NCBI RefSeq assembly: GCF_900094805.1
Contig: NZ_FMAT01000003.1
Coordinates: 124,001-188,000 of the forward strand
Length of the DNA: 64,000 nt
DNA from: Arthrobacter sp. NIO-1057
GTDB lineage: Bacteria > Actinomycetota > Actinomycetes > Actinomycetales > Micrococcaceae
Direction of reading: 5' to 3'
Made by a program: the position numbers and the translations under genes. Positions 1 through 64,000 of the stretch are shown here, piece by piece (the first letter of the stretch is position 1; each line of letters starts with the position of its first letter). The notes beneath the pieces are model-generated. The model worked only from the letters and a program-made list of their open reading frames with translations. It did no database searches and was not told the origin of the DNA.

Positions 1-198
1 CGTCGCCTCGTCTGTGGCCAGCACCGCGGTGTCGTTCTCCTCGATGATCTGCTCCACCCCGTGCAGCGGATCCTCGGCGTCCAGTGCCGAGGGTTCATCC
101 GAGGAGCCTTCGACCGGCTGCCCATCGCGCCCATCGAGCGGCTCATCGACGTCCAGATCCTGGCGTACCTCGTCGAATTCCGAATTATTCAAGGTCAT
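1..198 (-). CDS. Hypothetical acidic protein, C-terminus cut by window edge
   Basis: An open frame reads from an ATG at 198 leftward to the window edge without a stop, giving 66 visible residues. The protein is strongly acidic, rich in Asp and Glu, begins MTLNNSEFDEVRQDLDVDE and has no membrane segment in the visible part. A GGGGAA sequence just upstream is a plausible ribosome site for this ATG; a second in-frame ATG lies 12 bases earlier. It heads the same way as the small genes to its right. No family is recognised, and the 3' end is outside the window. Confidence 0.6.
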   Translation of the reverse strand, partial: MTLNNSEFDEVRQDLDVDEPLDGRDGQPVEGSSDEPSALDAEDPLHGVEQIIEENDTAVLATDEAT

Positions 199-272
199 GC
201 GGTTCCCCATTTCGTTGTTCTGGCGTGCTGATGCGGTGGTCGCCGGGGCGGGGAGTCCGCCCCGGCGCCCGG

Positions 273-551
273 CTACAGGTGCTCGTCGTCCAAGCCCGGA
301 TCGTATTGGTCCTCAATCGAATCATCCAGCTCGGGATCGGCACCGTTCACCGGTTGCGTGGGCTGCGGCGGCTGGACAGGCTGCCCGTCGCCGTTATCGA
401 CGTCCGTGCCCGAGTCGGCCTCGCCACCGGGCAGATGCTCGTCGTCGGGCTGGCCCGCCGGCCAGGTCTTCTCCACTACGTCCTTGTCCGGGTCATTGAT
501 CCGGTCGGTGGCGTGGGAGATGAGGTCTTTGGCTTTGTCCAGGATTCCCAT
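273..551 (-). CDS. Small MT0933-like antitoxin-family protein
   Basis: The 92-residue product starts MGILDKAKDLISHATDRIN. This short amphipathic helix resembles the N-terminus of the actinobacterial MT0933/Rv0909-like antitoxin family (typically MGFLDKAK followed by a basic/acidic helix). The rest is low-complexity, acidic and rich in Pro and Gln, so a disordered tail is likely. The ATG at 551 has a good purine-rich site (AAGGAAGAAG) 5-6 bases upstream. No toxin-like partner is recognised next to it, so the antitoxin label rests only on family resemblance of the first 20 residues and the real role may differ. Confidence 0.6.
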   Translation of the reverse strand: MGILDKAKDLISHATDRINDPDKDVVEKTWPAGQPDDEHLPGGEADSGTDVDNGDGQPVQPPQPTQPVNGADPELDDSIEDQYDPGLDDEHL

Positions 552-608
552 GATCTTCTTCCTTTCCGTGGTGGGGCTACGGCAACAACCCGCGATCGGC
601 TGGCCGCG

Positions 609-854
609 CTACATTCCGTTCGCATCCGTGCCGCCGGCACGGTGATCGATGCTGCTCCGGCCGCGGATCATCCGGTACAGGCCATAGAGGAACACCAGTG
701 CGCCCCAGCCCACCACGATCCATAGCGGACCGGAGGTGCTGTCCGGTGCTGCCAGCACCGCGTAAATAGCGAATCCCACTGCCAGGAGCCCGCCGACGAC
801 CATGAGCCATAGTCCCGGACGGTGGCCGCTCTTCCCTGCCTGATTTTCCTGCAT
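609..854 (-). CDS. Small two-helix membrane protein
   Basis: An 81-residue protein with two predicted transmembrane helices (around residues 15-37 and 45-62, the second including WIVVGWGALVFLYGLY), followed by a basic, then hydrophilic tail. The ATG at 854 was preferred over an in-frame GTG at 869 because AAAGGAACT lies at proper distance from the ATG. It sits between two other small minus-strand genes and could share a transcript with them. No characterised family is recognised; inner-membrane location is inferred from hydrophobicity only. Confidence 0.6.
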   Translation of the reverse strand: MQENQAGKSGHRPGLWLMVVGGLLAVGFAIYAVLAAPDSTSGPLWIVVGWGALVFLYGLYRMIRGRSSIDHRAGGTDANGM

Positions 855-881
855 GCCAGTTCCTTTCACGCGTTCTTCGGC

Positions 882-1013
882 TTATCCCGCATCAAAGCGG
901 TCCTCATCTTCATCTGTTGGTGGATCCGCAGCGTCGTTGATCTTTCCGCGGCGGACTTCTTGCTCTTGACGCTGTTCACGATCCTCAGGCTCAGCGTCGT
1001 CTCGTTCGGCCAT
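882..1013 (-). CDS. Small highly charged protein (43 aa)
   Basis: A short frame from the ATG at 1013 to a TAA at 882-884 encodes 43 residues made almost wholly of Asp, Glu, Arg and Gln (starts MAERDDAEPEDREQRQEQE). An AAAGG/GGGAC purine stretch precedes the ATG. It fills the space between two better supported minus-strand genes and reads in the same direction, which supports it being real. Its function is unknown; such proteins are probably disordered and often belong to stress-related gene strings in actinobacteria. Confidence 0.45.
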   Translation of the reverse strand: MAERDDAEPEDREQRQEQEVRRGKINDAADPPTDEDEDRFDAG

Positions 1014-1040
1014 GTCCCTGCCTTTCGACCGGTGGGTGGT

Positions 1041-1307
1041 TCAGGAGTTGCGCAGTGCCTTGATCACTTCCGCTTTGCGCATTTTCGATCGGCCTTCGAT
1101 GCCCACCTCCTTGGCTCGTTCTTGAAGCTCCTGCACGGTCCAGTCTTCGTAATCGCCGGATTTCCCACCCCGCTGGCCGACGGCCGAACGCCCATCGCGG
1201 GCCGCGGCATTGGCGATGCGTGCGGACTTCTGCTTGGAGTTGCCTTCCTCGCGCAGCTCCTCATACAGTTCCTCGTCCTTGATGCGGCTCTGCGAATTGC
1301 TGGCCAT
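1041..1307 (-). CDS. DUF7218-type protein with Rho N-terminal-like SAP fold
   Basis: An 88-residue basic protein. The N-terminal half (SRIKDEELYEELREEGNSKQK then KSARIANAAARDG) matches a small actinobacterial family that carries a Rho-termination-factor N-terminal-like helix-extended-loop-helix at its end; here that segment is WTVQELQERAKEVGIEGRSK followed by MRKAEVIKALRNS. Such folds bind nucleic acid in other proteins, so a DNA- or RNA-associated role is inferred. The ATG at 1307 was chosen over upstream in-frame starts because GGAGGAG precedes it by six bases. Confidence 0.7.
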   Translation of the reverse strand: MASNSQSRIKDEELYEELREEGNSKQKSARIANAAARDGRSAVGQRGGKSGDYEDWTVQELQERAKEVGIEGRSKMRKAEVIKALRNS

Positions 1308-1586
1308 GCTTCTCCTCCTCGCCCTGGGTTGGATCTCCACCTTAGGCAGTATGCCGCCCGATTGATAGCAGACCCCCAAGTCTTTGCGCCAAATCCCAGA
1401 CTCGGTCCCTAGCACGATTCCCGGAACCCGGCAGGAAGCTGAATTAACGCCGGATGCAAGCTGGCCATTCACGCTAAAACCCCGGTTGCGTGTTCAGTTG
1501 CTATCCGGGCGGCGGAACACTGGGCAACCACGGACGCCATCAGCCCAGGCACCCGGGCGTCCCATCGCCAGTTCAGGAGGAAGCAC

Positions 1587-2480
1587 ATGTCCGAGCACCG
1601 ATCGCAGGATACGCAGCGCGCAGGCAAGGAACGCATCAGCCCGCCGGAACAACGCCAGCCCGAACCCGGGCTGGACCAGAAACTGGAGCCGCACGCCGAT
1701 CACGGCGAACGCAGCTACTGCGGCCGTGACCGGCTGACCGGGAAGCGGGCCTTGATCACCGGTGGCGATTCGGGCATCGGGGCGGCGGTGGCCATCGCCT
1801 TCGCCCGCGAGGGGGCCGACGTGGCCTTGGCCTATCTGCCCGCGGAGGAACCCGACGCCATCCGGATTGCGTCCATCCTGGACGAGGCCGGGGTCCAGGT
1901 GCAGCATCTGCCCGGAGACCTGCGGGAGCGCTCCTACCGCGACTCCCTGGTGGACCAGGCGGCCAAGGCCCTGGGCGGGCTGGACATCCTGGTGAACAAT
2001 GCCGGGAAGCAGGTCAGCGTCCCGTCGCTGGAGCAGCTGCGCGACGAGCAGATCGAGGCGACCTTCGACGTGAACATCTTCGCCATGTTCGCGCTGAGCC
2101 GGGCGGCCTTGAAGGTGCTGCCCGAGGGCGGATCGATCATCAACACCACCTCAATCCAGGCCTTTGATCCCTCGGATCACCTGATGGATTATGCGGCCAC
2201 CAAGGGCGCGATCAGCAACTTCACCAAGTCGCTGGCCAGCCAGGCGGCGAGGCGCGGCATCAGGGTCAACGCCGTGGCGCCCGGCCCCATCTGGACTCCG
2301 CTGCAGCCCTCGGATGGCCAGCCAATCGAGGCGCTGCCGGAGTTCGGCCACGATACCTGGCTGGGCCGTGCCGGGCAGCCGGTGGAAGTCTCCCCCGCCT
2401 ATGTATTCCTGGCCAGTGACGAGGCGTCCTATATTCTCGGATCTACGGTGCACGTGAACGGGGGCAAGAACCAGCCCTAG
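1587..2480 (+). CDS. SDR family oxidoreductase (YghA/general-stress type)
   Basis: A 297-residue NAD(P)-dependent short-chain dehydrogenase. A 45-50 residue hydrophilic N-terminal extension, typical of the YghA/GsiB-linked SDR group, precedes the Rossmann fold. The cofactor motif TGGDSGIG is at residues 58-65, NNAG at 137-140, the catalytic Ser near 189, and YAATK gives Tyr202 and Lys206, so the catalytic set is complete. A strong AGGAGGA precedes the ATG. It is convergent with the next gene, with only nine bases between stop codons. Members are usually stress-induced aldehyde or alcohol reductases; the substrate cannot be read from sequence. Confidence 0.88.
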   Translation: MSEHRSQDTQRAGKERISPPEQRQPEPGLDQKLEPHADHGERSYCGRDRLTGKRALITGGDSGIGAAVAIAFAREGADVALAYLPAEEPDAIRIASILDEAGVQVQHLPGDLRERSYRDSLVDQAAKALGGLDILVNNAGKQVSVPSLEQLRDEQIEATFDVNIFAMFALSRAALKVLPEGGSIINTTSIQAFDPSDHLMDYAATKGAISNFTKSLASQAARRGIRVNAVAPGPIWTPLQPSDGQPIEALPEFGHDTWLGRAGQPVEVSPAYVFLASDEASYILGSTVHVNGGKNQP

Positions 2481-2489
2481 AACCTGGGC

Positions 2490-3590
2490 TCAGTCCGACT
2501 CGTCCCCGCCGGTGGTGATGTTCAAGTCCATGTTGCGGCGCTCATACTCGCGCTGGCTGAAGGTGGCCCGCTGCACTTCTGCGACATCGTCGAAACTGGA
2601 ACCGATGGCGCCGCCCATGGTACCCAGCGAGGAGGCCAGCCAGGCCAGGTTCACGTAGTCGGAGAAATTAACCTCGTGGCGCAGCTGGTAGGCCAGGTAC
2701 TGCTGGTCGATCACGATCAGCGAGGCGCCCAGCAGGGCCAGGAACATCAGCAGGTACATCGCGGCGGCGGCGTATCCCACGGTCAAGACGGTGGCGGCGT
2801 TGTAGACGAGCAGGCGTTCGCGCCGCCGCCCGCCCTTGGGGCTTTCCCACAGGCGGTTATGCAGCAGCAGCCAGAGCGTGAGGATGGTGATGCTGGCGAG
2901 GGTAATCAGCGACAGCCGGTGCACGGACAGGTAGTCGGCCATGGACCAGATGCTGGTGTAGAACACGCCGAAGGCGCCGGTGGCCACGGCGCCGGCCATC
3001 GCCGAGGTGAGCCTCGGGACCAGCTTCCACGGCCGATTGCTGCGCACCATTCCGGCGATGAGCAGCAGCCGGCCGCGCAGCCCGGTGATGCTCGAGATCC
3101 GGTCCTTCCCGCTCTCGGGATCGCGGCCGCTGTGGTGCACGCTCAGGGCACGCCCCCACGGCGTGAGCGGGCCGGCAGGCTGGCGGCCGGTGGCTAGTTC
3201 GCCAATCACCTCGACCAGGGCTGTGGCCACCTCGCGGGTCCGGGCCAGGCCCAGGCTGGGCAGGGACAGCACGGCCGAAGCAGTGTCGGCGGCGATCACC
3301 GAACGCACCGGCTGTTGCCGGAGATAGTGCGGGGCATCGGTGAGGTAGATGATGTAGTCCCAGCCGTGCTTTTCGCGTAGTTGCGGCACCTTGTCCCGCA
3401 GATCCACGGTGCCCGTCTCGCCCAGCGGCAGCGAGAACGGGGCGACGCGCACATCCCAGGCGCCGGCGCCCGGATGCGCCTTGCCCAGGGCTCGTTCAAC
3501 CCGCGGGGCCACCCGTTGGGCGATGGCATCGGCGGTGCCGGGGTCGGCTATCAGTCCGACCACACTGGCCGGGGATTCTGGCAGGTTCAT
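2490..3590 (-). CDS. Hypothetical membrane protein with soluble N-terminal half
   Basis: A 366-residue protein. Residues 1 to about 180 form a soluble domain with a Rossmann-like opening (ASVVGLIADPGTADAIAQRV) and a stretch on toxic or ligand-like binding that is not recognised. The second half has four to five hydrophobic helices (around residues 195-335), with a basic loop GGRRRERLL, and a charged C-terminal tail. The ATG at 3590 follows GGTGGAAG. It stands alone, convergent with the SDR gene and divergent from the peroxiredoxin gene. No family function is claimed; it is probably an inner-membrane protein. Confidence 0.7.
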   Translation of the reverse strand: MNLPESPASVVGLIADPGTADAIAQRVAPRVERALGKAHPGAGAWDVRVAPFSLPLGETGTVDLRDKVPQLREKHGWDYIIYLTDAPHYLRQQPVRSVIAADTASAVLSLPSLGLARTREVATALVEVIGELATGRQPAGPLTPWGRALSVHHSGRDPESGKDRISSITGLRGRLLLIAGMVRSNRPWKLVPRLTSAMAGAVATGAFGVFYTSIWSMADYLSVHRLSLITLASITILTLWLLLHNRLWESPKGGRRRERLLVYNAATVLTVGYAAAAMYLLMFLALLGASLIVIDQQYLAYQLRHEVNFSDYVNLAWLASSLGTMGGAIGSSFDDVAEVQRATFSQREYERRNMDLNITTGGDESD

Positions 3591-3728
3591 TCTTCCACCC
3601 TAGGAAGTGGTCCGGGCCGCCGCAGGCCGCTCCAGCAACCTTGCAGGAAAGTTGGCGTGGAGCCTAGCGGCCTCATCGCCCTGGGCTTAGAATGAAAATA
3701 AAATCCCGCAATACGAAAGTTGGAGATC

Positions 3729-4205
3729 ATGTCCGAGTCCACCCCCGCCCTCGCGCCTGGCGATGCCGCGCCAGCCTTCAGCCTCGACGACGCGCACCGC
3801 AAGACCGTCTCGCTGGCTGACTATGCAGGACAGAGCGTCATTGTCTACTTCTACCCAAAGGCCGCCACCCCCGGCTGCACTACCGAGGCCTGCGACTTCC
3901 GCGACAACCTGGGCTCGCTGCAGGCGGCCGGATACGCGGTGCTGGGCATCTCCCCCGATGCCCCCGACGCGCTGGCCAGCTTCGCCGACGACGAATCCCT
4001 GAACTTCCCGCTGCTCTCGGACCCGGACAATGCCGTGGCCAAGGCCTACGGTTCCTTCGGCGAAAAGACGGTCGGCGAGAAGACCTTTACCGGCACCCTG
4101 CGCTCCACCGCGGTGATTGATCCGCAGGGAAAGATTTCCCAGATTGAATACGGGGTTCAGGCCAAGGGCCACGTCGCGCACCTGCGGAAGTCGCTCGGCC
4201 TCTAG
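3729..4205 (+). CDS. bcp: Thioredoxin-dependent thiol peroxidase (Bcp/PrxQ)
   Basis: A 158-residue peroxiredoxin that reduces hydrogen peroxide and organic hydroperoxides with thioredoxin as donor. The motif TPGCTTEACDFRDN places the peroxidatic cysteine at about residue 50 and the resolving cysteine five residues later at 55, the atypical two-cysteine arrangement of Bcp/PrxQ. Length and ending (HVAHLRKSLGL) fit the family. The ATG at 3729 is favoured over a TTG nine bases upstream because the GGAGA ribosome site lies between them. It is cytoplasmic and convergent with the downstream dehydrogenase gene; a strong hairpin separates them. Confidence 0.93.
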   Translation: MSESTPALAPGDAAPAFSLDDAHRKTVSLADYAGQSVIVYFYPKAATPGCTTEACDFRDNLGSLQAAGYAVLGISPDAPDALASFADDESLNFPLLSDPDNAVAKAYGSFGEKTVGEKTFTGTLRSTAVIDPQGKISQIEYGVQAKGHVAHLRKSLGL

Positions 4206-4227
4206 GGCGAAGAACCGACGTCCACGC

Positions 4228-4272
4228 GGCGCTCCGGTGAAGCAAGGATGTCCTGCACTTCACCTGAGCGCC
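4228..4272. terminator. Bidirectional hairpin between bcp and gabD
   Basis: Arms 4228-4242 and 4258-4272 are complementary over 15 positions with a single mismatch (GGCGCTC-C-GGTGAAG against CTTCACC-T-GAGCGCC), with a 15-base loop. It lies exactly between the stop codons of two convergent genes, as expected of a shared intrinsic terminator, although neither side has a clear T-tract. Confidence 0.7.
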
Positions 4273-4289
4273 GCCGCTCATCGCCCGAT

Positions 4290-5666
4290 CTAGCGTCCGG
4301 CGATTTTCACCAGCTTGCGGTTGATAAATTCATCCATGCCAAACTTGCCCAGTTCACGGCCGATGCCAGAACGCTTCACGCCACCAAATGGCAACTCAGG
4401 TGAGGTGGAGGATGGCTCATTGATAGCCACCATGCCACTGCTCAGCTGGGCGGCGATACGTTGTGCGCGCTCGGTGTCCTGTGTGTGGATGGAGGCTCCC
4501 AAACCGTAGTCCGAATTATTTGCCAGCTCTACTGCTTGTTCCTCGCCGTCTACCTTGTACAAAACGGCAACTGGGCCAAAGAGCTCTTCGGAGAAGGCAC
4601 GCATTTTCTCGGTGACCCCAGCTAATACCGTTGGTTCATAGAACGCGCCCGGACCATCAATTGGCTTGCCACCGGTCAGTACCGTCGCTCCCTTATCGAT
4701 GGCATCCTGTACCTGCTCGGCTAATCCGTCGCGAGCTGCCACCGAGGATAGTGGGCCCACGAAGTTCTCTTCCACCGTTGGGTCTCCGACCTTGATGCCG
4801 GAAACCTGCTCAACCAGTGCGGAAGAGAAGTCTTCATACACCGAGGAATCCACGATGAATCGCTTGGCCGCGTTGCAGGCCTGACCGGTATTGCCATAAC
4901 GTGCACGCAGTCCCAGCTTGGCGGTGCGATTAATGTCCGCGTCGTCAAAGACTAAGAATGGATCGGAGCCGCCCAGCTCCAGCACAACCTTCTTCAGGTT
5001 GCGTCCGGCAATCTCGGCCACAGCCGAACCTGCACGCTCGGAACCGGTCAGCGAAACACCCTGGACCCGGCGGTCAGCAATGATGTCAGCAACCTGATCA
5101 TTGGTGGCATAGATATTCACGTAGGCACCTTCTGGGGCACCAGCCTCGCGGAAGATCTCTTCCATGGCGACAGCCGATTCAGGGCACTGCGGTGCGTGCT
5201 TGAGCAGAACCGTGTTGCCGTTCATCAGATTTGGAGCGGCAAAGCGGGCCACCTGGTAGTAAGGGAAGTTCCACGGCATGATACCCAACAGCACACCCAC
5301 GGATTCCTTGCGCACCAGGGCTCGACCGCCCGAAGCGATTTCCAGCTCTTCGTCTTCTAGGAACTTGGGACCGTTCTTGGCGTAGTAGCGGTAGATCGCC
5401 ACCACAATGCCGATTTCGCCCAGCGCCTGCTTGATGGGCTTGCCCATTTCGCGGGTGATGATCGCGGCCAGTTCCTCGGCTCGTGCCTCATAGATGTCGG
5501 CCACGCGCTCGAGCAGGGCGACGCGCTCCTCCAGCGCGGAGACCGACCACTGGGTGTAGGCGTTATGCGCCTTGGCCATGGCTTCCTGGATCTGCTCATC
5601 GGTGGCGGTCGGGTAGGTTGCCTCGACGACGCCGGTGGCAGGGTTGGTTACCGCATACATGCTCAT
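4290..5666 (-). CDS. NAD(P)-dependent succinate-semialdehyde dehydrogenase family
   Basis: A 458-residue aldehyde dehydrogenase. The motif ELGGSDPF carries the general base Glu230, GNTGQACNAAKRF carries the catalytic Cys264, and IMPWNFPYYQ and SLTGSERAG form the cofactor-binding site. These features are those of the GabD/YneI-type succinate-semialdehyde dehydrogenases, which oxidise succinate semialdehyde to succinate in GABA breakdown. No GABA transaminase gene is adjacent, so the physiological substrate is inferred. The ATG at 5666 is preceded by AAGGAGCGGC; a longer frame start upstream lacks this. A paralogue lies at 34432-35808. Codon use is less GC-rich than its neighbours. Confidence 0.85.
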   Translation of the reverse strand: MSMYAVTNPATGVVEATYPTATDEQIQEAMAKAHNAYTQWSVSALEERVALLERVADIYEARAEELAAIITREMGKPIKQALGEIGIVVAIYRYYAKNGPKFLEDEELEIASGGRALVRKESVGVLLGIMPWNFPYYQVARFAAPNLMNGNTVLLKHAPQCPESAVAMEEIFREAGAPEGAYVNIYATNDQVADIIADRRVQGVSLTGSERAGSAVAEIAGRNLKKVVLELGGSDPFLVFDDADINRTAKLGLRARYGNTGQACNAAKRFIVDSSVYEDFSSALVEQVSGIKVGDPTVEENFVGPLSSVAARDGLAEQVQDAIDKGATVLTGGKPIDGPGAFYEPTVLAGVTEKMRAFSEELFGPVAVLYKVDGEEQAVELANNSDYGLGASIHTQDTERAQRIAAQLSSGMVAINEPSSTSPELPFGGVKRSGIGRELGKFGMDEFINRKLVKIAGR

Positions 5667-5979
5667 GCCGCTCCTTGGATTTCGCATCGATTAGTGTCCA
5701 CAGCCCAGTCTGCCAGCAATGCCTGGGCGTTTGGCAAGCAGCTGCCGCCGGATGACCAGTATTCATTGCAGGAATGATTCAGCTGTACTCAGCCGAGTCC
5801 GTGTCGGGCACTGCCGTCACCCTCGCACAGGCAAGCCCAAGGTTTCTGCCACAGTCTTGACGAGGGAAAACATGATTCAGTACCCGAAATTTCCGACGCA
5901 CGACACAGGTTGAAACCGTGCATGGGTCTAATTAGCTAAGCTAACTACCTGAATAGCGCATCGAAAGGGAAGCTTTCAA
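5667..5979. other. Gene-free divergent promoter region
   Basis: These 313 bases separate the divergently transcribed aldehyde dehydrogenase and photolyase genes. Open frames here are short and lack ribosome sites. The right end holds the photolyase promoter candidate and a palindrome listed separately; nothing else is recognised. Confidence 0.6.
5932..5944. promoter_or_regulatory. Perfect palindrome in photolyase promoter
   Basis: TTAGCT and AGCTAA face each other around a single central A, 36 bases before the photolyase ATG. A TTGAAA at 5910-5915 is 17 bases from TAGCTA at 5933-5938, so the palindrome would cover the -10 region. This is a good position for a repressor of the MarR or MerR type, but no such regulator gene is adjacent. 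Confidence 0.45.
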
Positions 5980-7374
5980 ATGAACCACTCGCCACAGCCA
6001 GTCCAGCTCATGTGGTTCCGCGATGACCTGCGCACCGCAGATAATCCCGCACTAACCTCCGCCTTATCCGCAGGACCAGTGATCGCAGTATTCATTCTTG
6101 ACGAGGATTCCCCGGGCATTCGCCCATTGGGTGGTGCGGCCAAGTGGTGGCTGCACCAAGGGTTGAAAAGCCTACAAGCGTCGCTGGAGGAACTGGGCAT
6201 TCCGCTTGTCCTACTCAAAGGTTCGGCGGACGAAAAAATCACGGATTTGGCCAAGCAAACTAAGGCCGGGGCTGTTCACTGGAACCGCCGTTATGGTCAA
6301 CCGGAACGCGAGGTGGATACCCAAGCCAAAACGGCACTACGCGACCTCGGACTCGAAGCTCACAGCTATCCCGGCACGCTATTGCACGAACCGTGGGAAC
6401 TGATGACCAAGAACGAAACCGGCTACAAGGTCTTCACACCTTTCTACAATGCCCTGCGCGACAGCACCATCAGGCCCCCGCTCCCAGCACCTGCAGCCCA
6501 AGATCACGTGACCGAGTCGGCAATCCCCTCCGGTCTCGAACTGGAAGAACTCGAACTGCTGCCGGGCACAACGGATTGGACTGCAGGATTGGCAGAGCGG
6601 TGGGAACCCGGCGAAGCGCCTGCGCGCCAACGGCTCGAAGAGGTCCTGGAATCAATTGCCGAAGACTATCCGGTTCACCAGGACCGGCCCGATCTGGACG
6701 GAACTTCCGCCCTGTCCCCTGCGCTGCGTTGGGGGCATCTGGGCGCCCACGAGATGTGGGATGCTCTGGGCCGGCTTGCCGCCGAGAATCCCAAAGCAGC
6801 CGAAGGGGCCACCGCAATGCGGCGCCAGCTGGCCTGGCGAGACTTCTGCTGGCACCTGTACTACCATCACCCGCACCTGCCGGAGCGGAACCTTCGCGCA
6901 GAGTTCGACCACTTCGACTGGGCGTGGCCGGAGGACGATCCGCAAACTGCGGGCCACGTCGCCGCTTGGCAGCGCGGTAAGACGGGCTTTCGACTGGTCG
7001 ACGCGGGCATGCAGCAGCTCTGGCAGACCGGATGGATGCACAACCGGGTGCGCATGGTTGCAGCCAGCCTGCTGGTCAAGAACCTGCAGGTGCATTGGAA
7101 GGTCGGCGAGCGCTGGTTCTGGGACACCTTGGTGGATGCGGACATTGCCTGCAATACCGCCAATTGGCAGTGGGTTGCTGGCAGCGGCGCGGACGCTGCG
7201 CCGTATTTCAGGGTCTTCAATCCGGAATTGCAGGCCAAGAAATTCGACCCGCAAGGAAGCTATGCCTCCCGATTCGCACCGTTGGCCGCGGAGCCCATCG
7301 TGGATCTGAAGCAATCACGTCTCGATGCCTTGGACGCCTATGAGCAGATGAAACTCCGACGCGATGCAAGCTGA
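5980..7374 (+). CDS. phr: Class I CPD photolyase (deoxyribodipyrimidine photo-lyase)
   Basis: A 464-residue flavoprotein that splits UV-induced cyclobutane pyrimidine dimers using blue light. The N-terminal Rossmann antenna domain opens with VQLMWFRDDLRTADNPAL, the typical photolyase start. The C-terminal FAD domain shows the conserved run MRRQLAWRDFCWHLYYHHP, then GFRLVDAGMQQLWQTGWMHN, RVRMVAASLLVKNL and DADIACNTANWQWVAGSG, including the Trp and Asn residues used for electron transfer and flavin binding. Length matches class I enzymes. AAAGGGAAG precedes the ATG. It is monocistronic, downstream of a palindrome that may make it regulated, for example by light. Confidence 0.95.
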   Translation: MNHSPQPVQLMWFRDDLRTADNPALTSALSAGPVIAVFILDEDSPGIRPLGGAAKWWLHQGLKSLQASLEELGIPLVLLKGSADEKITDLAKQTKAGAVHWNRRYGQPEREVDTQAKTALRDLGLEAHSYPGTLLHEPWELMTKNETGYKVFTPFYNALRDSTIRPPLPAPAAQDHVTESAIPSGLELEELELLPGTTDWTAGLAERWEPGEAPARQRLEEVLESIAEDYPVHQDRPDLDGTSALSPALRWGHLGAHEMWDALGRLAAENPKAAEGATAMRRQLAWRDFCWHLYYHHPHLPERNLRAEFDHFDWAWPEDDPQTAGHVAAWQRGKTGFRLVDAGMQQLWQTGWMHNRVRMVAASLLVKNLQVHWKVGERWFWDTLVDADIACNTANWQWVAGSGADAAPYFRVFNPELQAKKFDPQGSYASRFAPLAAEPIVDLKQSRLDALDAYEQMKLRRDAS

Positions 7375-7798
7375 AGAACTCCTTCCCGGCCTCGGCGCGC
7401 TGGCACGTTCCGGGCCGCCGGGTCAGGGCAGCTGCGTCACCTGATGGACGTCAAGCTACGGCCGGTGTCCAATGGATAAATCATTCCAGCGTTTGGCTGC
7501 AACCGGGGATCGCGTCGCGAGGCTACTCAGCAGCGCCATGCCTCGGTCCCTCACATTTCCCGAGGAACCAGCCAGCAGGAAGATGAAGCCAGCGGCTCGA
7601 CGGTAATCGTCCACGTGCCGCTCGTTGCCTTGATCCGCGGCCTGCCTGCGGCTTCGCTTGCGCCCAATGCCTGCAAATAAGTCCAGCCAAGACCAATCCG
7701 TGTGCCATTTTCCTCCGAAGAACCATCACAGGGCTCCTCCCGGAACCCGCAGTACTCGACGCGGAACAGAATCCGTGTCCCAGGAAGGACTGATTACC
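7375..7798. other. Gene-free region before DUF4383 gene
   Basis: About 420 bases with no convincing gene on either strand; the frames present are Arg/Pro-rich and lack ribosome sites. It presumably contains the photolyase transcript end and the promoter of the following membrane-protein pair. No repeat or RNA gene was recognised. Confidence 0.5.
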
Positions 7799-8209
7799 AT
7801 GCGCACTTCACCTAACCGATTGCTCGCAACGATTTTCGGAGCCGTGTATCTCCTTGTCGGCCTGCTCGGGTTCCTTGTCACTGCCGGCGTGGATTTCTTC
7901 GCCACAGAGGGCGGGAAGTTGATCATTTTCGAGGTCAACCCACTGCACAATGTCATCCACCTGGCTATCGGCGCAGCACTGCTCATCGCAGGGCTCGGAT
8001 CAGTACGTGCTGCCAAGCTCGCCAACACCACGGTGGGCGCCGCCTATCTCCTCGTTGGCATTTTGGGGCTCTTCTTGGCGTCGACAGCCTTGAACATTAT
8101 TGCCCTGAACGGTGCAGATAACGTTCTGCACCTGGCCAGCGCACTTGTCCTGCTGTCGGTAGGCCTGTCCCAGGACCGGACTCCAGCAGCCCATACTGCA
8201 CGGTCATGA
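7799..8209 (+). CDS. DUF4383 integral membrane protein
   Basis: A 136-residue protein with four predicted transmembrane helices arranged as two similar hairpins, each ending in an N-x-L/V-H-L motif (NPLHNVIHLAIGAALL and GADNVLHLASALVLL). This is the hallmark of the actinobacterial DUF4383 family, whose function is unknown. The ATG at 7799 follows AGGAAGG and was preferred to a longer frame start at 7658. Its last codon overlaps the next gene by four bases (ATGA), so the two are translationally coupled and probably work in the same membrane complex or stress response. Confidence 0.82.
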   Translation: MRTSPNRLLATIFGAVYLLVGLLGFLVTAGVDFFATEGGKLIIFEVNPLHNVIHLAIGAALLIAGLGSVRAAKLANTTVGAAYLLVGILGLFLASTALNIIALNGADNVLHLASALVLLSVGLSQDRTPAAHTARS

Positions 8210-8880
8210 ATTCCCGCAAGGCGACGGCGCCTGCCACCGAATCTGACGTGCAAGGGCGAGATGCAGCTGCGGGCTCCGTTGCCTTTGGCGGCCTATACGC
8301 CGGGATCGCTGGGCTGGGAGTCGCGGCGCTGGCCGCGGCCTCCTGCGCCAGCTTGGCATCGACGTTCGGGATCGGGTCCGCCCCGGCACCATGGTGGGCG
8401 TGGCTCGGCGCGATAGCATCCGCGGTGTGGGCAGGCATGACGCTGGTCTACGCCGTGGCCAGCCTGCTGAAGGCAGCGGCCCCTGCCGTGAATCTCGCCG
8501 TCCCTTGCCTGGCGCTCGTCTCCTCCGTGCATTTGGCCAGCATTGCTGCTGGTCTTTGGGGGTTCCCGGAGGGAGCGAAAAATCTGGATCTCACCATTGC
8601 ATCCTTGCTGCTGCTTGAACTGTCGGTGCTGGCGGTCTTCATGTGGCAGCGCAAGCGGCGGAAGAACTTTCCGCACCGGGCAGTGCGGTCCAGCAGCCTA
8701 GTTGTCCTCGGGAGCATGCTTGCCAGTTCAGTTGCGGTTGCGGCGGTTGCCAGTTTGGGGTTGGCGGCCTCGTCCGCCGGAGAACTGGCGGTACCTCATT
8801 CCGAGCACGGCATTCATCATTCGGGAGACATCGACCCGGGAATCATTCAAAAGATGAAACAGGCAGAACACCACCACTAG
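8206..8880 (+). CDS. Multi-span membrane protein coupled to DUF4383 gene
   Basis: A 224-residue protein with about five hydrophobic segments (near residues 24-45, 58-80, 90-112, 120-140 and 165-190), a basic loop KRRKNFPHR between helices four and five, and a His-rich tail ending HSEHGIHHSGDIDPG then HHH. The histidine-rich C-terminus could bind a metal, which is inference. It overlaps the DUF4383 stop codon by four bases and is followed by a strong hairpin, so the two genes form one operon. No characterised family is recognised. Confidence 0.7.
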   Translation: MNSRKATAPATESDVQGRDAAAGSVAFGGLYAGIAGLGVAALAAASCASLASTFGIGSAPAPWWAWLGAIASAVWAGMTLVYAVASLLKAAAPAVNLAVPCLALVSSVHLASIAAGLWGFPEGAKNLDLTIASLLLLELSVLAVFMWQRKRRKNFPHRAVRSSSLVVLGSMLASSVAVAAVASLGLAASSAGELAVPHSEHGIHHSGDIDPGIIQKMKQAEHHH

Positions 8881-8889
8881 CCGCAGCCC

Positions 8890-8921
8890 GGGGGCCAGTG
8901 CCAGGTATCATACTGGCCCCC
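8890..8921 (+). terminator. Perfect 10-bp stem hairpin after membrane-protein operon
   Basis: GGGGGCCAGT at 8890-8899 and ACTGGCCCCC at 8912-8921 are exact reverse complements with a 12-base loop, nine bases after the stop codon of the upstream gene. There is no T-tract, as is common for actinobacterial hairpin terminators. Confidence 0.7.
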
Positions 8922-9280
8922 AGCGAGGCATTGCGCTTCATCCATGTCTCGCCTCCCGACGCCGCCTTGGAAATTGTCGACGAGCTGCCCCGGAACACCC
9001 GGACACGTGCATTGTTCGAGCAATCCGAGGCACGGGGAATGCTGGCGTTCAGGGTGCGGTATTGGAAGCACAGCGCCATTGCCAACGCCGTTCCGGTCTT
9101 CACGCCTGAGTCGCGGCACCCTATGGCGATGTCCCACGGCTAAGCCCCCGGATCCACGACATCGTCTAATTTCTAATGCTTGATGGCATCATCGAAAAAT
9201 TCCACCGCATTCTGGCGGTGGAACTTTTCGGCCGCTGCCGGAGTTCGCCAAGCAGCTGATGCGCACCGGGGCGCCAGGGA
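8922..9280. other. Intergenic region without a supported gene
   Basis: An open frame ends at 9143 on the plus strand, and its peptide has some protein-like texture, but its only upstream starts lie inside the hairpin at 8890-8921 or lack ribosome sites. It is left unannotated and may be a gene remnant. A terminator hairpin occurs near the right end. Confidence 0.4.
9200..9223. terminator. Hairpin terminator of the 9281-10450 gene
   Basis: TTCCACCGC and GCGGTGGAA are exact complements around a six-base loop, flanked by AAAA on the left and CTTTT on the right, so it can act in either direction. It lies about 60 bases past the stop codon of the minus-strand gene. Confidence 0.7.
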
Positions 9281-10450
9281 CTAATCCTCGGTGATGTTCT
9301 TGCCGTGCGAGTCCATGGTGTACGAGGTGGAGGAATACGGCTCGTTGATATTAAAACGAAGGACTACCGGGCCGTTATTCTGCATGAAGCTCACGCTCTC
9401 GTTGTCGTAGTCCTTGCTACGTTCCGCGAAAATCCCGATGTCATCGGTGATCTCCTGGCCGAATCCCTGGCTTTTCGATTGCACTGCAGGCCAGAGATCT
9501 TTCCAGTTCACCTCAGAAGTACGGAAGAATTCCTCTTCCGATTCGGGCTGGGTTGAGGCGGGGCCGTCATTGCTGAGCTCGCCGCCCCGGTAGTACCAGG
9601 TGTCGGTGTTCAGGGTGCCCGGTCCCACCGGTGCATCAATGAGCACAAAATCCTTATACAGGTTCACCTGGCTGACACGGTCGTGGCCCACCTTCTGCTC
9701 CAACGCATCCAGAGCCGCGCTGATGCCGGGCTCGGTGCGCATGTCCGCGATCCATGAACCGGTGGCTTTCTGGGAGGCAAGGCTCAACTCCACCGCGGAG
9801 CGCAGTGGCAGCAATACGAGAGCCGCGCCGGCGCAGAGCATGATCACGTAGAGCACGGCGCGCAGCGGGAACCAGCGCCTGCTTGATCCAATCAGCGGCC
9901 TGCTGCGCTTGCCGTTGGAACGCAGCTTGCCTGATTTGGGAATGCGCAGTTCACCAGCCGCGGCGCTCGAAGGCACTGGAAGCCCGAGCAGGCTGGGGTC
10001 GCTGACTTCTTCCGGCTTGAGGAAACCCACATCCGGTTCGCCTTCGATCAGGATGGCCACTGGATGCACGGAGCCCGGTGCCAGCCGGGCGCGTTTCTCG
10101 AAGCCCAGGATCCGGCGCAGCCTCGTCCGGTAGGGCTGCCCGACTCGCGGCTGCACGGTGATTTCCAGCTCGCACAAAGGCTGGTCGTTAATTCGGGTCC
10201 CGGTCTCGCGGATGCTGTCAACGCGGGCCATGCCCACGCGCCCGGCTTTCACCGCAGCTGCGGCGACCAGCGGATGCTCCGGCTGCGTTCCGCGCAGGCT
10301 GCGGGCAACAAGCCAGAAGACCAGCGCCATGGACGCCACCGGAATGCCGGTGCCGATGGCCCACGCCCCAGCTCCCGGAGGACCGACGAAGCTAGCGGCA
10401 ACACCACCAAGGATTAAGCCCACACCAAGGAAAAAGACAGCCCGGATCAT
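9281..10450 (-). CDS. Hypothetical membrane protein, three TM segments
   Basis: A 389-residue protein. Two transmembrane helices occupy residues 3-50; a soluble domain follows (residues 60-165) whose texture (VDSIRETGTRINDQPLCELEI and RLRRILGFEKRARLAPGSVHP) resembles DUF3592-like beta domains with a conserved phrase on converting values in membrane proteins. A third helix lies near residues 197-222, then a presumably extracytoplasmic C-terminal domain of about 165 residues. The ATG at 10450 follows AGGATAGGAT. It stands alone between a terminator hairpin and the GntR gene. Function unknown. Confidence 0.7.
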   Translation of the reverse strand: MIRAVFFLGVGLILGGVAASFVGPPGAGAWAIGTGIPVASMALVFWLVARSLRGTQPEHPLVAAAAVKAGRVGMARVDSIRETGTRINDQPLCELEITVQPRVGQPYRTRLRRILGFEKRARLAPGSVHPVAILIEGEPDVGFLKPEEVSDPSLLGLPVPSSAAAGELRIPKSGKLRSNGKRSRPLIGSSRRWFPLRAVLYVIMLCAGAALVLLPLRSAVELSLASQKATGSWIADMRTEPGISAALDALEQKVGHDRVSQVNLYKDFVLIDAPVGPGTLNTDTWYYRGGELSNDGPASTQPESEEEFFRTSEVNWKDLWPAVQSKSQGFGQEITDDIGIFAERSKDYDNESVSFMQNNGPVVLRFNINEPYSSTSYTMDSHGKNITED

Positions 10451-10533
10451 AATGCGATCCTATCCTAATAGTGCAGCCATTCAGTTCTAACGCGCTCCAT
10501 CTCGCCGCCCGCCACTGCGGGCAGATTCCCTTG

Positions 10534-11325
10534 CTAAGGGGCGGTGCCGGGTTCCGTCGCATTGCCACCGGGCAAGCCGAAGAACATCTCCCGCCGAAGC
10601 GCATCCACATGTTCACGCGTAACATCAATAGCCGCCAACGGGTCTCTTGCGCGGAAAGCATCAACCAACCGTTGATGATGCGTCCGCCCCTCTTCAAGTT
10701 GCTCTTGCGGATAGGGAACAAAATACTTGAGCAGGGATTCATAGCAGAACAGATAGGCAGGAACTTCGGGCAGTGCGCTGATCTCCGCCACCCGCCGATG
10801 GAACCTGGTGTCCGGGATATGGTGCTCATGCCAGTTCGCGGCACTGGCGGACTGGCCAATCAGATCTTCCAGCTCCAAGCATTGGGCCCCGCTGGCGTTG
10901 AGAGCGGCTTGCGCGGCGATGGCGCTTTCCATGAGGCTGCGCTGGTCGATAAGCCGCAGCACCGCAGGCACGTCATCGAGATAGGCCCGTACGGCGTCAT
11001 CCTGGAGTTTGGGGGGATGCTGCGCAACGAAGGTCCCTCCCCCGCGTCCCCGGCGCCGCTCCAGCACCCCATCCTCGACCAGGCTTTCCAAGCCGCGCCT
11101 CGCGGTGATGACGCTGACTTCGAGCCCGGCGGCAATCAATTCAGTGCCAGGAAGTTTTCCACCCGGCACCAACAGCCCATGCTCCACTGACAGCAGGATG
11201 CGTGCCCGCACAGTTTCCACTGCTGACAAGCGGGTGACCGCAGAAGCCCCGGGTGCAGAGTGAAGCAGCCGGTCGATATCGCGCTCGTCGGCACGGCTGG
11301 TTCCCTGAATATTTTTCGCCGCCAT
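10534..11325 (-). CDS. GntR family regulator with FCD ligand domain
   Basis: A 263-residue FadR-subfamily transcription factor. The N-terminal winged helix-turn-helix (about residues 25-95) contains GTELIAAGLEVSVITARRGLESLVEDGVL, and the C-terminal FCD domain (about 110-250) is all-helical with His residues that usually bind a metal and an organic acid. It is divergent from a nitrilase-family hydrolase and a permease, with only 83 bases between, so it most likely controls them and itself. No clear ribosome site precedes the ATG at 11325, which lies close to putative operators; a leaderless transcript is possible. Confidence 0.86.
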   Translation of the reverse strand: MAAKNIQGTSRADERDIDRLLHSAPGASAVTRLSAVETVRARILLSVEHGLLVPGGKLPGTELIAAGLEVSVITARRGLESLVEDGVLERRRGRGGGTFVAQHPPKLQDDAVRAYLDDVPAVLRLIDQRSLMESAIAAQAALNASGAQCLELEDLIGQSASAANWHEHHIPDTRFHRRVAEISALPEVPAYLFCYESLLKYFVPYPQEQLEEGRTHHQRLVDAFRARDPLAAIDVTREHVDALRREMFFGLPGGNATEPGTAP

Positions 11326-11350
11326 GTATTGAGTCTATCGACTGCGTCAC

Positions 11351-11386
11351 ATACATTTGTATAACTGATCATATTGAACAGTTATA
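11351..11386. promoter_or_regulatory. Two dyads between gntR and nitrilase gene
   Basis: ATACATTTGTAT at 11351-11362 is a 12-base palindrome. TATAACTG at 11360-11367 is repeated in inverted form as CAGTTATA at 11379-11386. Both lie in the 83-base divergent promoter region and are candidate operators for the adjacent GntR regulator. Confidence 0.5.
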
Positions 11387-11408
11387 GATTCCTCGAAGGT
11401 AGTCCACG

Positions 11409-12293
11409 TTGCCCCACACATTCACCGCCGGCTTAGCCCAGCGCCTCCCGCTGCCCATTGAGAATCCGCTGCAGCGCTTTGCCGCAGATGTCGCCAAGAC
11501 CCTGCAGTCCCATGAATCCTTGGACATGCTGATCTACCCTGAAATGCATCTGCACGGCACAGAGCATCTTCCTGCCGAAGAACGCAGCGCGGCTCTGGAG
11601 AACGCAGCCGCTCCCCTGGACGGCGACTTTGTCGCCGTCCTTGGCGCCATCGCCGCGGAACACCAGATCTGGCTCTGCCCGGGCAGCATCGGCGAGCGCG
11701 ACGCTGATGGCGGATTCCGCAATACCCAGCTGCTCTTTGCCCCCGATGGCACGCTCGTTGCCCGCTACCGCAAGATGTTCCCCTGGCGGCCCTTCGAGCC
11801 GCATCAGCCGGGAACAGAATTCGTTGTAGCCAACGCGGCCGAAGCCGGCGCTGTCGGACTCTCGATTTGCTACGACGCATGGTTCCCTGAGCACTCGCGC
11901 CACCTCGCATGGATGGGGGCCAATGCCATCCTCAACGTCGTGAAGACCACCAGCGAGGATCGGGAGCAGGAGCTGGTGCTGGCGCGGGCCAATGCCATCG
12001 TGAATCAGGTCTACATGCTCAGCGTGAACTGCGCCGCGCCGGTCGGGCGCGGCCGGAGCATTGCCGTGGACCCCGAGGGCATGGTGCTGGGCGAAGCCGG
12101 CCTGGGCGAAGACACACTGGTCATCCGGGTCGACCCGGATGTGGTGCAGCGAGTCCGCACCCACGGCACCGCCGGCACCAACTGCGTCTGGTCACAATTG
12201 CGTCCGGGCGACGCTCCACTTGATCTTCCCCTGTACCGCGGATCGCTGGACCCAGCCCGCTGGTCGCCGCAGCAACCCGATTCCCGCTCTTAG
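11409..12293 (+). CDS. Carbon-nitrogen hydrolase (nitrilase superfamily)
   Basis: A 294-residue amidase-like hydrolase with the nitrilase catalytic triad: Glu45 in LIYPEMH, Lys122 in RYRKMFPW and Cys154 in SICYDAWFPE. The fold is complete and the length normal. Such enzymes hydrolyse amides, nitriles or N-carbamoyl compounds in the cytoplasm. It begins with TTG at 11409, preceded by GAAGG. Eighteen bases downstream begins an APC-type permease, so the pair probably imports and cleaves one nitrogenous compound under control of the divergent GntR regulator. The exact substrate cannot be named. Confidence 0.87.
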   Translation: MPHTFTAGLAQRLPLPIENPLQRFAADVAKTLQSHESLDMLIYPEMHLHGTEHLPAEERSAALENAAAPLDGDFVAVLGAIAAEHQIWLCPGSIGERDADGGFRNTQLLFAPDGTLVARYRKMFPWRPFEPHQPGTEFVVANAAEAGAVGLSICYDAWFPEHSRHLAWMGANAILNVVKTTSEDREQELVLARANAIVNQVYMLSVNCAAPVGRGRSIAVDPEGMVLGEAGLGEDTLVIRVDPDVVQRVRTHGTAGTNCVWSQLRPGDAPLDLPLYRGSLDPARWSPQQPDSRS

Positions 12294-12311
12294 AAAACGA
12301 CGGATTTTTCC

Positions 12312-13658
12312 ATGCCTTCCACCGCTACGCTCTCCCGCACCCTGAAATTGCCATCCCTGGTGATCTTCGGGCTGGCCTATCTGACTCCACTGATCGTTTT
12401 GGGCATCTTTGGCGTCATCGCTTCTGAAACCGGCGGAGCCAGCGCCAGCGCCTACCTGATTGCCCTGCTGGCGATGCTCTTCACCGCCAACAGCTACGGC
12501 CGGATGGCCGCGGCCTATCCGGTGGCAGGTTCCGCGTACACCTACGTGCGCAAGACCATCGATGGCAGGGTGGGCTTCCTGGTCGGCTGGGCCACCATGC
12601 TCGACTATTTGTTCCTGCCCATGGTGATCTGGCTGATTGGCGGCTCCTACCTGCAGGCGCAATTCCCGGCCGTGCCGATGCCTCTGTGGATCCTGGGTTT
12701 CATTGTGCTGACGACCATTTTGAATATCATCGGCATCAAGGTGGCAGACCGGGTGAACCTGGTGTTGATGTCCTTTCAGATCCTGGTCATCGTCTTTTTC
12801 GTGGCGCTCTCCATAGCCAGTGTTTCCAGCGGGCTTGGAGCCGGAGCTTTGGTGAGCGCTTCTCCGTTCACCGGGATCGGAGCGAACCCCGCGGGGATCG
12901 CGGCTGGAGCTGCCATCGCGGCCTATTCTTTCCTCGGTTTTGATGCGGTCACCACCCTGACCGAAGAAACGGTGGAACCCCGCCGCACGGTACCCAAGGC
13001 CATCATGTTGATCGCGCTGATTGGTGGCGGCATCTTCGTGGTCGTGGCCTACACCGTTCAGCTGGTGCACCCGGGCGGAGTTTTTGAGAACTCCGATGCA
13101 GCCGGCTTCGAGATCGCACAGCATATCGGCGGCAACCTCTTCGGCGCGATTTTCCTTGCCGCACTGGTCATTGCCCAATTCACCTCGGGCATCGCGGCCC
13201 AGGCTGCCGGCAGCCGCCTGCTCTTTGCGATGGGACGCGACGGAGTGCTGCCCCGCGGCTTCTTCGGAAAACTGAACCAACGCTGGAGCACGCCGGTCTT
13301 CTCCATCCTCGCCATTGCCGCCGTAGGCCTGATCGCGATGTTCATGGATGTGGCCACCTCGACATCATTCATCAACTTCGGGGCCTTCATCGCGTTCATC
13401 ATGGTCAACGTGTCGGTCATCGTGTACTGGGCCCGCCAACGCCGTGAGGGCAAGAAGCTCAATGCGCTGCTCTATGTCCTCTGCCCCGCCATCGGCGTGC
13501 TGGTCATCGCATTTCTCCTGACCCAGCTTGATGCCCATGCCGTGGCCATCGGCTCTATCTGGCTGGTTATCGGGGCAGCCATCCTGGGATTCACCACCAG
13601 GGGATTCAAGAGCCAGCCCTCGCAGATGGCGCTGGAAGGGATTGACGGAGCCAGTTAA
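12312..13658 (+). CDS. APC superfamily amino acid/amine permease
   Basis: A 448-residue inner-membrane transporter with about twelve helices. The first helix contains SLVIFGLAYLTPLIVLGIFG and the GGASASAYLIA segment corresponds to the unwound substrate site of APC transporters. AAAIAAYSFLGFDAVTTLTEETVEPRRTVP is the conserved helix 6-loop region of this family. It follows the nitrilase gene by 18 bases, suggesting a shared transcript and a substrate linked to that hydrolase. Cation-coupled uptake is the usual mechanism in the family. Confidence 0.88.
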   Translation: MPSTATLSRTLKLPSLVIFGLAYLTPLIVLGIFGVIASETGGASASAYLIALLAMLFTANSYGRMAAAYPVAGSAYTYVRKTIDGRVGFLVGWATMLDYLFLPMVIWLIGGSYLQAQFPAVPMPLWILGFIVLTTILNIIGIKVADRVNLVLMSFQILVIVFFVALSIASVSSGLGAGALVSASPFTGIGANPAGIAAGAAIAAYSFLGFDAVTTLTEETVEPRRTVPKAIMLIALIGGGIFVVVAYTVQLVHPGGVFENSDAAGFEIAQHIGGNLFGAIFLAALVIAQFTSGIAAQAAGSRLLFAMGRDGVLPRGFFGKLNQRWSTPVFSILAIAAVGLIAMFMDVATSTSFINFGAFIAFIMVNVSVIVYWARQRREGKKLNALLYVLCPAIGVLVIAFLLTQLDAHAVAIGSIWLVIGAAILGFTTRGFKSQPSQMALEGIDGAS

Positions 13659-13670
13659 GCCTCACGGGGT

Positions 13671-13711
13671 ATGGCGATAACGCCAGTGGGCGGACCTCTT
13701 CTGGTCCGCCC
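13671..13711. terminator. Tandem hairpins between permease and tetR
   Basis: TGGCG-ATAA-CGCCA is followed at once by GGGCGGACC (13688-13696), a six-base loop and GGTCCGCCC (13703-13711), a perfect nine-pair stem. They lie between convergent genes and could stop both transcripts. Confidence 0.65.
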
Positions 13712-13793
13712 ATGATCCGTCCCCGAGACGCCATCGAGGCCTCGCGCGCCTGAGTGCTCCGGGGCAGGGCGCAGAGGTCCAGCAGCGGGCCGA

Positions 13794-14495
13794 TCAGGAT
13801 TCGGAGAGCCGGCGCAGCCATGCCGAGAGCATGGCGGTTTCTTCCTGCCCAAGCGCCTCGGGGTGGGCATTGGCATACTCCAGGGCCTGGTGCATCACTG
13901 AGCGCGGCGCGTTGGAGGATGACGTGCCCGTAATGGCCGCGATGGCGCCTTCCCGCACTGCCCGCGATAGTTCCCAGTCCTCCTGCGCCAAGACGATCAT
14001 CCGCAAGGTCACCCCGATATTCGTCACGAGAATATGCGCGGCCGCTTGCTCGGCTGGCACTACCAGGCGGCCTTGGGCCGCGGCTTTCAAGGTGATGCCC
14101 CGCAGAATCTGGCTGGGGCGCGATTGGGCGGCCGGCGAATATCCCGGAACCACCTTGCCGTACATCAAGGTGTAGAAACCGGGATTCGCGATGCCAAACG
14201 CCACGTGGGCGTCCCACCCATCCCGAAGGTCCTGGATCGGATCCCCGCTGCTTTCATGGGCCTCTTTTTCTGCCAGATAGAGATCGAATCCGCGGCCCAT
14301 GACCGCTTCAAGCAAGCCCTGCTTATTGCCGAAGAAGTGGTACAGGGTGGGCATCTTCACGCCAACCGCCGCGCAGACTGCACGCAACGAGATCTCTTCC
14401 CCCGGCCCGTCCGCAATCATCTGCGCTGCGGCGTCCAAAATACGGGCCCGCGTATCCCCTCGACCATCTGCTGTCATACTGTTATAGTAACTCAT
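13794..14495 (-). CDS. TetR/AcrR family transcriptional regulator
   Basis: A 233-residue repressor. The N-terminal helix-turn-helix is clear: RARILDAAAQMIADGPGEE, then SLRAVCAAVGVKMPTLYHFF and GNKQGLLEAVM, about residues 16-62. The C-terminal domain (about 85-200) is helical and resembles the TetR_C_25-type domain; its ligand is unknown. It is divergent from an SDR/SnoaL pair, and a near-perfect 26-base palindrome sits immediately upstream, so autoregulation and repression of that pair are likely. An internal ATG at 14477 is an alternative start that would leave the palindrome further from the coding region. Confidence 0.86.
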   Translation of the reverse strand: MSYYNSMTADGRGDTRARILDAAAQMIADGPGEEISLRAVCAAVGVKMPTLYHFFGNKQGLLEAVMGRGFDLYLAEKEAHESSGDPIQDLRDGWDAHVAFGIANPGFYTLMYGKVVPGYSPAAQSRPSQILRGITLKAAAQGRLVVPAEQAAAHILVTNIGVTLRMIVLAQEDWELSRAVREGAIAAITGTSSSNAPRSVMHQALEYANAHPEALGQEETAMLSAWLRRLSES

Positions 14496-14497
14496 AT

Positions 14498-14523
14498 CAC
14501 CGATACACAGCCGTGTATTGGTG
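14498..14523. promoter_or_regulatory. TetR operator candidate
   Basis: CACCGATACAC (14498-14508) and GTGTATTGGTG (14513-14523) are inverted copies matching at 10 of 11 positions around the spacer AGCC. The dyad lies in the short gap between the divergent tetR and SDR genes, the expected place for a TetR operator. Confidence 0.72.
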
Positions 14524-14545
14524 CCATAGCGAGGAGGAGAATACC

Positions 14546-15301
14546 TTGGGCAACCACACCCTCAAAGGCAAGAATGTACTCGTGGCGGCAGGGGCCAAGA
14601 ATCTCGGTGGGCTGATCAGCAGGCAAGCTGCTGAAGCCGGGGCAAATGTCGCGATCCACTACAACTCGGAATCCACCCGCGCCCAGGCCGAAGAAACCCT
14701 GGCCGCGATCCAGGCGGCAGGCTCCCAAGGTGTCATCCTCTCCGGAGACCTCACCAGCCCGGCAGCCATCGAGCGCCTGTTCGCTGACGCCAAAGAGGCA
14801 CTGGGAACCATCGACGTGGCCGTCAACACGGTCGGCAAGGTACTGCGCAAGCCCATCGTGGAGACTTCAGAAGAAGAGTACGACTCGATGTTCGACGTGA
14901 ACAGCAAAGCCGCCTACTTCTTTATCAAGTCCGCAGGCATGCACCTTGCCGATGACGGCAAGATCATCACCATCGTGACCTCCTTACTGGCGGCATTCAC
15001 CGATGGCTATTCCACCTATGCCGGAGGCAAGAGCCCGGTGGAGCACTTCACCCGGGCCGCGGCCAAGGAATTCGCGCCACGGGGCATCTCAGTGACCGCA
15101 ATCGCACCTGGCCCGATGGACACCCCGTTCTTCTACGGCCAGGAAACCCCCGAGCGCGTGGAGTTCCACAAGTCGCAGGCGATGGGCGGGCAATTAACCC
15201 AGATCGAGGACATTGCTCCGATCGTGTCATTCCTCGCCACGGACGGCTGGTGGATCACCGGCCAGACGATTTTCGCCAACGGCGGCTACACCACCCGCTG
15301 A
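14546..15301 (+). CDS. SDR family oxidoreductase
   Basis: A 251-residue short-chain dehydrogenase. The cofactor loop is AAGAKNLGG, somewhat unlike the standard TGxxxGIG; the structural NNAG motif is replaced by VNTVG (about 94-97). The catalytic Ser146, Tyr158 and Lys162 (YAGGK) are present. This divergent SDR type is common beside TetR regulators. TTG at 14546 was chosen because GGAGGAG lies six bases upstream. It is followed 19 bases later by a SnoaL-like gene, and both are probably repressed by the divergent TetR protein, perhaps as a detoxification or xenobiotic-reduction unit. Confidence 0.85.
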   Translation: MGNHTLKGKNVLVAAGAKNLGGLISRQAAEAGANVAIHYNSESTRAQAEETLAAIQAAGSQGVILSGDLTSPAAIERLFADAKEALGTIDVAVNTVGKVLRKPIVETSEEEYDSMFDVNSKAAYFFIKSAGMHLADDGKIITIVTSLLAAFTDGYSTYAGGKSPVEHFTRAAAKEFAPRGISVTAIAPGPMDTPFFYGQETPERVEFHKSQAMGGQLTQIEDIAPIVSFLATDGWWITGQTIFANGGYTTR

Positions 15302-15320
15302 AAACAAGGAGAGCAGAATC

Positions 15321-15650
15321 ATGGCAACACCTATGGTCCCTGAGCCAGTGGCATCGTTCTGGAAAGCTGTCAACGCTCATGATGAACAAGGATTCCTCGA
15401 CGCATTCACCCCCGAAGGATCCGTGGACGACTGGGGACGGATTTTCACCGGTCGCGAAGAAATCAAAGCCTGGAGCGACAAGGAATTCATCGGAGCCCGC
15501 GGCAGGCTGGACATCAAGAGCGCCAGTGAGCAAGATGGACAGGTCACCGTGATTGGGGACTGGAAGTCGAACTACGCCAATGGCCGCTCGAACTTCATTT
15601 TCGAGATCCAGGGAAGCAAGCTGTCCAGAATGGCTATCCGGGAAGGCTAG
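15321..15650 (+). CDS. SnoaL-like/NTF2-like fold protein
   Basis: A 109-residue protein. It shows the NTF2-like pattern: an N-terminal helix with VASFWKAVNAHDEQGFLDAF, the phrase TPEGSVDDWGRIFTGREEI, and then strands ending in FIFEIQGSKLSRMAIREG. Members act as small isomerases, hydrolases or binding proteins; no catalytic residues are assigned. The ATG at 15321 follows AAGGAGAGC. It is the second gene of the unit headed by the SDR and most likely shares its substrate. Confidence 0.75.
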   Translation: MATPMVPEPVASFWKAVNAHDEQGFLDAFTPEGSVDDWGRIFTGREEIKAWSDKEFIGARGRLDIKSASEQDGQVTVIGDWKSNYANGRSNFIFEIQGSKLSRMAIREG

Positions 15651-15738
15651 CTGGCCAAGGCGAATTCCCATTGTTCCCCGATACCCGGCCATGCACCGCC
15701 AAACATCACCCGCCGCCCGATTTGGAAAGACGACAATC

Positions 15739-16923
15739 GTGAACCAAAGATCCCTGCGCCTGCTGCCGCCCATGCTGCCCCGCGACCCGAAGGAAGCCCA
15801 CCGCGCTGCCAGCCCGCTGGAGCTGTTCTTCGACCTGGTCTTCGTGGTGGCCGTGTCCTTCGCCTCGGTGCAGCTGCACCACATGGCGGCGGAAAACCAC
15901 CTGGGTGCCGGAGTCCTCGGCTACCTGATGGTCTTCTTCGCCATCTGGTGGTGCTGGATGAACTTCAGCTGGTTCGGCACCTCCTTCGACACCGACGACT
16001 GGCTCTACCGGCTCCTCGCCTTCATCCAGATGGCCGGGGTCCTGGTGCTGGCCTCCGGGGCGGCAGCGGCCATGGAAGAGCACGACTTCACGGCGATCAC
16101 CATCGGCTACGCGATCATGCGCCTGGCGCTGGTGCCCCAGTGGATCCGCGTGGCGCTGGGCAACCCCCAGTTGCGGGCCACCGCCCTGCGCTATGCGGTG
16201 GGCATCACGGTGGTGCAGCTGGCCTGGTTCGCCAGGCTCCTGCTTCCGGAAACCGCGGCATTCATCGGCTTCTTCGTGCTGGTGGCCGCGGAGATCTCGA
16301 TGCCCATCTGGGCCGAGTCCCGCCGCCGCACCCCGTCGAATCCGCACCACATCACCGAGCGCTACGGCCTGTTCACCCTGATCCTGCTGGGCGAATCGAT
16401 CCTGGCCTCGGCCAATGCCGTGGTGGAAAGCCTGCACACCATCGAGAACCTCGGCGCACTGATGACCATCGCGGCCTGCGCGCTGATCACCGCCGCGGGC
16501 ATGTGGTGGATCTACTTCTCCCGCGGGCACCACCACATGATCACCTCGCTGCGCACCTCGCTGGCCTACGGATATTCGCATTACGTGATCTTCGCGGCTG
16601 CCGGCGCCTTCTCCGCGGGCGTCGAAGTGGCCATCGACCAGGCTGGCGGGCATTCCGAGCTGCCGGCCATCGCCACCGCCGGCACCCTCTCCGTGCCGGT
16701 CTCCCTCTTCGCCCTGGGCATCTGGCTGCTCATCCTCCGGCGCGACCTTTCCCCGGCCCGCAACGCGGTATTCCTGGCCGGGGTCGCGATCATCCTGGCC
16801 GGCACCTTCCTGCCATCGGTGCTGCCCGTCGCCGCCGTGGCCGCCGGCATCATCCTGTGCGTGGTATCCACCGAGCACCGCCCCGCCGCCGGTCCAGGCC
16901 TGGCGGTCGGCGCGGCCCGATAG
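15739..16923 (+). CDS. Low temperature requirement protein A (LtrA) family
   Basis: A 394-residue membrane protein with about eleven hydrophobic helices. The start AHRAASPLELFFDLVFVVAVS followed by WWCWMNFSWFGTSFDTDDW is the diagnostic N-terminal signature of the LtrA family (PF06772). A second signature, HHITERYGLFTLILLGESILA, lies in the middle. The biochemical role is unknown; the family name comes from a Listeria mutant that fails to grow in the cold. GTG at 15739 with GGAAAGACGA upstream fits the family's usual start; the frame opens further upstream without support. Confidence 0.88.
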   Translation: MNQRSLRLLPPMLPRDPKEAHRAASPLELFFDLVFVVAVSFASVQLHHMAAENHLGAGVLGYLMVFFAIWWCWMNFSWFGTSFDTDDWLYRLLAFIQMAGVLVLASGAAAAMEEHDFTAITIGYAIMRLALVPQWIRVALGNPQLRATALRYAVGITVVQLAWFARLLLPETAAFIGFFVLVAAEISMPIWAESRRRTPSNPHHITERYGLFTLILLGESILASANAVVESLHTIENLGALMTIAACALITAAGMWWIYFSRGHHHMITSLRTSLAYGYSHYVIFAAAGAFSAGVEVAIDQAGGHSELPAIATAGTLSVPVSLFALGIWLLILRRDLSPARNAVFLAGVAIILAGTFLPSVLPVAAVAAGIILCVVSTEHRPAAGPGLAVGAAR

Positions 16924-16983
16924 CAGTAGGGCGGTCCCGGCTGCCGGCTTGAATCCCGTGGCGCGACAGCGGCACCATGGAGC

Positions 16984-17475
16984 ATGGACATCATCTCGGC
17001 ACAGCAGCGTTCGGCGCTCATGTCGCAGATCCGAAGCAAGGACACCGCACCGGAACTGCTGTTGCGGCGCCTGCTGCATGCGGCCGGCTACCGCTACCGG
17101 CTGCATGGCGCGCTGCCCGCAGGAATTCGCGAAGCGCTGCGCCGGGAGCATCCGCAGATCCGCCTGCGCTCAGGAAAGCTGCCCGGATCGCCGGATCTGG
17201 TCTTCAGCGCACGGCGCAAGGCCGTGTTTGTGGACGGCTGCTTCTGGCACGGGCATGACTGCCCGGTGGGACGTCGGCGGCCATCCTCCAATACCGGGTA
17301 CTGGAATCCCAAGCTGGATCAGAATCTGGCACGCGATGCGCGCACCCGCCGCGAGCTGGCCGAGTTGGGCTGGGAAACCCTGACCGTGTGGGAATGCGAA
17401 CTGAAGTCCACCGAACAGGTGCTTGAAGAAGCTATCCGATTCCTCGGGCCTCCCGGGGAGGCGAAGGGCGGCTGA
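16984..17475 (+). CDS. vsr: Very short patch repair endonuclease (Vsr)
   Basis: A 163-residue endonuclease that nicks DNA next to T:G mismatches made by deamination of 5-methylcytosine. Family features are in order: SALMSQIRSKDTAPELLLRRLL, then LPGSPDLVF carrying the catalytic Asp71, then FVDGCFWHGHDC with His89/His91 and the zinc cysteines 86 and 93, and finally ELGWETLTVWECEL. An insert of about 18 residues (near 44-62) precedes the catalytic Asp. Vsr genes usually sit next to a cytosine methyltransferase, but none is adjacent here; the nearest in view is at 45325. Confidence 0.92.
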   Translation: MDIISAQQRSALMSQIRSKDTAPELLLRRLLHAAGYRYRLHGALPAGIREALRREHPQIRLRSGKLPGSPDLVFSARRKAVFVDGCFWHGHDCPVGRRRPSSNTGYWNPKLDQNLARDARTRRELAELGWETLTVWECELKSTEQVLEEAIRFLGPPGEAKGG

Positions 17476-17507
17476 GCAACGCCCTCCAGTTGGCTAAACT
17501 GGCAGTC

Positions 17508-18794
17508 ATGCCCCTTCCCGCGTCCGCCACGCCATCACGCTCCAGCATCGCGGTGCTGCTGGGGACCCAGACGCTGTTCAATATCGGCTTCTATGCCGTC
17601 GTGCCCTTCCTCGCGGTGGTCCTCACCCAGGATTTCCTGCTGGCCTCCACGGCGGTGGGCCTGATCCTGGGCATCCGGACCTTTGCCCAGCAAGGCCTGT
17701 TCCTGGCCGGCGGCGCGCTGGCCGACCGCTTCGGCGCCCGCGCCATGATCTTGATCGGCTGCGCCGTGCGGGCGGCCGGTTTCCTCACCCTGGCCGCCTC
17801 GCTGTGGGGCAGCACCCCGGTGCTCTGGCTGTTCATCCTCGGCACGCTGCTCACCGGATTCGGCGGAGCGCTGTTCTCCCCGGGACTGAACATCCTGGTA
17901 GCGGCGGCGCAAAGCGCGAGGGACCGCAAAAAGGCGCGGCAGGTGCGCCGGGCCACGCTCTTTGCCTGGCTGAGCATCACCGGTGAAATCGGGGCCGTGA
18001 CCGGCCCCCTGGTGGGCTCGGCCCTGTGGGGCTGGGGGTTTCCCACCGTGGCGGGCTTCGGCGCCGCGTTCTTTGCGGCCATCGGCCTGTTCCTGGCCGC
18101 CACCCTGCGCCGGCCGGCCCAGGCCGGCGCCCAGGACAGCGCCCAGGCCGCTGAAGGCAAACCCCGGGGCAGCCTGCGCCAGTGCCTGGGAGATCGGCAA
18201 TTCCTGGCATTCTGCGTGCTGCATGCCGCGGACCTGCTGGCCTACAACCAAGTGTATTTGGCCATCCCCCTGGAGCTTGAGCGCCAGGACCTGGCCACAC
18301 AGTGGCTGGGGCCCGTTTTCGCCTGGATCTCCATCGTGACCCTGAGCTTGCAGATTCCCTTATCGTGGGTGGCGGCCAAGATTGGCCCGGCCACCACTTT
18401 GCGCATCGGTTATATTTTGAGCGCTCTCGGTTTCAGCGTACTGGCCTTCGTTCCGCCCGCGGCCTTTGGCGATGAGAGCAGTCCAGTGCGGATCCTCTGC
18501 GCGGTCACCCTGATGACCCTGGGACATATGAGTGTGCATCCCACTGCGTTGAGCTTGGTTTCGAAGTTCGCCGGCCAGCATCCCACCGGATCCTATTTCG
18601 GTTTGCTCTCCTCCTGCGGTGGCGTTGCCGTGCTTCTTGGCAACATGCTTTTTGGCTGGCTGCTATCCCAGAGCGAGAATTCGGCAGGAATCTCCTTTGC
18701 CCCATGGCTGGTTTTGATCATTCCGCTGCTGTTGGCCTCTTGGTTCGGTTCAAGAGTGGTTTATCACCGTTTGCTACGCAGTCAGAGCGCATGA
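17508..18794 (+). CDS. MFS transporter, drug-exporter-like
   Basis: A 428-residue major facilitator protein with about twelve helices. The helix 2-3 loop GGALADRFGARAMILIG is the conserved MFS motif A, and the arrangement resembles MdtH/DHA1-type exporters. A basic stretch DRKKARQVRRAT lies after helix 4 and a central hydrophilic loop near residues 200-220. The ATG at 17508 is used, but a TTG at 17490 is possible and neither has a clear ribosome site. It follows vsr by 32 bases with no evident functional link. Substrate unknown. Confidence 0.82.
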   Translation: MPLPASATPSRSSIAVLLGTQTLFNIGFYAVVPFLAVVLTQDFLLASTAVGLILGIRTFAQQGLFLAGGALADRFGARAMILIGCAVRAAGFLTLAASLWGSTPVLWLFILGTLLTGFGGALFSPGLNILVAAAQSARDRKKARQVRRATLFAWLSITGEIGAVTGPLVGSALWGWGFPTVAGFGAAFFAAIGLFLAATLRRPAQAGAQDSAQAAEGKPRGSLRQCLGDRQFLAFCVLHAADLLAYNQVYLAIPLELERQDLATQWLGPVFAWISIVTLSLQIPLSWVAAKIGPATTLRIGYILSALGFSVLAFVPPAAFGDESSPVRILCAVTLMTLGHMSVHPTALSLVSKFAGQHPTGSYFGLLSSCGGVAVLLGNMLFGWLLSQSENSAGISFAPWLVLIIPLLLASWFGSRVVYHRLLRSQSA

Positions 18795-19010
18795 ACTGCG
18801 ACACATAACGCAGAAGTCCAGCAGAACTTCCACAAGTGACACCAAGTTTCCACTACTCAGCACGTCTTCTTTTGACGACGGAAAATCCGATAGCTCGCCT
18901 AGTTATTTCGCCCAGTTCTCCAGGTCTTGGAAAGAGAACAGATTAGGGTACGCTTACCAAGGCACTATTGCATTAGATGCCAATTCATCACGTAATGCCG
19001 AAGGATTTCC

Positions 19011-20555
19011 ATGAAATTTGGACGATTGAGCGCTGCCGCAGGATTCGCGGCCCTTGCCCTCGCGCTGGCCGCCTGCAGCTCCACCTCCGCCAGCTCCGCT
19101 CCGGAGAAAGCAGCGGACCCGGAGGCCCGGGTAGTCGTGGCCAACTTCCGTGCCCCGGTCTCCAATTGGGCGCTGGAAAGCGACGACGCCTACGTGCTCT
19201 CCATCGCCGGCTGCCTGGAAACCCTGGCCAAATACGACCAGGGAACCAAAACCGTCGAACCGATGCTCGCTACCTCCTGGAAGCAGTCCTCGGACACCGA
19301 ATGGGACTTCGAGCTGCGCAAGAACGTGGAATTCCAAGATGGCACCATCATGGATGCCAAGGCCGTAGCCGCTTCGCTCAACCATGTGCTCAAGGCGACC
19401 GCACCGGCCCGTGCGGTGAACCCCAAGACCATCAAGAAGGTTGAAGCCCTCGACGCTGATACCGTTCGGGTCACCACCCCCGGCGCGGATCCGCTGCTGC
19501 CCTACCGCATGGCCAGCGTGAACGCAGGTGTGCTCTCCCCTGCCGCGTACACCGGTAAAGGCATCGATCCGATGAATCATTGCACCGGGCCTTTCGTCCC
19601 GGTCTCCGAAAAAGCCGGACAGTCCCTGACCTTGGACCGCAATGAGAATTACTGGGACGGCGAAGTGAAGCTGGCTGGCGGAGAAATCCGCTACATCACC
19701 GAAGGCGCCACCCGTGCCACCCAGGTGCAGACCGGCGAAGCGGACATCTCGATGTCCATCCCGGCCACCAGCCTGGCTACCCTGGAGGCCGATGACAAGA
19801 TCAGCGTGCTCAAGGCCGATTCGCCTCGCACCTCGACCCTGTACCTGAACAACTCGCGCGCTCCATTCAACAACCCGGAGCTGCGCAAGGCCGCCACCAT
19901 GGCCTTGGACCTGCCGGCCATGGCCGCGAGCATCTACGAGGGCGCTGCGCAGCCTGCCACCGGCCCCTTTGCCCCGAGCGAGCCTTGGGCCAACCCTGAC
20001 CTGGCCGTACCGCAGGTGAACATCGAGGAAGCCAAGAAGTTGGTTGAGGCTTCGGGATACCAGCAGGAGAAGCCGTTGGAGATCATTGCGATCACCGAAC
20101 GCGCGGAGTTCGCCGGGGTGGGCGCCATCATCCAGGAGCAGTTCAAGCAGATCGGTTTGCAGGCCAACGTAGTGACCAAGTCCTACGGCGCCGCGGAGCC
20201 CGATGTGCTGGCCGGCAAGTACGACATGATCCTCAGCCAACGCAACCGCATGATTGATATCGCTGACCCTATCGGATTCCTGCAGGCTGACTACAGCTGC
20301 GAGGGCGGCTACAACCTGAGCCACTACTGCAACAAGGACTACGACGAGCTGATCAACCAAGCATTGGTGGAAAAGGACGAAACCAAGCGCCACGATCTCT
20401 ACCGCCAGGCCGGAGACATCCTGGCCGAAGACGCCGTGAACGTCTGGCTGGTCAATGAGCAGGCCATCGACGGAGTTGGCTCTAAGGTCCAGGGCTACGT
20501 CCAAGATCCGCTGACCCGTTACGTTCTGACCAAGGATCTGGCGAAGACCAGCTAG
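19011..20555 (+). CDS. ABC transporter substrate-binding lipoprotein (Opp/Dpp/Nik type)
   Basis: A 514-residue extracytoplasmic binding protein of solute-binding family 5. The N-terminus is a lipoprotein signal: a basic MKFGR start, a hydrophobic core and the lipobox LAAC at about residues 19-22. The family signature region (VEPMLATSWKQSSDTEWDFELRKNVEFQDG, split here by family spacing) follows. AAGGATTTCC precedes the ATG. It heads an operon with two permeases and a fused ATPase. The family binds peptides, nickel complexes or metallophores; the C-terminal phrase DIADPIGFLQADYSCEG with nearby cysteines is unusual, and the ligand is not assigned. Confidence 0.87.
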   Translation: MKFGRLSAAAGFAALALALAACSSTSASSAPEKAADPEARVVVANFRAPVSNWALESDDAYVLSIAGCLETLAKYDQGTKTVEPMLATSWKQSSDTEWDFELRKNVEFQDGTIMDAKAVAASLNHVLKATAPARAVNPKTIKKVEALDADTVRVTTPGADPLLPYRMASVNAGVLSPAAYTGKGIDPMNHCTGPFVPVSEKAGQSLTLDRNENYWDGEVKLAGGEIRYITEGATRATQVQTGEADISMSIPATSLATLEADDKISVLKADSPRTSTLYLNNSRAPFNNPELRKAATMALDLPAMAASIYEGAAQPATGPFAPSEPWANPDLAVPQVNIEEAKKLVEASGYQQEKPLEIIAITERAEFAGVGAIIQEQFKQIGLQANVVTKSYGAAEPDVLAGKYDMILSQRNRMIDIADPIGFLQADYSCEGGYNLSHYCNKDYDELINQALVEKDETKRHDLYRQAGDILAEDAVNVWLVNEQAIDGVGSKVQGYVQDPLTRYVLTKDLAKTS

Positions 20556-20556
20556 C

Positions 20557-21510
20557 GTGTCACCACTAACCACCGTGCTGCGCCGAGTTGTAGGACTCGG
20601 CGCAGCAGTTCTGCTTTCATCCTTCGCCGTCTTCCTTGTCCCGTTCGTCTCCCCCGGCGATCCGGTGCGCGCCCTGCTGCGCGCCCGAATGGACTTTGGC
20701 GAAGCCGATGACGCCACCGTGCAGGCCTACGCAGAACAATTCGGCCTTCATGACCCGATGCTGGTGCAGTTCGGTCGGTGGCTGGGCCGGTTCTTCACCG
20801 GAGATATGGGTCTTTCCCACATCTCCGGAACCCCGGTAGCAGATCAGTTGCTTCCCGCCATTGGCGTCACCCTATCCCTGGCCGGAAGTGCGCTGTTGGT
20901 AGCCATGGTGGTCTCCGTTCTTTTGGGTGTTATTTCGGCTACCCGCGCCGGGCAATGGCCCGATAAGCTCATCACCTCCATCACCCATGCGCTCATCGCA
21001 ATCCCCGAATACGCGCTGGCCCCGCTGCTGGTATTGCTCTTCGCCGTACGCTGGTCGCTCTTGCCTTCGGCGGGCTATGACTCCCCTGCCTCGCTGGTGC
21101 TGCCGGTCTTCATTCTGGCCTTGCGGCCCATTAGCTTTTTCACTGTCGCGGTGCGTTCCGGCGTGCGCCAGGCGCTGGATTCCGAGCACGTCCTCGCGGC
21201 TCGTGCCCGCGGCCTGAGCCGGACCCAGGCACTGGCCCGGCACGTGGTTCCCCACGGCTTGCTTCCGCTGTGGACCATGGTGGGAGTCTGGTTTGCCGGT
21301 TTGCTTGGCGGCTCGGTCATTGTTGAGGTCATCTTTGCCATCCCTGGCATGGGCCGACTGATCTTCGACTCAATTGTCGATTCCGATATTCCCGTGGCCC
21401 AAGGTGGCGTGGTGGTAGTAGTGACCTGCGCGGTGCTGGTCACCGGAATCATTGATTTGATCCACAAGCTCAGTGACCCCAACGTGAGAATTGGAGTACG
21501 ACATGGCTAA
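20557..21510 (+). CDS. ABC transporter permease (DppB/NikB type)
   Basis: A 317-residue inner-membrane permease with about six helices. The EAA-like coupling loop DSEHVLAARARGLSRTQALARHVVPH is the site that contacts the ATPase, and the FVSPGDPVRALL segment after the first helix is typical of the DppB family. GTG at 20557 starts one base after the upstream stop codon. The gene overlaps the next permease by eight bases. Together they form the membrane channel of the importer. Confidence 0.9.
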   Translation: MSPLTTVLRRVVGLGAAVLLSSFAVFLVPFVSPGDPVRALLRARMDFGEADDATVQAYAEQFGLHDPMLVQFGRWLGRFFTGDMGLSHISGTPVADQLLPAIGVTLSLAGSALLVAMVVSVLLGVISATRAGQWPDKLITSITHALIAIPEYALAPLLVLLFAVRWSLLPSAGYDSPASLVLPVFILALRPISFFTVAVRSGVRQALDSEHVLAARARGLSRTQALARHVVPHGLLPLWTMVGVWFAGLLGGSVIVEVIFAIPGMGRLIFDSIVDSDIPVAQGGVVVVVTCAVLVTGIIDLIHKLSDPNVRIGVRHG

Positions 21511-22354
21511 GAAGACTGTTTCAAGAATTCTTCTCTCTGTTCCGGCGTTTATCTTGCTTGCTGTAATCATCGTGACCATTGCAGCGCCTTTGATCTCCCC
21601 CTATGATCCTGATGCGCAGTCTCTCGCGGACCGTCTGCAGGGACCAAACCCCGCTCACCTTTTGGGCACCGACGCGTTGGGCCGAGACACCTTGAGCCGA
21701 GTGCTTCACGGCGGACAGTTCTCGCTATCCGTAGCCCTGATCACCACGCTATTCTCGCTACTTGTTGGCACCGTCTTGGGACTGATCAGTGCACTACGTG
21801 GTGGCTGGTTAGATGAGATCTTCTTACGGATCAATGACTTGCTCCTGGCTCTTCCAGAAATCGTGATTGCCTTGTTGATCATTGCGGTTATGGGCCCTGG
21901 GTTCTTCACCATGGTGCTTTCTGTAGGCGTAGTTTCGTGGACACCCACCGCACGACTAGTGCGTTCCATGGCAGCCCAAGCACTCTCCACCCATCACGTC
22001 GAAGCCTCCGAACATGTCGGCGCTTCGCGTTGGTTTGTCTTACGCCACCATGTCCTGCCTTTTGTTGTTGGACCGGTACTGGCTCAGGCGGCACTGCGTT
22101 TTGGTTTGCTGCTCGTTCTCCTCGGCTCACTGTCTTACCTGGGCATTGGTGTTCAGCCACCGCAGTCCGACTGGGGCTCCATGTTGGCTGACGCGCAGCC
22201 TCATGCCATCCGTTCTCCCTGGGGTTTGATTGCTCCGGGCATGGCCATTTTCCTAGTCAGTTTCTGCGTCACCCTGCTAGGTAACCGCATCACCCACGTG
22301 TTGGGTGGAGACGATGTTTTGGACACCGCAGGCAAGGTGGAAGCCCATGACTAA
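21503..22354 (+). CDS. ABC transporter permease (DppC/NikC type)
   Basis: A 283-residue permease. The N-terminal phrase SPYDPDAQSLADRLQGPNPA followed by HLLGTDALGRDTLSRVLHGG is diagnostic for DppC-type subunits, and VEASEHVGASRWFVLRHHVLP is the EAA loop. The ATG at 21503 follows TTGGAG and overlaps the previous coding sequence by eight bases. Codon choice becomes noticeably less GC-rich from here onwards than in the first two genes of the operon. Confidence 0.9.
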   Translation: MAKKTVSRILLSVPAFILLAVIIVTIAAPLISPYDPDAQSLADRLQGPNPAHLLGTDALGRDTLSRVLHGGQFSLSVALITTLFSLLVGTVLGLISALRGGWLDEIFLRINDLLLALPEIVIALLIIAVMGPGFFTMVLSVGVVSWTPTARLVRSMAAQALSTHHVEASEHVGASRWFVLRHHVLPFVVGPVLAQAALRFGLLLVLLGSLSYLGIGVQPPQSDWGSMLADAQPHAIRSPWGLIAPGMAIFLVSFCVTLLGNRITHVLGGDDVLDTAGKVEAHD

Positions 22355-23885
22355 AGAACTTGAATTCATTGATCTCTCGGTGAGCTCTGGACAGAAATCA
22401 TTGCTGTCCAAGGCCCGTGGTGCACTGCGTTCCGGTGAACTGGTGGCCGTGGTTGGCCGTTCAGGCTCAGGAAAGACCCTACTCACCAAGGCCATCATGG
22501 GCCTATTGCCAGAGCAGTTGCAGGCGACAGGACAGATTTCCCTGGATGGACAACGCCTTGATCTGCTGAGCGACAAGGCCATGAACCAAATTCGTGGACA
22601 GCGCATCAGCATGCTGTTCCAGCAGCCCAAGCGCGTGATGAATCCTCGCATGACTATCCGTGCTCACCTGCTTGAGGCCATGGGTGTGCGTACTTGGGGT
22701 AAGTCCAAAACTCATGAGGCTCAGGTCTGTGCCCTGTTCGAAGAAGTAGGGCTCTCCCCCGCCGCACAGATAGCAGGCATGAGGCCTGACCAGCTCTCCG
22801 GTGGCATGGCCCAACGCGCCATGTTGGCCATCGCTTTAGCGGCAGATCCTGAGTTCATTTTGGCCGATGAACCGACATCCTCCTTGGATTCAATTCTGAA
22901 GGCCGAAGTGTTGCAACTCTTGCGTAAGAAGCAACAAGAGCGTGGTGTCGGTGTCCTCTTCATTACCCACGACATCGCCAGCATCCAACATATCGCTGAC
23001 CGTGTTGTCGTGATCAGTGATGGTCAGATTGTGGATCAGTGCCCTACCGCGCAGCTCTTTTCCAAAGACCGTCACGCCAAGACCCGTGAACTCGTTGAGG
23101 CGAGCCTGCCAGCACTACGTGCGACCCGGACTGAAAGTTCAGAGCCCCTGCTTGAAGCCAAAGAGGCAAGCAAGAATTACACGCGTAAGGCTAAGGGGCC
23201 AGCAGCATTGCAACCGACTAGCCTCAGTCTGCACAGTGGCCAGGTTCTGGGTGTCGTTGGCCGTTCAGGATCCGGCAAGAGCACCTTTGCTCGGCTCCTT
23301 GCAGGATTGGAAGTTCCAACTTCGGGTCAGATCATCAACCAACATGCCTGTGATGTAGCAACACGGGTACAGATTATTGCTCAGGAACCTTATTCTTCCT
23401 TTGATCCGCGCTTGGATCTGCGCACGAGTATGAGCGCAGCAGTTCACCGGTTACCAGCCTCTGAGATTACTGAACGAATGTCTCGGGTCATGGCCCAGGT
23501 TGGATTACCAGAGGATCTCTTGGAACGTCGTCCCGGCCAGTGTTCGGGCGGCCAATTACAACGTCTAGCAATTGCCCGCGCGTTGTTGACCGAGCCACAG
23601 GTTTTGATCTGCGATGAATCTACGTCGGCACTAGATTCAGTGGCGCAACGACACATCCTTGATCTGTTGTTGGAGCTGCGAAACACCATGGGGTTGAGCC
23701 TTGTGGTCATTTCCCACGACATGGGCGTGATTCGCTACGTCAGTGATGACGTTGCCGTGTTCTATGAAAGTGAACTTGTTGAGCACCGTACGCTCAATGA
23801 ATTCCTCACCAGCGCGGAACACCAGCACAGTAAGGAACTTGTGGCTGCGTTGGATCAGACTGCAGCGACTACTATCTCTGACTAG
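22347..23885 (+). CDS. Fused dual ATP-binding protein of the ABC importer
   Basis: A 512-residue protein holding two complete ABC ATPase domains in tandem, equivalent to a DppD-DppF fusion. The first has Walker A GRSGSGKTLLTK (about residues 33-44), signature LSGGMAQRAML and Walker B FILADEPTSSLD. The second has Walker A GRSGSGKSTFAR (about 312-323), signature CSGGQLQRLAI (first residue Cys instead of Leu) and Walker B VLICDESTSALD, where the usual Glu-Pro is Glu-Ser. The ATG at 22347 overlaps the upstream gene by eight bases, completing a four-gene operon. Confidence 0.9.
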   Translation: MTKELEFIDLSVSSGQKSLLSKARGALRSGELVAVVGRSGSGKTLLTKAIMGLLPEQLQATGQISLDGQRLDLLSDKAMNQIRGQRISMLFQQPKRVMNPRMTIRAHLLEAMGVRTWGKSKTHEAQVCALFEEVGLSPAAQIAGMRPDQLSGGMAQRAMLAIALAADPEFILADEPTSSLDSILKAEVLQLLRKKQQERGVGVLFITHDIASIQHIADRVVVISDGQIVDQCPTAQLFSKDRHAKTRELVEASLPALRATRTESSEPLLEAKEASKNYTRKAKGPAALQPTSLSLHSGQVLGVVGRSGSGKSTFARLLAGLEVPTSGQIINQHACDVATRVQIIAQEPYSSFDPRLDLRTSMSAAVHRLPASEITERMSRVMAQVGLPEDLLERRPGQCSGGQLQRLAIARALLTEPQVLICDESTSALDSVAQRHILDLLLELRNTMGLSLVVISHDMGVIRYVSDDVAVFYESELVEHRTLNEFLTSAEHQHSKELVAALDQTAATTISD

Positions 23886-24354
23886 TACGTGACCTCGTAA
23901 GAAACCCAGTCTGTCCGGCATAGACAAGAACACTCCTTCATAGAAACCTCACCCCCATCTACAAATTGCCCTAGAGACAAAATCTCACTTGAAGATCCCA
24001 TAAGCGGTCAGTTGCAGCAAAGACAGATTGGCTGTCCGTCTAATTCGGAATTTGCGTTGCACTTGGAAGCAATGACCGCTTCTAAGCCATCTAAACGAAC
24101 TGTGACATGTGGATAGTTTCAGGTAAAGGATCTAGCTTCGCAAGAATTTTATTGAAATCTTGGTTAATTTGAGATTGAAAATAAAAGTTTTCCGTGCTGA
24201 AAATCCCCAACCCATCCATGAAATCTCACAGTGCCCCACTCGGAAACTGATACGCAAAATCAGAACAGAAATTCCCCAAAACCTGATGTCAGAATTATCG
24301 TAATAAGGTCGTTTCTACCATAGAAACCTAGGCGTTCAGCCGACCTGACATCAG
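23886..24354. other. A+T-rich gene-free region left of the insertion sequence
   Basis: These 469 bases contain no supported gene. A long imperfect inverted repeat (arms 24002-24015 and 24069-24081) is listed separately. The right end carries the first copy of the 8-base target duplication (24347-24354). Base composition drops sharply compared with the region before 21 kb, marking the beginning of an accessory segment. Confidence 0.55.
24002..24081. repeat. Imperfect inverted repeat, possible hairpin
   Basis: AAGCGGTCA-G-TTGC at 24002-24015 faces GCAATGACCGCTT at 24069-24081; the arms match except for one extra base. The intervening 53 bases include a weaker inner dyad (AGAC with GTCT). It lies 117 bases after the ABC operon and may be its terminator or a relic of a mobile element. 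Confidence 0.5.
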
Positions 24355-25803
24355 GGCTCTTCAGGATTCAGGGTGTAAACGAGGTCTGAAACCGCCGGTC
24401 TCCAGCAACGACCGCGCAATATAATGCGCCAAATTCCGGAACCCCAAGGCAATACCCCGCAAATGCTCCAGTCTCCCATTGAGAGCTTCAGTTGGGCCGT
24501 TGGAGCTGCCTACGTGGTCAAAGTATGCGAGGATATCCGTCTTCCGTCGACGCAAGGTGCCGCCGAGCTTCTGCAACTCCGGCAAGCCCGCAGGCACCTT
24601 GGTTCCGATGTCGTTGATCAGTTGCTCCATTGCCCACCGCCCAACTTCGGATTTCGACTGCCGGTACGCATCGACCATCTTCTGATACACGCTCCAGGCC
24701 AGTTGAACCGGCTCATACGCCGATTCTTTGAACAGGTCCTCAATCTTGGTTTTCTGCTTTTCAGTAGCCAAAGACAGCCCCGTGGTCAGCGTGCGCCGGC
24801 ACTTATACAGCGGATCGTCCTTTCGCCCTCGCCGGCCATGCTGCTCGCGCTGGACCCGTTGACGGGTCATATCCAGCGCTTCGGAACCAAGCTCGACCAC
24901 ATGAAACGGGTCAAGGACTTCTACGGCTTGAGGCAGCTCTTCGGCGGCCGCAGTTTTGAACCCGGTAAACCCATCCATGGCCACGACTTCAATGTCTTTT
25001 TCCATTGTTCATCTTGTTTGGCCAACCAAGTTTTGAATACTGCTTTGGAACGGCCCTGGATCATATCCAGTAAACGTGCGGTGCCTGTGCCAGCCCGTAC
25101 GGCGGTGAGATCCACAATGACCGTCACGTACTTGTCCCCTGCGCGGGTATGTCTCCACACGTGCTCGTCAATACCGAGGACTTTGACGCCGTTGAAGCGT
25201 GTGGGGTCCTTGATCAGCAGGCGTTGACCTTCGGCTAATACTGCGTCGTTGGCGGTGTTCCAGGTGACACCGAGACCCTCGGCGATACGGGACACGGACA
25301 GGTGCTGGCAAACCAGCCCGTTCAAAGCCCACGTCAGTCCGGTCCTACTGATTTTCTGACGCTCGGCCGCAGCTTGGGACAGGTCTTCATGCCACACATG
25401 ATGGCAGGTGTGACAGCGGTAGCGTCGGTGTTTGATGACCAAGACGGTAGGCCGCCATCCGAAGGGTTGATGGGCAAGCCGGCGGATGACGGTATCGCGG
25501 GGAACACCCGCTGCTCCACAGGTGCGGCACCAGGGATTCGGGGTGGTGACCTGGCAGAGGATCTCAGCTTTCGCTGCGCTCAGGTGCTGACCGACCGCGG
25601 TCAAGCCCAGTTGCTCCAGGCCGGCGAAGGTCGTGAGGTCTGGTGGCGTGAAGGTAGAACTGAGCAACGTCGAGGTCTTTCGAGAATGGGTAGTGTGGTA
25701 ACTTCCATTCTTCGCGAAGGCCTCGACTTTTTCGTGCATTGACGGCATGCCCGGGATCCGGGGTGTTGGTTTTAGGTGGTTACACTCTGAATCCTGAAGA
25801 GCC
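24355..25803 (-). mobile_element. ISL3-like insertion sequence, 1449 bp
   Basis: The left end begins GGCTCTTCAGGATTCAGGGT and the right end, read on the other strand, begins GGCTCTTCAGGATTCAGAGT; the inverted repeats match at about 23 of 25 positions. The element is flanked by exact 8-base direct repeats GACATCAG at 24347-24354 and 25804-25811, the duplication length typical of the ISL3 family. Its single gene encodes an ISL3-type transposase on the minus strand, broken by a frameshift. The intact ends and duplication indicate a recent insertion. Confidence 0.93.
24361..25748 (-). pseudogene. ISL3 family transposase, frameshifted
   Basis: The first part (from about 25748 to 25000) has the N-terminal zinc-binding motif CRTCGAAGVPRD... 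HRRYRCHTCHHVWHED, a helix-turn-helix, and the first acidic motif VLGIDEHVWRH. The second part, in the -1 frame, has AMDGFTGFKTAAAEELP and the C-terminal NGPTEALNGRLEHLRGIA with the last catalytic Glu. The break is at five A residues on the coding strand (plus-strand T run 24997-25001); one more A would restore a single 460-residue transposase. Either the copy is inactive or it uses -1 slippage. The stop codon lies inside the left inverted repeat; an ATG at 25808 falls outside the element, so 25748 or 25739 is the likelier start. Confidence 0.85.
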
Positions 25804-25960
25804 GACATCAGCCCGGAGTAACAAATCTACCCCTGCAATTTGCCGCGTTTTTCGCATGAGCTACTCTGGGAAATTTAACATTAAAGTTCTAAATTGCCTT
25901 TAATCTCAGGCTTCGTCAAACTAGACCTTGGTATCCACTCGCAACCATTTAGAAGGATCA

Positions 25961-26869
25961 ATGTCGAACTTTCCAAATTCTATGCCTCCCGATAGTTCTC
26001 ACAATCAAGCTCCAAAAAACCGGAAAACGCTCTGGATTCTTGTCGCCACGGCAGTGGTATTTATCTTGCTCCTATTCTTGCTTCCTGAATTGCTGATACT
26101 TGTCACGTTGCTTGGCCTGCTGGTGGCGGTTATCGGGATGATCAGAGGCAAAGTGCCGTGGCTTCCCGTCCGGGGGCGTAAGAACTCGGGCCTGTTTGGT
26201 CTTGGCATGGTCGTGTTAATGTTCGTCAGCGGTGCAATCATGGGGCCCGCTGAGTCAGAGGCAAACATCGCCGCATCTGAGGCTAGTGAACCGATTGTGA
26301 CTAGTTCAGGATCTGCAACGCCAACACCGACAGAGTCCGCATCACCCACTGCTATCGCTGACTTTGTTGGTCAGACTTGTGAGGGTGATGAGCTAGTCAT
26401 GGAGCAAGGCGACGAGAAGCTCTATTGTGACGAGGACACGAAAGCTGGTTTAATCTGGGCGACCCAGGACGAGCACGATAAATCTGTTTTAGCGGCTAAG
26501 GAAGCCGCCGAGCAAAAAGCAGCGGAAGAAAAGGCTGAAGCTGAGAAAAAGGAAGCTGAAGCGAAGGCCGCCGCAGAAAAGAAGGAAGCCGAAGCGAAAG
26601 CCGTGGCGGAAAAGGAAGCTGCAGAGAAAAAGGCTGCAGAAGTGAAAGTAGCCGAGGAAAAGGCTGCGAAAGAAAAAGCTGCTCGACTGGTCGAAGTAGA
26701 AACTACCAAGGAAGCCTATGTGGCTCCTAAAAAACAGAAGGCTCCTACGAGCACTTATTACGCGAATTGCTCAGCAGTTCGTGCTGCCGGCGCCGACCCA
26801 ATTTATAGGGGCGACCCCGGGTATTCAAGCAAACTGGATCGTGATGGAGACGGCGTAGCTTGCGAGTAA
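25961..26869 (+). CDS. Membrane-anchored Excalibur calcium-binding domain protein
   Basis: A 302-residue protein. Two hydrophobic helices (about residues 20-65 and 78-95) are followed by a Ser/Thr/Pro-rich linker, a long Ala-Glu-Lys repeat region (about 175-255, likely a coiled coil) and a C-terminal Excalibur domain: YYANCSAVRAAGADPIYRG then DRDGDGVACE, with the calcium-loop DxDxDG and paired cysteines. The ATG at 25961 follows AGAAGGA. Excalibur domains are often found on extracellular nucleases; the next gene, overlapping by ten bases, encodes such a nuclease-like lipoprotein, so the two probably act together at the cell surface. Confidence 0.84.
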   Translation: MSNFPNSMPPDSSHNQAPKNRKTLWILVATAVVFILLLFLLPELLILVTLLGLLVAVIGMIRGKVPWLPVRGRKNSGLFGLGMVVLMFVSGAIMGPAESEANIAASEASEPIVTSSGSATPTPTESASPTAIADFVGQTCEGDELVMEQGDEKLYCDEDTKAGLIWATQDEHDKSVLAAKEAAEQKAAEEKAEAEKKEAEAKAAAEKKEAEAKAVAEKEAAEKKAAEVKVAEEKAAKEKAARLVEVETTKEAYVAPKKQKAPTSTYYANCSAVRAAGADPIYRGDPGYSSKLDRDGDGVACE

Positions 26870-27681
26870 GAACCACCCTGACCGGATTTATACTGTTCGG
26901 CGCACTGTTAACAGGTTGCGCTGCAACCGCCAGCAGTGCGCCGGCAACACCCGAAGTATCAGTTGAAACATCTGAACCCGCTGAGATTGTTATTCGTTCT
27001 GAGGCTCCTCCGATCACGATTAGTACCGAGGCGCCGACTGAATCAGCCGAACCAAGCCTGCCTGAGCCCACGGTTGAGGTTGAATCCACTCCGAGCGTGA
27101 AAGCCGAGAAAACTACACAGGCTTTATCTGAAGTAGAAGCCTTATTGGCTGAGATTCCGGTGAAGGGCCGCGCACCGAAGACAGGGTACGACCGTGACTT
27201 GTTTGGTCGCGGTTGGGGCGACCCCGACCGGAATGGTTGCGATACCCGCAACGACATTCTTGCTAGGGATCTAGACGTGGACACGTTCAAGGATGGCACT
27301 CGTGCATGTGTTGTCCTCACCGGCACTCTGGTTGATCCGTACACCGACACGACGATTGACTTTGTGCGTGGCCAAGGAACAAGCAATGCGGTGCAGATTG
27401 ACCACGTCGTTGCGTTATCAGATGCCTGGCAGAAGGGCGCCCAACAGTTATCAGCTGAGCAGCGCCTAGAATTCGCGAATGATCCGTTGAACCTGCTGGC
27501 TGTCGACGGACCTACCAACGCTTCCAAAGGTGACAGCGACGCCGCAACGTGGTTACCACCAAACCGTGGATTCTGGTGTGAGTACGTGACCCGCCAGATT
27601 GAAGTCAAGCACAAGTACGACCTATGGATGACAAAAGCCGAACATACGCGCTCGGGCGAAATTATTGAGGAACGCTGTTAG
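26860..27681 (+). CDS. Secreted HNH (DUF1524/GmrSD C-terminal-like) nuclease lipoprotein
   Basis: A 273-residue protein starting at TTG 26860. The signal peptide ends in the lipobox LLTGC (about residues 15-19), followed by a long Pro/Glu/Ser/Thr spacer (20-90). The C-terminal domain has QIDHVVALSDAWQKGA with the HNH His, then FANDPLNLLAVDGPTNASKG and DAATWLPP, the standard DUF1524 pattern, and conserved cysteines (GCDTRNDILARDL, ACVV, FWCEYV). It should be a lipid-anchored surface nuclease. It overlaps the Excalibur gene by ten bases, indicating translational coupling. Roles such as DNA breakdown or competitor defence are inference. Confidence 0.85.
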   Translation: MRVRTTLTGFILFGALLTGCAATASSAPATPEVSVETSEPAEIVIRSEAPPITISTEAPTESAEPSLPEPTVEVESTPSVKAEKTTQALSEVEALLAEIPVKGRAPKTGYDRDLFGRGWGDPDRNGCDTRNDILARDLDVDTFKDGTRACVVLTGTLVDPYTDTTIDFVRGQGTSNAVQIDHVVALSDAWQKGAQQLSAEQRLEFANDPLNLLAVDGPTNASKGDSDAATWLPPNRGFWCEYVTRQIEVKHKYDLWMTKAEHTRSGEIIEERC

Positions 27682-27693
27682 GCAAGTGGTTGA

Positions 27694-27722
27694 GGTGAAG
27701 GCGTAGGTCCTGCGTCTTCACC
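27694..27722 (+). terminator. Hairpin after HNH lipoprotein gene
   Basis: GGTGAAGGCG (27694-27703) pairs with CGTCTTCACC (27713-27722) with one G-T pair and a nine-base loop. An outer dyad GGCAAGTG/CACTTGCC (starting at 27681 and ending near 27757) surrounds it. It begins 13 bases after the stop codon. Confidence 0.55.
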
Positions 27723-27752
27723 AAGACCACCAGAGACACCCCTAAACGTCAC

Positions 27753-28295
27753 TTGCCACTCGTACAATCGTCCTTATCGTCACTTGGAGGATTCACGTCG
27801 CGCAGAACTAAGCGAATCATCGGGAACATCTCGGTACTTACTACCCTTGTTGCACTCATTGCTGTTCTCGTCTTCGCGGCAACGAGTCCAGACCTACTGA
27901 AGAACGACGCGAAGCTGACTGCAGAAGCGAACGAGGGCACACCGATCGTTCAGGCGATGGCAACACCAACAGCAACGCCGACCCCGATTGCACCGGACAA
28001 AGAGCCAAGAGGTTCGCAGGAGCGTGCAGACAAGATCATGAACCTCTTCTTGGCTTCATACGGTCGATCAAGTATTAAGGATTTCTCAGAGGGAACCCCG
28101 CACCGGTCAATCAAGGAGTGGTATTTGAAAGCTGATAACAAGTCTTTCGTTATCGTCCTCAAGGGAACGCCTTCCACCTTCCGGCTTGCGAACGACTTCA
28201 TCGAAAGAGTCCATGAGCAAGCGGACATAGCGCAAGTTACCGTACTTGATAAAGACAATTACGGGGCTACGCGGACCATCGCCGACGTGAACTAA
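27753..28295 (+). CDS. Hypothetical single-pass anchored protein
   Basis: The reading frame gives up to 180 residues: a basic stretch (SRRTKRIIGN), one transmembrane helix (about residues 26-46, SVLTTLVALIAVLVFAA), a Pro/Thr-rich linker (TPTATPTPIAP) and a C-terminal domain of about 95 residues with mixed helix and strand (FVIVLKGTPSTFRLANDFIERVHEQ). The start is uncertain: TTG at 27753 is used, but GGAGG further downstream is not followed by a normal start codon in frame. The outer domain is likely exported. No family is recognised. It belongs to the same accessory islet as the nuclease and Fic genes. Confidence 0.6.
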   Translation: MPLVQSSLSSLGGFTSRRTKRIIGNISVLTTLVALIAVLVFAATSPDLLKNDAKLTAEANEGTPIVQAMATPTATPTPIAPDKEPRGSQERADKIMNLFLASYGRSSIKDFSEGTPHRSIKEWYLKADNKSFVIVLKGTPSTFRLANDFIERVHEQADIAQVTVLDKDNYGATRTIADVN

Positions 28296-28347
28296 AGGAT
28301 TTTTGTTTAGTAGCAAAAGCCTGCCACGATCCAAAAGCCATCATGCC

Positions 28348-28421
28348 AAAGTGATAGCAGTCAGCACGCTCACTATCACTTTCTAAGAAAGTGATAGTAA
28401 GGTTTTTCTTACTATCACTTT
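28348..28421. promoter_or_regulatory. Four-copy operator array before fic
   Basis: The 10-mer AAAGTGATAG occurs four times in alternating orientation: 28348-28357 direct, 28373-28382 inverted, 28388-28397 direct and 28412-28421 inverted. The middle pair forms a 12+12 palindrome with one central base, and the last pair forms perfect 14-base arms (AAAGTGATAGTAAG and its complement) around a six-base loop. The array ends at the ribosome site of fic, so it must cover the promoter. Confidence 0.75.
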
Positions 28422-28431
28422 GGAGACACTC

Positions 28432-29679
28432 ATGGGAGATCCCTCGGGCGACTATTTTGCATTCGCCGTCCCTCCCCTGTCCGACCAAACACTTGTCTGG
28501 AAGCCCGTAAATCCACACATTTTCTCGAACGCTGAAGTGCGGCGACAAACTGGATCCTACGCGTCCCCACTACCAGCGCGAATTGCGGATTGGGCGCCAG
28601 AGCCAGGAGCATTGAAGATTCCCGGGCTTGAAGAAGCGTCGCAATCCATTCAAGATTTCGATGTCTACTCCCTACTAAAACTGGGCAGCCACAGCCCCGA
28701 GTTTGGCCCGATGTCCGACGCTTTACTCCGGATCGAAAGCTCATCGAGCAGCCAGATTGAACAACTAACCACCACTGCACGCCAACTTGCACCGGCGGAA
28801 ATTAACGTTGGCGATAAGTCCGACGCCCGCACAGTCGTTGGTAACGTCCACGCGATGGAGTCAGCTCTCGCACTCGCTCAAGATATGAGTGTTAGCGCCA
28901 TTCTGGCCATGCATCAGAGTCTGATGAATCAACAATCTGGCATGGAAGATGAAGCCGGAAAACTCCGCAATGAACTCGTGTGGATCGGCGGAACGGATAC
29001 TGCAGGACCGCGCGGAGCCGTCTATATTGCGCCAGAACACACACGGGTCCACGAGGCGCTAGAAGACCTGGTTCAATTCATGTCTCGCACCGACTTGCCA
29101 GCCATCGTTCAAGTAGCCATCGCCCATGCACAGTTTGAAACCATCCATCCTTTCGTGGACGGCAATGGACGCACCGGACGAGCGTTAGTTCACAGCGTTC
29201 TACGCAACCGAAAGATTACCCAGCACACCACCGCACCAATCTCCGCCGGAATCTTGCGTGATACAGAAGCTTACTTTGAGGCAATGAAAGCGTTCCGAGA
29301 AGGAGACGCATCACCAATCATTCATACCTTCATCAATGCATCAATTTTTGCGGCGAACTCAGGTAAAGAGCTGATTGATACATTGTCTGGGCAACTAGAT
29401 ACTTCGAAAATAAAATTGGCTGGGCTGCGTTCAAGTTCCGCTGCTTGGAAGATCCTTACATGCCTGATTTCTCAGCCCGTTATTAACGCTCGGTATCTAA
29501 AAAACCATCTCAATCTGGGTGATGCAGCAACCCACCGCGCCTTGGGTCAATTGACCGAACGCGGTGTGCTCGTTGAGAAATCGGGACAAAGCAGAAACCG
29601 AATCTGGCAACACGATGGAGTGCTTAAGGTGCTCGACGAATATGCAAAGGCTCTTCGGCGTCCATCCGGCACAGCTTGA
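28432..29679 (+). CDS. Fic domain protein with C-terminal winged helix
   Basis: A 415-residue Fic protein. The catalytic motif HPFVDGNGRTGR is complete at residues 239-250, so AMP transfer (or a related nucleotidyl or phosphocholine transfer) to a target hydroxyl is expected. An N-terminal inhibitory-helix motif SSQIEQ with Glu110 matches the class II (S/T)xxxE(G/N) pattern except that Gln replaces Gly/Asn. The C-terminal 80 residues (SSAAWKILTCLISQ... DAATHRALGQLTERGVLVEK) form a winged helix likely to bind DNA. The ATG at 28432 follows GGAG by six bases. It is preceded directly by a four-copy operator array, suggesting autoregulation. Confidence 0.9.
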   Translation: MGDPSGDYFAFAVPPLSDQTLVWKPVNPHIFSNAEVRRQTGSYASPLPARIADWAPEPGALKIPGLEEASQSIQDFDVYSLLKLGSHSPEFGPMSDALLRIESSSSSQIEQLTTTARQLAPAEINVGDKSDARTVVGNVHAMESALALAQDMSVSAILAMHQSLMNQQSGMEDEAGKLRNELVWIGGTDTAGPRGAVYIAPEHTRVHEALEDLVQFMSRTDLPAIVQVAIAHAQFETIHPFVDGNGRTGRALVHSVLRNRKITQHTTAPISAGILRDTEAYFEAMKAFREGDASPIIHTFINASIFAANSGKELIDTLSGQLDTSKIKLAGLRSSSAAWKILTCLISQPVINARYLKNHLNLGDAATHRALGQLTERGVLVEKSGQSRNRIWQHDGVLKVLDEYAKALRRPSGTA

Positions 29680-29735
29680 TCAGAATCAGACCACGTGCCT
29701 TGGGCTCGTAGCGGCTAAAACTGAATTTCTAGGCA

Positions 29736-29794
29736 CGAAAAACTCCCCAAAAGTTGTTGAGACGTTTTCAGTCAACCTTTGAGGAGTATTTTCG
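29736..29794. terminator. Bidirectional terminator-like hairpin after fic
   Basis: CGAAAAACTCC at the left and GGAGTATTTTCG at the right close an imperfect stem that also pairs internal AAAGTTGTTGA with TCAACCTTT. It lies between the convergent fic and alkene reductase genes and has A-rich and T-rich flanks in the right places for both directions. Confidence 0.45.
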
Positions 29795-29831
29795 TTATTA
29801 CTTGTTCTGACTCAGCTATGGAGTCTAAAGA

Positions 29832-30905
29832 CTAGTTCTGCCAGAAAGGGTAGTCGGTATAACCGGCAGGACCTTCAGTGTAGAAAGTTGCGAAGTCTGG
29901 TTCGTTCAGTGGGAGCTCTTCCTTCCAGCGGCGGACCAAGTCTGGGTTCGCAATGGCTGGACGGCCAACTACGACAGCATCTCCCCAACCTTCGGCAGCT
30001 ACGCGTGCTGCTTCTTCGTAGGTGGTGATTTCTGCGAAGCCGGTGTTCAGCAGTACCGGACCGCCGAAGGACTTACGCAAAGACTGGACCAAGTCGCCCG
30101 CGAGGTCACGGTGCAGGATGCTCAGGTTAGCTAGGCCCAGTGGTGCGATGCCTTCCACCAAAGCGGTGTAGGTAGCCAAAACATCTTCTGCATCATTTTC
30201 GATGACACTCTGGATGTTGTGTTCAGGAGAAATGCGAAGGCTGGTCTTTTCAGCGCCAATGGCGTTAGCTACCGCGGTGACGACCTCAATGACCAGGCGT
30301 GCACGGTTCTCTGGCGATCCACCGTAGTTGTCGGTGCGGGTGTTGGAGGTTGGTGCCAAGAACTCGTGGAGCAGGTATCCGTTAGCACCGTGCAGCTCAA
30401 CCCCATCAAAGCCAGCGGCAATGGCGTTGCGAGAAGCGGTCACGAATTCTTCGACGATGCGTGGGAGCTCTTCGGTGGTCAATGCGTGTGGCACCTGATA
30501 GTCGTACTTACCGGTGTAGGTGCGGGACTGACCGTCTACTGCGATGGCGCTCGGAGCTTCAAGGTGGTCAGCGCCGGTGGTGCCGGTGTGGGTCGCACGC
30601 CCAGCATGCATTACCTGAGCAACGATGAGTCCACCTTCGGCATGCACTGCATCGGTGACCTTCTTCCAACCAGCAACCTGCTCCTCAGTGACCAGCCCTG
30701 GCTGGCGGATGAAACCCTGTCCAGCGAAGCTTGAGTAGGTAGCCTCACTGACAATCAGTCCGAGAGATGCGCGCTGGCGGTAGTACTCAGCAACGTCTGC
30801 GTTAGGGACACCGTCTTTGCCGGAGCGGGAACGGGTCAGTGGTGCCATGACCAGACGGTTAGAAAGCTTGAGGTCGCCGAGGGCTACTGGGGAAAACAGA
30901 TCCAT
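29832..30905 (-). CDS. Old yellow enzyme family alkene reductase
   Basis: A 357-residue FMN-dependent ene-reductase that uses NAD(P)H to reduce activated C=C bonds or nitro compounds. Characteristic parts are MDLFSPVALGDLKLSNRLVMAPLTRSRS in the first strand (flavin site), GGLIVAQVMHAGRATH, the substrate-binding pair in DGVELHGANGYLLHEFLAP and TDNYGGSPENRARL, and VVVGRPAIANPDLV near the end. The ATG at 30905 has CAGGAG upstream; an earlier frame start does not. It is transcribed alone. The family is usually stress- or xenobiotic-responsive, with no regulator visible next to it. Confidence 0.92.
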   Translation of the reverse strand: MDLFSPVALGDLKLSNRLVMAPLTRSRSGKDGVPNADVAEYYRQRASLGLIVSEATYSSFAGQGFIRQPGLVTEEQVAGWKKVTDAVHAEGGLIVAQVMHAGRATHTGTTGADHLEAPSAIAVDGQSRTYTGKYDYQVPHALTTEELPRIVEEFVTASRNAIAAGFDGVELHGANGYLLHEFLAPTSNTRTDNYGGSPENRARLVIEVVTAVANAIGAEKTSLRISPEHNIQSVIENDAEDVLATYTALVEGIAPLGLANLSILHRDLAGDLVQSLRKSFGGPVLLNTGFAEITTYEEAARVAAEGWGDAVVVGRPAIANPDLVRRWKEELPLNEPDFATFYTEGPAGYTDYPFWQN

Positions 30906-31127
30906 GAGTTGAAACTCCTGAAGTGGACAATGTAGTTGCACAGCGTAACTACACTCGCGGACAACTTATTCCGAGTCAGTTTTGAATATGAGCGGGGTCA
31001 CTAATCAGCGCGAGCCGGACAAGCCATCCATGAGTGAGCTCGGCGGGATATTCAAAGAGCAACGTCGGATTCACTCGCGCCTGTTTCCCGCAGACCTGTT
31101 TGCCTACAGATCGTTGCGTACAGCAAT

Positions 31128-32189
31128 TCACCCGACTGTTTGAACACATACTGGACTGCCAGTCCGTGCAATGACTTGCGGAGAAGGCAATCCGGAAACT
31201 GTATCCAACGTAGCTTTGGCAATAGTGTCTCCATTCTCATGCGCGATCACTAACGCATCACTTCGCAGAGTAATGAACCGAGGAAATGCCCCGCCCGCCT
31301 CTGCAATTGAGCACTTCACCGGAGTTCCACCCATATCGAGGTCAAAGACAGCGATCGAATCGTGGCCCCTATTCGAGACAAATACTCTCGTATCGTCGAC
31401 CACGATGCCTGCGGCGCTTGAATCATCTCCAGTGTGCTCACGTGGCAAGGTTGAGTAGCTGCTCTGGAAATCCAACGTGCAGTTTGGGCCGATAAGGAAA
31501 TGCATCAAGGTTGAGTTGAGCTCTCCCACGACATAAAGCGAGTCGGAGCGGTTTGGAGAAATTGCAGCATGCCGGGGTCCGCTGCCGGGCGCGGTACGAA
31601 TAATGTCAACAGCATGCAGTCCCCCATCTGCTATATCGATAACGAACAGTGCATCTAGCCCTTTGTCCGGTACGAGGATTCCATTCCGTTCTGGAAGGAT
31701 CAAGATTTGATGCGGGTGGGAATCCCTGCTCTCTTCGTCCACGAATTGCTTCGCGTATAGGTTCCCGAGGTTGATCACGTTTCCGTTGGACTGCAGGTTC
31801 CCGGCTGAATCTATATTGAATGCCGCTACAGTTCCCGTCGCATAGTTAGCAATGATCAGTCGTGAATCATCTTTCACTGCTGCATGCACGGGGTTAAGCC
31901 CCAAACAATCGATGGTCTGCCGACGGAGGATTTTCCGTTCCGCCGAAATTTCCACCGTTGAGACCTCAGCGCCGTCTCCATGCAATACGTAATATGTGGA
32001 GCCGGCTCCAGCGGTGATCCAAGATGGATTGGTCATTGGCAATGTGTCGAGCAGTTGCCATTCAGGTTTAGAAGCATCCCACAACGTGAGCCCTTCACCT
32101 CGTGCGTTTCGCTCTTTTGTGGTCCGCGAACCAACGAGCACGAGATCATCATTCACTGCGGTAGCACCTCCATTTGCTTGTTTCTCCAT
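31128..32189 (-). CDS. Lactonase family beta-propeller protein
   Basis: A 353-residue protein of the 6-phosphogluconolactonase/YbhE-like seven-bladed propeller family. Recognisable pieces are NPVHAAVKDDSRLIIANYATGTVAAFNIDSAGNL, DSHPHQILILPERNGILVPDKGLDALFVIDI and GPRHAAISPNRSDSLYVVGEL, read in blades two to five. The family hydrolyses sugar or carboxylic-acid lactones; the real substrate is unknown. Its ATG overlaps the stop codon of the upstream GntP permease gene by one base (TGATG), so uptake and lactone opening are probably linked. It has no signal peptide, so it is cytoplasmic. Confidence 0.83.
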   Translation of the reverse strand: MEKQANGGATAVNDDLVLVGSRTTKERNARGEGLTLWDASKPEWQLLDTLPMTNPSWITAGAGSTYYVLHGDGAEVSTVEISAERKILRRQTIDCLGLNPVHAAVKDDSRLIIANYATGTVAAFNIDSAGNLQSNGNVINLGNLYAKQFVDEESRDSHPHQILILPERNGILVPDKGLDALFVIDIADGGLHAVDIIRTAPGSGPRHAAISPNRSDSLYVVGELNSTLMHFLIGPNCTLDFQSSYSTLPREHTGDDSSAAGIVVDDTRVFVSNRGHDSIAVFDLDMGGTPVKCSIAEAGGAFPRFITLRSDALVIAHENGDTIAKATLDTVSGLPSPQVIARTGSPVCVQTVG

Positions 32190-33541
32190 CACAGCACCAA
32201 CGCCATGCCAAAAGCGATAACCAAACCAATGACCGAAGCCAGCGCCGTCAGGAACGTCATTGATTTCAGTGCGCCCCGCGTAGTGACACCTAGCAGGGAT
32301 TGGAACATCCAGAAAAAGTTACTGTTGAAGTGCACGGCAAAGAGTGCGCCGGAGGCAATGGCAACGGCAATAACCAATGGAGAGACCCCCAGCCCGGCAA
32401 CGACCGGGCCGACAATTCCTGCAGCGGCAATCGCGGCCACGTTAATGGAGCCGATAGCAACGTGGAGCACCACAGCGATAACCCAGGCCAGGGCAATCGC
32501 AGCGAAGACATTGAGTCCCGCATCAGCAGCAAACAAGTTCTTCAGGACATCACCTAGAGCAGTGGCTTTAATGACGGCGGCCAACGAACCTCCTAGGCCA
32601 GTGATGAGCAAGATATTTCCCGTTGTGTCCAACCCGTTTTTGATTGCATTGTCGCTAGTTTCTGATCCGACACTAGTTTTCGCCAGAATGATAGCTAAGA
32701 CTAAGCCAATGAACATGGCCAGCAATGGTTCGCTCAGAAAATCAACGATCGAGTTCTCAACCCCAAAGGTTCTTGAGATCGCGCCTCCTCCGACTAGAAC
32801 AATAGGAATCAGCACCGGCAACATTGAAACGCCAAGCGGTGGGAGACGGTCTCCAAACTTTTCTGCCGCTTCACGTCCTGCTTGTTCTTCTTCGGCTAGG
32901 GCGAAACCTGATTGCTCGTCCTGCTCTGTTTTCCACCATCCCCGACGCAGCAACCGCGAATATGTAAAAAGGGACGTCAGTGCAATCAGCGGTGCAACGA
33001 TGACACCACAGAGAAGCATTGTTCCTAGCGGAATATCAAGCAACCCGGCAATTGACACCGACCCCAGCCCTGGAACAACGAGAACCACACCAACCGGAAT
33101 TCCGACGACCAACGCGCCAGCCATGATTCCCAGTCCATTCTTTCCGAGCTTCTCGGCCGATGAACGCGCCAGAGGAGAGGCCAAAACAAGCTGCACATCG
33201 GGGTAGATCGAGGGAAAGAAAAGGTTGAGGGTAACAGCCATGACGTAAGGAAGGCGCTTGGGACCTGCTACACGGAACAGGAGTTGTACGGTCTTTTCTA
33301 ACGCGCCCATCGAATTCAGCAGCGACCCGATGAGCACACCAAACCCGATCAATAGGCCGACATCGACCATGATGTTGCCAAAGCCTTCGGCAACCGTGGT
33401 CACGGTCTTGACCAATCCCAGACCGCCAGCGATGCCCATATAGAGGGAACCGACCATCAGGGCGATGATGGGGTCTACTTTGACCTTGATAATAAGTAAA
33501 ACGATAAGTGCGATACTGATGACCGCGTGAAGAATAATCAT
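32189..33541 (-). CDS. GntP family gluconate-type permease
   Basis: A 450-residue inner-membrane transporter with about twelve to fourteen helices. The start MIILHAVISIALIVLLIIKVK followed by PIIALMVGSLYMGIAGGLG, and later GFGVLIGSLLNSMGALEKT and the C-terminal HVAIGSINVAAIAAAGIV and ALFAVHFNSNFFWMFQS, match the GntP family of proton-coupled sugar-acid permeases. The ATG at 33541 replaces an upstream frame start that lacks a ribosome site. It is translationally coupled to the lactonase, pointing to uptake of a sugar acid or a lactone-forming hydroxy acid. Confidence 0.87.
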   Translation of the reverse strand: MIILHAVISIALIVLLIIKVKVDPIIALMVGSLYMGIAGGLGLVKTVTTVAEGFGNIMVDVGLLIGFGVLIGSLLNSMGALEKTVQLLFRVAGPKRLPYVMAVTLNLFFPSIYPDVQLVLASPLARSSAEKLGKNGLGIMAGALVVGIPVGVVLVVPGLGSVSIAGLLDIPLGTMLLCGVIVAPLIALTSLFTYSRLLRRGWWKTEQDEQSGFALAEEEQAGREAAEKFGDRLPPLGVSMLPVLIPIVLVGGGAISRTFGVENSIVDFLSEPLLAMFIGLVLAIILAKTSVGSETSDNAIKNGLDTTGNILLITGLGGSLAAVIKATALGDVLKNLFAADAGLNVFAAIALAWVIAVVLHVAIGSINVAAIAAAGIVGPVVAGLGVSPLVIAVAIASGALFAVHFNSNFFWMFQSLLGVTTRGALKSMTFLTALASVIGLVIAFGMALVL

Positions 33542-33615
33542 GAGGAAGGGTCCTTGCCTGAGCGTGACATCGTTGTCAGTGGGTAAGGTGCTGCGAAATG
33601 CAGGATCTAAAGGAC

Positions 33616-33648
33616 CCGGCCGTTGCACACAATATTTGCAACGGCCGG
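33616..33648 (-). terminator. Perfect 12-bp hairpin after ABM gene
   Basis: CCGGCCGTTGCA (33616-33627) and TGCAACGGCCGG (33637-33648) are exact complements with a nine-base loop. It lies 22 bases past the stop codon of the minus-strand monooxygenase gene and separates that operon from the GntP-lactonase pair. Confidence 0.8.
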
Positions 33649-33670
33649 TATGGAGGTCGTACGTCAGCGG

Positions 33671-33970
33671 CTAGAAACCGTTGAGAACATGTTCTGTGTG
33701 AACAACAACTGGCGCACCATCAAGGTGATCACTGATCAATGCTCGCCACTGTCCAAATCCTTCAGAACCACGGAAGGTTTCTGTATGGTGTTCCACTGAT
33801 TCCCAACCAATTCGTAGTTCATAGGTGGAAGTGGATTCTAGGACACGGTTCAGTGTCATGGATAAGGCACCGGCCGCTTGTTGGAATAGTGGATATGCTT
33901 CCAAAACAGCCTGCTCAAATGCTTCTTCGTGGCCTGAGAGGATCTTGATCGTAGCGACTTCAAAAATCAT
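33671..33970 (-). CDS. ABM-domain monooxygenase-like protein
   Basis: A 99-residue ferredoxin-like fold protein of the antibiotic biosynthesis monooxygenase (ABM) family: MIFEVATIKILSGHEEAFEQ, a GALSMTLNRVLE strand and ELRIGWESVEHHTETFRGSEGF, where the conserved W and H residues shape the active site. These small cofactor-free enzymes oxidise quinols or remove reactive by-products. Its ATG overlaps the end of the cupin gene by four bases (ATGA). A second ABM protein is encoded at 38117-38431 in the same cluster. Confidence 0.85.
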   Translation of the reverse strand: MIFEVATIKILSGHEEAFEQAVLEAYPLFQQAAGALSMTLNRVLESTSTYELRIGWESVEHHTETFRGSEGFGQWRALISDHLDGAPVVVHTEHVLNGF

Positions 33971-34422
33971 TTGTTCTCTCCTATTCCAGCATTCTCGGTA
34001 ACGCGTTCTTCATCGATCCGGTGCCTTGCAGTCGTTCCTGCCATCGTGCGTGTGGCTTCAATGGATGCGTAGGTCCAGAAGATTTTCATCTCTTCGGTAT
34101 CTGACGCGTTGCGGAAGCGATGAACGATATTTGCTGGCACGAAGGTTGTTTCGTAGGTTTCGAGGTAGTGCTCGGTACCGTCGATATCAACGTAGGCAGT
34201 TCCTTCAATGACCATCACGGATTCAACACAATTGTGGCTGTGGTGACCGATTGCTGCTCCGGGAGCAAAGGTTGTGATGCCATTGAGAAAAGTGGTTGAA
34301 CCAACTTCGGCGGTGACCAGGGGAACGGTGGAAGCACCGTTGCCTCGATCTTTCTTGGGTAGCTGTGAGGGACGTAAAATTACGGCCGGCAGTGAGCTGC
34401 TTTCCGTGTGGATTCTTGTCAT
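33967..34422 (-). CDS. Cupin domain protein
   Basis: A 151-residue single-domain cupin. The metal-binding motif 1 is GAAIGHHSHNCVESVMVIEG (about residues 56-75, with His-x-His and Glu), and motif 2 is PANIVHRFRNASD (about 98-110). Such proteins are dioxygenases, isomerases or sensors of small carboxylates. It lies between the aldehyde dehydrogenase (nine bases away) and the ABM gene (four-base overlap), so it belongs to that operon. Reaction unknown. Confidence 0.85.
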   Translation of the reverse strand: MTRIHTESSSLPAVILRPSQLPKKDRGNGASTVPLVTAEVGSTTFLNGITTFAPGAAIGHHSHNCVESVMVIEGTAYVDIDGTEHYLETYETTFVPANIVHRFRNASDTEEMKIFWTYASIEATRTMAGTTARHRIDEERVTENAGIGENK

Positions 34423-34431
34423 GAGATGTCC

Positions 34432-35808
34432 TTAAGCGTTGTAGTTCGGGCCGTACCAGACGGTCTTGATGTTGGTAAACTCTCGGATTCCGTAGGAGCT
34501 GAGTTCACGCCCGTACCCCGACTTCTTGATGCCGCCAAATGGGAGACGAGGGTCGGAAGCAACCATGCCGTTGACGAAAACCGCACCGGCATCAAGTTGG
34601 GATACAACCTGTCGTGCGGTCTCACGGTCTTCACTCCACACGGTGGCGGCCAATCCAAACTCTGTCTGGTTAGCCAAACGGATGGCTTCCTCGGTTGAAT
34701 TCACCCGAATAATCGCAGCCACGGGTCCGAAAGTTTCCTCATCGAACGCTGCATGTCCTGGCTGCACCTGGTCTAATACCGTTGGGGCATAGTAAAAGCC
34801 ATCCCCTTCAACGAACGTGCCGCCTAGCTTGAGCACTGCGCCACTCTTGATGCTGCGTTGCACTTGATCATCGATATCGGCACGAAGGTTGGCACGAGCC
34901 ATCGGGCCAATCTGCGTAGCGTCATCGGTAGGATCGCCCACCTTCAGTGCTGCCACCCCGTCGGTGAAATATTCTACGAATTCATCAGCGACGGATTCGT
35001 GCACAATAAAACGTTTGGAATTCACACAGCTTTGTCCACCGTTGGTAAAGCGTGCCTTCACTGCTACTTCGGCCGCCTTCTTCACGTTGGCATCAGCCAA
35101 GACAATAAATGGATCGGAACCGCCCAATTCCAGGACCTGCTTTTTCAGGCTGTTACCTGCTTGACCGGCGACGATCGCACCAACTTCCGTGGAACCGGTC
35201 AGGGTCACTGCCGCAATGCGGTCATCAGCAATCATTGCTGCAACCTTGGAGGAGTCAACGAGGACCGTTGCAAATAGCCCTTCGGGCACTCCGGCATCAC
35301 GCAAAATTTCCTCAGCAGCGATGGCTGCCTGCGGCACGTTATTCGCGTGCTTCAGAATCGCGCCGTTGCCCGCGGCCAAGGCAGGGGCCGCGAAACGGAA
35401 GAACTGCCAGAAGGGATAGTTCCACGGCATGATGGCCAGAACAACGCCTAGTGGTTCAAAAACGACTCCGCTTTCCTCAGCCTGAGTTCCAATAGTTTCT
35501 GGTGCCAGATATGTACCAGCGTGCTGCGCATAGTAGTCCAGAGTCAGTGCGCATTTTTCGATTTCTGATCGGGCTTCGGTAATAGGCTTACCCATCTCCA
35601 GCGTGATCATCTGGGCGTATTGTTCCTGTCGCTCGCGCAGTATTTTCGCAGCCCTTGTCAGGTAGGTCACGCGTTCTTCGAGTCGGACGGTACGCCACTG
35701 GACTTGGGCCTTTGCAGCATTGGTGAGAATCTGGTCAACTTCTGTTTCGGTGTGTGCCTCGAAGGATGCCACCTGCTGGCCTGTGGCTGGATTTACAGTG
35801 GTAATCAT
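34432..35808 (-). CDS. Aldehyde dehydrogenase (succinate-semialdehyde dehydrogenase type)
   Basis: A 458-residue NAD(P)-dependent dehydrogenase with the general base Glu227 in LELGGSDPF and catalytic Cys261 in NGGQSCVNSKRF. IMPWNYPFWQ and TLTGSTEVG belong to the cofactor site. It has the same length and class as the gene at 4290-5666 and is clearly a paralogue, but its surroundings (CitMHS transporter, cupin, ABM proteins) suggest that it oxidises a semialdehyde formed in a special catabolic route. The ATG at 35808 follows AAGGAGTAACCG. It is the second gene of the transporter-led operon. Confidence 0.9.
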   Translation of the reverse strand: MITTVNPATGQQVASFEAHTETEVDQILTNAAKAQVQWRTVRLEERVTYLTRAAKILRERQEQYAQMITLEMGKPITEARSEIEKCALTLDYYAQHAGTYLAPETIGTQAEESGVVFEPLGVVLAIMPWNYPFWQFFRFAAPALAAGNGAILKHANNVPQAAIAAEEILRDAGVPEGLFATVLVDSSKVAAMIADDRIAAVTLTGSTEVGAIVAGQAGNSLKKQVLELGGSDPFIVLADANVKKAAEVAVKARFTNGGQSCVNSKRFIVHESVADEFVEYFTDGVAALKVGDPTDDATQIGPMARANLRADIDDQVQRSIKSGAVLKLGGTFVEGDGFYYAPTVLDQVQPGHAAFDEETFGPVAAIIRVNSTEEAIRLANQTEFGLAATVWSEDRETARQVVSQLDAGAVFVNGMVASDPRLPFGGIKKSGYGRELSSYGIREFTNIKTVWYGPNYNA

Positions 35809-35845
35809 CGGTTACTCCTTTTGTTTGGATGGTTCTTTGGATCGT

Positions 35846-37258
35846 TTAGAACAGTGGGAAGGCGGCGAAAAGGCCACCTGCGATCAGCATGGCCAACGCG
35901 ACGATAAATCCCCGCCAAATAACTTTGCGGAAGTGTTCGCCCAATTGGACATTGGCCAGACCAATCAGAAGCAGGAAGGAGGCAACTAAGGGGCTGGACT
36001 GGTGCAAGGCCTGGCCTACAAGAGAAGCCCGTGCCATTTCTACCGGGGCAATGCCGAAGTGTCCGGCGGTCTCAGACAAGACCGGGAGGACTCCGAAATA
36101 GAAGGCATCGTTGGTCATGAGGAATGTCAACGGAATGCTCAACACACCTGCAATCACAGCCATGAAGGGGCCTAGCGAAGTTGGCAAGATCGAGACCAGC
36201 CAGGTAGCCATGGCATCAATCATGCCCGTACCGTTCATCACGCCAGTGAGGACCGAAGCTGCGAACACCATGCCTACCACGGAGATCACTGCGGACGCAT
36301 GCGCCTGAATCTGTTCAGCTTGTTCGGCAAACTTCGGGAAGTTGATGATCAGCGCCAGGCCCACGGCCACCATGAAAATTAGTGCCGGCTCAACCAGGTC
36401 AGCCACCAGAAGCACCATGACGGCCAGGGTCAGAATGAAGTTGATCCAGATCAACTTTGGACGAGCATTAGCGCGTTGAATGAACTTTCCATCTTCGCTA
36501 AACGACGCAGAAAAATCTGAGCTTGATGCGGTGCCGTGGGTTGCTCCGACGCTTTGGGCACCGTCTTGGGATTTGGACCACCCTCCACTGACCAATGCGT
36601 CTTCCATGGTGCGCTTCTGCGAGGAACGTGCTTCCAGATAAACCAGCCCCAGGCGCTTCTTCTCTGAAAGGCCTAGGAAGTAAGCGAAGATCAATACCGC
36701 AATGAGTCCGGTGATGATGGCAGGAATCATCGGCACAAAGATATCGATGGGTGACAAGCCCAGCGCAGCCGCGGCGCGGGAAGTCGAACCTCCCCAAGGA
36801 ACGGTGTTGAGTACGCCGTTAGACATCGCAGCAACCACGGTCAACACCACTGGGCTCATTCCCAAGCGTAGATACAACGGCAAGAACGCCGAGGTAACGA
36901 TGATGAAGGTGGTCGACCCGTCCCCATCGAGGGAAACAATGGTTGTCAGCAGTGCGGTACCCACCACCAATTTGGTGGGATCATTTCCAGCGAACTTCAA
37001 AATGGCTCGGATGAGGGGGTCAAAAAGTCCCACATCAATCATGGTGCCGAAGAAGATGATGGCGAAGAACAATAGTGCAGCAGTTGGCGCGAGTTTGGCG
37101 ACAGATTCCATCACCATGTCGCCTACTCCCAGCCCAGCGCCGGCGAACAAGCCGAAGATCAGCGGAACCAGAATCAGGGTTGCAATAGGTGTGAGCTTCT
37201 TTGCCATCACCAAATACATGAAAGTGGCAATCATCAGAAAGCCGAGGAGAACAAGCAT
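35846..37258 (-). CDS. CitMHS family citrate/dicarboxylate transporter
   Basis: A 470-residue permease with about twelve helices. MLVLLGFLMIATFMYLVMAKK followed by TPIATLILVPLIFGLFAG, the run VSLDGDGSTTFIIVTSAFLPL and LMTNDAFYFGVLPVLSETA are characteristic of CitMHS proteins, which import citrate complexed with Mg2+ or Ca2+, or related acids, with protons. The ATG at 37258 has AAGGAAACG upstream; the longer frame lacks a site. It is the first gene of an operon with the aldehyde dehydrogenase, cupin and ABM genes and faces the divergent GntR gene across a clear operator. Confidence 0.88.
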   Translation of the reverse strand: MLVLLGFLMIATFMYLVMAKKLTPIATLILVPLIFGLFAGAGLGVGDMVMESVAKLAPTAALLFFAIIFFGTMIDVGLFDPLIRAILKFAGNDPTKLVVGTALLTTIVSLDGDGSTTFIIVTSAFLPLYLRLGMSPVVLTVVAAMSNGVLNTVPWGGSTSRAAAALGLSPIDIFVPMIPAIITGLIAVLIFAYFLGLSEKKRLGLVYLEARSSQKRTMEDALVSGGWSKSQDGAQSVGATHGTASSSDFSASFSEDGKFIQRANARPKLIWINFILTLAVMVLLVADLVEPALIFMVAVGLALIINFPKFAEQAEQIQAHASAVISVVGMVFAASVLTGVMNGTGMIDAMATWLVSILPTSLGPFMAVIAGVLSIPLTFLMTNDAFYFGVLPVLSETAGHFGIAPVEMARASLVGQALHQSSPLVASFLLLIGLANVQLGEHFRKVIWRGFIVALAMLIAGGLFAAFPLF

Positions 37259-37319
37259 CGTTGACGTTTCCTTGCGGGTGAAAATCAGGTTGAAAAGTGA
37301 TCGGTGCCACTCACTGTAC

Positions 37320-37341
37320 TTGTATACCTGAACGTACACAA
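37320..37341. promoter_or_regulatory. GntR operator candidate, copy 1
   Basis: TTGTATAC, six bases (CTGAAC), then GTACACAA form a 22-base dyad between the divergent CitMHS and gntR genes. The half-site agrees with the FadR/FCD GntR pattern (T-GT--AC-A). A near-identical copy lies at 38487-38508. Confidence 0.75.
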
Positions 37342-37385
37342 GAGTGTACATGAGCTTGTGCACTGTAGCGAAGTACAATAAAGCC

Positions 37386-38108
37386 ATGGAAAAAGAACGT
37401 AGCCAGCGCACCCCTGGAAAGACTGATGCCGTTTACCTTCAACTCAAGTCAGATATTGAGGATGGAGTATTCCTGCCCGGCGAAACATTGCCAGAAATTA
37501 CGCTCGTTGAGCGCACAGGAGCATCTCGAACCCCCGTGCGCGAAGCGCTACGCCGACTCGCCGCAGATGGCCTGGTAGAGATTGCGCCTCGTCGCCCCGC
37601 AGTGGTTTCCCGCATTTCCCTAAGGACCGTGCGGGAACTCTTCGATTTTCGCCGCATCGTAGAACCGGCCGCTGTTCGTCTAGTTGCCCAAGATGCACAG
37701 GACTCTGCTGAGATCATGAAAAGCTTCCAGGACCTGCAGAAGGATTTTCAGCAGATTCGAAAGCTCGACTACAACGAGGAATTTGCAACGAAATTTCGAG
37801 TCAACGCCAGGCGCTTCGATGATCTCTTACTGCAGTACACGCCCAACGGCCATCTGCGTCGCTCCATCGCGGAGCTGCGTACACACACCGCCAGACTCAA
37901 ACGAATCGCACATACAGATCATCAGCGACTCCATGAATCAATCACAGAGCACATGGCCATGTGCAAAGCGATCATCGCAGGGGATGGCCAGCAGGCCGCC
38001 ACGATTTTAGTGGAGCACCTCGACCATGTGGATCGTGCGATTTTTACTGCGCTCCTAGATCAGCAAGAATCCGGTCGGAGTCGCAGCCATGTTGACCTGC
38101 TGGGCTAA
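37386..38108 (+). CDS. GntR family regulator (FCD domain) of the catabolic cluster
   Basis: A 240-residue FadR-subfamily regulator. The winged helix (about residues 12-75) includes GVFLPGETLPEITLVERTGASRTPVREALRRLAADGLV, interrupted here only by normal wing residues, and the FCD domain (about 90-225) carries His residues in RFDDLL, LHESITEHMAMC and LVEHLDHVD that usually bind metal and ligand. The ATG at 37386 is used. Two copies of a common operator, at 37320 and 38487, flank the gene, so it probably controls the CitMHS operon, the Ldh gene and the second ABM gene. Confidence 0.9.
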   Translation: MEKERSQRTPGKTDAVYLQLKSDIEDGVFLPGETLPEITLVERTGASRTPVREALRRLAADGLVEIAPRRPAVVSRISLRTVRELFDFRRIVEPAAVRLVAQDAQDSAEIMKSFQDLQKDFQQIRKLDYNEEFATKFRVNARRFDDLLLQYTPNGHLRRSIAELRTHTARLKRIAHTDHQRLHESITEHMAMCKAIIAGDGQQAATILVEHLDHVDRAIFTALLDQQESGRSRSHVDLLG

Positions 38109-38116
38109 CCGGAGGT

Positions 38117-38431
38117 TTACTCAGGTCGACTATACGAATTGATCAGTACGCCAGAGACATTTACTTGGCTACCGGGGACAACCACCTTTTGTGAGATCTC
38201 CCGGTACTTGAAATAGTGTTCCGCCTTCTTGTGTTCATTCTCGAAGGCATCCTGATCGCGGTACACCTCATAAAAAGCAAATCGGTTGCTGTGCCCACCC
38301 AGCTCCACCACGTCAAATCGATAACATCCTGCTTCATCACTCACTGATTTGCGACTGTTTTCTGCAATAGCTTCCAAGAATTCTTCTCGGTGCTCAGGGA
38401 TAACTTCTAGGGTGACCCACAATGAGAACAT
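38117..38431 (-). CDS. Putative quinol monooxygenase (ABM family)
   Basis: A 104-residue ABM-fold protein: MFSLWVTLEVIPEHREEFLEA, then SVSDEAGCYRFDVVE, FAFYEVYRDQDAFENEHKKAEHY. This pattern is the YgiN/LsrG-like group, where members oxidise quinols or isomerise phosphorylated dihydroxy compounds. The ATG at 38431 is chosen over an upstream in-frame start at 38482, which would reach close to the operator. It is convergent with gntR (eight bases between stops) and divergent from the Ldh gene. Confidence 0.83.
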   Translation of the reverse strand: MFSLWVTLEVIPEHREEFLEAIAENSRKSVSDEAGCYRFDVVELGGHSNRFAFYEVYRDQDAFENEHKKAEHYFKYREISQKVVVPGSQVNVSGVLINSYSRPE

Positions 38432-38486
38432 GGTTACTCGCTTTCGTTCAGGCGTGTTGTTCGCCTCGATTTTGCTGTACATTTGA

Positions 38487-38508
38487 TTGTATACCTAAGT
38501 GTGTACAA
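38487..38508. promoter_or_regulatory. GntR operator candidate, copy 2
   Basis: TTGTATAC, six bases (CTAAGT), then GTGTACAA. It shares the left half-site exactly with the copy at 37320 and lies between the divergent ABM and Ldh-family genes, 26 bases before the latter's start. Confidence 0.75.
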
Positions 38509-38533
38509 GATTCCTAGATCGGAGCGAGACATC

Positions 38534-39601
38534 GTGGCTCTCAATCAAGACACCCAATCCCCAGTAAAAATTACTGACCTGCTCAACTTTGCGCAGCTAA
38601 CCCTCGAAGCTGAGGGGCTCAGTGAAGAGCATGCGCATCTCGTCGCCGATTCCCTAGTTCAAGCCGACTTGTGGGGCCACCAGTCTCATGGTGTTCTCCG
38701 GCTTCCTTGGTACATTGCCCGTCTGAGAACAGGGGCCATGAAAGCAAGCAGTGAATTTTCCACATTGATCGATACCGGTGCGATGTTGCTTCTTGACGGT
38801 CAAGATGGTGTTGGTCAAGTACTCACCGACACTGCGCAACGTGAAGCAGTACGGCGAGCCAAAATTCATGGCGTCGGGGCTGTAGGCGTGCGTAATTCAA
38901 ACCATTTTGGCACTGCCATGTACTACACACGTAAAGCCGCGGCCGAAGGCTGCGTCTCAATATTGACCACCAATGCTTCCCCTGCCATGGCCCCTTGGGG
39001 CGGTAAGGAAAAAGGCATCGGCACTAACCCGTGGTCCATCGGCGCTCCCTACAATGGCGGTGCAGTCGTCATGGATATCGCGAATACTGCAGTCGCTAGG
39101 GGCAAGATTTATCTCGCCCGGCAGCGCAATGAACCGATCCCAGATTCCTGGTCCTTGACCGCTGACGGAAGGCCCACGACTGACGCAGCCGAAGCGGTTG
39201 ACGGCGTCATTTTGCCTATGGCTGGTCACAAAGGTTATGCCATCTCATTCATGATGGACGTACTCTCTGGTGTCCTTACAGGCAGCGCTTCCGGCAAGGG
39301 TGTTAATGGCCCCTACCGTGAAAACGAACGCTCCGGTTGCGGACACATGTTTATCGCTCTTGACGTCGATAGCTTTGGAACCACAGAAAAATACACTGCC
39401 CGCTTAGAACAACTCATCGCTGAGGTAAAAGAAACACCACTTGCTCATGGTGCTTCAGAAATCTTCATCCCAGGGGAAATCGAGGATCGCCACGAAGCGG
39501 CACGCAAAGCAGAAGGTACCTTACAGCTCCCGGAGCAGACGTGGACTGATCTAGCGAAACTAGGCAATGAAACTGGGACACCGCTCCCGCCCCGCGCTTA
39601 G
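38534..39601 (+). CDS. Ldh family oxidoreductase (malate/ureidoglycolate/YiaK type)
   Basis: A 355-residue NAD(P)-dependent dehydrogenase of the fold that includes L-sulfolactate, ureidoglycolate, malate and 2,3-diketogulonate reductases. LVQADLWGHQSHGVLRLPWYI holds the catalytic His, GVRNSNHFGTAMYYT the second His of the active site, and MAGHKGYAISFMMDVLSGVLTG the cofactor region. GTG at 38534 follows GGAGCGAG. The family reduces 2-oxo acids or the reverse; with CitMHS, GntP and aldehyde dehydrogenase genes nearby, a hydroxy- or oxo-acid substrate is likely. Confidence 0.88.
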   Translation: MALNQDTQSPVKITDLLNFAQLTLEAEGLSEEHAHLVADSLVQADLWGHQSHGVLRLPWYIARLRTGAMKASSEFSTLIDTGAMLLLDGQDGVGQVLTDTAQREAVRRAKIHGVGAVGVRNSNHFGTAMYYTRKAAAEGCVSILTTNASPAMAPWGGKEKGIGTNPWSIGAPYNGGAVVMDIANTAVARGKIYLARQRNEPIPDSWSLTADGRPTTDAAEAVDGVILPMAGHKGYAISFMMDVLSGVLTGSASGKGVNGPYRENERSGCGHMFIALDVDSFGTTEKYTARLEQLIAEVKETPLAHGASEIFIPGEIEDRHEAARKAEGTLQLPEQTWTDLAKLGNETGTPLPPRA

Positions 39602-39645
39602 GGGATTGAATATCCGCCCCCTGTCCTTCAACAGTGTGAAGATGT

Positions 39646-39702
39646 GGGAACGGCGCGAACTTGCTTATACTTCCTGATTTCTACGCAAGTTCTACCGTTC
39701 CC
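39646..39702 (+). terminator. Long hairpin after Ldh gene
   Basis: GGGAACGG-CGC-GAACTTGC (39646-39664) pairs with GCAAGTTC-TA-CCGTTCCC (39685-39702), two eight-pair helices separated by a small internal bulge, with a 20-base loop. It starts 44 bases after the stop codon. It could be a terminator or a structured RNA element. Confidence 0.55.
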
Positions 39703-39755
39703 TTGCAGAGGCTGAAGATAGTTGATGAGATCTAGTCTTCACCCTGCCCCTAGGC

Positions 39756-39792
39756 CTGAGGAGCTGGCGTTGCTGACGCGCCAGCTTCTCAG
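39756..39792 (+). terminator. 14-bp stem hairpin
   Basis: CTGAGGAGCTGGCG (39756-39769) and CGCCAGCTTCTCAG (39779-39792) are complementary with one G-T pair and a nine-base loop. There is no T-tract. It may be a second terminator of the Ldh transcript. Confidence 0.5.
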
Positions 39793-40043
39793 CCCGATGA
39801 ACCATTTTCAGATAACGACATGTGCGGTCAAGGTAAAGAAGATCTGACCCCTAGCGAAGCTTTTGATTTTCTACTACAGGTGTTCAGTCACCGTCCGAAC
39901 TTTGTGCAGGAGTCGTCGTCTTGATTCTCAGTTTCGATTCGGGTTCTTATCAGGTATTGATTTTTGACCTGTTTTTGATGGACTCACGACTCCACTTGTG
40001 AAATTGTGGGTGCGTCTCACCACCTGCTATCGAAAGAGTTTTC

Positions 40044-40430
40044 ATGAGTTTCAAGAAGAAACTTTCGGCGCTGCTAATGTCTCTAGCTCTTGTTACGGGT
40101 ACTGCAGTCGCCGGTGCTGTCCCGGCTAGCGCGGGTACCTCCATCGGCGCAACCTACAACGGTGCCAGCCACGTTTACTACAAGTTCTACGCGTCAACGA
40201 ACACGTTCTGTATCAAGAAGAAAACGAATACCAGTTACTCCGCGATGGTTCTGATTTACAAAGACGGAAAACAAATCTACAACTTACAAACCAACATGGT
40301 GAACGAATGGGCATGCGTCGATTTAGATAAGTACGCAAAGGTCGAAGGCAAAAAGCTGACCTTCAAGCTATCCATGTTCTATAAATCCGAACGGGTGTAC
40401 CGCTCTTCGACTGGTTACGCATACGCATAG
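40044..40430 (+). CDS. Small secreted protein of unknown function
   Basis: A 128-residue protein with a clear Sec signal peptide: MSFKKKLSALLMSLALV then a hydrophobic core and the cleavage motif ASAG near residue 29-31. The mature part of about 98 residues is basic, Tyr- and Lys-rich, with two cysteines (FCIKKK and WACVDL) that could form a disulfide, and it looks like a small beta-sandwich. AAAGAG precedes the ATG. No family is recognised. It stands alone and is convergent with the ECF operon. Confidence 0.75.
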   Translation: MSFKKKLSALLMSLALVTGTAVAGAVPASAGTSIGATYNGASHVYYKFYASTNTFCIKKKTNTSYSAMVLIYKDGKQIYNLQTNMVNEWACVDLDKYAKVEGKKLTFKLSMFYKSERVYRSSTGYAYA

Positions 40431-40449
40431 TTCAGGTTGCTTCGGGCGG

Positions 40450-40474
40450 GCTTGTGTGACCAAGACACGCAAGC
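40450..40474. terminator. Hairpin between convergent genes
   Basis: GCTTGTGTG (40450-40458) pairs with CACGCAAGC (40466-40474) with one wobble pair and a seven-base loop, just before the stop codon of the minus-strand ATPase gene and 20 bases after the secreted protein gene. Confidence 0.5.
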
Positions 40475-41860
40475 TCAGCTCAAAGTAAGCACGCGGTGCG
40501 CGGTTGATTTCATGAATTCCGCATCATGGGTGGAAAGAACTACTGCTCCCCCGCGTTCCAACACTGACCTAATGACTTCTTGAAGGATCGCTTCCCCAGC
40601 TTCATCCAATGCTTCTGTCGGTTCGTCGAGAAACAAGATCTCGGGGTCCCTCACCAGAACAGTCGCCAAGGCGACCAGCCTGCGTGCGGAGGCCGGCAAC
40701 TCATACGGATGCGTTTGAGCATAGGCTTCAAGGCCTAGTTGTGCCAGCACCTCGGGGACTCGTTGTTGCAAAGGGCTTCTCTTTGGAATCCCGAAAGTAA
40801 CTTCTCGGAGAACTGTTCGTTCAAAGAGCTGGTCAGAGGAATTCTGTAGCAGAAGCCCGCTTTCGCCAAAACTCTCAAGCCTCCCCGCCACCGGGGTCAG
40901 CAATCCAGCGATGGCTTTGAGCAAAGTGGTTTTACCCGAACCGTTGGCTCCGGCTAAACCAATGCATTGCCCTGCCCTGACCTCAAGATCAAGATCTTGC
41001 ACTGCCGGATGGCTGGCACCGGGATAGGCCAGTTTTACAGAATTCAGGCTCAGCAAGACGCGAGAGTCTTCGGGTACGGATCTTGGAGTTTCTCTCGTTG
41101 TTCTGTTCTGTTGTTCTTGCTCATCAGAAGAAAGTGCTTTGAGCATCCCCTGCTCTAGTGACCACAAGGAATCCGCCTCATGGGCCCAAGCACGTATCGA
41201 ATCAGACAAGACAACAAGCGCAGTGCCTTGGGCTCGCAACGTAGTGATCATGGTGGAGACCACCGCGCTGGCCTGCTGATCTAGTCCTGCCAGCGGCTCG
41301 TCTAAAACGAGAACATCGGGTTCGCTCATGGCCAGCGCAGCTAGGGCGACTAACCGCTCTTGTCCACCGGAGAGTTGTTGCGGATTGCGTTCTAGCAAGT
41401 GCTCTAAATGAAGCTTGTGGGCCAGCTCTTGGACTCGCTGACACATTTGTTCCCGCGGAACTCCTGCGTTTTCCAATGAAAAGGCGAGTTCCTCGGCGAC
41501 AGTTCCACGAATCCCAGATAGATAGTGTCCGGCGTCTTGCGGGAGAAGTCCCGTATGTTTAGCCCATTGGGAGACGTCCACTCGTGGAGTCACTGACTTA
41601 GAAAATTCAATTTGAGTCTCGGCAACACTGATAGTTCCGACAAGTTCGTCCATGCCGTGGCGCGGTAGCAAGCCTGCAAGGATAGCACCCAGCGTTGATT
41701 TGCCAGAACCCGACTGACCTGAAATCACTGTCAGGGAGCCGGGGAATACTTCAATCTCGACATTGTGCAGGACTGGGGCTTGTCCATCGAGGTAGGTGAA
41801 GCTGCGCAGGCTAAGGCCAAGTACTGCAGCAGTTAATGCAGGGAGCTCTTGTTGCATCAC
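40475..41860 (-). CDS. Fused ECF transporter ATPase (EcfA-EcfA')
   Basis: A 461-residue protein with two ABC ATPase domains. The first has Walker A SGQSGSGKSTLG (about residues 47-58), signature LSGGQERLVAL and Walker B VLVLDEPLAGLD. The second has Walker A GANGSGKTTLLKA (about 296-308), Walker B ILFLDEPTEALD, but a degenerate signature LPASARRLVAL in place of LSGGQ. This asymmetry suggests that only one composite ATP site is fully active. It overlaps the EcfT gene by four bases. It energises an energy-coupling-factor importer. Confidence 0.9.
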   Translation of the reverse strand: MMQQELPALTAAVLGLSLRSFTYLDGQAPVLHNVEIEVFPGSLTVISGQSGSGKSTLGAILAGLLPRHGMDELVGTISVAETQIEFSKSVTPRVDVSQWAKHTGLLPQDAGHYLSGIRGTVAEELAFSLENAGVPREQMCQRVQELAHKLHLEHLLERNPQQLSGGQERLVALAALAMSEPDVLVLDEPLAGLDQQASAVVSTMITTLRAQGTALVVLSDSIRAWAHEADSLWSLEQGMLKALSSDEQEQQNRTTRETPRSVPEDSRVLLSLNSVKLAYPGASHPAVQDLDLEVRAGQCIGLAGANGSGKTTLLKAIAGLLTPVAGRLESFGESGLLLQNSSDQLFERTVLREVTFGIPKRSPLQQRVPEVLAQLGLEAYAQTHPYELPASARRLVALATVLVRDPEILFLDEPTEALDEAGEAILQEVIRSVLERGGAVVLSTHDAEFMKSTAHRVLTLS

Positions 41861-42618
41861 GACTTACTCCCTAACTGCGCTAGTACCAAGATCAACACTG
41901 GGCCAAGGACGGCAACGACTATAGCAATCCAACGGATGGCTCGTTGTGCCGACGAGTCAGGAACAGTGCGCAGCCGAGTACGCGTTCCAATAGCCGGAAA
42001 ACCACGCGCAGATAGGTGGACGGCACGGTCCTGCGCATCTTGCATCGAGGCAAGAACCAGCGGAACCGCACGCAGTCGCACACGTTGAAACCAGCCGGTG
42101 ACACCCTTGCCAGTTCCCACTCTGCGAAGAGTCTGGGCTTCACCGATCCGTCGTTGCTTCTCACCCATTTGTGGAAGTAAGAAGTGCGTTGCTGCCAGAA
42201 GATAGCCGAGTTGGGGTGGCACAGGCGAAAGATCAATGGCGGCCACCAACTGATGCTTATCAATCAACAATCCGCACAGCAGTCCCACCACCACAAGAAC
42301 CGCCGTACGCAACCCCAAGGATAATGCGACTTCCAATCCGTGCACGGTAACTCGCACAGGTCCCCACTGAGCGATGGCCGGCGAGTTGTCTCGGGAAACT
42401 AATCCATGAATCAACAGCAGAGAAAGCAACGTTGGAAGCAACATCGCACCACTGAGAACAGACAACTTTTTCAGCTGCCCCGCCCAACCGGAAATGAGCA
42501 AGCACAGTCCCAAAACTGCGCAGCTCAACCACCATTGGCTGGCTGCAGTTGTCGTGGAAACAACGGCAACGGCGACAGCCAAAATGGTGAACGGGTGAAG
42601 ATGGATGGTACGGGGCAT
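41857..42618 (-). CDS. ECF transporter transmembrane protein EcfT
   Basis: A 253-residue CbiQ/EcfT family protein with about five helices. The C-terminal cytoplasmic coupling helices contain the conserved short motif A-x-x-x-R-G: ASMQDAQDRAVHLSARGFP, and just before it RVRLRAVPLVLASM. These helices hold the ATPase pair. It starts 14 bases after the S-component gene and overlaps the ATPase gene by four bases. Confidence 0.88.
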   Translation of the reverse strand: MPRTIHLHPFTILAVAVAVVSTTTAASQWWLSCAVLGLCLLISGWAGQLKKLSVLSGAMLLPTLLSLLLIHGLVSRDNSPAIAQWGPVRVTVHGLEVALSLGLRTAVLVVVGLLCGLLIDKHQLVAAIDLSPVPPQLGYLLAATHFLLPQMGEKQRRIGEAQTLRRVGTGKGVTGWFQRVRLRAVPLVLASMQDAQDRAVHLSARGFPAIGTRTRLRTVPDSSAQRAIRWIAIVVAVLGPVLILVLAQLGSKS

Positions 42619-42632
42619 TTAATGGTTACCGC

Positions 42633-43439
42633 CTACTTGCTGACGCGCTTTCCCAAGACTCGGTAGCGACGAACAAAGGCGAAGCTACCGCTCAGGCGCT
42701 GTGGCAGCGCGTAGACGAGTAGTGCTGCAATCAAGAAGACCACAGCCTTATCCCCTGGGTCAGAAATCAACGCTTGCTTGGTTACAGCGGAGAGCAGCGA
42801 ATCCCCCATTGAACGGAACGCAGCCACGACAGCTCCGGTGCCCACGCCGGAAGTACCACCGTAAACGAAGGTGGCAACTGGGGATGAAACCACACCGACC
42901 AATACACCAGCGACAAGGCCAGCAACTGGCGCCAGGTAAACGCGACGTAGTGCGCCAAAGCGTGCTGCGGTTCCGGCCAAGAAACCAACAAGTGCAGCAC
43001 CTGCCGCGAATGGCAGAACAGTTGGCGCGAAGAGAGACCAAACCAAGGTGCTTAATACACCAGTGGCGGCACCTGCCCGGCGGCCAGCAAGGAACCCAAC
43101 TATGACAGTACCGATGGAATCCAAGTAGAGCGGAACCATCACAGAACCGACAAACTGTCCCAAGATGATGTTCAATGCCAGAGCAACTGGAATCAACGTC
43201 AAGGTAGAGACCTGAAGATCAGACAACACAGCAAGTAGGAGGAGAACAGCGGCTACAAGGTAAGCGGCAAAGGTACCCAAGGCAACGCCTTGCCCCAGTC
43301 CCTCTGCAATTCCCGTCGGCTGGGTAATAATCAAGGTCAGGTAGGTGGCTACGAGGATGACGGTTCCTGCAATAGCCAGAAGGCGACGACGCAGGTTTTG
43401 CGTGGAAGTCTCTTCGGACAAAAGAAGATTTGGTGACAT
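42633..43439 (-). CDS. ECF transporter S component (substrate-specific)
   Basis: A 268-residue membrane protein with six to eight helices, larger than the usual S components of about 180-200 residues. LIPVALALNIILGQFVGSVM then VPLYLDSIGTVIVGFLAGRRAGAATG and VLSTLVWSL follow the pattern of ECF S components. The ATG at 43439 is preceded by AGGA at 11 bases. The substrate is not known; the preceding gene for a nucleoside hydrolase suggests a nucleoside, base or a related vitamin precursor. A 119-base leader separates the two genes and shows no recognised riboswitch. Confidence 0.83.
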   Translation of the reverse strand: MSPNLLLSEETSTQNLRRRLLAIAGTVILVATYLTLIITQPTGIAEGLGQGVALGTFAAYLVAAVLLLLAVLSDLQVSTLTLIPVALALNIILGQFVGSVMVPLYLDSIGTVIVGFLAGRRAGAATGVLSTLVWSLFAPTVLPFAAGAALVGFLAGTAARFGALRRVYLAPVAGLVAGVLVGVVSSPVATFVYGGTSGVGTGAVVAAFRSMGDSLLSAVTKQALISDPGDKAVVFLIAALLVYALPQRLSGSFAFVRRYRVLGKRVSK

Positions 43440-43558
43440 GATGAGGCAGTCCTGAGGTACGAGTATGACTGCGCACCAAAGCACTGGCTGGCGCGCGCGA
43501 GCTGCGGGTCTATGTCACCTCGACCCGGTAGATGATTCTAGCTCACTAGCCTTAGCGT

Positions 43559-44602
43559 CTAGGAATTGCTGTTCATACTCCGCGCCAATGCGCCGAGTCG
43601 TTGCACCAGTTCTTCAAAGCCTGCCTTGGGATCATTATGCGAGACCACATGAGCGTTTACTGGTTTGCCCCACAGTCCTCTGAAGTCAGCAACGGTGGTT
43701 CCAAAAAGTAATTGTGATTCTGTTTCGACATCAATTGTTGCTGGACGCGTCTGATACTCCAAGGTTCCTGTAGCGACTCCTGCAGCGAAGTAGTCATGGA
43801 CGTGAGCGATGTAGCCCTGGTCGTAGTGCTGGTGGAATTCAAAGTAGAAACGCAAGGCATCAGAAAGGTAACGCACCAATGGGTTGGATGCTTTGCTGAG
43901 CGTGCCTTCGGCATCGCTTGCTTGGACTAGTTCTGCTTCTTCATATCCTGCTTCCTTAGCCAGCTTGGTGAGGAATTCTGGCTGCATCTCAAAACGTTCG
44001 GTGGTATCCAACGAACAAACGATGGGAAGCTTCTCAGAATCGAGGCCTTGTTCTGCTGCAGCAGTGTAGACAGCAAAGACTTCTTTGGCGGCGTGCGGAT
44101 CTACGTGGGTATTCCACTCTGCAGTAGGCGTGGTGTTGCCTTGGTAGTAGAAGGCACCACCCATGATGACGACTTTGCGTAGTAACCATGGGAGTTTTGG
44201 TTCACGGCGTAACGCTAACGCAAAGTTGGTCAGCGGAGCTGTAAGGAGAACCGTCAACTCACCAGGGTTGGCATTGGCTGCTTGGATCCAATAGTCGACA
44301 GCGTCAATGTTCCCAGCAGGACTAGGTCCAGGGTCAGGTAGCGTTGCGTAACCAACGCCTTGGGTGCCGTGGGTCTCCGGAGTGGTCACCAACGGGATTT
44401 CTAGTGGCTCGCGGGCACCAATAAGTACAGGAACGTCTGGCTTTCCGCAGAGCTTGAGAAGGGCACGGTTGTTTGCCGTGACCTGGTCAACGTCGACATT
44501 GCCCGGCGTGCTGGTGACAGCTTCGATCTTTACGTGGTCGAGCGAGCAGAGGTAGGCCAAGGCCAAGGCATCGTCGATTCCAGTGTCGCAGTCGATGAGC
44601 AT
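43559..44602 (-). CDS. Nucleoside hydrolase (IunH/RihB family)
   Basis: A 347-residue ribohydrolase that splits nucleosides to base and ribose. The calcium-binding N-terminal motif is MLIDCDTGIDDALAL (Asp4, 6, 10 and 11); VLLTAPLTNFALALR and VVIMGGAFYYQGNTTPTAEWN are the family's second and third active-site segments, and the His-Asp pair sits in HVHDYFAAG. The ATG at 44602 has AAAAGAGAGC upstream. It is the first gene of the operon encoding an ECF importer, so the imported compound is probably its substrate or its product's precursor. Confidence 0.88.
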   Translation of the reverse strand: MLIDCDTGIDDALALAYLCSLDHVKIEAVTSTPGNVDVDQVTANNRALLKLCGKPDVPVLIGAREPLEIPLVTTPETHGTQGVGYATLPDPGPSPAGNIDAVDYWIQAANANPGELTVLLTAPLTNFALALRREPKLPWLLRKVVIMGGAFYYQGNTTPTAEWNTHVDPHAAKEVFAVYTAAAEQGLDSEKLPIVCSLDTTERFEMQPEFLTKLAKEAGYEEAELVQASDAEGTLSKASNPLVRYLSDALRFYFEFHQHYDQGYIAHVHDYFAAGVATGTLEYQTRPATIDVETESQLLFGTTVADFRGLWGKPVNAHVVSHNDPKAGFEELVQRLGALARSMNSNS

Positions 44603-44771
44603 GCTCTCTTTTCGCAAAATACTCCCAATCCCAATAAATCACCTAAGCACAAAACCATTGTAATTAAACAACGATGCACGGTAGGACAAATACCGGTAGT
44701 GCGATAAGACATATACCATCAAGGCTAGTTTTAGACACTAACAATAATTACTAGAGAGGCTTATTTAATTC

Positions 44772-45107
44772 ATGCACAATCCACGTTGGACTGAAGAAGA
44801 AATGATTCTTGCCGCTAACCTAGCCTATAAACGACAGTGGCGCGGAGTAAATTCAAGAACCCCGGGAATCAGCGAGTTATCTGAATTGCTACGTTCAGCC
44901 AAATTTCATGCGGACGAAGCCAAGGATGACCGATTTCGTTCCACCAGTTCCGTGAGTATGAAAGTCAATAACCTTATAGCCGGACATCCGCAGCGCACTG
45001 GCGGCGGGTTACGCTCCACATCTGCAGAGAAACTGGTTGTTCAGAAATTCATAGACGATCCGAATAAAATGATGGCGGAGGCTGCAAGGATCCGAAAACA
45101 AATATAG
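44772..45107 (+). CDS. Stand-alone SSV-x-x-K-x-x-N-L domain protein, defence-linked
   Basis: A 111-residue protein. Its body (PRWTEEEMILAANLAYKRQW ... SELSELLRSAKF ... RSTSSVSMKVNNLIAGHP ... EKLVVQKFIDDPNKMMAEA) is the helical domain often found at the N-terminus of HNH restriction nucleases and related defence proteins, here with no nuclease attached. A related domain opens the large ATPase at 53747-56275: SSVEFKFCNLSA there, SSVSMKVNNLIA here. It is divergent from the ECF operon and convergent with the cytosine methyltransferase. It may bind DNA as a regulator or specificity factor of the defence system; this is inference. Confidence 0.68.
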   Translation: MHNPRWTEEEMILAANLAYKRQWRGVNSRTPGISELSELLRSAKFHADEAKDDRFRSTSSVSMKVNNLIAGHPQRTGGGLRSTSAEKLVVQKFIDDPNKMMAEAARIRKQI

Positions 45108-45324
45108 GAATTTGTCCAGTAAATTCGCGCATAAGCCATGGTCGTCTGACGCGTACAAATACCTCTCATGCCGCACCGAGATACACAGGCCGTCAGACAC
45201 CAACTGAAATTGTAGCTTTTACCGACAAGCTCACTTTACAGTGCGCCAATTAGCCACGCGAGGTTTATTTGCCACATATGCCCATGCGTAGCATGCAAAA
45301 GCGAGACAACCTATCCGACTTTTC

Positions 45325-46707
45325 TTAGTGCAGTATTCCTCGGATCATCTTCCCAATCGCGAGACCTAGCCAAGGCGAGACGGCATTACCGACTTGCGAG
45401 TACTGAGGAACCTCAAACCTTCGACGGTGGGCCCCCGTAGTCTCCGGGCCAAGATACTCGAACGAGTCAGGGAATCCTTGAAAACGGGCAAGTTCCCGTA
45501 CTGTAAATACCCGCGGCTCCCTAGGGTGCACATAATCGTCGGGCAGCGTAACAACGGTTCTCGCCGGTTCGTCCCAGGAAAGGACTTTTTGAGAATGCTT
45601 ACGCGTTGACGATTCAAGGATCTTGTCGCGAATCTCTGACAAAGAGAATCCTGAAAACATACCTTTAGCCTGTGCTTCTTTTACGGCCACAGCATGCAAA
45701 TTTAATTCAGAATCCACAAAAATACGAGCGACTTCATCCGTCATATCAGCGATCTGACGTAAAAGCCTTTCTGGAATCCCTACTTCTTTCAAAAACTGAT
45801 AGATTTTAAATCTATTAATTGTCGATTCACGATGTTTTCGTCCGAAATGGTTAAATGATCGACTGCTTAGACGCGCAGAAGAGCTCGGCACAATTGAAGG
45901 GCCAAATGTTGCGTTTAGTTCTTCCACATATGATTTACCTCTACGACTCCGAGGGCTCTGAAGCAAAAGATCGCCAACAGCATCGCGCACAAGGTTCCTG
46001 CTCTGGTAACCAACAGTCGGTTTTGGCGCTAGAGGCGGAACCTGGCCTGTCATGAGGTCAGTATAATTCGACTTCCACAAGGAATTCGAAGATGAAATAT
46101 TTTTTTCTCTTGCAATCCTTTTGTCCAGTCCGACGATCAACAATCGAGGACGGTGCTGAGGGGCTCCGTAATGCACAGCATCAGCTTGGACTCCTTGAAC
46201 TTCATAGCCAGGTCCGGTCTGAGACAAAGCAATCTGTAATTGCGCAAACGATGAATCAGCGCCTTTAGAAAAGCTCTGACCCATGCCCAGAACATTTTCA
46301 ATCACAACCATCTTCGGTTGTGTTTTTTCGACAAATTCCAAGTATTGGTAAGGAAGCTGATTGCGCACATCATCTGGCCGTCGGAGACCAGCCAACGAAA
46401 ACCCCTGACATGGCGGTCCTCCCACAACGAAGTCTAGTTTCTCATCTAGCAGGTGAGACATGACTTGAGCGTCGTTCAACAGGCTCTGAACTTCGTCAAC
46501 AATCACCTTTTGAACGGCTTGTTCCGACAACGACAATTTTAGGTAATCTTGCCAAGCAATGTCGCTAGATGCGTCCGATACCAAGTTATGACGGAAAGTC
46601 CTTGCGGCTTGGTCCGATTTTTCGACAGCGAGCACCAATTCTGCACCGCTGGTTTCAACTCCGAGGCTTAAACCGCCACACCCGGAGAACAGATCTACAT
46701 ATTTCAT
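45325..46707 (-). CDS. DNA (cytosine-5) methyltransferase
   Basis: A 460-residue C5-methyltransferase. Motif I is DLFSGCGGLSLG (residues 5-16, S-adenosylmethionine site), motif IV is GGPPCQGFS with catalytic Cys100, motif VI is ENV at 137-139, motif VIII is HRPRLLIVG, and motifs IX-X end in YSQVGNAVSPWLGLAIGKMI. The target-recognition region (about 220-390) is long, with a helical insert, so the target site cannot be predicted. The ATG at 46707 has GGAG ten bases upstream. It is the last gene of the four-gene minus-strand operon and should methylate host DNA, protecting it from the linked large proteins. Confidence 0.93.
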   Translation of the reverse strand: MKYVDLFSGCGGLSLGVETSGAELVLAVEKSDQAARTFRHNLVSDASSDIAWQDYLKLSLSEQAVQKVIVDEVQSLLNDAQVMSHLLDEKLDFVVGGPPCQGFSLAGLRRPDDVRNQLPYQYLEFVEKTQPKMVVIENVLGMGQSFSKGADSSFAQLQIALSQTGPGYEVQGVQADAVHYGAPQHRPRLLIVGLDKRIAREKNISSSNSLWKSNYTDLMTGQVPPLAPKPTVGYQSRNLVRDAVGDLLLQSPRSRRGKSYVEELNATFGPSIVPSSSARLSSRSFNHFGRKHRESTINRFKIYQFLKEVGIPERLLRQIADMTDEVARIFVDSELNLHAVAVKEAQAKGMFSGFSLSEIRDKILESSTRKHSQKVLSWDEPARTVVTLPDDYVHPREPRVFTVRELARFQGFPDSFEYLGPETTGAHRRRFEVPQYSQVGNAVSPWLGLAIGKMIRGILH

Positions 46708-46763
46708 CAGTATCTATTCTCCGGCATAGGCGGACAATTTAGTGTATTGGCGGGGTATCCAGA

Positions 46764-49700
46764 CTACTTGCTTTGGTTAACTTCGAAGTAGGGGACTCCC
46801 CTAATGAACTTGCCATCAACATCCAGCGATTTGTACATTGCTTGGTGCACTTCGAGTTTCGGAATCTTCTGGAGCATTGCTTCAGTCTTGTTCGTCAACC
46901 CCAACATGAATAGATCTTTCTGGGAAATCGAAGGAACCTTGTGAACAAACCAAGTCAACAACGGTTGAGCATAATCTTCCTGTCCCTGCTTGAAGTGCGT
47001 AAGGTACTGGGAAGCCAGAATTATGCCTACTCCGAATTCTCGCCCTTGCAATAGCAAGCTCATCAGAACGGGAAATTTGTACTTCATGATGTTCACGGCT
47101 TCATCGACTAATAAGTAGGAGTTTAGTGTCCTGAGCTGAGGGTCAGATCCTACGTAAGGCCACTTCTTCGAATTCAGCATGTAGTCGTAGTAAAGGTTCA
47201 GGAACAACACCACTAGGGCATTCTTGCCGTCGTCATCGGTACCAAAATCATTCAACGCTACAACAACCACGTTGTTTTCCATTAACTCTTCAAACGAAAG
47301 TAACTGGTTCTTGTCGTTTGAAAATATCTCTGAAACTACAAACTTACGAAGCAACGCGGTTACTGAATCGGGCTTGTCATTGTCCTCTTGATACCTGGTC
47401 AGGACTTCCGAAATTGTTGGGGCCATGGGCTTCATTTCACGGTAGAGGTCCGTAATGACGCTTTGCAGTCGGTCCTTCTGGATCGGCCCAATTCCGCCAT
47501 AAATTTTATCCAGTACGTCAATAAATTCGTTGGATTTCTGAGAAGCTTTCATCGGAGTGTAGTCACCCCGGAGCGCGAAAAAGTTCAGAGGAATGTTATC
47601 AATGTGTAGCAACTTTCCGCCAACAGAGTCCAAAAAATCTTGATCTTGAAAATCTCGTTTATAGTCAAAGATTAGTGTAGTAAGCGGCGTGGCCTGTTTT
47701 CCTTTGGCTTTCTCCCGTAGCTGGTAGATCAGACTTTTAAGAAGCTGCGTCTTCCCAGTGCCCAAATCCCCGACAACTCCAACATTTAGCTGGTTGAGCC
47801 TAGTATTGCTCGGCCAGAAGTCGACCGCTGCCTGAGTGGGCCCCAACGTGTCTCCCACTTTGAACCGAATACCGTCGTGTTCTGCAAATAACAACGAATT
47901 GTTAGTGGTGCTTGGCTCCTCATCATTAAGAGCTGGCTCTGAAGTTGTTCCACTCTCAACTCGATAATTTACAGGGGCCGCCTTTTCGGCTCGGTCCCTG
48001 TCGCTATCCGCATCAATGGTTGGATCTTCCGTTTTTGGATTCGCGAAGCCTTCGACCGACGAATCTTGGTCTACTGACGCTTCACTGTTCCTAGGCAAGG
48101 ACTTCTGCTCAGGTCTTACATCGTCCGGTTCGATCTCCAGAGCAGCTTTTGCGTTGCCAACAACACCTGACAGATCAGCATCAGGAGCAAGGGACCAATT
48201 CACAAGTTCACTCCAACGTGTCACAAGTTCATGGTTTTCATCATTAGCTGCTTCGAAACCGACATTTGCGGAGGCTGCCAGTAAGCCATACTCGCCGTAT
48301 TTTTCTGCTAAAAGCCCCTCGGAGACTCGCTGAACTACGGTGCTATGACCATCCGCAGTTATCCCCTTGTGTCGGAAATAAGTGACAACAGGTTTGCCGA
48401 CAAAGATATTGAATTTGCCATCGACGACCGATTGTAACGCTGAACGCGTAGCTTCGAGTTCTTCTTTAGCAACAGGATTAAGCCTTATAGCAGATTCAAC
48501 TAGCGCAGCCATTCCGTTACTCCAAAGCGCTGCATTAGCTATGTCAGTCTGCGCTAGATTCCAGGCTTGTGACACGCCATGCAACAGCTCAAGTGTCACA
48601 TTAGCTTGTTCCACTGCTTCCGTTAGTAGAGCGTCCGAGGACGAGTCCGGCAATATTGATTCCGCGTCAGCACTAACCCCATAAAACTTGATTTCTATGG
48701 GCGACAAAGTCACTTTCCCCTGTTCAAGTCTAATAAGCAAGAGATCTGCCCTACGTGCGGAGTCAGCAGAATGTGCTGCCCCTGCGAGTGAGCGCAAGAA
48801 TACGTCACATGCGTCAATTGGCAAGACGAACGTGCCATTGAACTCTTCTTTTGCTTTCTCCATGAGCTCGAATGCCAAATAAAAGCCCAAGGCACCTGAT
48901 GCGTGTGTCGCGCCCATCGCCAGCATAGAAGACAGTCCGACTCCGCGGGTGCCAAGTCGACCCAGAATCTCCACTTCAAGTGTTTCGGAGGTTCGTTTGT
49001 TGCCGGTAACTGTATCCAGCAATTCACGTATTTGTCGTCGGAATGTACTCGGAACCTTGGCAATTGACACAAATGGGCGACGTTCCACGACAGGCGCGCC
49101 CTTCGAACTCTCCAAAAACGGTGGTCTCCACTCCCACAACATTTGTTCGCCCGATGAGGTTTTTCGCAAGATTTCGGCCATAGCGCTTGGATTCATCAAA
49201 GACTCGCCGGCGACCGTCCAATTCGCTTGATCGTTGGCTAACTGTGATGCAAATAACCTAGTGTCAATAACAGTATTACGGCTCGCCCCCTCGAGCTCTA
49301 CCAGCGCGTCGACAAACGGCTGCCAGCCACGGTCGGTGGTCAAAGTCGGTGAGGAAGTCGAGTACTTGCCCGTCGAAACTTCACCGCTCATAGCTTCGTA
49401 CCGGCGCAAAGGCACATCTCCCAAGGCGCCTAACTGTGAAACCGCGATGTCGTCACGAAGCCTTACCTTGACCCCACCATCTTGGAGAATACGGATATCG
49501 GACCTGATAGAACTACTTGATTCATTACTGTAACGATTCCACGACATCGGAACTTCCCGCGCCAAATCTACGTTTCGAGCTATCGCGTCCAGAGGAGGTT
49601 CACCTGTCCGCAGCGACGAATCCCAAATTCGTATGCCTCCACGCAGCGGCATGTTTTTATCTGATGCCCAGTTATAACCTTCCCGCAGCACAGACACGTC

Positions 49701-52343
49701 CACTTCCGACAAACGTGTTTGGCTTGACTGGGCTGCCAAATCGACAGAAAGTGTCGATAAGTGTGGATTAATCTGCTTGTAACTGCGCATGGCTGCTGCG
49801 ACAGCAGTCGCGTTTAGTCCGCTGACAGCTGTACCTGGAAGCCGAACTCCTGCAGCTGACGAAGGTGACTGCAAAGTTTTTGGGTCTGAAGTTGAGGCAC
49901 TAACCAACATCGACCACCCGAGAAAGACCTGCTCATCCCCGGTCTCCATTGGGACAGCCATAAAACGCCCGTACGGTTCTTCGCGGGGACCGAAGAATGG
50001 GAGGTTCCACCCTTCCACCGTTCCAGCAAGTTGCTCAGCGATGTCAGAACTCCAGAGCGTGGCCTCGGCGCCAGCTAGCCAGGCCAGACGAATGGGATGC
50101 AGTGGGCTCAGTAGCACGGCTTTCGTAAGCGCATCGTCTCTCGTTGACCAAACGCTGATTGAAAAAGGATAAGCCGCCCAGAATTTTCCTGCGGGGTCCC
50201 CATTCCTATTCGATGCCCGTATGAGGTCGGCGTACGCGCTCAGATAATCATTTATTTCGTTCCTCGGACCCTTCCAAAGGTGGCGCCAACTCACTGTCGA
50301 GAGCCGGAGGTGAGTCCGCCCATCGGCGTCCGCTCTAAAGATCTGCCCCACTTTTAGCGCATTAAATGATTCTCTAAATTGGTTAGCTTCAACGGAATTA
50401 TAAAGTTCTTTAGGGACTTCAAGATCCGTCAGTTGCGGCCATTCGTCAGCTAACGATTCGTGCATGAGGAAACCGTTGCCGACAGGAACGAATTCTTCTC
50501 TGGATGTGTCTTTGTCTTCAGGCATCACGATATGGCCTAAAGCGCCCATTACATCACTATCGGTGTAGTTTTCTACGATCCACTTCTCGTATGAACCCCG
50601 AATCGATTGTTCTTCCGCGTGAGGTAATGGATCTCTGGAAGGAGCTCTCTTTGCTATGGCCGCGGCGATCGGAGACAGCGGGGCTTTACCGCTGTCCTCT
50701 GCTCGACATTCATATTCTTGTTTTCCCACATTGATACTAGCTAGAGGCAACGGTGGAGAATCAAAGTACCAAAAATCTTTCAGCGCACCCAGCGATTGAA
50801 ATTCATCATCTTCAAACGTAGGGACCGATTCAGCACAACCCCATGCAAGATACCTGTACTGCGCCGCGGTTCCTTCTACCGTGAATGACCAAATAGATCC
50901 GGTCCCCTCTTCGAAATCTCTAGTTTCAGATAAAGTTTCAGGACCGTAATAACTCGGCTTGCCAGCCTTAAGCGATTTTTTACCAGTTAATGGAATCGAA
51001 ATAAGCCCTGGGGTTGAAGCGTTGACAACGTAAAACGTACATCCAGCCTGCTGATCGACTTTACCGACCAATACGTCATCGACTGGAACTTCAACTTTCA
51101 GACTAACTTTTGACGGTTGGATATTTATAGGAAGATTTGCTGGTACCGATACCCGACCGACGAAGTACAGCTGACCATCTTCGTCTTTTTCCAGTTTTCC
51201 TTCCCATGAATATTTCTTTGGTGAGCAGACAAGTTTTATTTCGCTATTTTGAACATCCTCAATTAATCCAGATCCTGCAGTAGATAAGTGAACGTAAATC
51301 TCCTCTGTCGAATAGGTACAGTCCCACTCGTCGTATTCCGCGCGAACAATGATTGGACCATCGGAACTTGTGTCAAATCCGAAATTGAGCGATTCTTTGT
51401 CCGGAGTGAAGACTTGTAGCTTGCTCAGATCTGAAGATCCGCGGCTTGGATCGGTTAACTGACTTTCAGTAAGTAAGCTGAATTTTTTCGTCGTTTGCGG
51501 ATCCTTACCGACAACCGCACCGAAAGTGAGTGCAAGGTTTTCCCGGATAACCAATTCGTCATCAAAAGTTTCCCAACCAATCTCTGACACTGGATGGACG
51601 GTCGCTCCGCCAGGGTCGGCATAGCCGATCATCTTGGCCGAATTTTCAATTATCGACCTGTCTGACCATAGATTCTTAAACGCCTCGGCAATAACTGCCG
51701 CACTATAGTTTTTCGCTTTTTCCTGGCGCGGTAGTCCGAACGCCGCGAAAATATACTTGCTAAAGTAGTTCTCGACATCGATGACTGATGGTTTGTCATC
51801 AATTATTAGGGACAAGAAAACCTTCAGGCCTGAATCAACGGCTTCGTACCATTGAACATTCCATGGTTTAGTTCCCTGACGAAGTGCTTGCAGAACTTCT
51901 GCCAGCCGATTGAGAGCACCAAGTAACTGTGTGGAGCAAGACTCCAACAGGTCAATGGAGTTGCTCGGCAAACCTATGGACCGGAAATACAGTTTGGTCG
52001 CAGACAAAGCCACTTCTCGCAGAGTGATAGACCCGCTTGAGCCTTCCGGGAAGCTAGCACCCAAAGCTTCGCTGAAAACTCCCGTGACCGATCCGAGATC
52101 AGGATGCCTGCCAGATACGACTGCAAGATGTTGTCCTTGACGATAGCGGACCGCATCTCGCGATGATTTTGCAGTCGTATCGGATTCCGAAGTAACCAAG
52201 AATGCGTAGTCATCATTGCCATGCTGCTCGTTAGCAAGTGCCACGATCTCTTCAGCAAGACCGCGGTTCACTTCCGCCGGAAGATACGCTGCATTCAGAC
52301 CTGAACGGTCTCTAAAACACTCTACAAAAACCTGTGATAACAA
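46764..52343 (-). CDS. DptH-like giant HerA/FtsK-type ATPase with nuclease-like motif
   Basis: A 1859-residue protein. The C-terminal 350 residues form a HerA/FtsK-type motor: Walker A GDLGTGKT near residue 1523, LIFDYKRDF soon after, and Walker B SYLLVDEA near 1744, then MSLLLQGREFGVGIILASQY. In the middle, ADLLLIRL and SPIEIKFYG give Asp1200, Glu1217 and Lys1219, a D-x16-E-x-K pattern of PD-(D/E)XK nucleases, after a helix GALGFYLAFELM. Size, order and the motor domain resemble DptH of phosphorothioation-dependent restriction. TTG at 52343 is chosen because AGGAGG lies six bases upstream and overlaps the stop codon of the preceding gene. A DNA-cleaving or translocating effector is inferred. 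Confidence 0.8.
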   Translation of the reverse strand: MLSQVFVECFRDRSGLNAAYLPAEVNRGLAEEIVALANEQHGNDDYAFLVTSESDTTAKSSRDAVRYRQGQHLAVVSGRHPDLGSVTGVFSEALGASFPEGSSGSITLREVALSATKLYFRSIGLPSNSIDLLESCSTQLLGALNRLAEVLQALRQGTKPWNVQWYEAVDSGLKVFLSLIIDDKPSVIDVENYFSKYIFAAFGLPRQEKAKNYSAAVIAEAFKNLWSDRSIIENSAKMIGYADPGGATVHPVSEIGWETFDDELVIRENLALTFGAVVGKDPQTTKKFSLLTESQLTDPSRGSSDLSKLQVFTPDKESLNFGFDTSSDGPIIVRAEYDEWDCTYSTEEIYVHLSTAGSGLIEDVQNSEIKLVCSPKKYSWEGKLEKDEDGQLYFVGRVSVPANLPINIQPSKVSLKVEVPVDDVLVGKVDQQAGCTFYVVNASTPGLISIPLTGKKSLKAGKPSYYGPETLSETRDFEEGTGSIWSFTVEGTAAQYRYLAWGCAESVPTFEDDEFQSLGALKDFWYFDSPPLPLASINVGKQEYECRAEDSGKAPLSPIAAAIAKRAPSRDPLPHAEEQSIRGSYEKWIVENYTDSDVMGALGHIVMPEDKDTSREEFVPVGNGFLMHESLADEWPQLTDLEVPKELYNSVEANQFRESFNALKVGQIFRADADGRTHLRLSTVSWRHLWKGPRNEINDYLSAYADLIRASNRNGDPAGKFWAAYPFSISVWSTRDDALTKAVLLSPLHPIRLAWLAGAEATLWSSDIAEQLAGTVEGWNLPFFGPREEPYGRFMAVPMETGDEQVFLGWSMLVSASTSDPKTLQSPSSAAGVRLPGTAVSGLNATAVAAAMRSYKQINPHLSTLSVDLAAQSSQTRLSEVDVSVLREGYNWASDKNMPLRGGIRIWDSSLRTGEPPLDAIARNVDLAREVPMSWNRYSNESSSSIRSDIRILQDGGVKVRLRDDIAVSQLGALGDVPLRRYEAMSGEVSTGKYSTSSPTLTTDRGWQPFVDALVELEGASRNTVIDTRLFASQLANDQANWTVAGESLMNPSAMAEILRKTSSGEQMLWEWRPPFLESSKGAPVVERRPFVSIAKVPSTFRRQIRELLDTVTGNKRTSETLEVEILGRLGTRGVGLSSMLAMGATHASGALGFYLAFELMEKAKEEFNGTFVLPIDACDVFLRSLAGAAHSADSARRADLLLIRLEQGKVTLSPIEIKFYGVSADAESILPDSSSDALLTEAVEQANVTLELLHGVSQAWNLAQTDIANAALWSNGMAALVESAIRLNPVAKEELEATRSALQSVVDGKFNIFVGKPVVTYFRHKGITADGHSTVVQRVSEGLLAEKYGEYGLLAASANVGFEAANDENHELVTRWSELVNWSLAPDADLSGVVGNAKAALEIEPDDVRPEQKSLPRNSEASVDQDSSVEGFANPKTEDPTIDADSDRDRAEKAAPVNYRVESGTTSEPALNDEEPSTTNNSLLFAEHDGIRFKVGDTLGPTQAAVDFWPSNTRLNQLNVGVVGDLGTGKTQLLKSLIYQLREKAKGKQATPLTTLIFDYKRDFQDQDFLDSVGGKLLHIDNIPLNFFALRGDYTPMKASQKSNEFIDVLDKIYGGIGPIQKDRLQSVITDLYREMKPMAPTISEVLTRYQEDNDKPDSVTALLRKFVVSEIFSNDKNQLLSFEELMENNVVVVALNDFGTDDDGKNALVVLFLNLYYDYMLNSKKWPYVGSDPQLRTLNSYLLVDEAVNIMKYKFPVLMSLLLQGREFGVGIILASQYLTHFKQGQEDYAQPLLTWFVHKVPSISQKDLFMLGLTNKTEAMLQKIPKLEVHQAMYKSLDVDGKFIRGVPYFEVNQSK

Positions 52344-52353
52344 CTTTATCCTC

Positions 52354-53754
52354 CTAGAAAGCGCTCTGAATGCGAACGCCTTGGTCAGCATCAGCACTTC
52401 CGCGCGCTAAACCGGCGCGTTCTAACAAATCAACAACATCGGCGAGTTCGGGGTACAGACCTAGCAATTGGAGGTTCTCCATCAAATCTCCGACATTAGC
52501 TTCAGTTCCAGGGCGTCGACAGGTTAAGCTGGCGACTACTGTAATCCACTCGGTCCCTGGATCAACTGTCAAATATCTTCCTGACGAACGAAGCAATCCG
52601 TAGTAGTCTGCAGTCTCGCCAACTCGATCGCGGGTTTTCAAAGTGTAGCGAATTGCTTCCTGAATGTTTCTGGTGTTCTTCTGCCTATTGCTCAAGGCTT
52701 GCTTTAGTGGGGTCCGATATTCCTCGTCTGAATGCATCATGGCTAACGCGTCGTCGAACGATAAATCCTCAAAAATTCCGCTTTTATCCCAGTTGGAAAG
52801 TTGTTCTCGCACAACGGCACCTTGATGCACAGTCCACGACAAATGTGCCGCGATGTCTCGTACGGAAGTCGAAGATCGCATCGATCGCCACGGTAATATC
52901 TCACCTACGGACTTGATAGATTCTTGCCAAGTCAATAAATCGCCTGACACGACCGACTTAGCAAGTTTTACGTACCAAGTGGCTTCCCAAAGAAATCCCA
53001 TTGCGAATGACATTCGAAGGACGGTTGTTGCCCAATCGGCCCACACCCGTGCGGGTAATGCAGAAACCCAACTTTCAGATGTTAGCCGAGACCAACTCTC
53101 TTGAAACCAGACAAACGGTGTTCCAGAAAAATCCGCGATAGGCAGAACCGAGGCCGGATCTAGAGGAGACAACGTGTCGCTGAATGTCAGCTTCCTAATA
53201 GCGTCATCCATTGCCGCCAACAAGGGATCCTGATCGCATCTTTGTTTGGCAGCTCTCAGCCAGAGCGCTGATGCACTCGGTTGCGATTCTGAACCTAGCG
53301 GAATCCCATATTGATACATATCATCCAAGATTCCTCCAAGATCCGGCGGGTTACGCGTACCTTGAATTCCCCTCATATCCTGCATGAGAGCAAATGTCGG
53401 GGTCAAGGGGCTTGCTGCTTGAATCGTTCCCTTCTCCGACTGAATTCCGGAAACTGAATTTGATACAGCCTGCGCGAGAACCTCCGCGTCTACGGCCTCG
53501 ACTGTAATGCCATTCAGAGCGAGCTCCCGCCCGAAAGCGGAGAGACTTTCCCTTTCAGGAGTAGTTTCAAGAATTCGCACCCGCTTCGACGTACTCGTCT
53601 TAATTGAGCGGTAAATCCGGCCTACGGGATCTGCACCGAGATGGCTATTTTCAACATCGAAACATTGCCAGGCTAGCGCGCTTACGAATCCCTCAGGGAT
53701 AGATACGTACTGCGGCCTATTAAATTTCAGAATCATACTACTTGCGTCAGTCAT
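52354..53754 (-). CDS. DptG-position protein of the defence operon
   Basis: A 466-residue soluble protein without recognised catalytic motif, Walker motif or membrane helix. It opens MTDASSMILKFNRPQYVSIP, has an Ala/Ser-rich middle and a helical, Trp-rich section (WVSALPARVWADWATTVLRM... WEATWYVKLAKSV) and ends with VDLLERAGLARGSADADQG. Its start overlaps the upstream ATPase gene by eight bases and its stop codon overlaps the ribosome site of the giant gene, so all three are translated in coupled fashion. By position and length (DptG is about 430 residues) it corresponds to DptG; sequence similarity could not be tested. Confidence 0.68.
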   Translation of the reverse strand: MTDASSMILKFNRPQYVSIPEGFVSALAWQCFDVENSHLGADPVGRIYRSIKTSTSKRVRILETTPERESLSAFGRELALNGITVEAVDAEVLAQAVSNSVSGIQSEKGTIQAASPLTPTFALMQDMRGIQGTRNPPDLGGILDDMYQYGIPLGSESQPSASALWLRAAKQRCDQDPLLAAMDDAIRKLTFSDTLSPLDPASVLPIADFSGTPFVWFQESWSRLTSESWVSALPARVWADWATTVLRMSFAMGFLWEATWYVKLAKSVVSGDLLTWQESIKSVGEILPWRSMRSSTSVRDIAAHLSWTVHQGAVVREQLSNWDKSGIFEDLSFDDALAMMHSDEEYRTPLKQALSNRQKNTRNIQEAIRYTLKTRDRVGETADYYGLLRSSGRYLTVDPGTEWITVVASLTCRRPGTEANVGDLMENLQLLGLYPELADVVDLLERAGLARGSADADQGVRIQSAF

Positions 53755-56275
53755 GATTACCCCCTGAAAGTGATTCTTTTGAAACAGGACTTACTTTCAC
53801 GATGTAGTCCGTATTTCCGTCAACGATTCGGTACTTATCCGGAGTTAGGTTTCCTGGTACAAGGCGGGCCGAACGAACTCGTTCAAGACGTGGCAAAGTA
53901 GTCTCACTGAGCTCTGTAACTCCCGAATAGTTTAGGGAACAGGCATTGGCTTCTCTAACGAGTGATAAATCAAGAGAAATTCTTCCTACAACTTTGCCCC
54001 CTTCTTTGAGCTCTAGTTGGAGTTCTTCACCATGTGATGTCGTCTCAAGCTCATAATTTTCGGTCGCCAATGCCAGTTTCGGACGAACGACTGAACCGAC
54101 AATAGGTACAGTCCGGCTGTCGAGGACCGGTAGCAAAGAACGAGAAATCGATTCTTCAGGATTGCGGCTCGGCCGCAAGAGTGTCCTGAGTCCGACTTCA
54201 AGTGCCTTCGGAATTTGTGGACTGTTCTTCCATGCTTGCTGCCACAGCTCGATGTCATGTTTGAACGCAGGAATTCCCTGATAAAGAGCATATAGGCGTG
54301 TCAGATAAGCTCCATACCAATTCACATACTTTGCACGGTCTCTTTCTTTTGTGCGAGGATCCTCAAATACGTTGCGGAATGCTTCATCAAGATTTAGTTC
54401 AAAGGAAGTAATCCCATGTCCTACAAAGTCGCTAGCCGTTGAATCCTGATCTGCAGCAAGTGCTTTCAGCGGGGACTCGCCTGGCCCGTACCCACTCAAA
54501 GCATCTGTCACTGGACTAGCCCATCCCAAAGTCTTGGGGTCTGAAATCCTACCTGCAACCGAATCACGTAGTGGATCAATTTGGCATGTGAGCCTAGTTA
54601 CCGGGTTTTTCCTTGGATCCGGAAGGTCTGACTTCGGCATGCACGAGGTTCCATAAAGTGAGTTCGAAATTCTTAAGTCACCAGCAATCATCATTGCCTC
54701 AAACTTCTTACTCGGAGAGCTATTTCCTCCATCCAGACCCGCGACGGCGGAACGAGTTACTGTGTCCGGCAACGTGGTATCTGGAAGATGACCAACGATA
54801 GACCTGACAATCGCTCCCCAAATTTCCCGATAGGTAAATCGGTTTCCTGTGTAGATTTCTGCCGATCTTAACATGGCTAGCAATCCGTTACGCATTTGAG
54901 CATTACTCAGCGTAAGAATATTAGCAACTACGGGATTAGTTTCTGCTTCAGTCGATAAGGATTTTGGCATATCCAAATATTCGATTACAGCCGACAGCAG
55001 TCTCGAAGCTGCTGAACTGGCATATTCATCACTCGACTTATTACCAGTAGAGACCGGATAACCCGGCGTAACGATGTCGCCGTCATCAAGAATTTGCACC
55101 CAAGGGCTAGGCTCAAGAAGGGAACATACATCTACATAAACAACAACGACACGCGAATGTAATTTCCCGTCGATTTCAACATTACCCGATTGGATGTACG
55201 GTGATTGGCCTTTTAGTTCAAAACTCCAGTTCCCTGAAGAATATGTTGAACTTGCAGGATCCTTTATTCTACGAATTATTTCCGCCGATAATTCAACGCG
55301 ACTATCAGCGCGTTTGTCCTTTACATACTCCTGCACTTCTTCGACAAGCATGCCTCTATTGACACATGCGATTAGGTGACTGCGAGAATTTAAAGAGTCC
55401 GTAATCTCATGGGATAGCGCCAATTCTGGATAGTCATCACTTGGAATCGTTGCGTCGTTGACCAATTTAAGTGGCAGTTTGTTTCCCGAATACTCATAAG
55501 TTCGGTGTGCGAGGTCATCGTCTATAGGAGCAATCCGATGCAATCCAAACGTTAGGCTGCGCGCCATATGGCTCTTTCCCGCGCCCGGCCCACCGATCAA
55601 AAACAACATTCGAGGTACTTCAGTTTCTTCTAGCCCTGAAGCGAACCATTCGCCCGCTTCTTTAAGGCCCGCGGATCTGGGGCCCTCTAGATGGCCTAGC
55701 GGATCATTAATGGATTGTTCGGAGGCAATCACTTCCGGACGGTCTGCAACGGACTCGCCACCGGTGGCACGAGTCCAGAGTCCCGATACCCGGTTCCAAA
55801 AGTCAGATTCCTGAGTCCTTGTTTCGTTCGATGATGACACAACAGAAATGGAGTGGGTATACGTCTCGGATGGTGAACTTTGGAAATTTTCTACATTCTC
55901 TTTTAGCCTTGCCGACTCGTCTGTTCCACTGCGACGGCCATCTGGAGATACGTGGTCAATTTCGCCATATAGGAAATCATTCTTTGAAACTTGAGCAATA
56001 TACTCACCAGCTAGCTCAAAAAGTCGTTTCTGATAATTTGATCTCGGCTTATATCCACGTATATAAGGCGCTTCAAGATCAACCAGTGCTGCGCTCAAAT
56101 TGCAGAATTTAAATTCAACAGAGGATGCTGTTCGACCTGTTTGCTGAACTACTCTTTCGTTATAGCGTCGTTTTACGTAGGGATGCCCGCCTAACTCCGC
56201 TTTCAACATCTCAAAATATTCATGGATCAGTATATTGAGTTCTTGGTCATCCCACCCGCCGGTACCCACTACCAA
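53747..56275 (-). CDS. DptF-like P-loop ATPase with N-terminal DNA-binding-like domain
   Basis: An 842-residue protein. Residues 1 to about 90 (GGWDDQELNILIHEYFEML... GRTASSVEFKFCNLSAAL... YIRGYKPRSNYQ) match the helical domain that precedes HNH nucleases and resemble the stand-alone protein at 44772. A linker leads to an ATPase domain with Walker A LIGGPGAGKSHMARS near residue 230 and a Walker B-like VVVVYVDV near 360. The C-terminal half is unassigned. It is the first gene of the F-G-H-methyltransferase operon. TTG at 56275 is used because GGAGG lies five bases upstream; TTG at 56287 and GTG at 56269 are alternatives. By order and ATPase type it may correspond to DptF, though it is longer. 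Confidence 0.75.
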   Translation of the reverse strand: MVVGTGGWDDQELNILIHEYFEMLKAELGGHPYVKRRYNERVVQQTGRTASSVEFKFCNLSAALVDLEAPYIRGYKPRSNYQKRLFELAGEYIAQVSKNDFLYGEIDHVSPDGRRSGTDESARLKENVENFQSSPSETYTHSISVVSSSNETRTQESDFWNRVSGLWTRATGGESVADRPEVIASEQSINDPLGHLEGPRSAGLKEAGEWFASGLEETEVPRMLFLIGGPGAGKSHMARSLTFGLHRIAPIDDDLAHRTYEYSGNKLPLKLVNDATIPSDDYPELALSHEITDSLNSRSHLIACVNRGMLVEEVQEYVKDKRADSRVELSAEIIRRIKDPASSTYSSGNWSFELKGQSPYIQSGNVEIDGKLHSRVVVVYVDVCSLLEPSPWVQILDDGDIVTPGYPVSTGNKSSDEYASSAASRLLSAVIEYLDMPKSLSTEAETNPVVANILTLSNAQMRNGLLAMLRSAEIYTGNRFTYREIWGAIVRSIVGHLPDTTLPDTVTRSAVAGLDGGNSSPSKKFEAMMIAGDLRISNSLYGTSCMPKSDLPDPRKNPVTRLTCQIDPLRDSVAGRISDPKTLGWASPVTDALSGYGPGESPLKALAADQDSTASDFVGHGITSFELNLDEAFRNVFEDPRTKERDRAKYVNWYGAYLTRLYALYQGIPAFKHDIELWQQAWKNSPQIPKALEVGLRTLLRPSRNPEESISRSLLPVLDSRTVPIVGSVVRPKLALATENYELETTSHGEELQLELKEGGKVVGRISLDLSLVREANACSLNYSGVTELSETTLPRLERVRSARLVPGNLTPDKYRIVDGNTDYIVKVSPVSKESLSGGNHD

Positions 56276-56315
56276 TGTCTCCTCCAATGCGCCCTAGTTT
56301 TGATCAACATAACAC

Positions 56316-56329
56316 ATGGTTCAGACCAT
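56316..56329. promoter_or_regulatory. Palindrome in defence operon promoter
   Basis: ATGGT, four bases (TCAG), then ACCAT form a perfect dyad 41 bases upstream of the start of the first defence gene. On the minus strand a TGTTATGTT extended -10-like sequence follows directly, so a regulator binding here would affect that promoter. Confidence 0.4.
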
Positions 56330-56867
56330 TAGTACTAGTGAAACCCATTGCTTAACGGCTTGGCGTTTGCACATGGCCAATCTGTCTCGACCATACGTAA
56401 CAGGTGTCCGGTGCGGTAGATTAGCAAGAGCTCTAATGAGACTGGTTCCGAAAGTTAAATTCAAAAATCGTCAAGAAATAGATCTTCTCCACGGAACGGT
56501 CAAAAGAATCCCACTACACTATTAGATGAATTTATGGAAAATTTAGAGGCTGATTTGAAGTGGAGAGTCCGTAAGCATCCGCAGAACGATGCCTATACCT
56601 AACTCTTCATTAGAGCCCTTGAGGTAACGATAAATGGCCCTGTGTTGTTGAATGAAGCATCTTTCTTCCACATATTCTCAGGCCCCTTATCGACCTGAGC
56701 ACGTCCTCGTTTCGGAAAAAACTGTAGTCGGTGCCGCATCGACAAGCTACTAAAGTTCTTTCACTCGCGTGTGAAGTTGATAGAAGATTTATTTTGCCCC
56801 GAACAGCGAAAAACTTTACTTGCCTTTTGGCTAAGTTACTTCCATCTACCTTACGGTCGTGCTCTCT

Positions 56868-56905
56868 GTTTATCTCTGTCCACAACGTTTATCTCTGTCC
56901 ACAAC
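56868..56905. repeat. Tandem 19-bp duplication
   Basis: The unit GTTTATCTCTGTCCACAAC occurs twice without spacing, at 56868-56886 and 56887-56905, in non-coding DNA near the edge of the A+T-rich island. Confidence 0.9.
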
Positions 56906-57017
56906 ATACTTGCACTGATCAGCAATGACGTTCCTGTTGTCCAAATGCCGAAAGGCGCCATTACGATATCAGAATAGATGTCGCAACGGCGCCCCCGGGT
57001 TCAGGGTCCTCAACACT

Positions 57018-58340
57018 TTACCCTTCGACGCGTTGCACCTTACCTACCAGGAAGACGTAGGACAGGATGCCAACGGCGGCAATAACCGTCATGTAAACGA
57101 AGGCCGGACCGAAGTCGGTTGCCGAGACCAACAAGCCAATTACGATTGGGGTGGCAATCGAGGAGAGGTTACCGATGAAGTTGAACATGCCACCGGTCAG
57201 ACCAATCAGGCGTGATGGTGCCAGCGCCGAGACCAGCGACCAGGTAATCGAGGCCAAACCATTGCCGAAGAAGGCGATGGACATGAAGGTGATCACCAAA
57301 GCGGTGCTGTCAGTGAAGATTGCACCAATCATGCTCATGGAGAGCAACAGTCCAATGATGATTGGCAGCTTGCGTGCGGTTCCTAGGCTCACTCCACGCT
57401 TGAGCATGAAGTCTGAGAGAACACCACTGATTAGAACACCGGCCAACGCTGCAATAAATGGTAGCGAGGTCAGGAAGCCAGTTTTGATGTAGTCCATGTG
57501 ACGGTAGGTCACCAAGTAAGTTGGGAACCAGGTCAGGAAGAACCACAACGTGGAGGTCAAGCAGAACTGACCAATGTAAATGCCCCAAAGCTTTCGACGT
57601 CCCAAAACGAGTGCGAAGTCTGCTTTGTTGAGCTTGGCTACCGGAGCCTTGGCCTGATTACTGCCCAGGTCTACCAGTCCTCCACCGTCACGAATGTACG
57701 CAACTTCAGCGGCATTAGCGCGCTTGGAATCCACCGGGTTGCGGTACATGAAGTACCAGATCAGGCCCCACACGACACCAACACCACCGGTAACCACGAA
57801 GACCCAGTGCCAGGTCAGTGCATGCTGCAACCACAGGAGAACTGGGGTCAGTAGCGCCAGGCCGATGAACTGGCCTGAAGTGTAGAAACCAATTGCGGTA
57901 GCGCGTTCACGTTCTGGGAACCATGCAGTGACCACTTTGTTGTTGATGGGGTAAGCAGGAGCTTCAAACCCACCGACAGCAAGGCGCAAAACAATCAAGG
58001 CAATGAAGCTTCCAGCCATGCCCATGAAGATGGTCGCAACGGACCAGAGAACCAAGCAGATTGGATACAGCAGTCGGGGCTGAACCCTATCTACCAACCA
58101 ACCACCGGGCAATTGCATTGCCGCGTAGGTCCACCCAAAGGCAGAAAGCAACAAACCCTGCTGTGCGGTATCGAGACCGAACTCTTCAGAAATCAATGGA
58201 GCAGCAACCGAAAGGTTGGAACGATCCATGTAATTGATGACTACCGTCAGGAACAGCATGAACGCTACGGCGTAGCGCCTCTTGGTGGCTTTGTCAGTGC
58301 CCTTGAGTGTTGCAGCTGACGACATTGTCGACTGAGACAT
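57018..58340 (-). CDS. dgoT: MFS transporter, D-galactonate/glucarate type (ACS family)
   Basis: A 440-residue permease with twelve helices. RRYAVAFMLFLTVVINYMDR and SNLSVAAPLISEEFGLD, then GWTYAAMQLPGGWLVDRVQPR and GFEAPAYPINNKVVTAWFPERERATA, are classic for the anion:cation symporter family of MFS sugar-acid transporters. It lies directly after dgoD in a D-galactonate operon, so D-galactonate:H+ uptake is the likely role. The start at 58340 lies six bases beyond the dgoD stop; an ATG at 58352 overlapping dgoD is possible. Confidence 0.88.
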   Translation of the reverse strand: MSQSTMSSAATLKGTDKATKRRYAVAFMLFLTVVINYMDRSNLSVAAPLISEEFGLDTAQQGLLLSAFGWTYAAMQLPGGWLVDRVQPRLLYPICLVLWSVATIFMGMAGSFIALIVLRLAVGGFEAPAYPINNKVVTAWFPERERATAIGFYTSGQFIGLALLTPVLLWLQHALTWHWVFVVTGGVGVVWGLIWYFMYRNPVDSKRANAAEVAYIRDGGGLVDLGSNQAKAPVAKLNKADFALVLGRRKLWGIYIGQFCLTSTLWFFLTWFPTYLVTYRHMDYIKTGFLTSLPFIAALAGVLISGVLSDFMLKRGVSLGTARKLPIIIGLLLSMSMIGAIFTDSTALVITFMSIAFFGNGLASITWSLVSALAPSRLIGLTGGMFNFIGNLSSIATPIVIGLLVSATDFGPAFVYMTVIAAVGILSYVFLVGKVQRVEG

Positions 58341-58345
58341 ACGAT

Positions 58346-59494
58346 TTACCATTCTGCGAAGGATCCGTCCTTGTGACGCCAAATTGGATTACGCCAGCGG
58401 TGACCTTCAGCTGCGCGTTCAATGACGTACTCTTCATTGACATCAATGCCCAGACCCGGACCTTCAGGAATGGCAACCATGCCATCCTCATAAGCGAATA
58501 CTGACGGATCATTGACGTAATCAAGGAGATCGTTGGATTTGTTGTAGTGAATTCCCAGGGACTGTTCCTGGATAAATGCGTTGTACGCACCGGCATCAAT
58601 CTGCAGGTTAGCTGCCAACGCGATGGGGCCTAGTGGGCAGTGCAATGCCACGGCGATGTCATAGGCTTCCGCCATGGCCGCGATCTTGCGTGCTTCGGTG
58701 ATGCCGCCGCAGTGCGAAGGATCAGGCTGAATAATGTCTACCGCTCCACTTGCCAAGACATCTTTGAAATCCCAGCGCGAGAACAGACGCTCACCCAAAG
58801 CAATAGGAGTGCTGGAATTGCGCAATGGCTCCAGCATGGAGTTCACGTTTTCGCTGAGCACTGGTTCTTCAATGAACATCAGCTTGTACTGTTCAAGTTC
58901 TTTGAGTAGTACCTTGGCCATGGGCTTGTGAACTCGACCGTGGAAGTCGACACCAATGCCGACGTTTTCACCGACGGCGTCTCGAACTGCCTGAACATTC
59001 TCCAAGCAACCCTGAACTTTGTCCCAGGTGTCGATGTACTGGAGTTCTTCGGTGCCGTTCATTTTCACTGCGGTAAATCCGCGGTCCACGGCAGCTTTGG
59101 CAGCTGCCGCGGTATCCGATGGGCGGTCGCCACCAATCCAGGAATAGACCCGGATCTTGTCGCGGACCTTGCCACCGAGAAGTTCATAGGCTGGCACGCC
59201 CAAGGCTTTACCCTTGATGTCCCACAGAGCCTGATCGATACCTGCCAGGGCACTCATCATGATGCCGCCACCGCGGTAGAAACCGCCACGGTACATCACG
59301 GTCCAAAGGTCCTCGATGTTTCGTGGGTCTTGGCCGATGAGGTAGTCCGAAAGTTCTTCCACTGCGGCAGCCACGGTGGATGCGCGGCCTTCCAGAACTG
59401 GTTCGCCCCAGCCGACAATTCCTTCATCAGTTTCGATCTTTAGGAATAGCCAGCGTGGTGGGACCATATACGTGGTCAGTTTTGTGATTTTCAT
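58346..59494 (-). CDS. dgoD: D-galactonate dehydratase
   Basis: A 382-residue enolase-superfamily enzyme that converts D-galactonate to 2-dehydro-3-deoxy-D-galactonate. [24 protein letters not shown] is the DgoD N-terminus. The metal ligands are in [21 protein letters not shown] and [12 protein letters not shown], followed by [12 protein letters not shown] and the catalytic-His segment [13 protein letters not shown]. Length is exactly that of E. coli DgoD. The ATG follows GAGGAAG and overlaps the dgoA stop codon by four bases. Confidence 0.95.
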
Positions 59495-60135
59495 GCAGAC
59501 TTCCTCATCTCATGGGTGGTTTGGTAGGCGGTAACTAGGCTCTCTGCCCTCGTTTTCAGTTCTTCGAGGTTTCGTCCTGATTTGTAGAGGGATGATCCAA
59601 TACCGAATCCTGTTGCTCCGGCTTGTACCCACTGCGCCATGTTGTCCTCGTTGATTCCGCCAACTGGGATCAGACCAATTTCGGCGGGAATCACTGCGGT
59701 CCAGGCTTTGAATCCGGCAAGGCCTACTTGCTCTGCCGGGAAGATTTTCACGTTTTGTGCGCCAGCTTCGATGGCATCAAAGGCATTGCTCGGAGTGGCA
59801 GTTCCAGGGAAGGATTCCATTCCCAAGGCAACGGTTTCTCGGATCACTGAGACGTTGGTATTTGGGGAAACAATGATCTGTGAACCGGCGGCGTGACTCG
59901 AACGTACTTGCTCCACGGTCAATACGGTGCCTGCTCCAACCACTGCATCTGCCGGCAGGGCGCTACGCAAAATCTCAATGCTCTTCAACGGCTCTGGGGA
60001 ATTCAGAGGCACTTCCAGAGACCGAAAACCACTGGCATAAAGCACTTCGCCGACAGCTTTCGCCTCTGATGGATGTAGCCCTCGCAAGATGGCTACGAGT
60101 CCATCAGTCTTCAATGCAGTGTGAGGTTCATTCAT
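59491..60135 (-). CDS. dgoA: 2-dehydro-3-deoxy-6-phosphogalactonate aldolase
   Basis: A 214-residue KDPG/KDPGal aldolase that splits the phosphorylated keto-deoxy acid to pyruvate and glyceraldehyde 3-phosphate. [20 protein letters not shown], the phosphate and carboxylate site [10 protein letters not shown] and the Schiff-base lysine in [11 protein letters not shown] are present; [13 protein letters not shown] carries the catalytic Glu partner region. The ATG at 60135 has GAAAGGG upstream. It sits between dgoK and dgoD, with four-base overlap to the latter. Confidence 0.94.
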
Positions 60136-60177
60136 GGCAAACCCTTTCTCTAATAATTCGTTAGGCAAGTTTGAGTC

Positions 60178-61170
60178 TCAGACGGATGCGTTTTGCAGCA
60201 GACCTTGCGTGCAGGCAATCGCCCAGATGCCGCGAGGTGCAGTGCCCTGTAGCTCCGACACCCGTTGAATCCCGTAAATCTTGAGTGCCGCGGTATACCT
60301 AGCGCTGAGTTCTTTATTTCCGCAGATTGTCAGGGCGGGAGCGGTATCCTCTTCTGGATGCCCAATGACGGAACGAATCTCGGCTCCAATCATCAAACCG
60401 GAGAGATAGTCACTAACCTCGGTTTTTTCTAGTCGACCGGTGAGCACGAGCGTCCTTGCGGAAAAGGCTGTCAGCATCAGGTCGGCGGCGCCATCAGCCG
60501 AATGCGATACCCGCACTCCGCGTTCAAAGGCATCCCATTTGATCTCAGTAGTGGGCTCAATGAGTTTAGAGAGGATGGATTTGGAGCTCAGCAACGCGTA
60601 AGTCTCCCCCGTCATCGACGTTGAGAACTCTGTAATTGTGCGCCCAGTTACTTTCACCCACTTGGAATGCGTTCCTGGAAGCAAGAACCATTGTTCTTCT
60701 TCGCTTTCTGCGGCTAGCTCGCCAAGTTCTATCGCGCCAAGGATTTGGGTTTCTTCGCCGCGCATCACGTCTGGAAGTTCTTTGAGGTCAAGAACTCCTG
60801 GAATGATGTGCATGAGACGGCCAGGAGTTATCTCTACAGTTGCCAGTTCAAATTCTGGGTCTGCCAGATTAGCCGGAACCTTGCGGTAGGCTGCTTCCGC
60901 CCATCCCTGCTGGCTGCCAACCATCCCGCAAGCAATGACGGGAATGCTCTCAAAATCGGCTAACCAGTCACCGCACAATTCAGCCAGCGTATCCTCGAAC
61001 GCACGAGAAAGAGTCAGTGATTCAAGCTGAGCTTTGGCCGCCACTTGCATGATTCCCAGCGAGGAGCTGCGTTCCTCCACAATGCTTCCGCCGTCGCCCA
61101 TGAGATAGGCGCGAGCGGATGTGGTTCCCCAGTCCAAGGCAATCAACTGGGCTTCGGCGATGTTTGTCAT
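60178..61170 (-). CDS. dgoK: 2-dehydro-3-deoxygalactonokinase
   Basis: A 330-residue sugar-acid kinase of the DgoK family (actin-like ATPase fold). LIALDWGTTSARAYLMGDGG is the first phosphate-binding loop, GMVGSQQGWAEAAY and VLDLKELPDVMRGEETQILG are family hallmarks, and FLLPGTHSKWVKVTGRTI is the second phosphate segment. It phosphorylates 2-dehydro-3-deoxygalactonate for DgoA. The start is uncertain: the ATG at 61170 has AGGAG only two bases away, while an in-frame ATG at 61185 has no good site. It is the first gene of the dgo operon and is divergent from the IclR gene. Confidence 0.92.
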   Translation of the reverse strand: MTNIAEAQLIALDWGTTSARAYLMGDGGSIVEERSSSLGIMQVAAKAQLESLTLSRAFEDTLAELCGDWLADFESIPVIACGMVGSQQGWAEAAYRKVPANLADPEFELATVEITPGRLMHIIPGVLDLKELPDVMRGEETQILGAIELGELAAESEEEQWFLLPGTHSKWVKVTGRTITEFSTSMTGETYALLSSKSILSKLIEPTTEIKWDAFERGVRVSHSADGAADLMLTAFSARTLVLTGRLEKTEVSDYLSGLMIGAEIRSVIGHPEEDTAPALTICGNKELSARYTAALKIYGIQRVSELQGTAPRGIWAIACTQGLLQNASV

Positions 61171-61222
61171 AACTCCTGTTTTCATTTCGTGGACCGCTCA
61201 CCATCTTTCAGGTGTGCTCCCC

Positions 61223-61234
61223 TTCACATGTGAA
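61223..61234. promoter_or_regulatory. Perfect palindrome in dgo/iclR promoter region
   Basis: TTCACATGTGAA is a perfect 12-base palindrome between the divergent dgoK and iclR genes, 38-53 bases upstream of dgoK. It is a candidate operator for the adjacent IclR-type regulator. Confidence 0.5.
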
Positions 61235-61321
61235 TAGTGACGGAGCTGTCCCAATAGTTCAAAAGGCGTTGTATATAGTGGGATGAATAAGTCTTGTCGT
61301 CTGCCGCAAAAGGGGCATCTC

Positions 61322-62119
61322 ATGGTCAATGAATCCGAAGTAGTCGCAGAAGATTCCGCTGACGCGCCACCACCGGGAACACTTACACTCGCTCGCGGAC
61401 TAGACATTTTGCGTGCAGTCGGCCGCGGAGCAACCAATCTCAACGAGGTCTCCGCAGCAGCCAACATTGGCAAGAGTGCAGCACAACGCATGGTGAAGCT
61501 CTTGGTGCAGCGCGGTTTTCTTCGAAGTACCCATGGCACCGACTTCAGCTTGGGTCCAGCGCTCATCGAACTCGGATTTCATGCTCTGTACCAGAGCCCC
61601 GTTCCGGTCATCGCCAAACCAATACTTGAAGAGCTTGCTCGCAAGTACCAAGACACTGTGCACCTGGCAGTAGAAGACGAAGCACAGGTCCTATACGTAG
61701 ACAAAGTGCCTGGTACCCGCGGAGCACAAATGCGCTCACGCGTAGGACAACGCATGCCACTAAGCCGCACGGGCATCGGCAAAGCCTTGTTACTAGACAC
61801 TCCCGAACGCTGGGAAGCGACCTTCGACTCCGAGTCACCGGTGGAACAGGCCACCCATCAAACTAAAGAGGCTTTCTTGAGCCGCATGAAAACCTACGCC
61901 AATGAAGGAATCGCCCTCGACTTAGAAGACAATGAACCCGGAATCCGTTGCGTAGCTGCGCCCATCCGTGATGGTAGCGGTCAAATCATTGCCGCCATCA
62001 GCATGTCAGCCACCAACCCCTATATGCCTGATGAACGGATGAAGGCACTCAAATCAGTCATGGGCTCTACCGCTGCCCAGATCTCCCGAAAGCTAGGTTA
62101 CTCGGGCAAGACATTCTAA
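61322..62119 (+). CDS. IclR family regulator of the galactonate operon
   Basis: A 265-residue regulator. The winged helix (about residues 20-80) includes ARGLDILRAVGRGATNLNEV and SAAANIGKSAAQRMVKLLVQ; the C-terminal effector domain (about 95-260) has VHLAVEDEAQVLYVDKVPGT, MPLSRTGIGKALL and GIRCVAAPIRDGSGQIIAAIS. The ATG at 61322 follows AAGGGGC. It is divergent from dgoK, which suggests control of galactonate breakdown. Its last four bases overlap the end of the convergent kdpE gene. Confidence 0.9.
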   Translation: MVNESEVVAEDSADAPPPGTLTLARGLDILRAVGRGATNLNEVSAAANIGKSAAQRMVKLLVQRGFLRSTHGTDFSLGPALIELGFHALYQSPVPVIAKPILEELARKYQDTVHLAVEDEAQVLYVDKVPGTRGAQMRSRVGQRMPLSRTGIGKALLLDTPERWEATFDSESPVEQATHQTKEAFLSRMKTYANEGIALDLEDNEPGIRCVAAPIRDGSGQIIAAISMSATNPYMPDERMKALKSVMGSTAAQISRKLGYSGKTF

Positions 62120-62817
62120 AGATTTCTTACTGACTCCGGCGTAAAGCGATACCCCATGCCTAACTCGGTCAAAAAGTATCGCGGGTTAGAAGGTTCTGGT
62201 TCTAACTTGTTGCGTAGCTGCGACATGTATACCCTCAGGTAATTCGCCTCTTCCCCATATTCCGGGCCCCACACCGTGGTCAGTAACTCGCTACCGCCAA
62301 TCAGCCGATGAGGGTTGCTGGCCAGAACTTCCAACACACGCCATTCCAGCTTGGTCAACCGCACTGCCTCACCATTAACGCTGACCGAGTGACTGGCAAG
62401 GTCAATGCGCAACCGCCCATCAGAGGTTTCCACAACTGCATGGCGTGGGTCTGGCAGTGCGCGGCGTAGTGCAGCACGTAACCGGGCCAGTAATTCATCC
62501 ATGGCAAATGGTTTGGTGACAAAGTCATCAGCGCCGCGATCCAACGCATCCACTTTGCTATGTGAGTCATGGCGGGCAGAGACAACAATTATCGGCATCG
62601 TTGACCACCCACGAATCCCGTCAATCACTTCCCCACCTTCAAGGTCGGGCAACCCCAAATCAAGTAAGACCACATCCGGATGTTCATCAGCCGCCAGCTG
62701 CAGGCATTGCACTCCGGTGGCAGCATGGAGCGTGCGGTAACCGCGTGCCCTCAAGTTCACCAGCAGGGCACGGGCTATCTGAACGTCGTCTTCAACGATT
62801 AGTACCGTAGCGCTCAT
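62116..62817 (-). CDS. kdpE: Response regulator KdpE
   Basis: A 233-residue OmpR-type response regulator. The receiver domain has acidic residues 10-11, phosphoacceptor Asp53 in VVLLDLGLPDLEGG, and Lys102 in VTKPFAMDELLAR. The C-terminal winged helix has VNGEAVRLTKLEWRVLEVLA and LLTTVWGPEYGEEANYLRVY, matching KdpE closely. It should activate the kdpFABC potassium-uptake genes under K+ limitation; these are probably outside the window. It overlaps kdpD by four bases (ATGA) and the convergent iclR gene by four bases. Confidence 0.93.
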   Translation of the reverse strand: MSATVLIVEDDVQIARALLVNLRARGYRTLHAATGVQCLQLAADEHPDVVLLDLGLPDLEGGEVIDGIRGWSTMPIIVVSARHDSHSKVDALDRGADDFVTKPFAMDELLARLRAALRRALPDPRHAVVETSDGRLRIDLASHSVSVNGEAVRLTKLEWRVLEVLASNPHRLIGGSELLTTVWGPEYGEEANYLRVYMSQLRNKLEPEPSNPRYFLTELGMGYRFTPESVRNL

Positions 62818-64000
62818 AGTTCTTCCTCGAATATCGGCAGGGTAAAGACCATCGTGGCCCCACCACCGGGGGTGTCTTCCACATTCACGTGACCGTCCAT
62901 GCCCTGGGCCAGGCCACGAGCTACGGCTAATCCCAGTCCCAGCCCGCTGGTATTGTCCCGGTCTCCGTTCCGTTGGAAAGGACGGAAGATTCGGTCTTTC
63001 TCTGCTCGCGGGACACCCGCACCGTGGTCAATGACCAGGATCTTTACCTCGGAGTCGGCGGAACCTGCCTGCAATTGCACGGTACCGTTCCCGCCATGAC
63101 GCACCGCATTTTCCATGAGGTTGGCCAGCACTCTAACGGCCAACCCGTAGTCTGCGCGCACCCGCGGGCAGTCCTCTGGAAGCTGGATTTGCAGGCGGTC
63201 CGGGTTCACCTGTCCAGCCACATCTCGCACTGCCGAGGCCACCAAGTCTTCAACCTGGATGGGGCTACGGTGCACCACCAATTCACCGGCCTGAATTCGA
63301 CTCATATTCAGCAAATCCTCTATTCGTTCACTGAGCTGATCCGTTGATTCCTCAATGGTGGCGAGCAACGCTGAGGTATCTTCCTCACTGAGCACCACAT
63401 CTTCCATTCGAAGGCTAGAGACCGAAGCTTTGATCCCAGATAGTGGGGTGCGTAGGTCATGGGATACCGCAGCAAGTAAGGCCGTACGCATCGCATTTCC
63501 GGCGGATAATTCTTGGGCTTTCAAGCGCGTTTCAGCAAGCGCCCGTTGCTGTAACACCGCAGCGATTCGCCCAGCAAAAGCCTCAAAGATCCCCTGATCC
63601 GAGTCCTCTCGCGGAGTCCCCTCAATGAGCAGTACATGCTCAGCATCCACCGTGATTACATAATCGCTATCCTCATGACTGCTAGGCGGTTCTCCCGCCA
63701 AAGCCACCGTAGACCCGGTGCTTTGGTGAACCAACGCAGCCCCGCGTAATGCGTAGGACCGGCAAAGCCACTCCAAGAGGGCTGGTACGCTCAAGCCCTC
63801 ACGGATCACTCCGCCGGATAGTTCAAAGAGGGTGTCCGCTTGGTGTCGGGCTTGCCCGGCTTCGGTGGTGCGTCTGACTTCCACGTCAACAACCCGGGCC
63901 ACACCAGCAGCGACCATTAAGAAGAGCAGCAGAGCCACCACGTTGAGTGGCTCATGGATATGCCACTGTCCGGTAGGTGGGGTGAAATACCAGTTCAGAA
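62814..64000 (-). CDS. kdpD: Sensor histidine kinase KdpD, C-terminal part
   Basis: The frame is open to the right window edge, giving about 394 C-terminal residues. The visible part begins in the transmembrane region (LNWYFTPPTGQWHIHEPLNV then VALLLFLMVAAGVARV, the conserved KdpD phrase), followed by a GAF-like domain, the H-box AVSHDLRTPLSGIKAS with the phospho-accepting His, the N-box LANLMENAVRHGG, and ATP-binding boxes VIDHGAGVP and GLGLGLAVARG. The N-terminal KdpD/USP domains lie outside the window. It forms the two-component system with kdpE. Confidence 0.93.
   Translation of the reverse strand, partial: LNWYFTPPTGQWHIHEPLNVVALLLFLMVAAGVARVVDVEVRRTTEAGQARHQADTLFELSGGVIREGLSVPALLEWLCRSYALRGAALVHQSTGSTVALAGEPPSSHEDSDYVITVDAEHVLLIEGTPREDSDQGIFEAFAGRIAAVLQQRALAETRLKAQELSAGNAMRTALLAAVSHDLRTPLSGIKASVSSLRMEDVVLSEEDTSALLATIEESTDQLSERIEDLLNMSRIQAGELVVHRSPIQVEDLVASAVRDVAGQVNPDRLQIQLPEDCPRVRADYGLAVRVLANLMENAVRHGGNGTVQLQAGSADSEVKILVIDHGAGVPRAEKDRIFRPFQRNGDRDNTSGLGLGLAVARGLAQGMDGHVNVEDTPGGGATMVFTLPIFEEEL

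Follow-up and report, generated by a model that had tools for sequence, protein, structure and literature searches.

The window analysed here is a 64,000-nucleotide stretch of Arthrobacter sp. NIO-1057, in which a gene for a Fic protein (fic) is preceded by a series of inverted repeats that reach its ribosome-binding site. The features of the locus are as follows.

28348..28361, plus strand: half-site H1, AAAGTGATAG followed by four weaker bases; the outermost site
28369..28382, minus strand: half-site H2, reading CTCACTATCACTTT on the plus strand; departs from the 14-mer at one base and forms the left arm of the central palindrome
28388..28401, plus strand: half-site H3, AAAGTGATAGTAAG; the other arm (right) of that palindrome, with the presumed -10 element at its end
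28398..28403, plus strand: presumed -10 element TAAGGT, overlapping the end of H3; placed from the start-codon distance in homologues
28408..28421, minus strand: half-site H4, reading CTTACTATCACTTT on the plus strand; adjoins the ribosome site
28422..28425, plus strand: ribosome-binding site GGAG, from the sequence
28432..29679, plus strand: fic gene, encoding a 415-residue Fic protein with a C-terminal winged helix; PADLOC SoFic model, E 7.7e-68
28747..28761, plus strand: codons of the inhibitory-helix motif S106-x-x-x-E110; S106, S107 and E110 are invariant in 41/41 aligned sequences
29146..29181, plus strand: Fic catalytic motif HPFVDGNGRTGR (residues 239-250); core invariant in 41/41
29521..29559, plus strand: codons of the recognition helix (residues 364-376) in the AlphaFold2 model, with Arg369 at 29536-29538
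29566..29610, plus strand: codons of the wing (about residues 379-393) in the AlphaFold2 model

An alternative in-frame TTG start at 28420, inside H4, is possible, and the ATG at 28432 is favoured over it because it has a ribosome site. Further upstream lie an ISL3-family transposase whose coding sequence is divided between two overlapping frames (24361-25808, minus strand), an excalibur-domain protein (25928-26869) and, following it, a GmrSD C-terminal domain protein (26860-27681, plus strand), possibly secreted, with an N-terminus that looks lipoprotein-like by eye.

The Fic domain (PF02661; E 4.6e-18, 66.3 bits against a cut-off of 24) contains in HPFVDGNGRTGR an intact HPFx(D/E)GN(G/K)R motif of AMPylating Fic enzymes, in which H239, P240, F241, D243-R247, G249 and R250 are invariant in all 41 aligned sequences. 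The S106xxxE110 motif, which we take to be the inhibitory-helix motif of class II Fic proteins, lies N-terminal to the Fic core and follows the pattern (S/T)xxxE(G/N) except strictly at its last position, which is Q in this protein and N in the consensus. The corresponding motif of CbFic2 reads TSAIEG in the cited passages of PMC10628234. Pfam names no domain at the C-terminus of the protein. The AlphaFold2 model, built from 41 sequences (mean pLDDT 87.5, pTM 0.87), predicts there a winged helix composed of helices 337-344 and 353-360, the recognition helix 364-376, a wing at about 379-393 and a last helix 395-408. The best solved matches in Foldseek are themselves Fic proteins, with alignments spanning almost the full chain, in the order 7cb8, Shewanella SoFic, 7xux and 8cil. 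The closest, 7cb8, is a Fic protein of Mycobacterium marinum (TM 0.84/0.89, 31% identity), solved with CDP according to the part of its record cited here; among the matches listed, a literature search for it gave only unrelated papers. SoFic (3eqx, 3zcn) shares domain order and fold with the query (TM 0.67-0.68 by query) at 19% identity, and its NCBIfam equivalog NF046030 reaches only 68.9 bits against a cut-off of 550, though the PADLOC SoFic model matches with an E value of 7.7e-68. The winged helix that the first-pass annotation had placed at the end of the protein is thus confirmed by both the model and the structural matches.

The decamer AAAGTGATAG occurs exactly at 28348-28357 (+), 28373-28382 (-), 28388-28397 (+) and 28412-28421 (-), the last copy abutting the GGAG ribosome site, and these copies form the cores of 14-bp units, CTTACTATCACTTT / AAAGTGATAGTAAG, of alternating orientation. 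H3 and H4 are complementary at 14/14 positions and the H2 and H3 arms agree over 16 bp at 94%; H1 is weak outside its 10-bp core. The 14-bp units start at 28348, 28369, 28388 and 28408, that is, with a pitch of 21, 19 and 20 bp and gaps of 7, 5 and 6 bp. Since starts 19-21 bp apart correspond to two helical turns, the four half-sites should lie on approximately one face of the helix. No 10-mer of at least three different letters had three or more copies within 80 bp, on either strand, in any of 100 dinucleotide-preserving shuffles of the window, and in the real window the AAAGTGATAG cluster is the sole cluster of this kind. The array is therefore not a product of chance, given that not one shuffle yielded even three copies. 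The four head-to-head copies reaching up to the ribosome site, noted in the first reading of the sequence, accordingly stand, with exact coordinates. Elsewhere in the 3.54-Mb genome there are only two exact copies of AAAGTGATAG (four of the reversed control pattern), and with up to two mismatches the decamer matches 33 times across the window, 34.7 matches being expected. Similarly, the 14-mer with up to two mismatches is found at seven places in the genome, three of them in the array and four scattered and single, against 11 places for its reversed control, so this search gives no sign of targets other than fic.

To describe the array in homologues, we compiled 101 homologous loci, having dropped L008, L092, L108, L110 and L113 as redundant or fragmentary and L065 as devoid of upstream DNA; fragments and pseudogenes remain in the set, as do L007, L096 and L101, which are near copies of one locus. 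An inverted repeat scoring at least 10 within 170 bp around the start was observed at 63 of the 101 loci and in 70 of 3222 control windows drawn from the same loci; at a score of at least 13 the counts are 32 and 11, respectively. The layout persists across clades but the letters of the half-sites change: Microbacterium and Brevibacterium have TAAGTGTTGGTAAG, mycobacteria TAAGTGATGCTATC, Leifsonia TAACCTTTCATAAG and Bifidobacterium TATCTGTAGCTATG. Among 53 non-redundant loci read as having the central pair, 31 carry an outer half-site (at least 9/14, in the right orientation) 19-22 bp from that pair, compared with 0-2 loci at each of 13 control offset bins. H4 is present in 23 of these loci, H1 in 24 and both in 16; all four sites occur in fewer loci than three sites do, and the mean profiles for both outer sites peak at exactly 21 bp. 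For proteins less than 56% identical to the query the fraction is 29/51. Because outer sites are seen in 31 of 53 loci, and in 29 of 51 distant ones, a multi-site array at two-turn pitch is shared by much of the family and is not peculiar to this gene.

A new set of 107 loci, reduced to 86 by removal of 12 duplicates of earlier sets and of near copies, was searched between positions -125 and +60 relative to the expected first residue, with control offsets up to 73, a slight departure from the rules set in advance. It yielded 46 loci with a confident array, and an outer half-site at 23 of 43 loci against 0-2 of 43 at the controls; the mean H4 match is 8.1/14 at exactly 21 bp. The remaining 40 of the 86 loci lack a confident array under strict rules, and they include a subfamily with Pro at residue 369; in the first set, 28 of 99 loci fell below a score of 8 or a match of 10/14. 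Diverged subfamilies or truncated genes account for some of these loci, and others may truly lack an array. The idea that the same motif precedes homologous fic genes thus holds for the letters among close relatives and fails between clades, where the letters change; what is kept in many loci is the layout. The Pro369 subfamily comprises L076, L077, L103, L256, L263, L267, L268, L270-L272 and L274; L076, L077 and L103 have a VNVYPPL-like helix, and TTATGAGTAA-type repeats stand upstream of L076 and L103.

Many homologues also share the distance between the array and the start of the gene. In 35 of 71 loci, H3 ends exactly 8 nt before the first in-frame start codon, and in the new set an in-frame start codon stands at this offset in 32 of 43, where none of the other offsets from 2 to 29 is used by more than three loci. 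The last bases of H3 are TAAG or TATG, often followed by AT. With the start codon 8 nt downstream, the end of H3 sits where the -10 element of a leaderless transcript would; the -10 element itself and the leaderless transcripts of the homologues are what we infer from this distance. The presumed element, TAAGGT in the window, reads TAAGAT in L090 and L091, and a scan with the sigma-70 consensus reported no promoter at the array. In the homologues with the +8 start, the H4 equivalent covers the start codon and the first codons. The Glutamicibacter clade differs in having a ribosome site, with its start codon 30-38 nt after H3.

These positions bear on a reading in which the repeats act as RNA, either through an H3-H4 hairpin that hides the ribosome site or through an H2-H3 stem followed by TTTTT as a terminator. 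H3-H4 is predicted to fold as RNA at -20.6 kcal/mol (z -5.1), and the H2-H3 stem with its T-run is one of two terminator-like sites in the region, where shuffles average 1.8 such sites. However, in the many homologues whose start codon follows H3 by 8 nt, H1-H3 would lie upstream of the presumed leaderless transcript and so could not form an RNA hairpin. Moreover, the close relatives L090 and L091 lack the T-run, and neither alternating sites at 21-bp pitch nor covariation with a DNA-reading helix, described below, is expected for an RNA element. We regard the RNA reading as highly improbable.

Examination of the half-site letters together with the protein alignment revealed one amino acid, Arg369, that is associated with a particular base of the operator. 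In the first set, 71 of 99 loci passed the thresholds (score at least 8 and at least 10/14), of which 64 were left after requiring an aligned protein and no two proteins more than 85% identical; the proteins of L065, L098, L107 and L109 are too short to align. All 47 proteins with Arg369 have G at position 5 or 6 of the half-site, against none of the 17 without it, and among 991 residue-column tests this is the best (p 7e-16, the next being 3e-7). With low-confidence rows included, 93 of 96 follow the rule, and the three exceptions (L021, L064 and L102) are all of low confidence. The rule itself emerged from inspection of this set. A second set of 29 loci, one of them without any candidate, gave six agreements out of six above the thresholds (L122, L124 and L125 with Arg; L129, L142 and L146 without) and 16 out of 22 below them, where L130, L131, L132, L136, L137 and L147 are exceptions. 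For the new loci the tests were fixed beforehand, and the Arg369 rule was counted on the 46 loci with a confident array: G was found in 30 of 30 proteins with Arg369 and in 2 of 15 without, a sixteenth non-Arg row (L186) having no residue at 369 because a stop cuts the reading. The new loci constitute a near-independent test, since their proteins are less than 85% identical to the earlier ones yet still relatives of them. The two true exceptions, L201 and L264, have no Arg yet carry half-sites with CCGATG. The half-site of L213, which has Arg, is nearly the same as that of L201, which has Ala.

Residue 369 falls within the recognition helix (364-376) predicted by the model, and contact of Arg with G is usual chemistry. 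The pair formed by residue 369 and half-site position 5 ranks first of 3480 pairs of protein and half-site columns; other high-ranking pairs involve residue 335 with position 1 and residue 200 with several positions. After APC correction only three of the ten top pairs fall within residues 345-395 (1.7 expected); by raw z five of ten do. Divergence of the half-sites, in partial correlations corrected for Fic-domain divergence, follows divergence of the protein most closely at the wing (0.267, a modest peak, for the 12-residue window 381-392); outside the winged helix no window of this length exceeds that of residues 191-202 in the Fic domain (0.216). An 8-residue scan of the C-terminus gave 0.243 for the recognition helix, residues 369-376. 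On a tree of residues 41-328 each of the two traits changes six times, in step on all four supported branches, which are too few for a sign test to reach 0.05; the stricter trait TG changes in step on 1.6 of the four branches on average.

The array is also linked to the gene. The central palindrome, with up to two mismatches, occurs in 8 of the 58 genomes examined at genus, family and order level, once in each and always within the genus, directly before an orthologous fic in six and before a decayed remnant in two (G001 and G012); its reversed control occurs once in the 58 genomes. The broken fic of G002, with its altered array, is not matched by the pattern. In the two genomes with remnants (L160 and L163) the array is followed by what is left of fic, the operator having outlived the gene, and in G002 (L093/L108) the fic ortholog is split over two matches and has an in-frame TGA, with the array partly kept. 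The DNA similarity that the window shows to L090 begins with the first base of H1, and its similarity to L091 with the first base of H2; both end with fic, within flanks of about 1.4 kb. The same genome has a second winged-helix Fic protein, L101 (G000:C5:262965-264122), 41% identical and with Val at 369, whose array has other letters, TAAGCATTGGTATG, and an H4 copy inside the first codons.

A separate transcription factor, encoded elsewhere, could in principle bind the array and control fic. Such a factor is very unlikely, as the site letters covary with the recognition helix of Fic itself, the palindrome is confined in 58 related genomes to fic or its remnants, once per genome, the array shares its similarity boundaries with fic, and the two paralogues of one genome carry different arrays. 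We consider it highly improbable that Fic binds the array and activates its gene, or that the array marks the end of a mobile unit or serves as its integration signal. The array does form the similarity boundary between the window and L090/L091, as a mobile unit might have it, but no copy of AAAGTGATAG with up to two mismatches lies near the other end of the gene; and the overlap of the sites with the presumed -10 element and, in many homologues, with the start codon is typical of repression. CccR, the Fic protein compared below, is likewise a repressor in the cited passages of PMC9755527.

Taken together, the conserved layout and the covariation of the letters with Arg369 indicate that Fic itself very probably reads the array, and the coverage of the presumed promoter by the array argues for autorepression. 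As judged from sequence, we are thus confident, short of certainty, that Fic is a one-component autoregulator whose winged helix binds four half-sites on about the same face of the DNA, covering the core promoter, and represses its own gene. The C-terminal winged helix would read the 14-bp half-site, four of which, in alternating orientation, would extend over the core promoter and the beginning of the transcript or of the gene; bound Fic dimers or a tetramer would exclude RNA polymerase, so that Fic would limit its own level. The recognition helix and the operator would co-evolve, and paralogues in one genome could consequently read different operators. Binding by Fic, repression rather than activation, and dimers or a tetramer as the bound form are what we infer. 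The proposal in the first-pass annotation that Fic is its own regulator is thus strongly supported by the conserved geometry and the Arg369 covariation, and it has an experimental precedent in CccR; its dimer or tetramer binding would fit four alternating half-sites about two helical turns apart, and the link that it drew between AMPylation state and expression is made plausible solely by the related proteins CbFic2 and Sofic.

The closest functional parallel is CccR of Yersinia pseudotuberculosis, which also combines a Fic domain with a C-terminal helix-turn-helix and, in the cited passages of PMC9755527, binds and represses its own promoter. The same passages describe a 3.3-fold derepression in a deletion mutant, gel shift, footprint and loss on mutation of the palindrome, and state that binding needs the C-terminal domain and becomes much weaker when dimerisation is lost; it is by its DNA-binding domain, they say, that CccR differs from every other Fic protein with a characterised function. 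The query shares the C-terminal winged helix fused to Fic, according to the model and Foldseek, and its array differs from the CccR operator: two 10-bp inverted repeats with a 26-bp spacer are described for CccR in that text, whereas the actinobacterial Fic proteins have up to four 14-bp half-sites about 6 bp apart at a pitch of about 21 bp, and the gaps in the window are 7, 5 and 6 bp. CccR is, again in the cited passages (PMC9755527), a secreted toxin of a proteobacterium. A second relative, the class II protein CbFic2 of Coxiella burnetii, has a DNA-binding C-terminal winged helix; in the passages of PMC10628234 cited here, DNA binding stimulates and switches its activity, it acts on histone H3, and DNA of random sequence was used to study both its binding and its activity, no operator being named. 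According to the same passages, DNA binding had not been shown for SoFic (PMC10628234). For the anti-phage protein Sofic, the cited part of PMC12249575 gives the C-terminal domain a role in regulating toxicity, describes its movement on ATP binding, and mentions no DNA binding.

A C-terminal winged helix is found in many Fic proteins, the anti-phage Sofic included, and its job is mostly unsettled. The phased array and the one-residue rule make a role of this domain directly testable and may help to predict the operator from a Fic sequence; the pairing of Arg369 with G also suggests how cells could hold several Fic switches without cross-talk. If true, the autoregulation proposed here would generalise the behaviour found for CccR, a single Fic protein with a helix-turn-helix of its own, as far as the cited passages of PMC9755527 describe it. 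Among the matches listed, the open-licence PMC literature gave no description of the array or of the Arg369 rule, and we regard as new the conserved phased multi-site array, its position on a promoter that would be mostly leaderless, and the Arg369-G covariation. As the phased array is widespread and accompanied by the Arg369 rule, the Fic protein of the window is more than one further CccR-like member.

A bolder extension of autorepression by Fic, which we offer as a doubtful speculation, would make the actinobacterial winged-helix Fic proteins a switch of toxin-antitoxin type built from a single gene. Four neighbouring protomers docked along a single face of the promoter would silence the gene and at the same time hold the enzyme inactive, a trigger such as phage attack would free the protein, turning on the enzyme and the gene together, and the Arg369-G pairing would insulate parallel switches in one cell from one another.

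Searches of phage records gave 19 weak matches, none covering more than 80% of the query. To look beyond Actinobacteria, plasmid records were searched, of which 677 matched. We examined ten among the matches listed, eight of them non-actinobacterial, and compared them for inverted repeats. Upstream inverted repeats are absent in three of the ten (Thermus, Phyllobacterium and Streptomyces), score 8-9 in three (Microvirga, Natrinema and Phaeobacter) and score at least 10 in four (Agrobacterium, Citrobacter, Acetobacter and Arthrobacter). The Citrobacter (L154) and Agrobacterium (L152) plasmids carry repeated upstream sites, TTATTAAA and TTAATTAAG, respectively, whose spacing looks different by eye, about 31 bp in L154.
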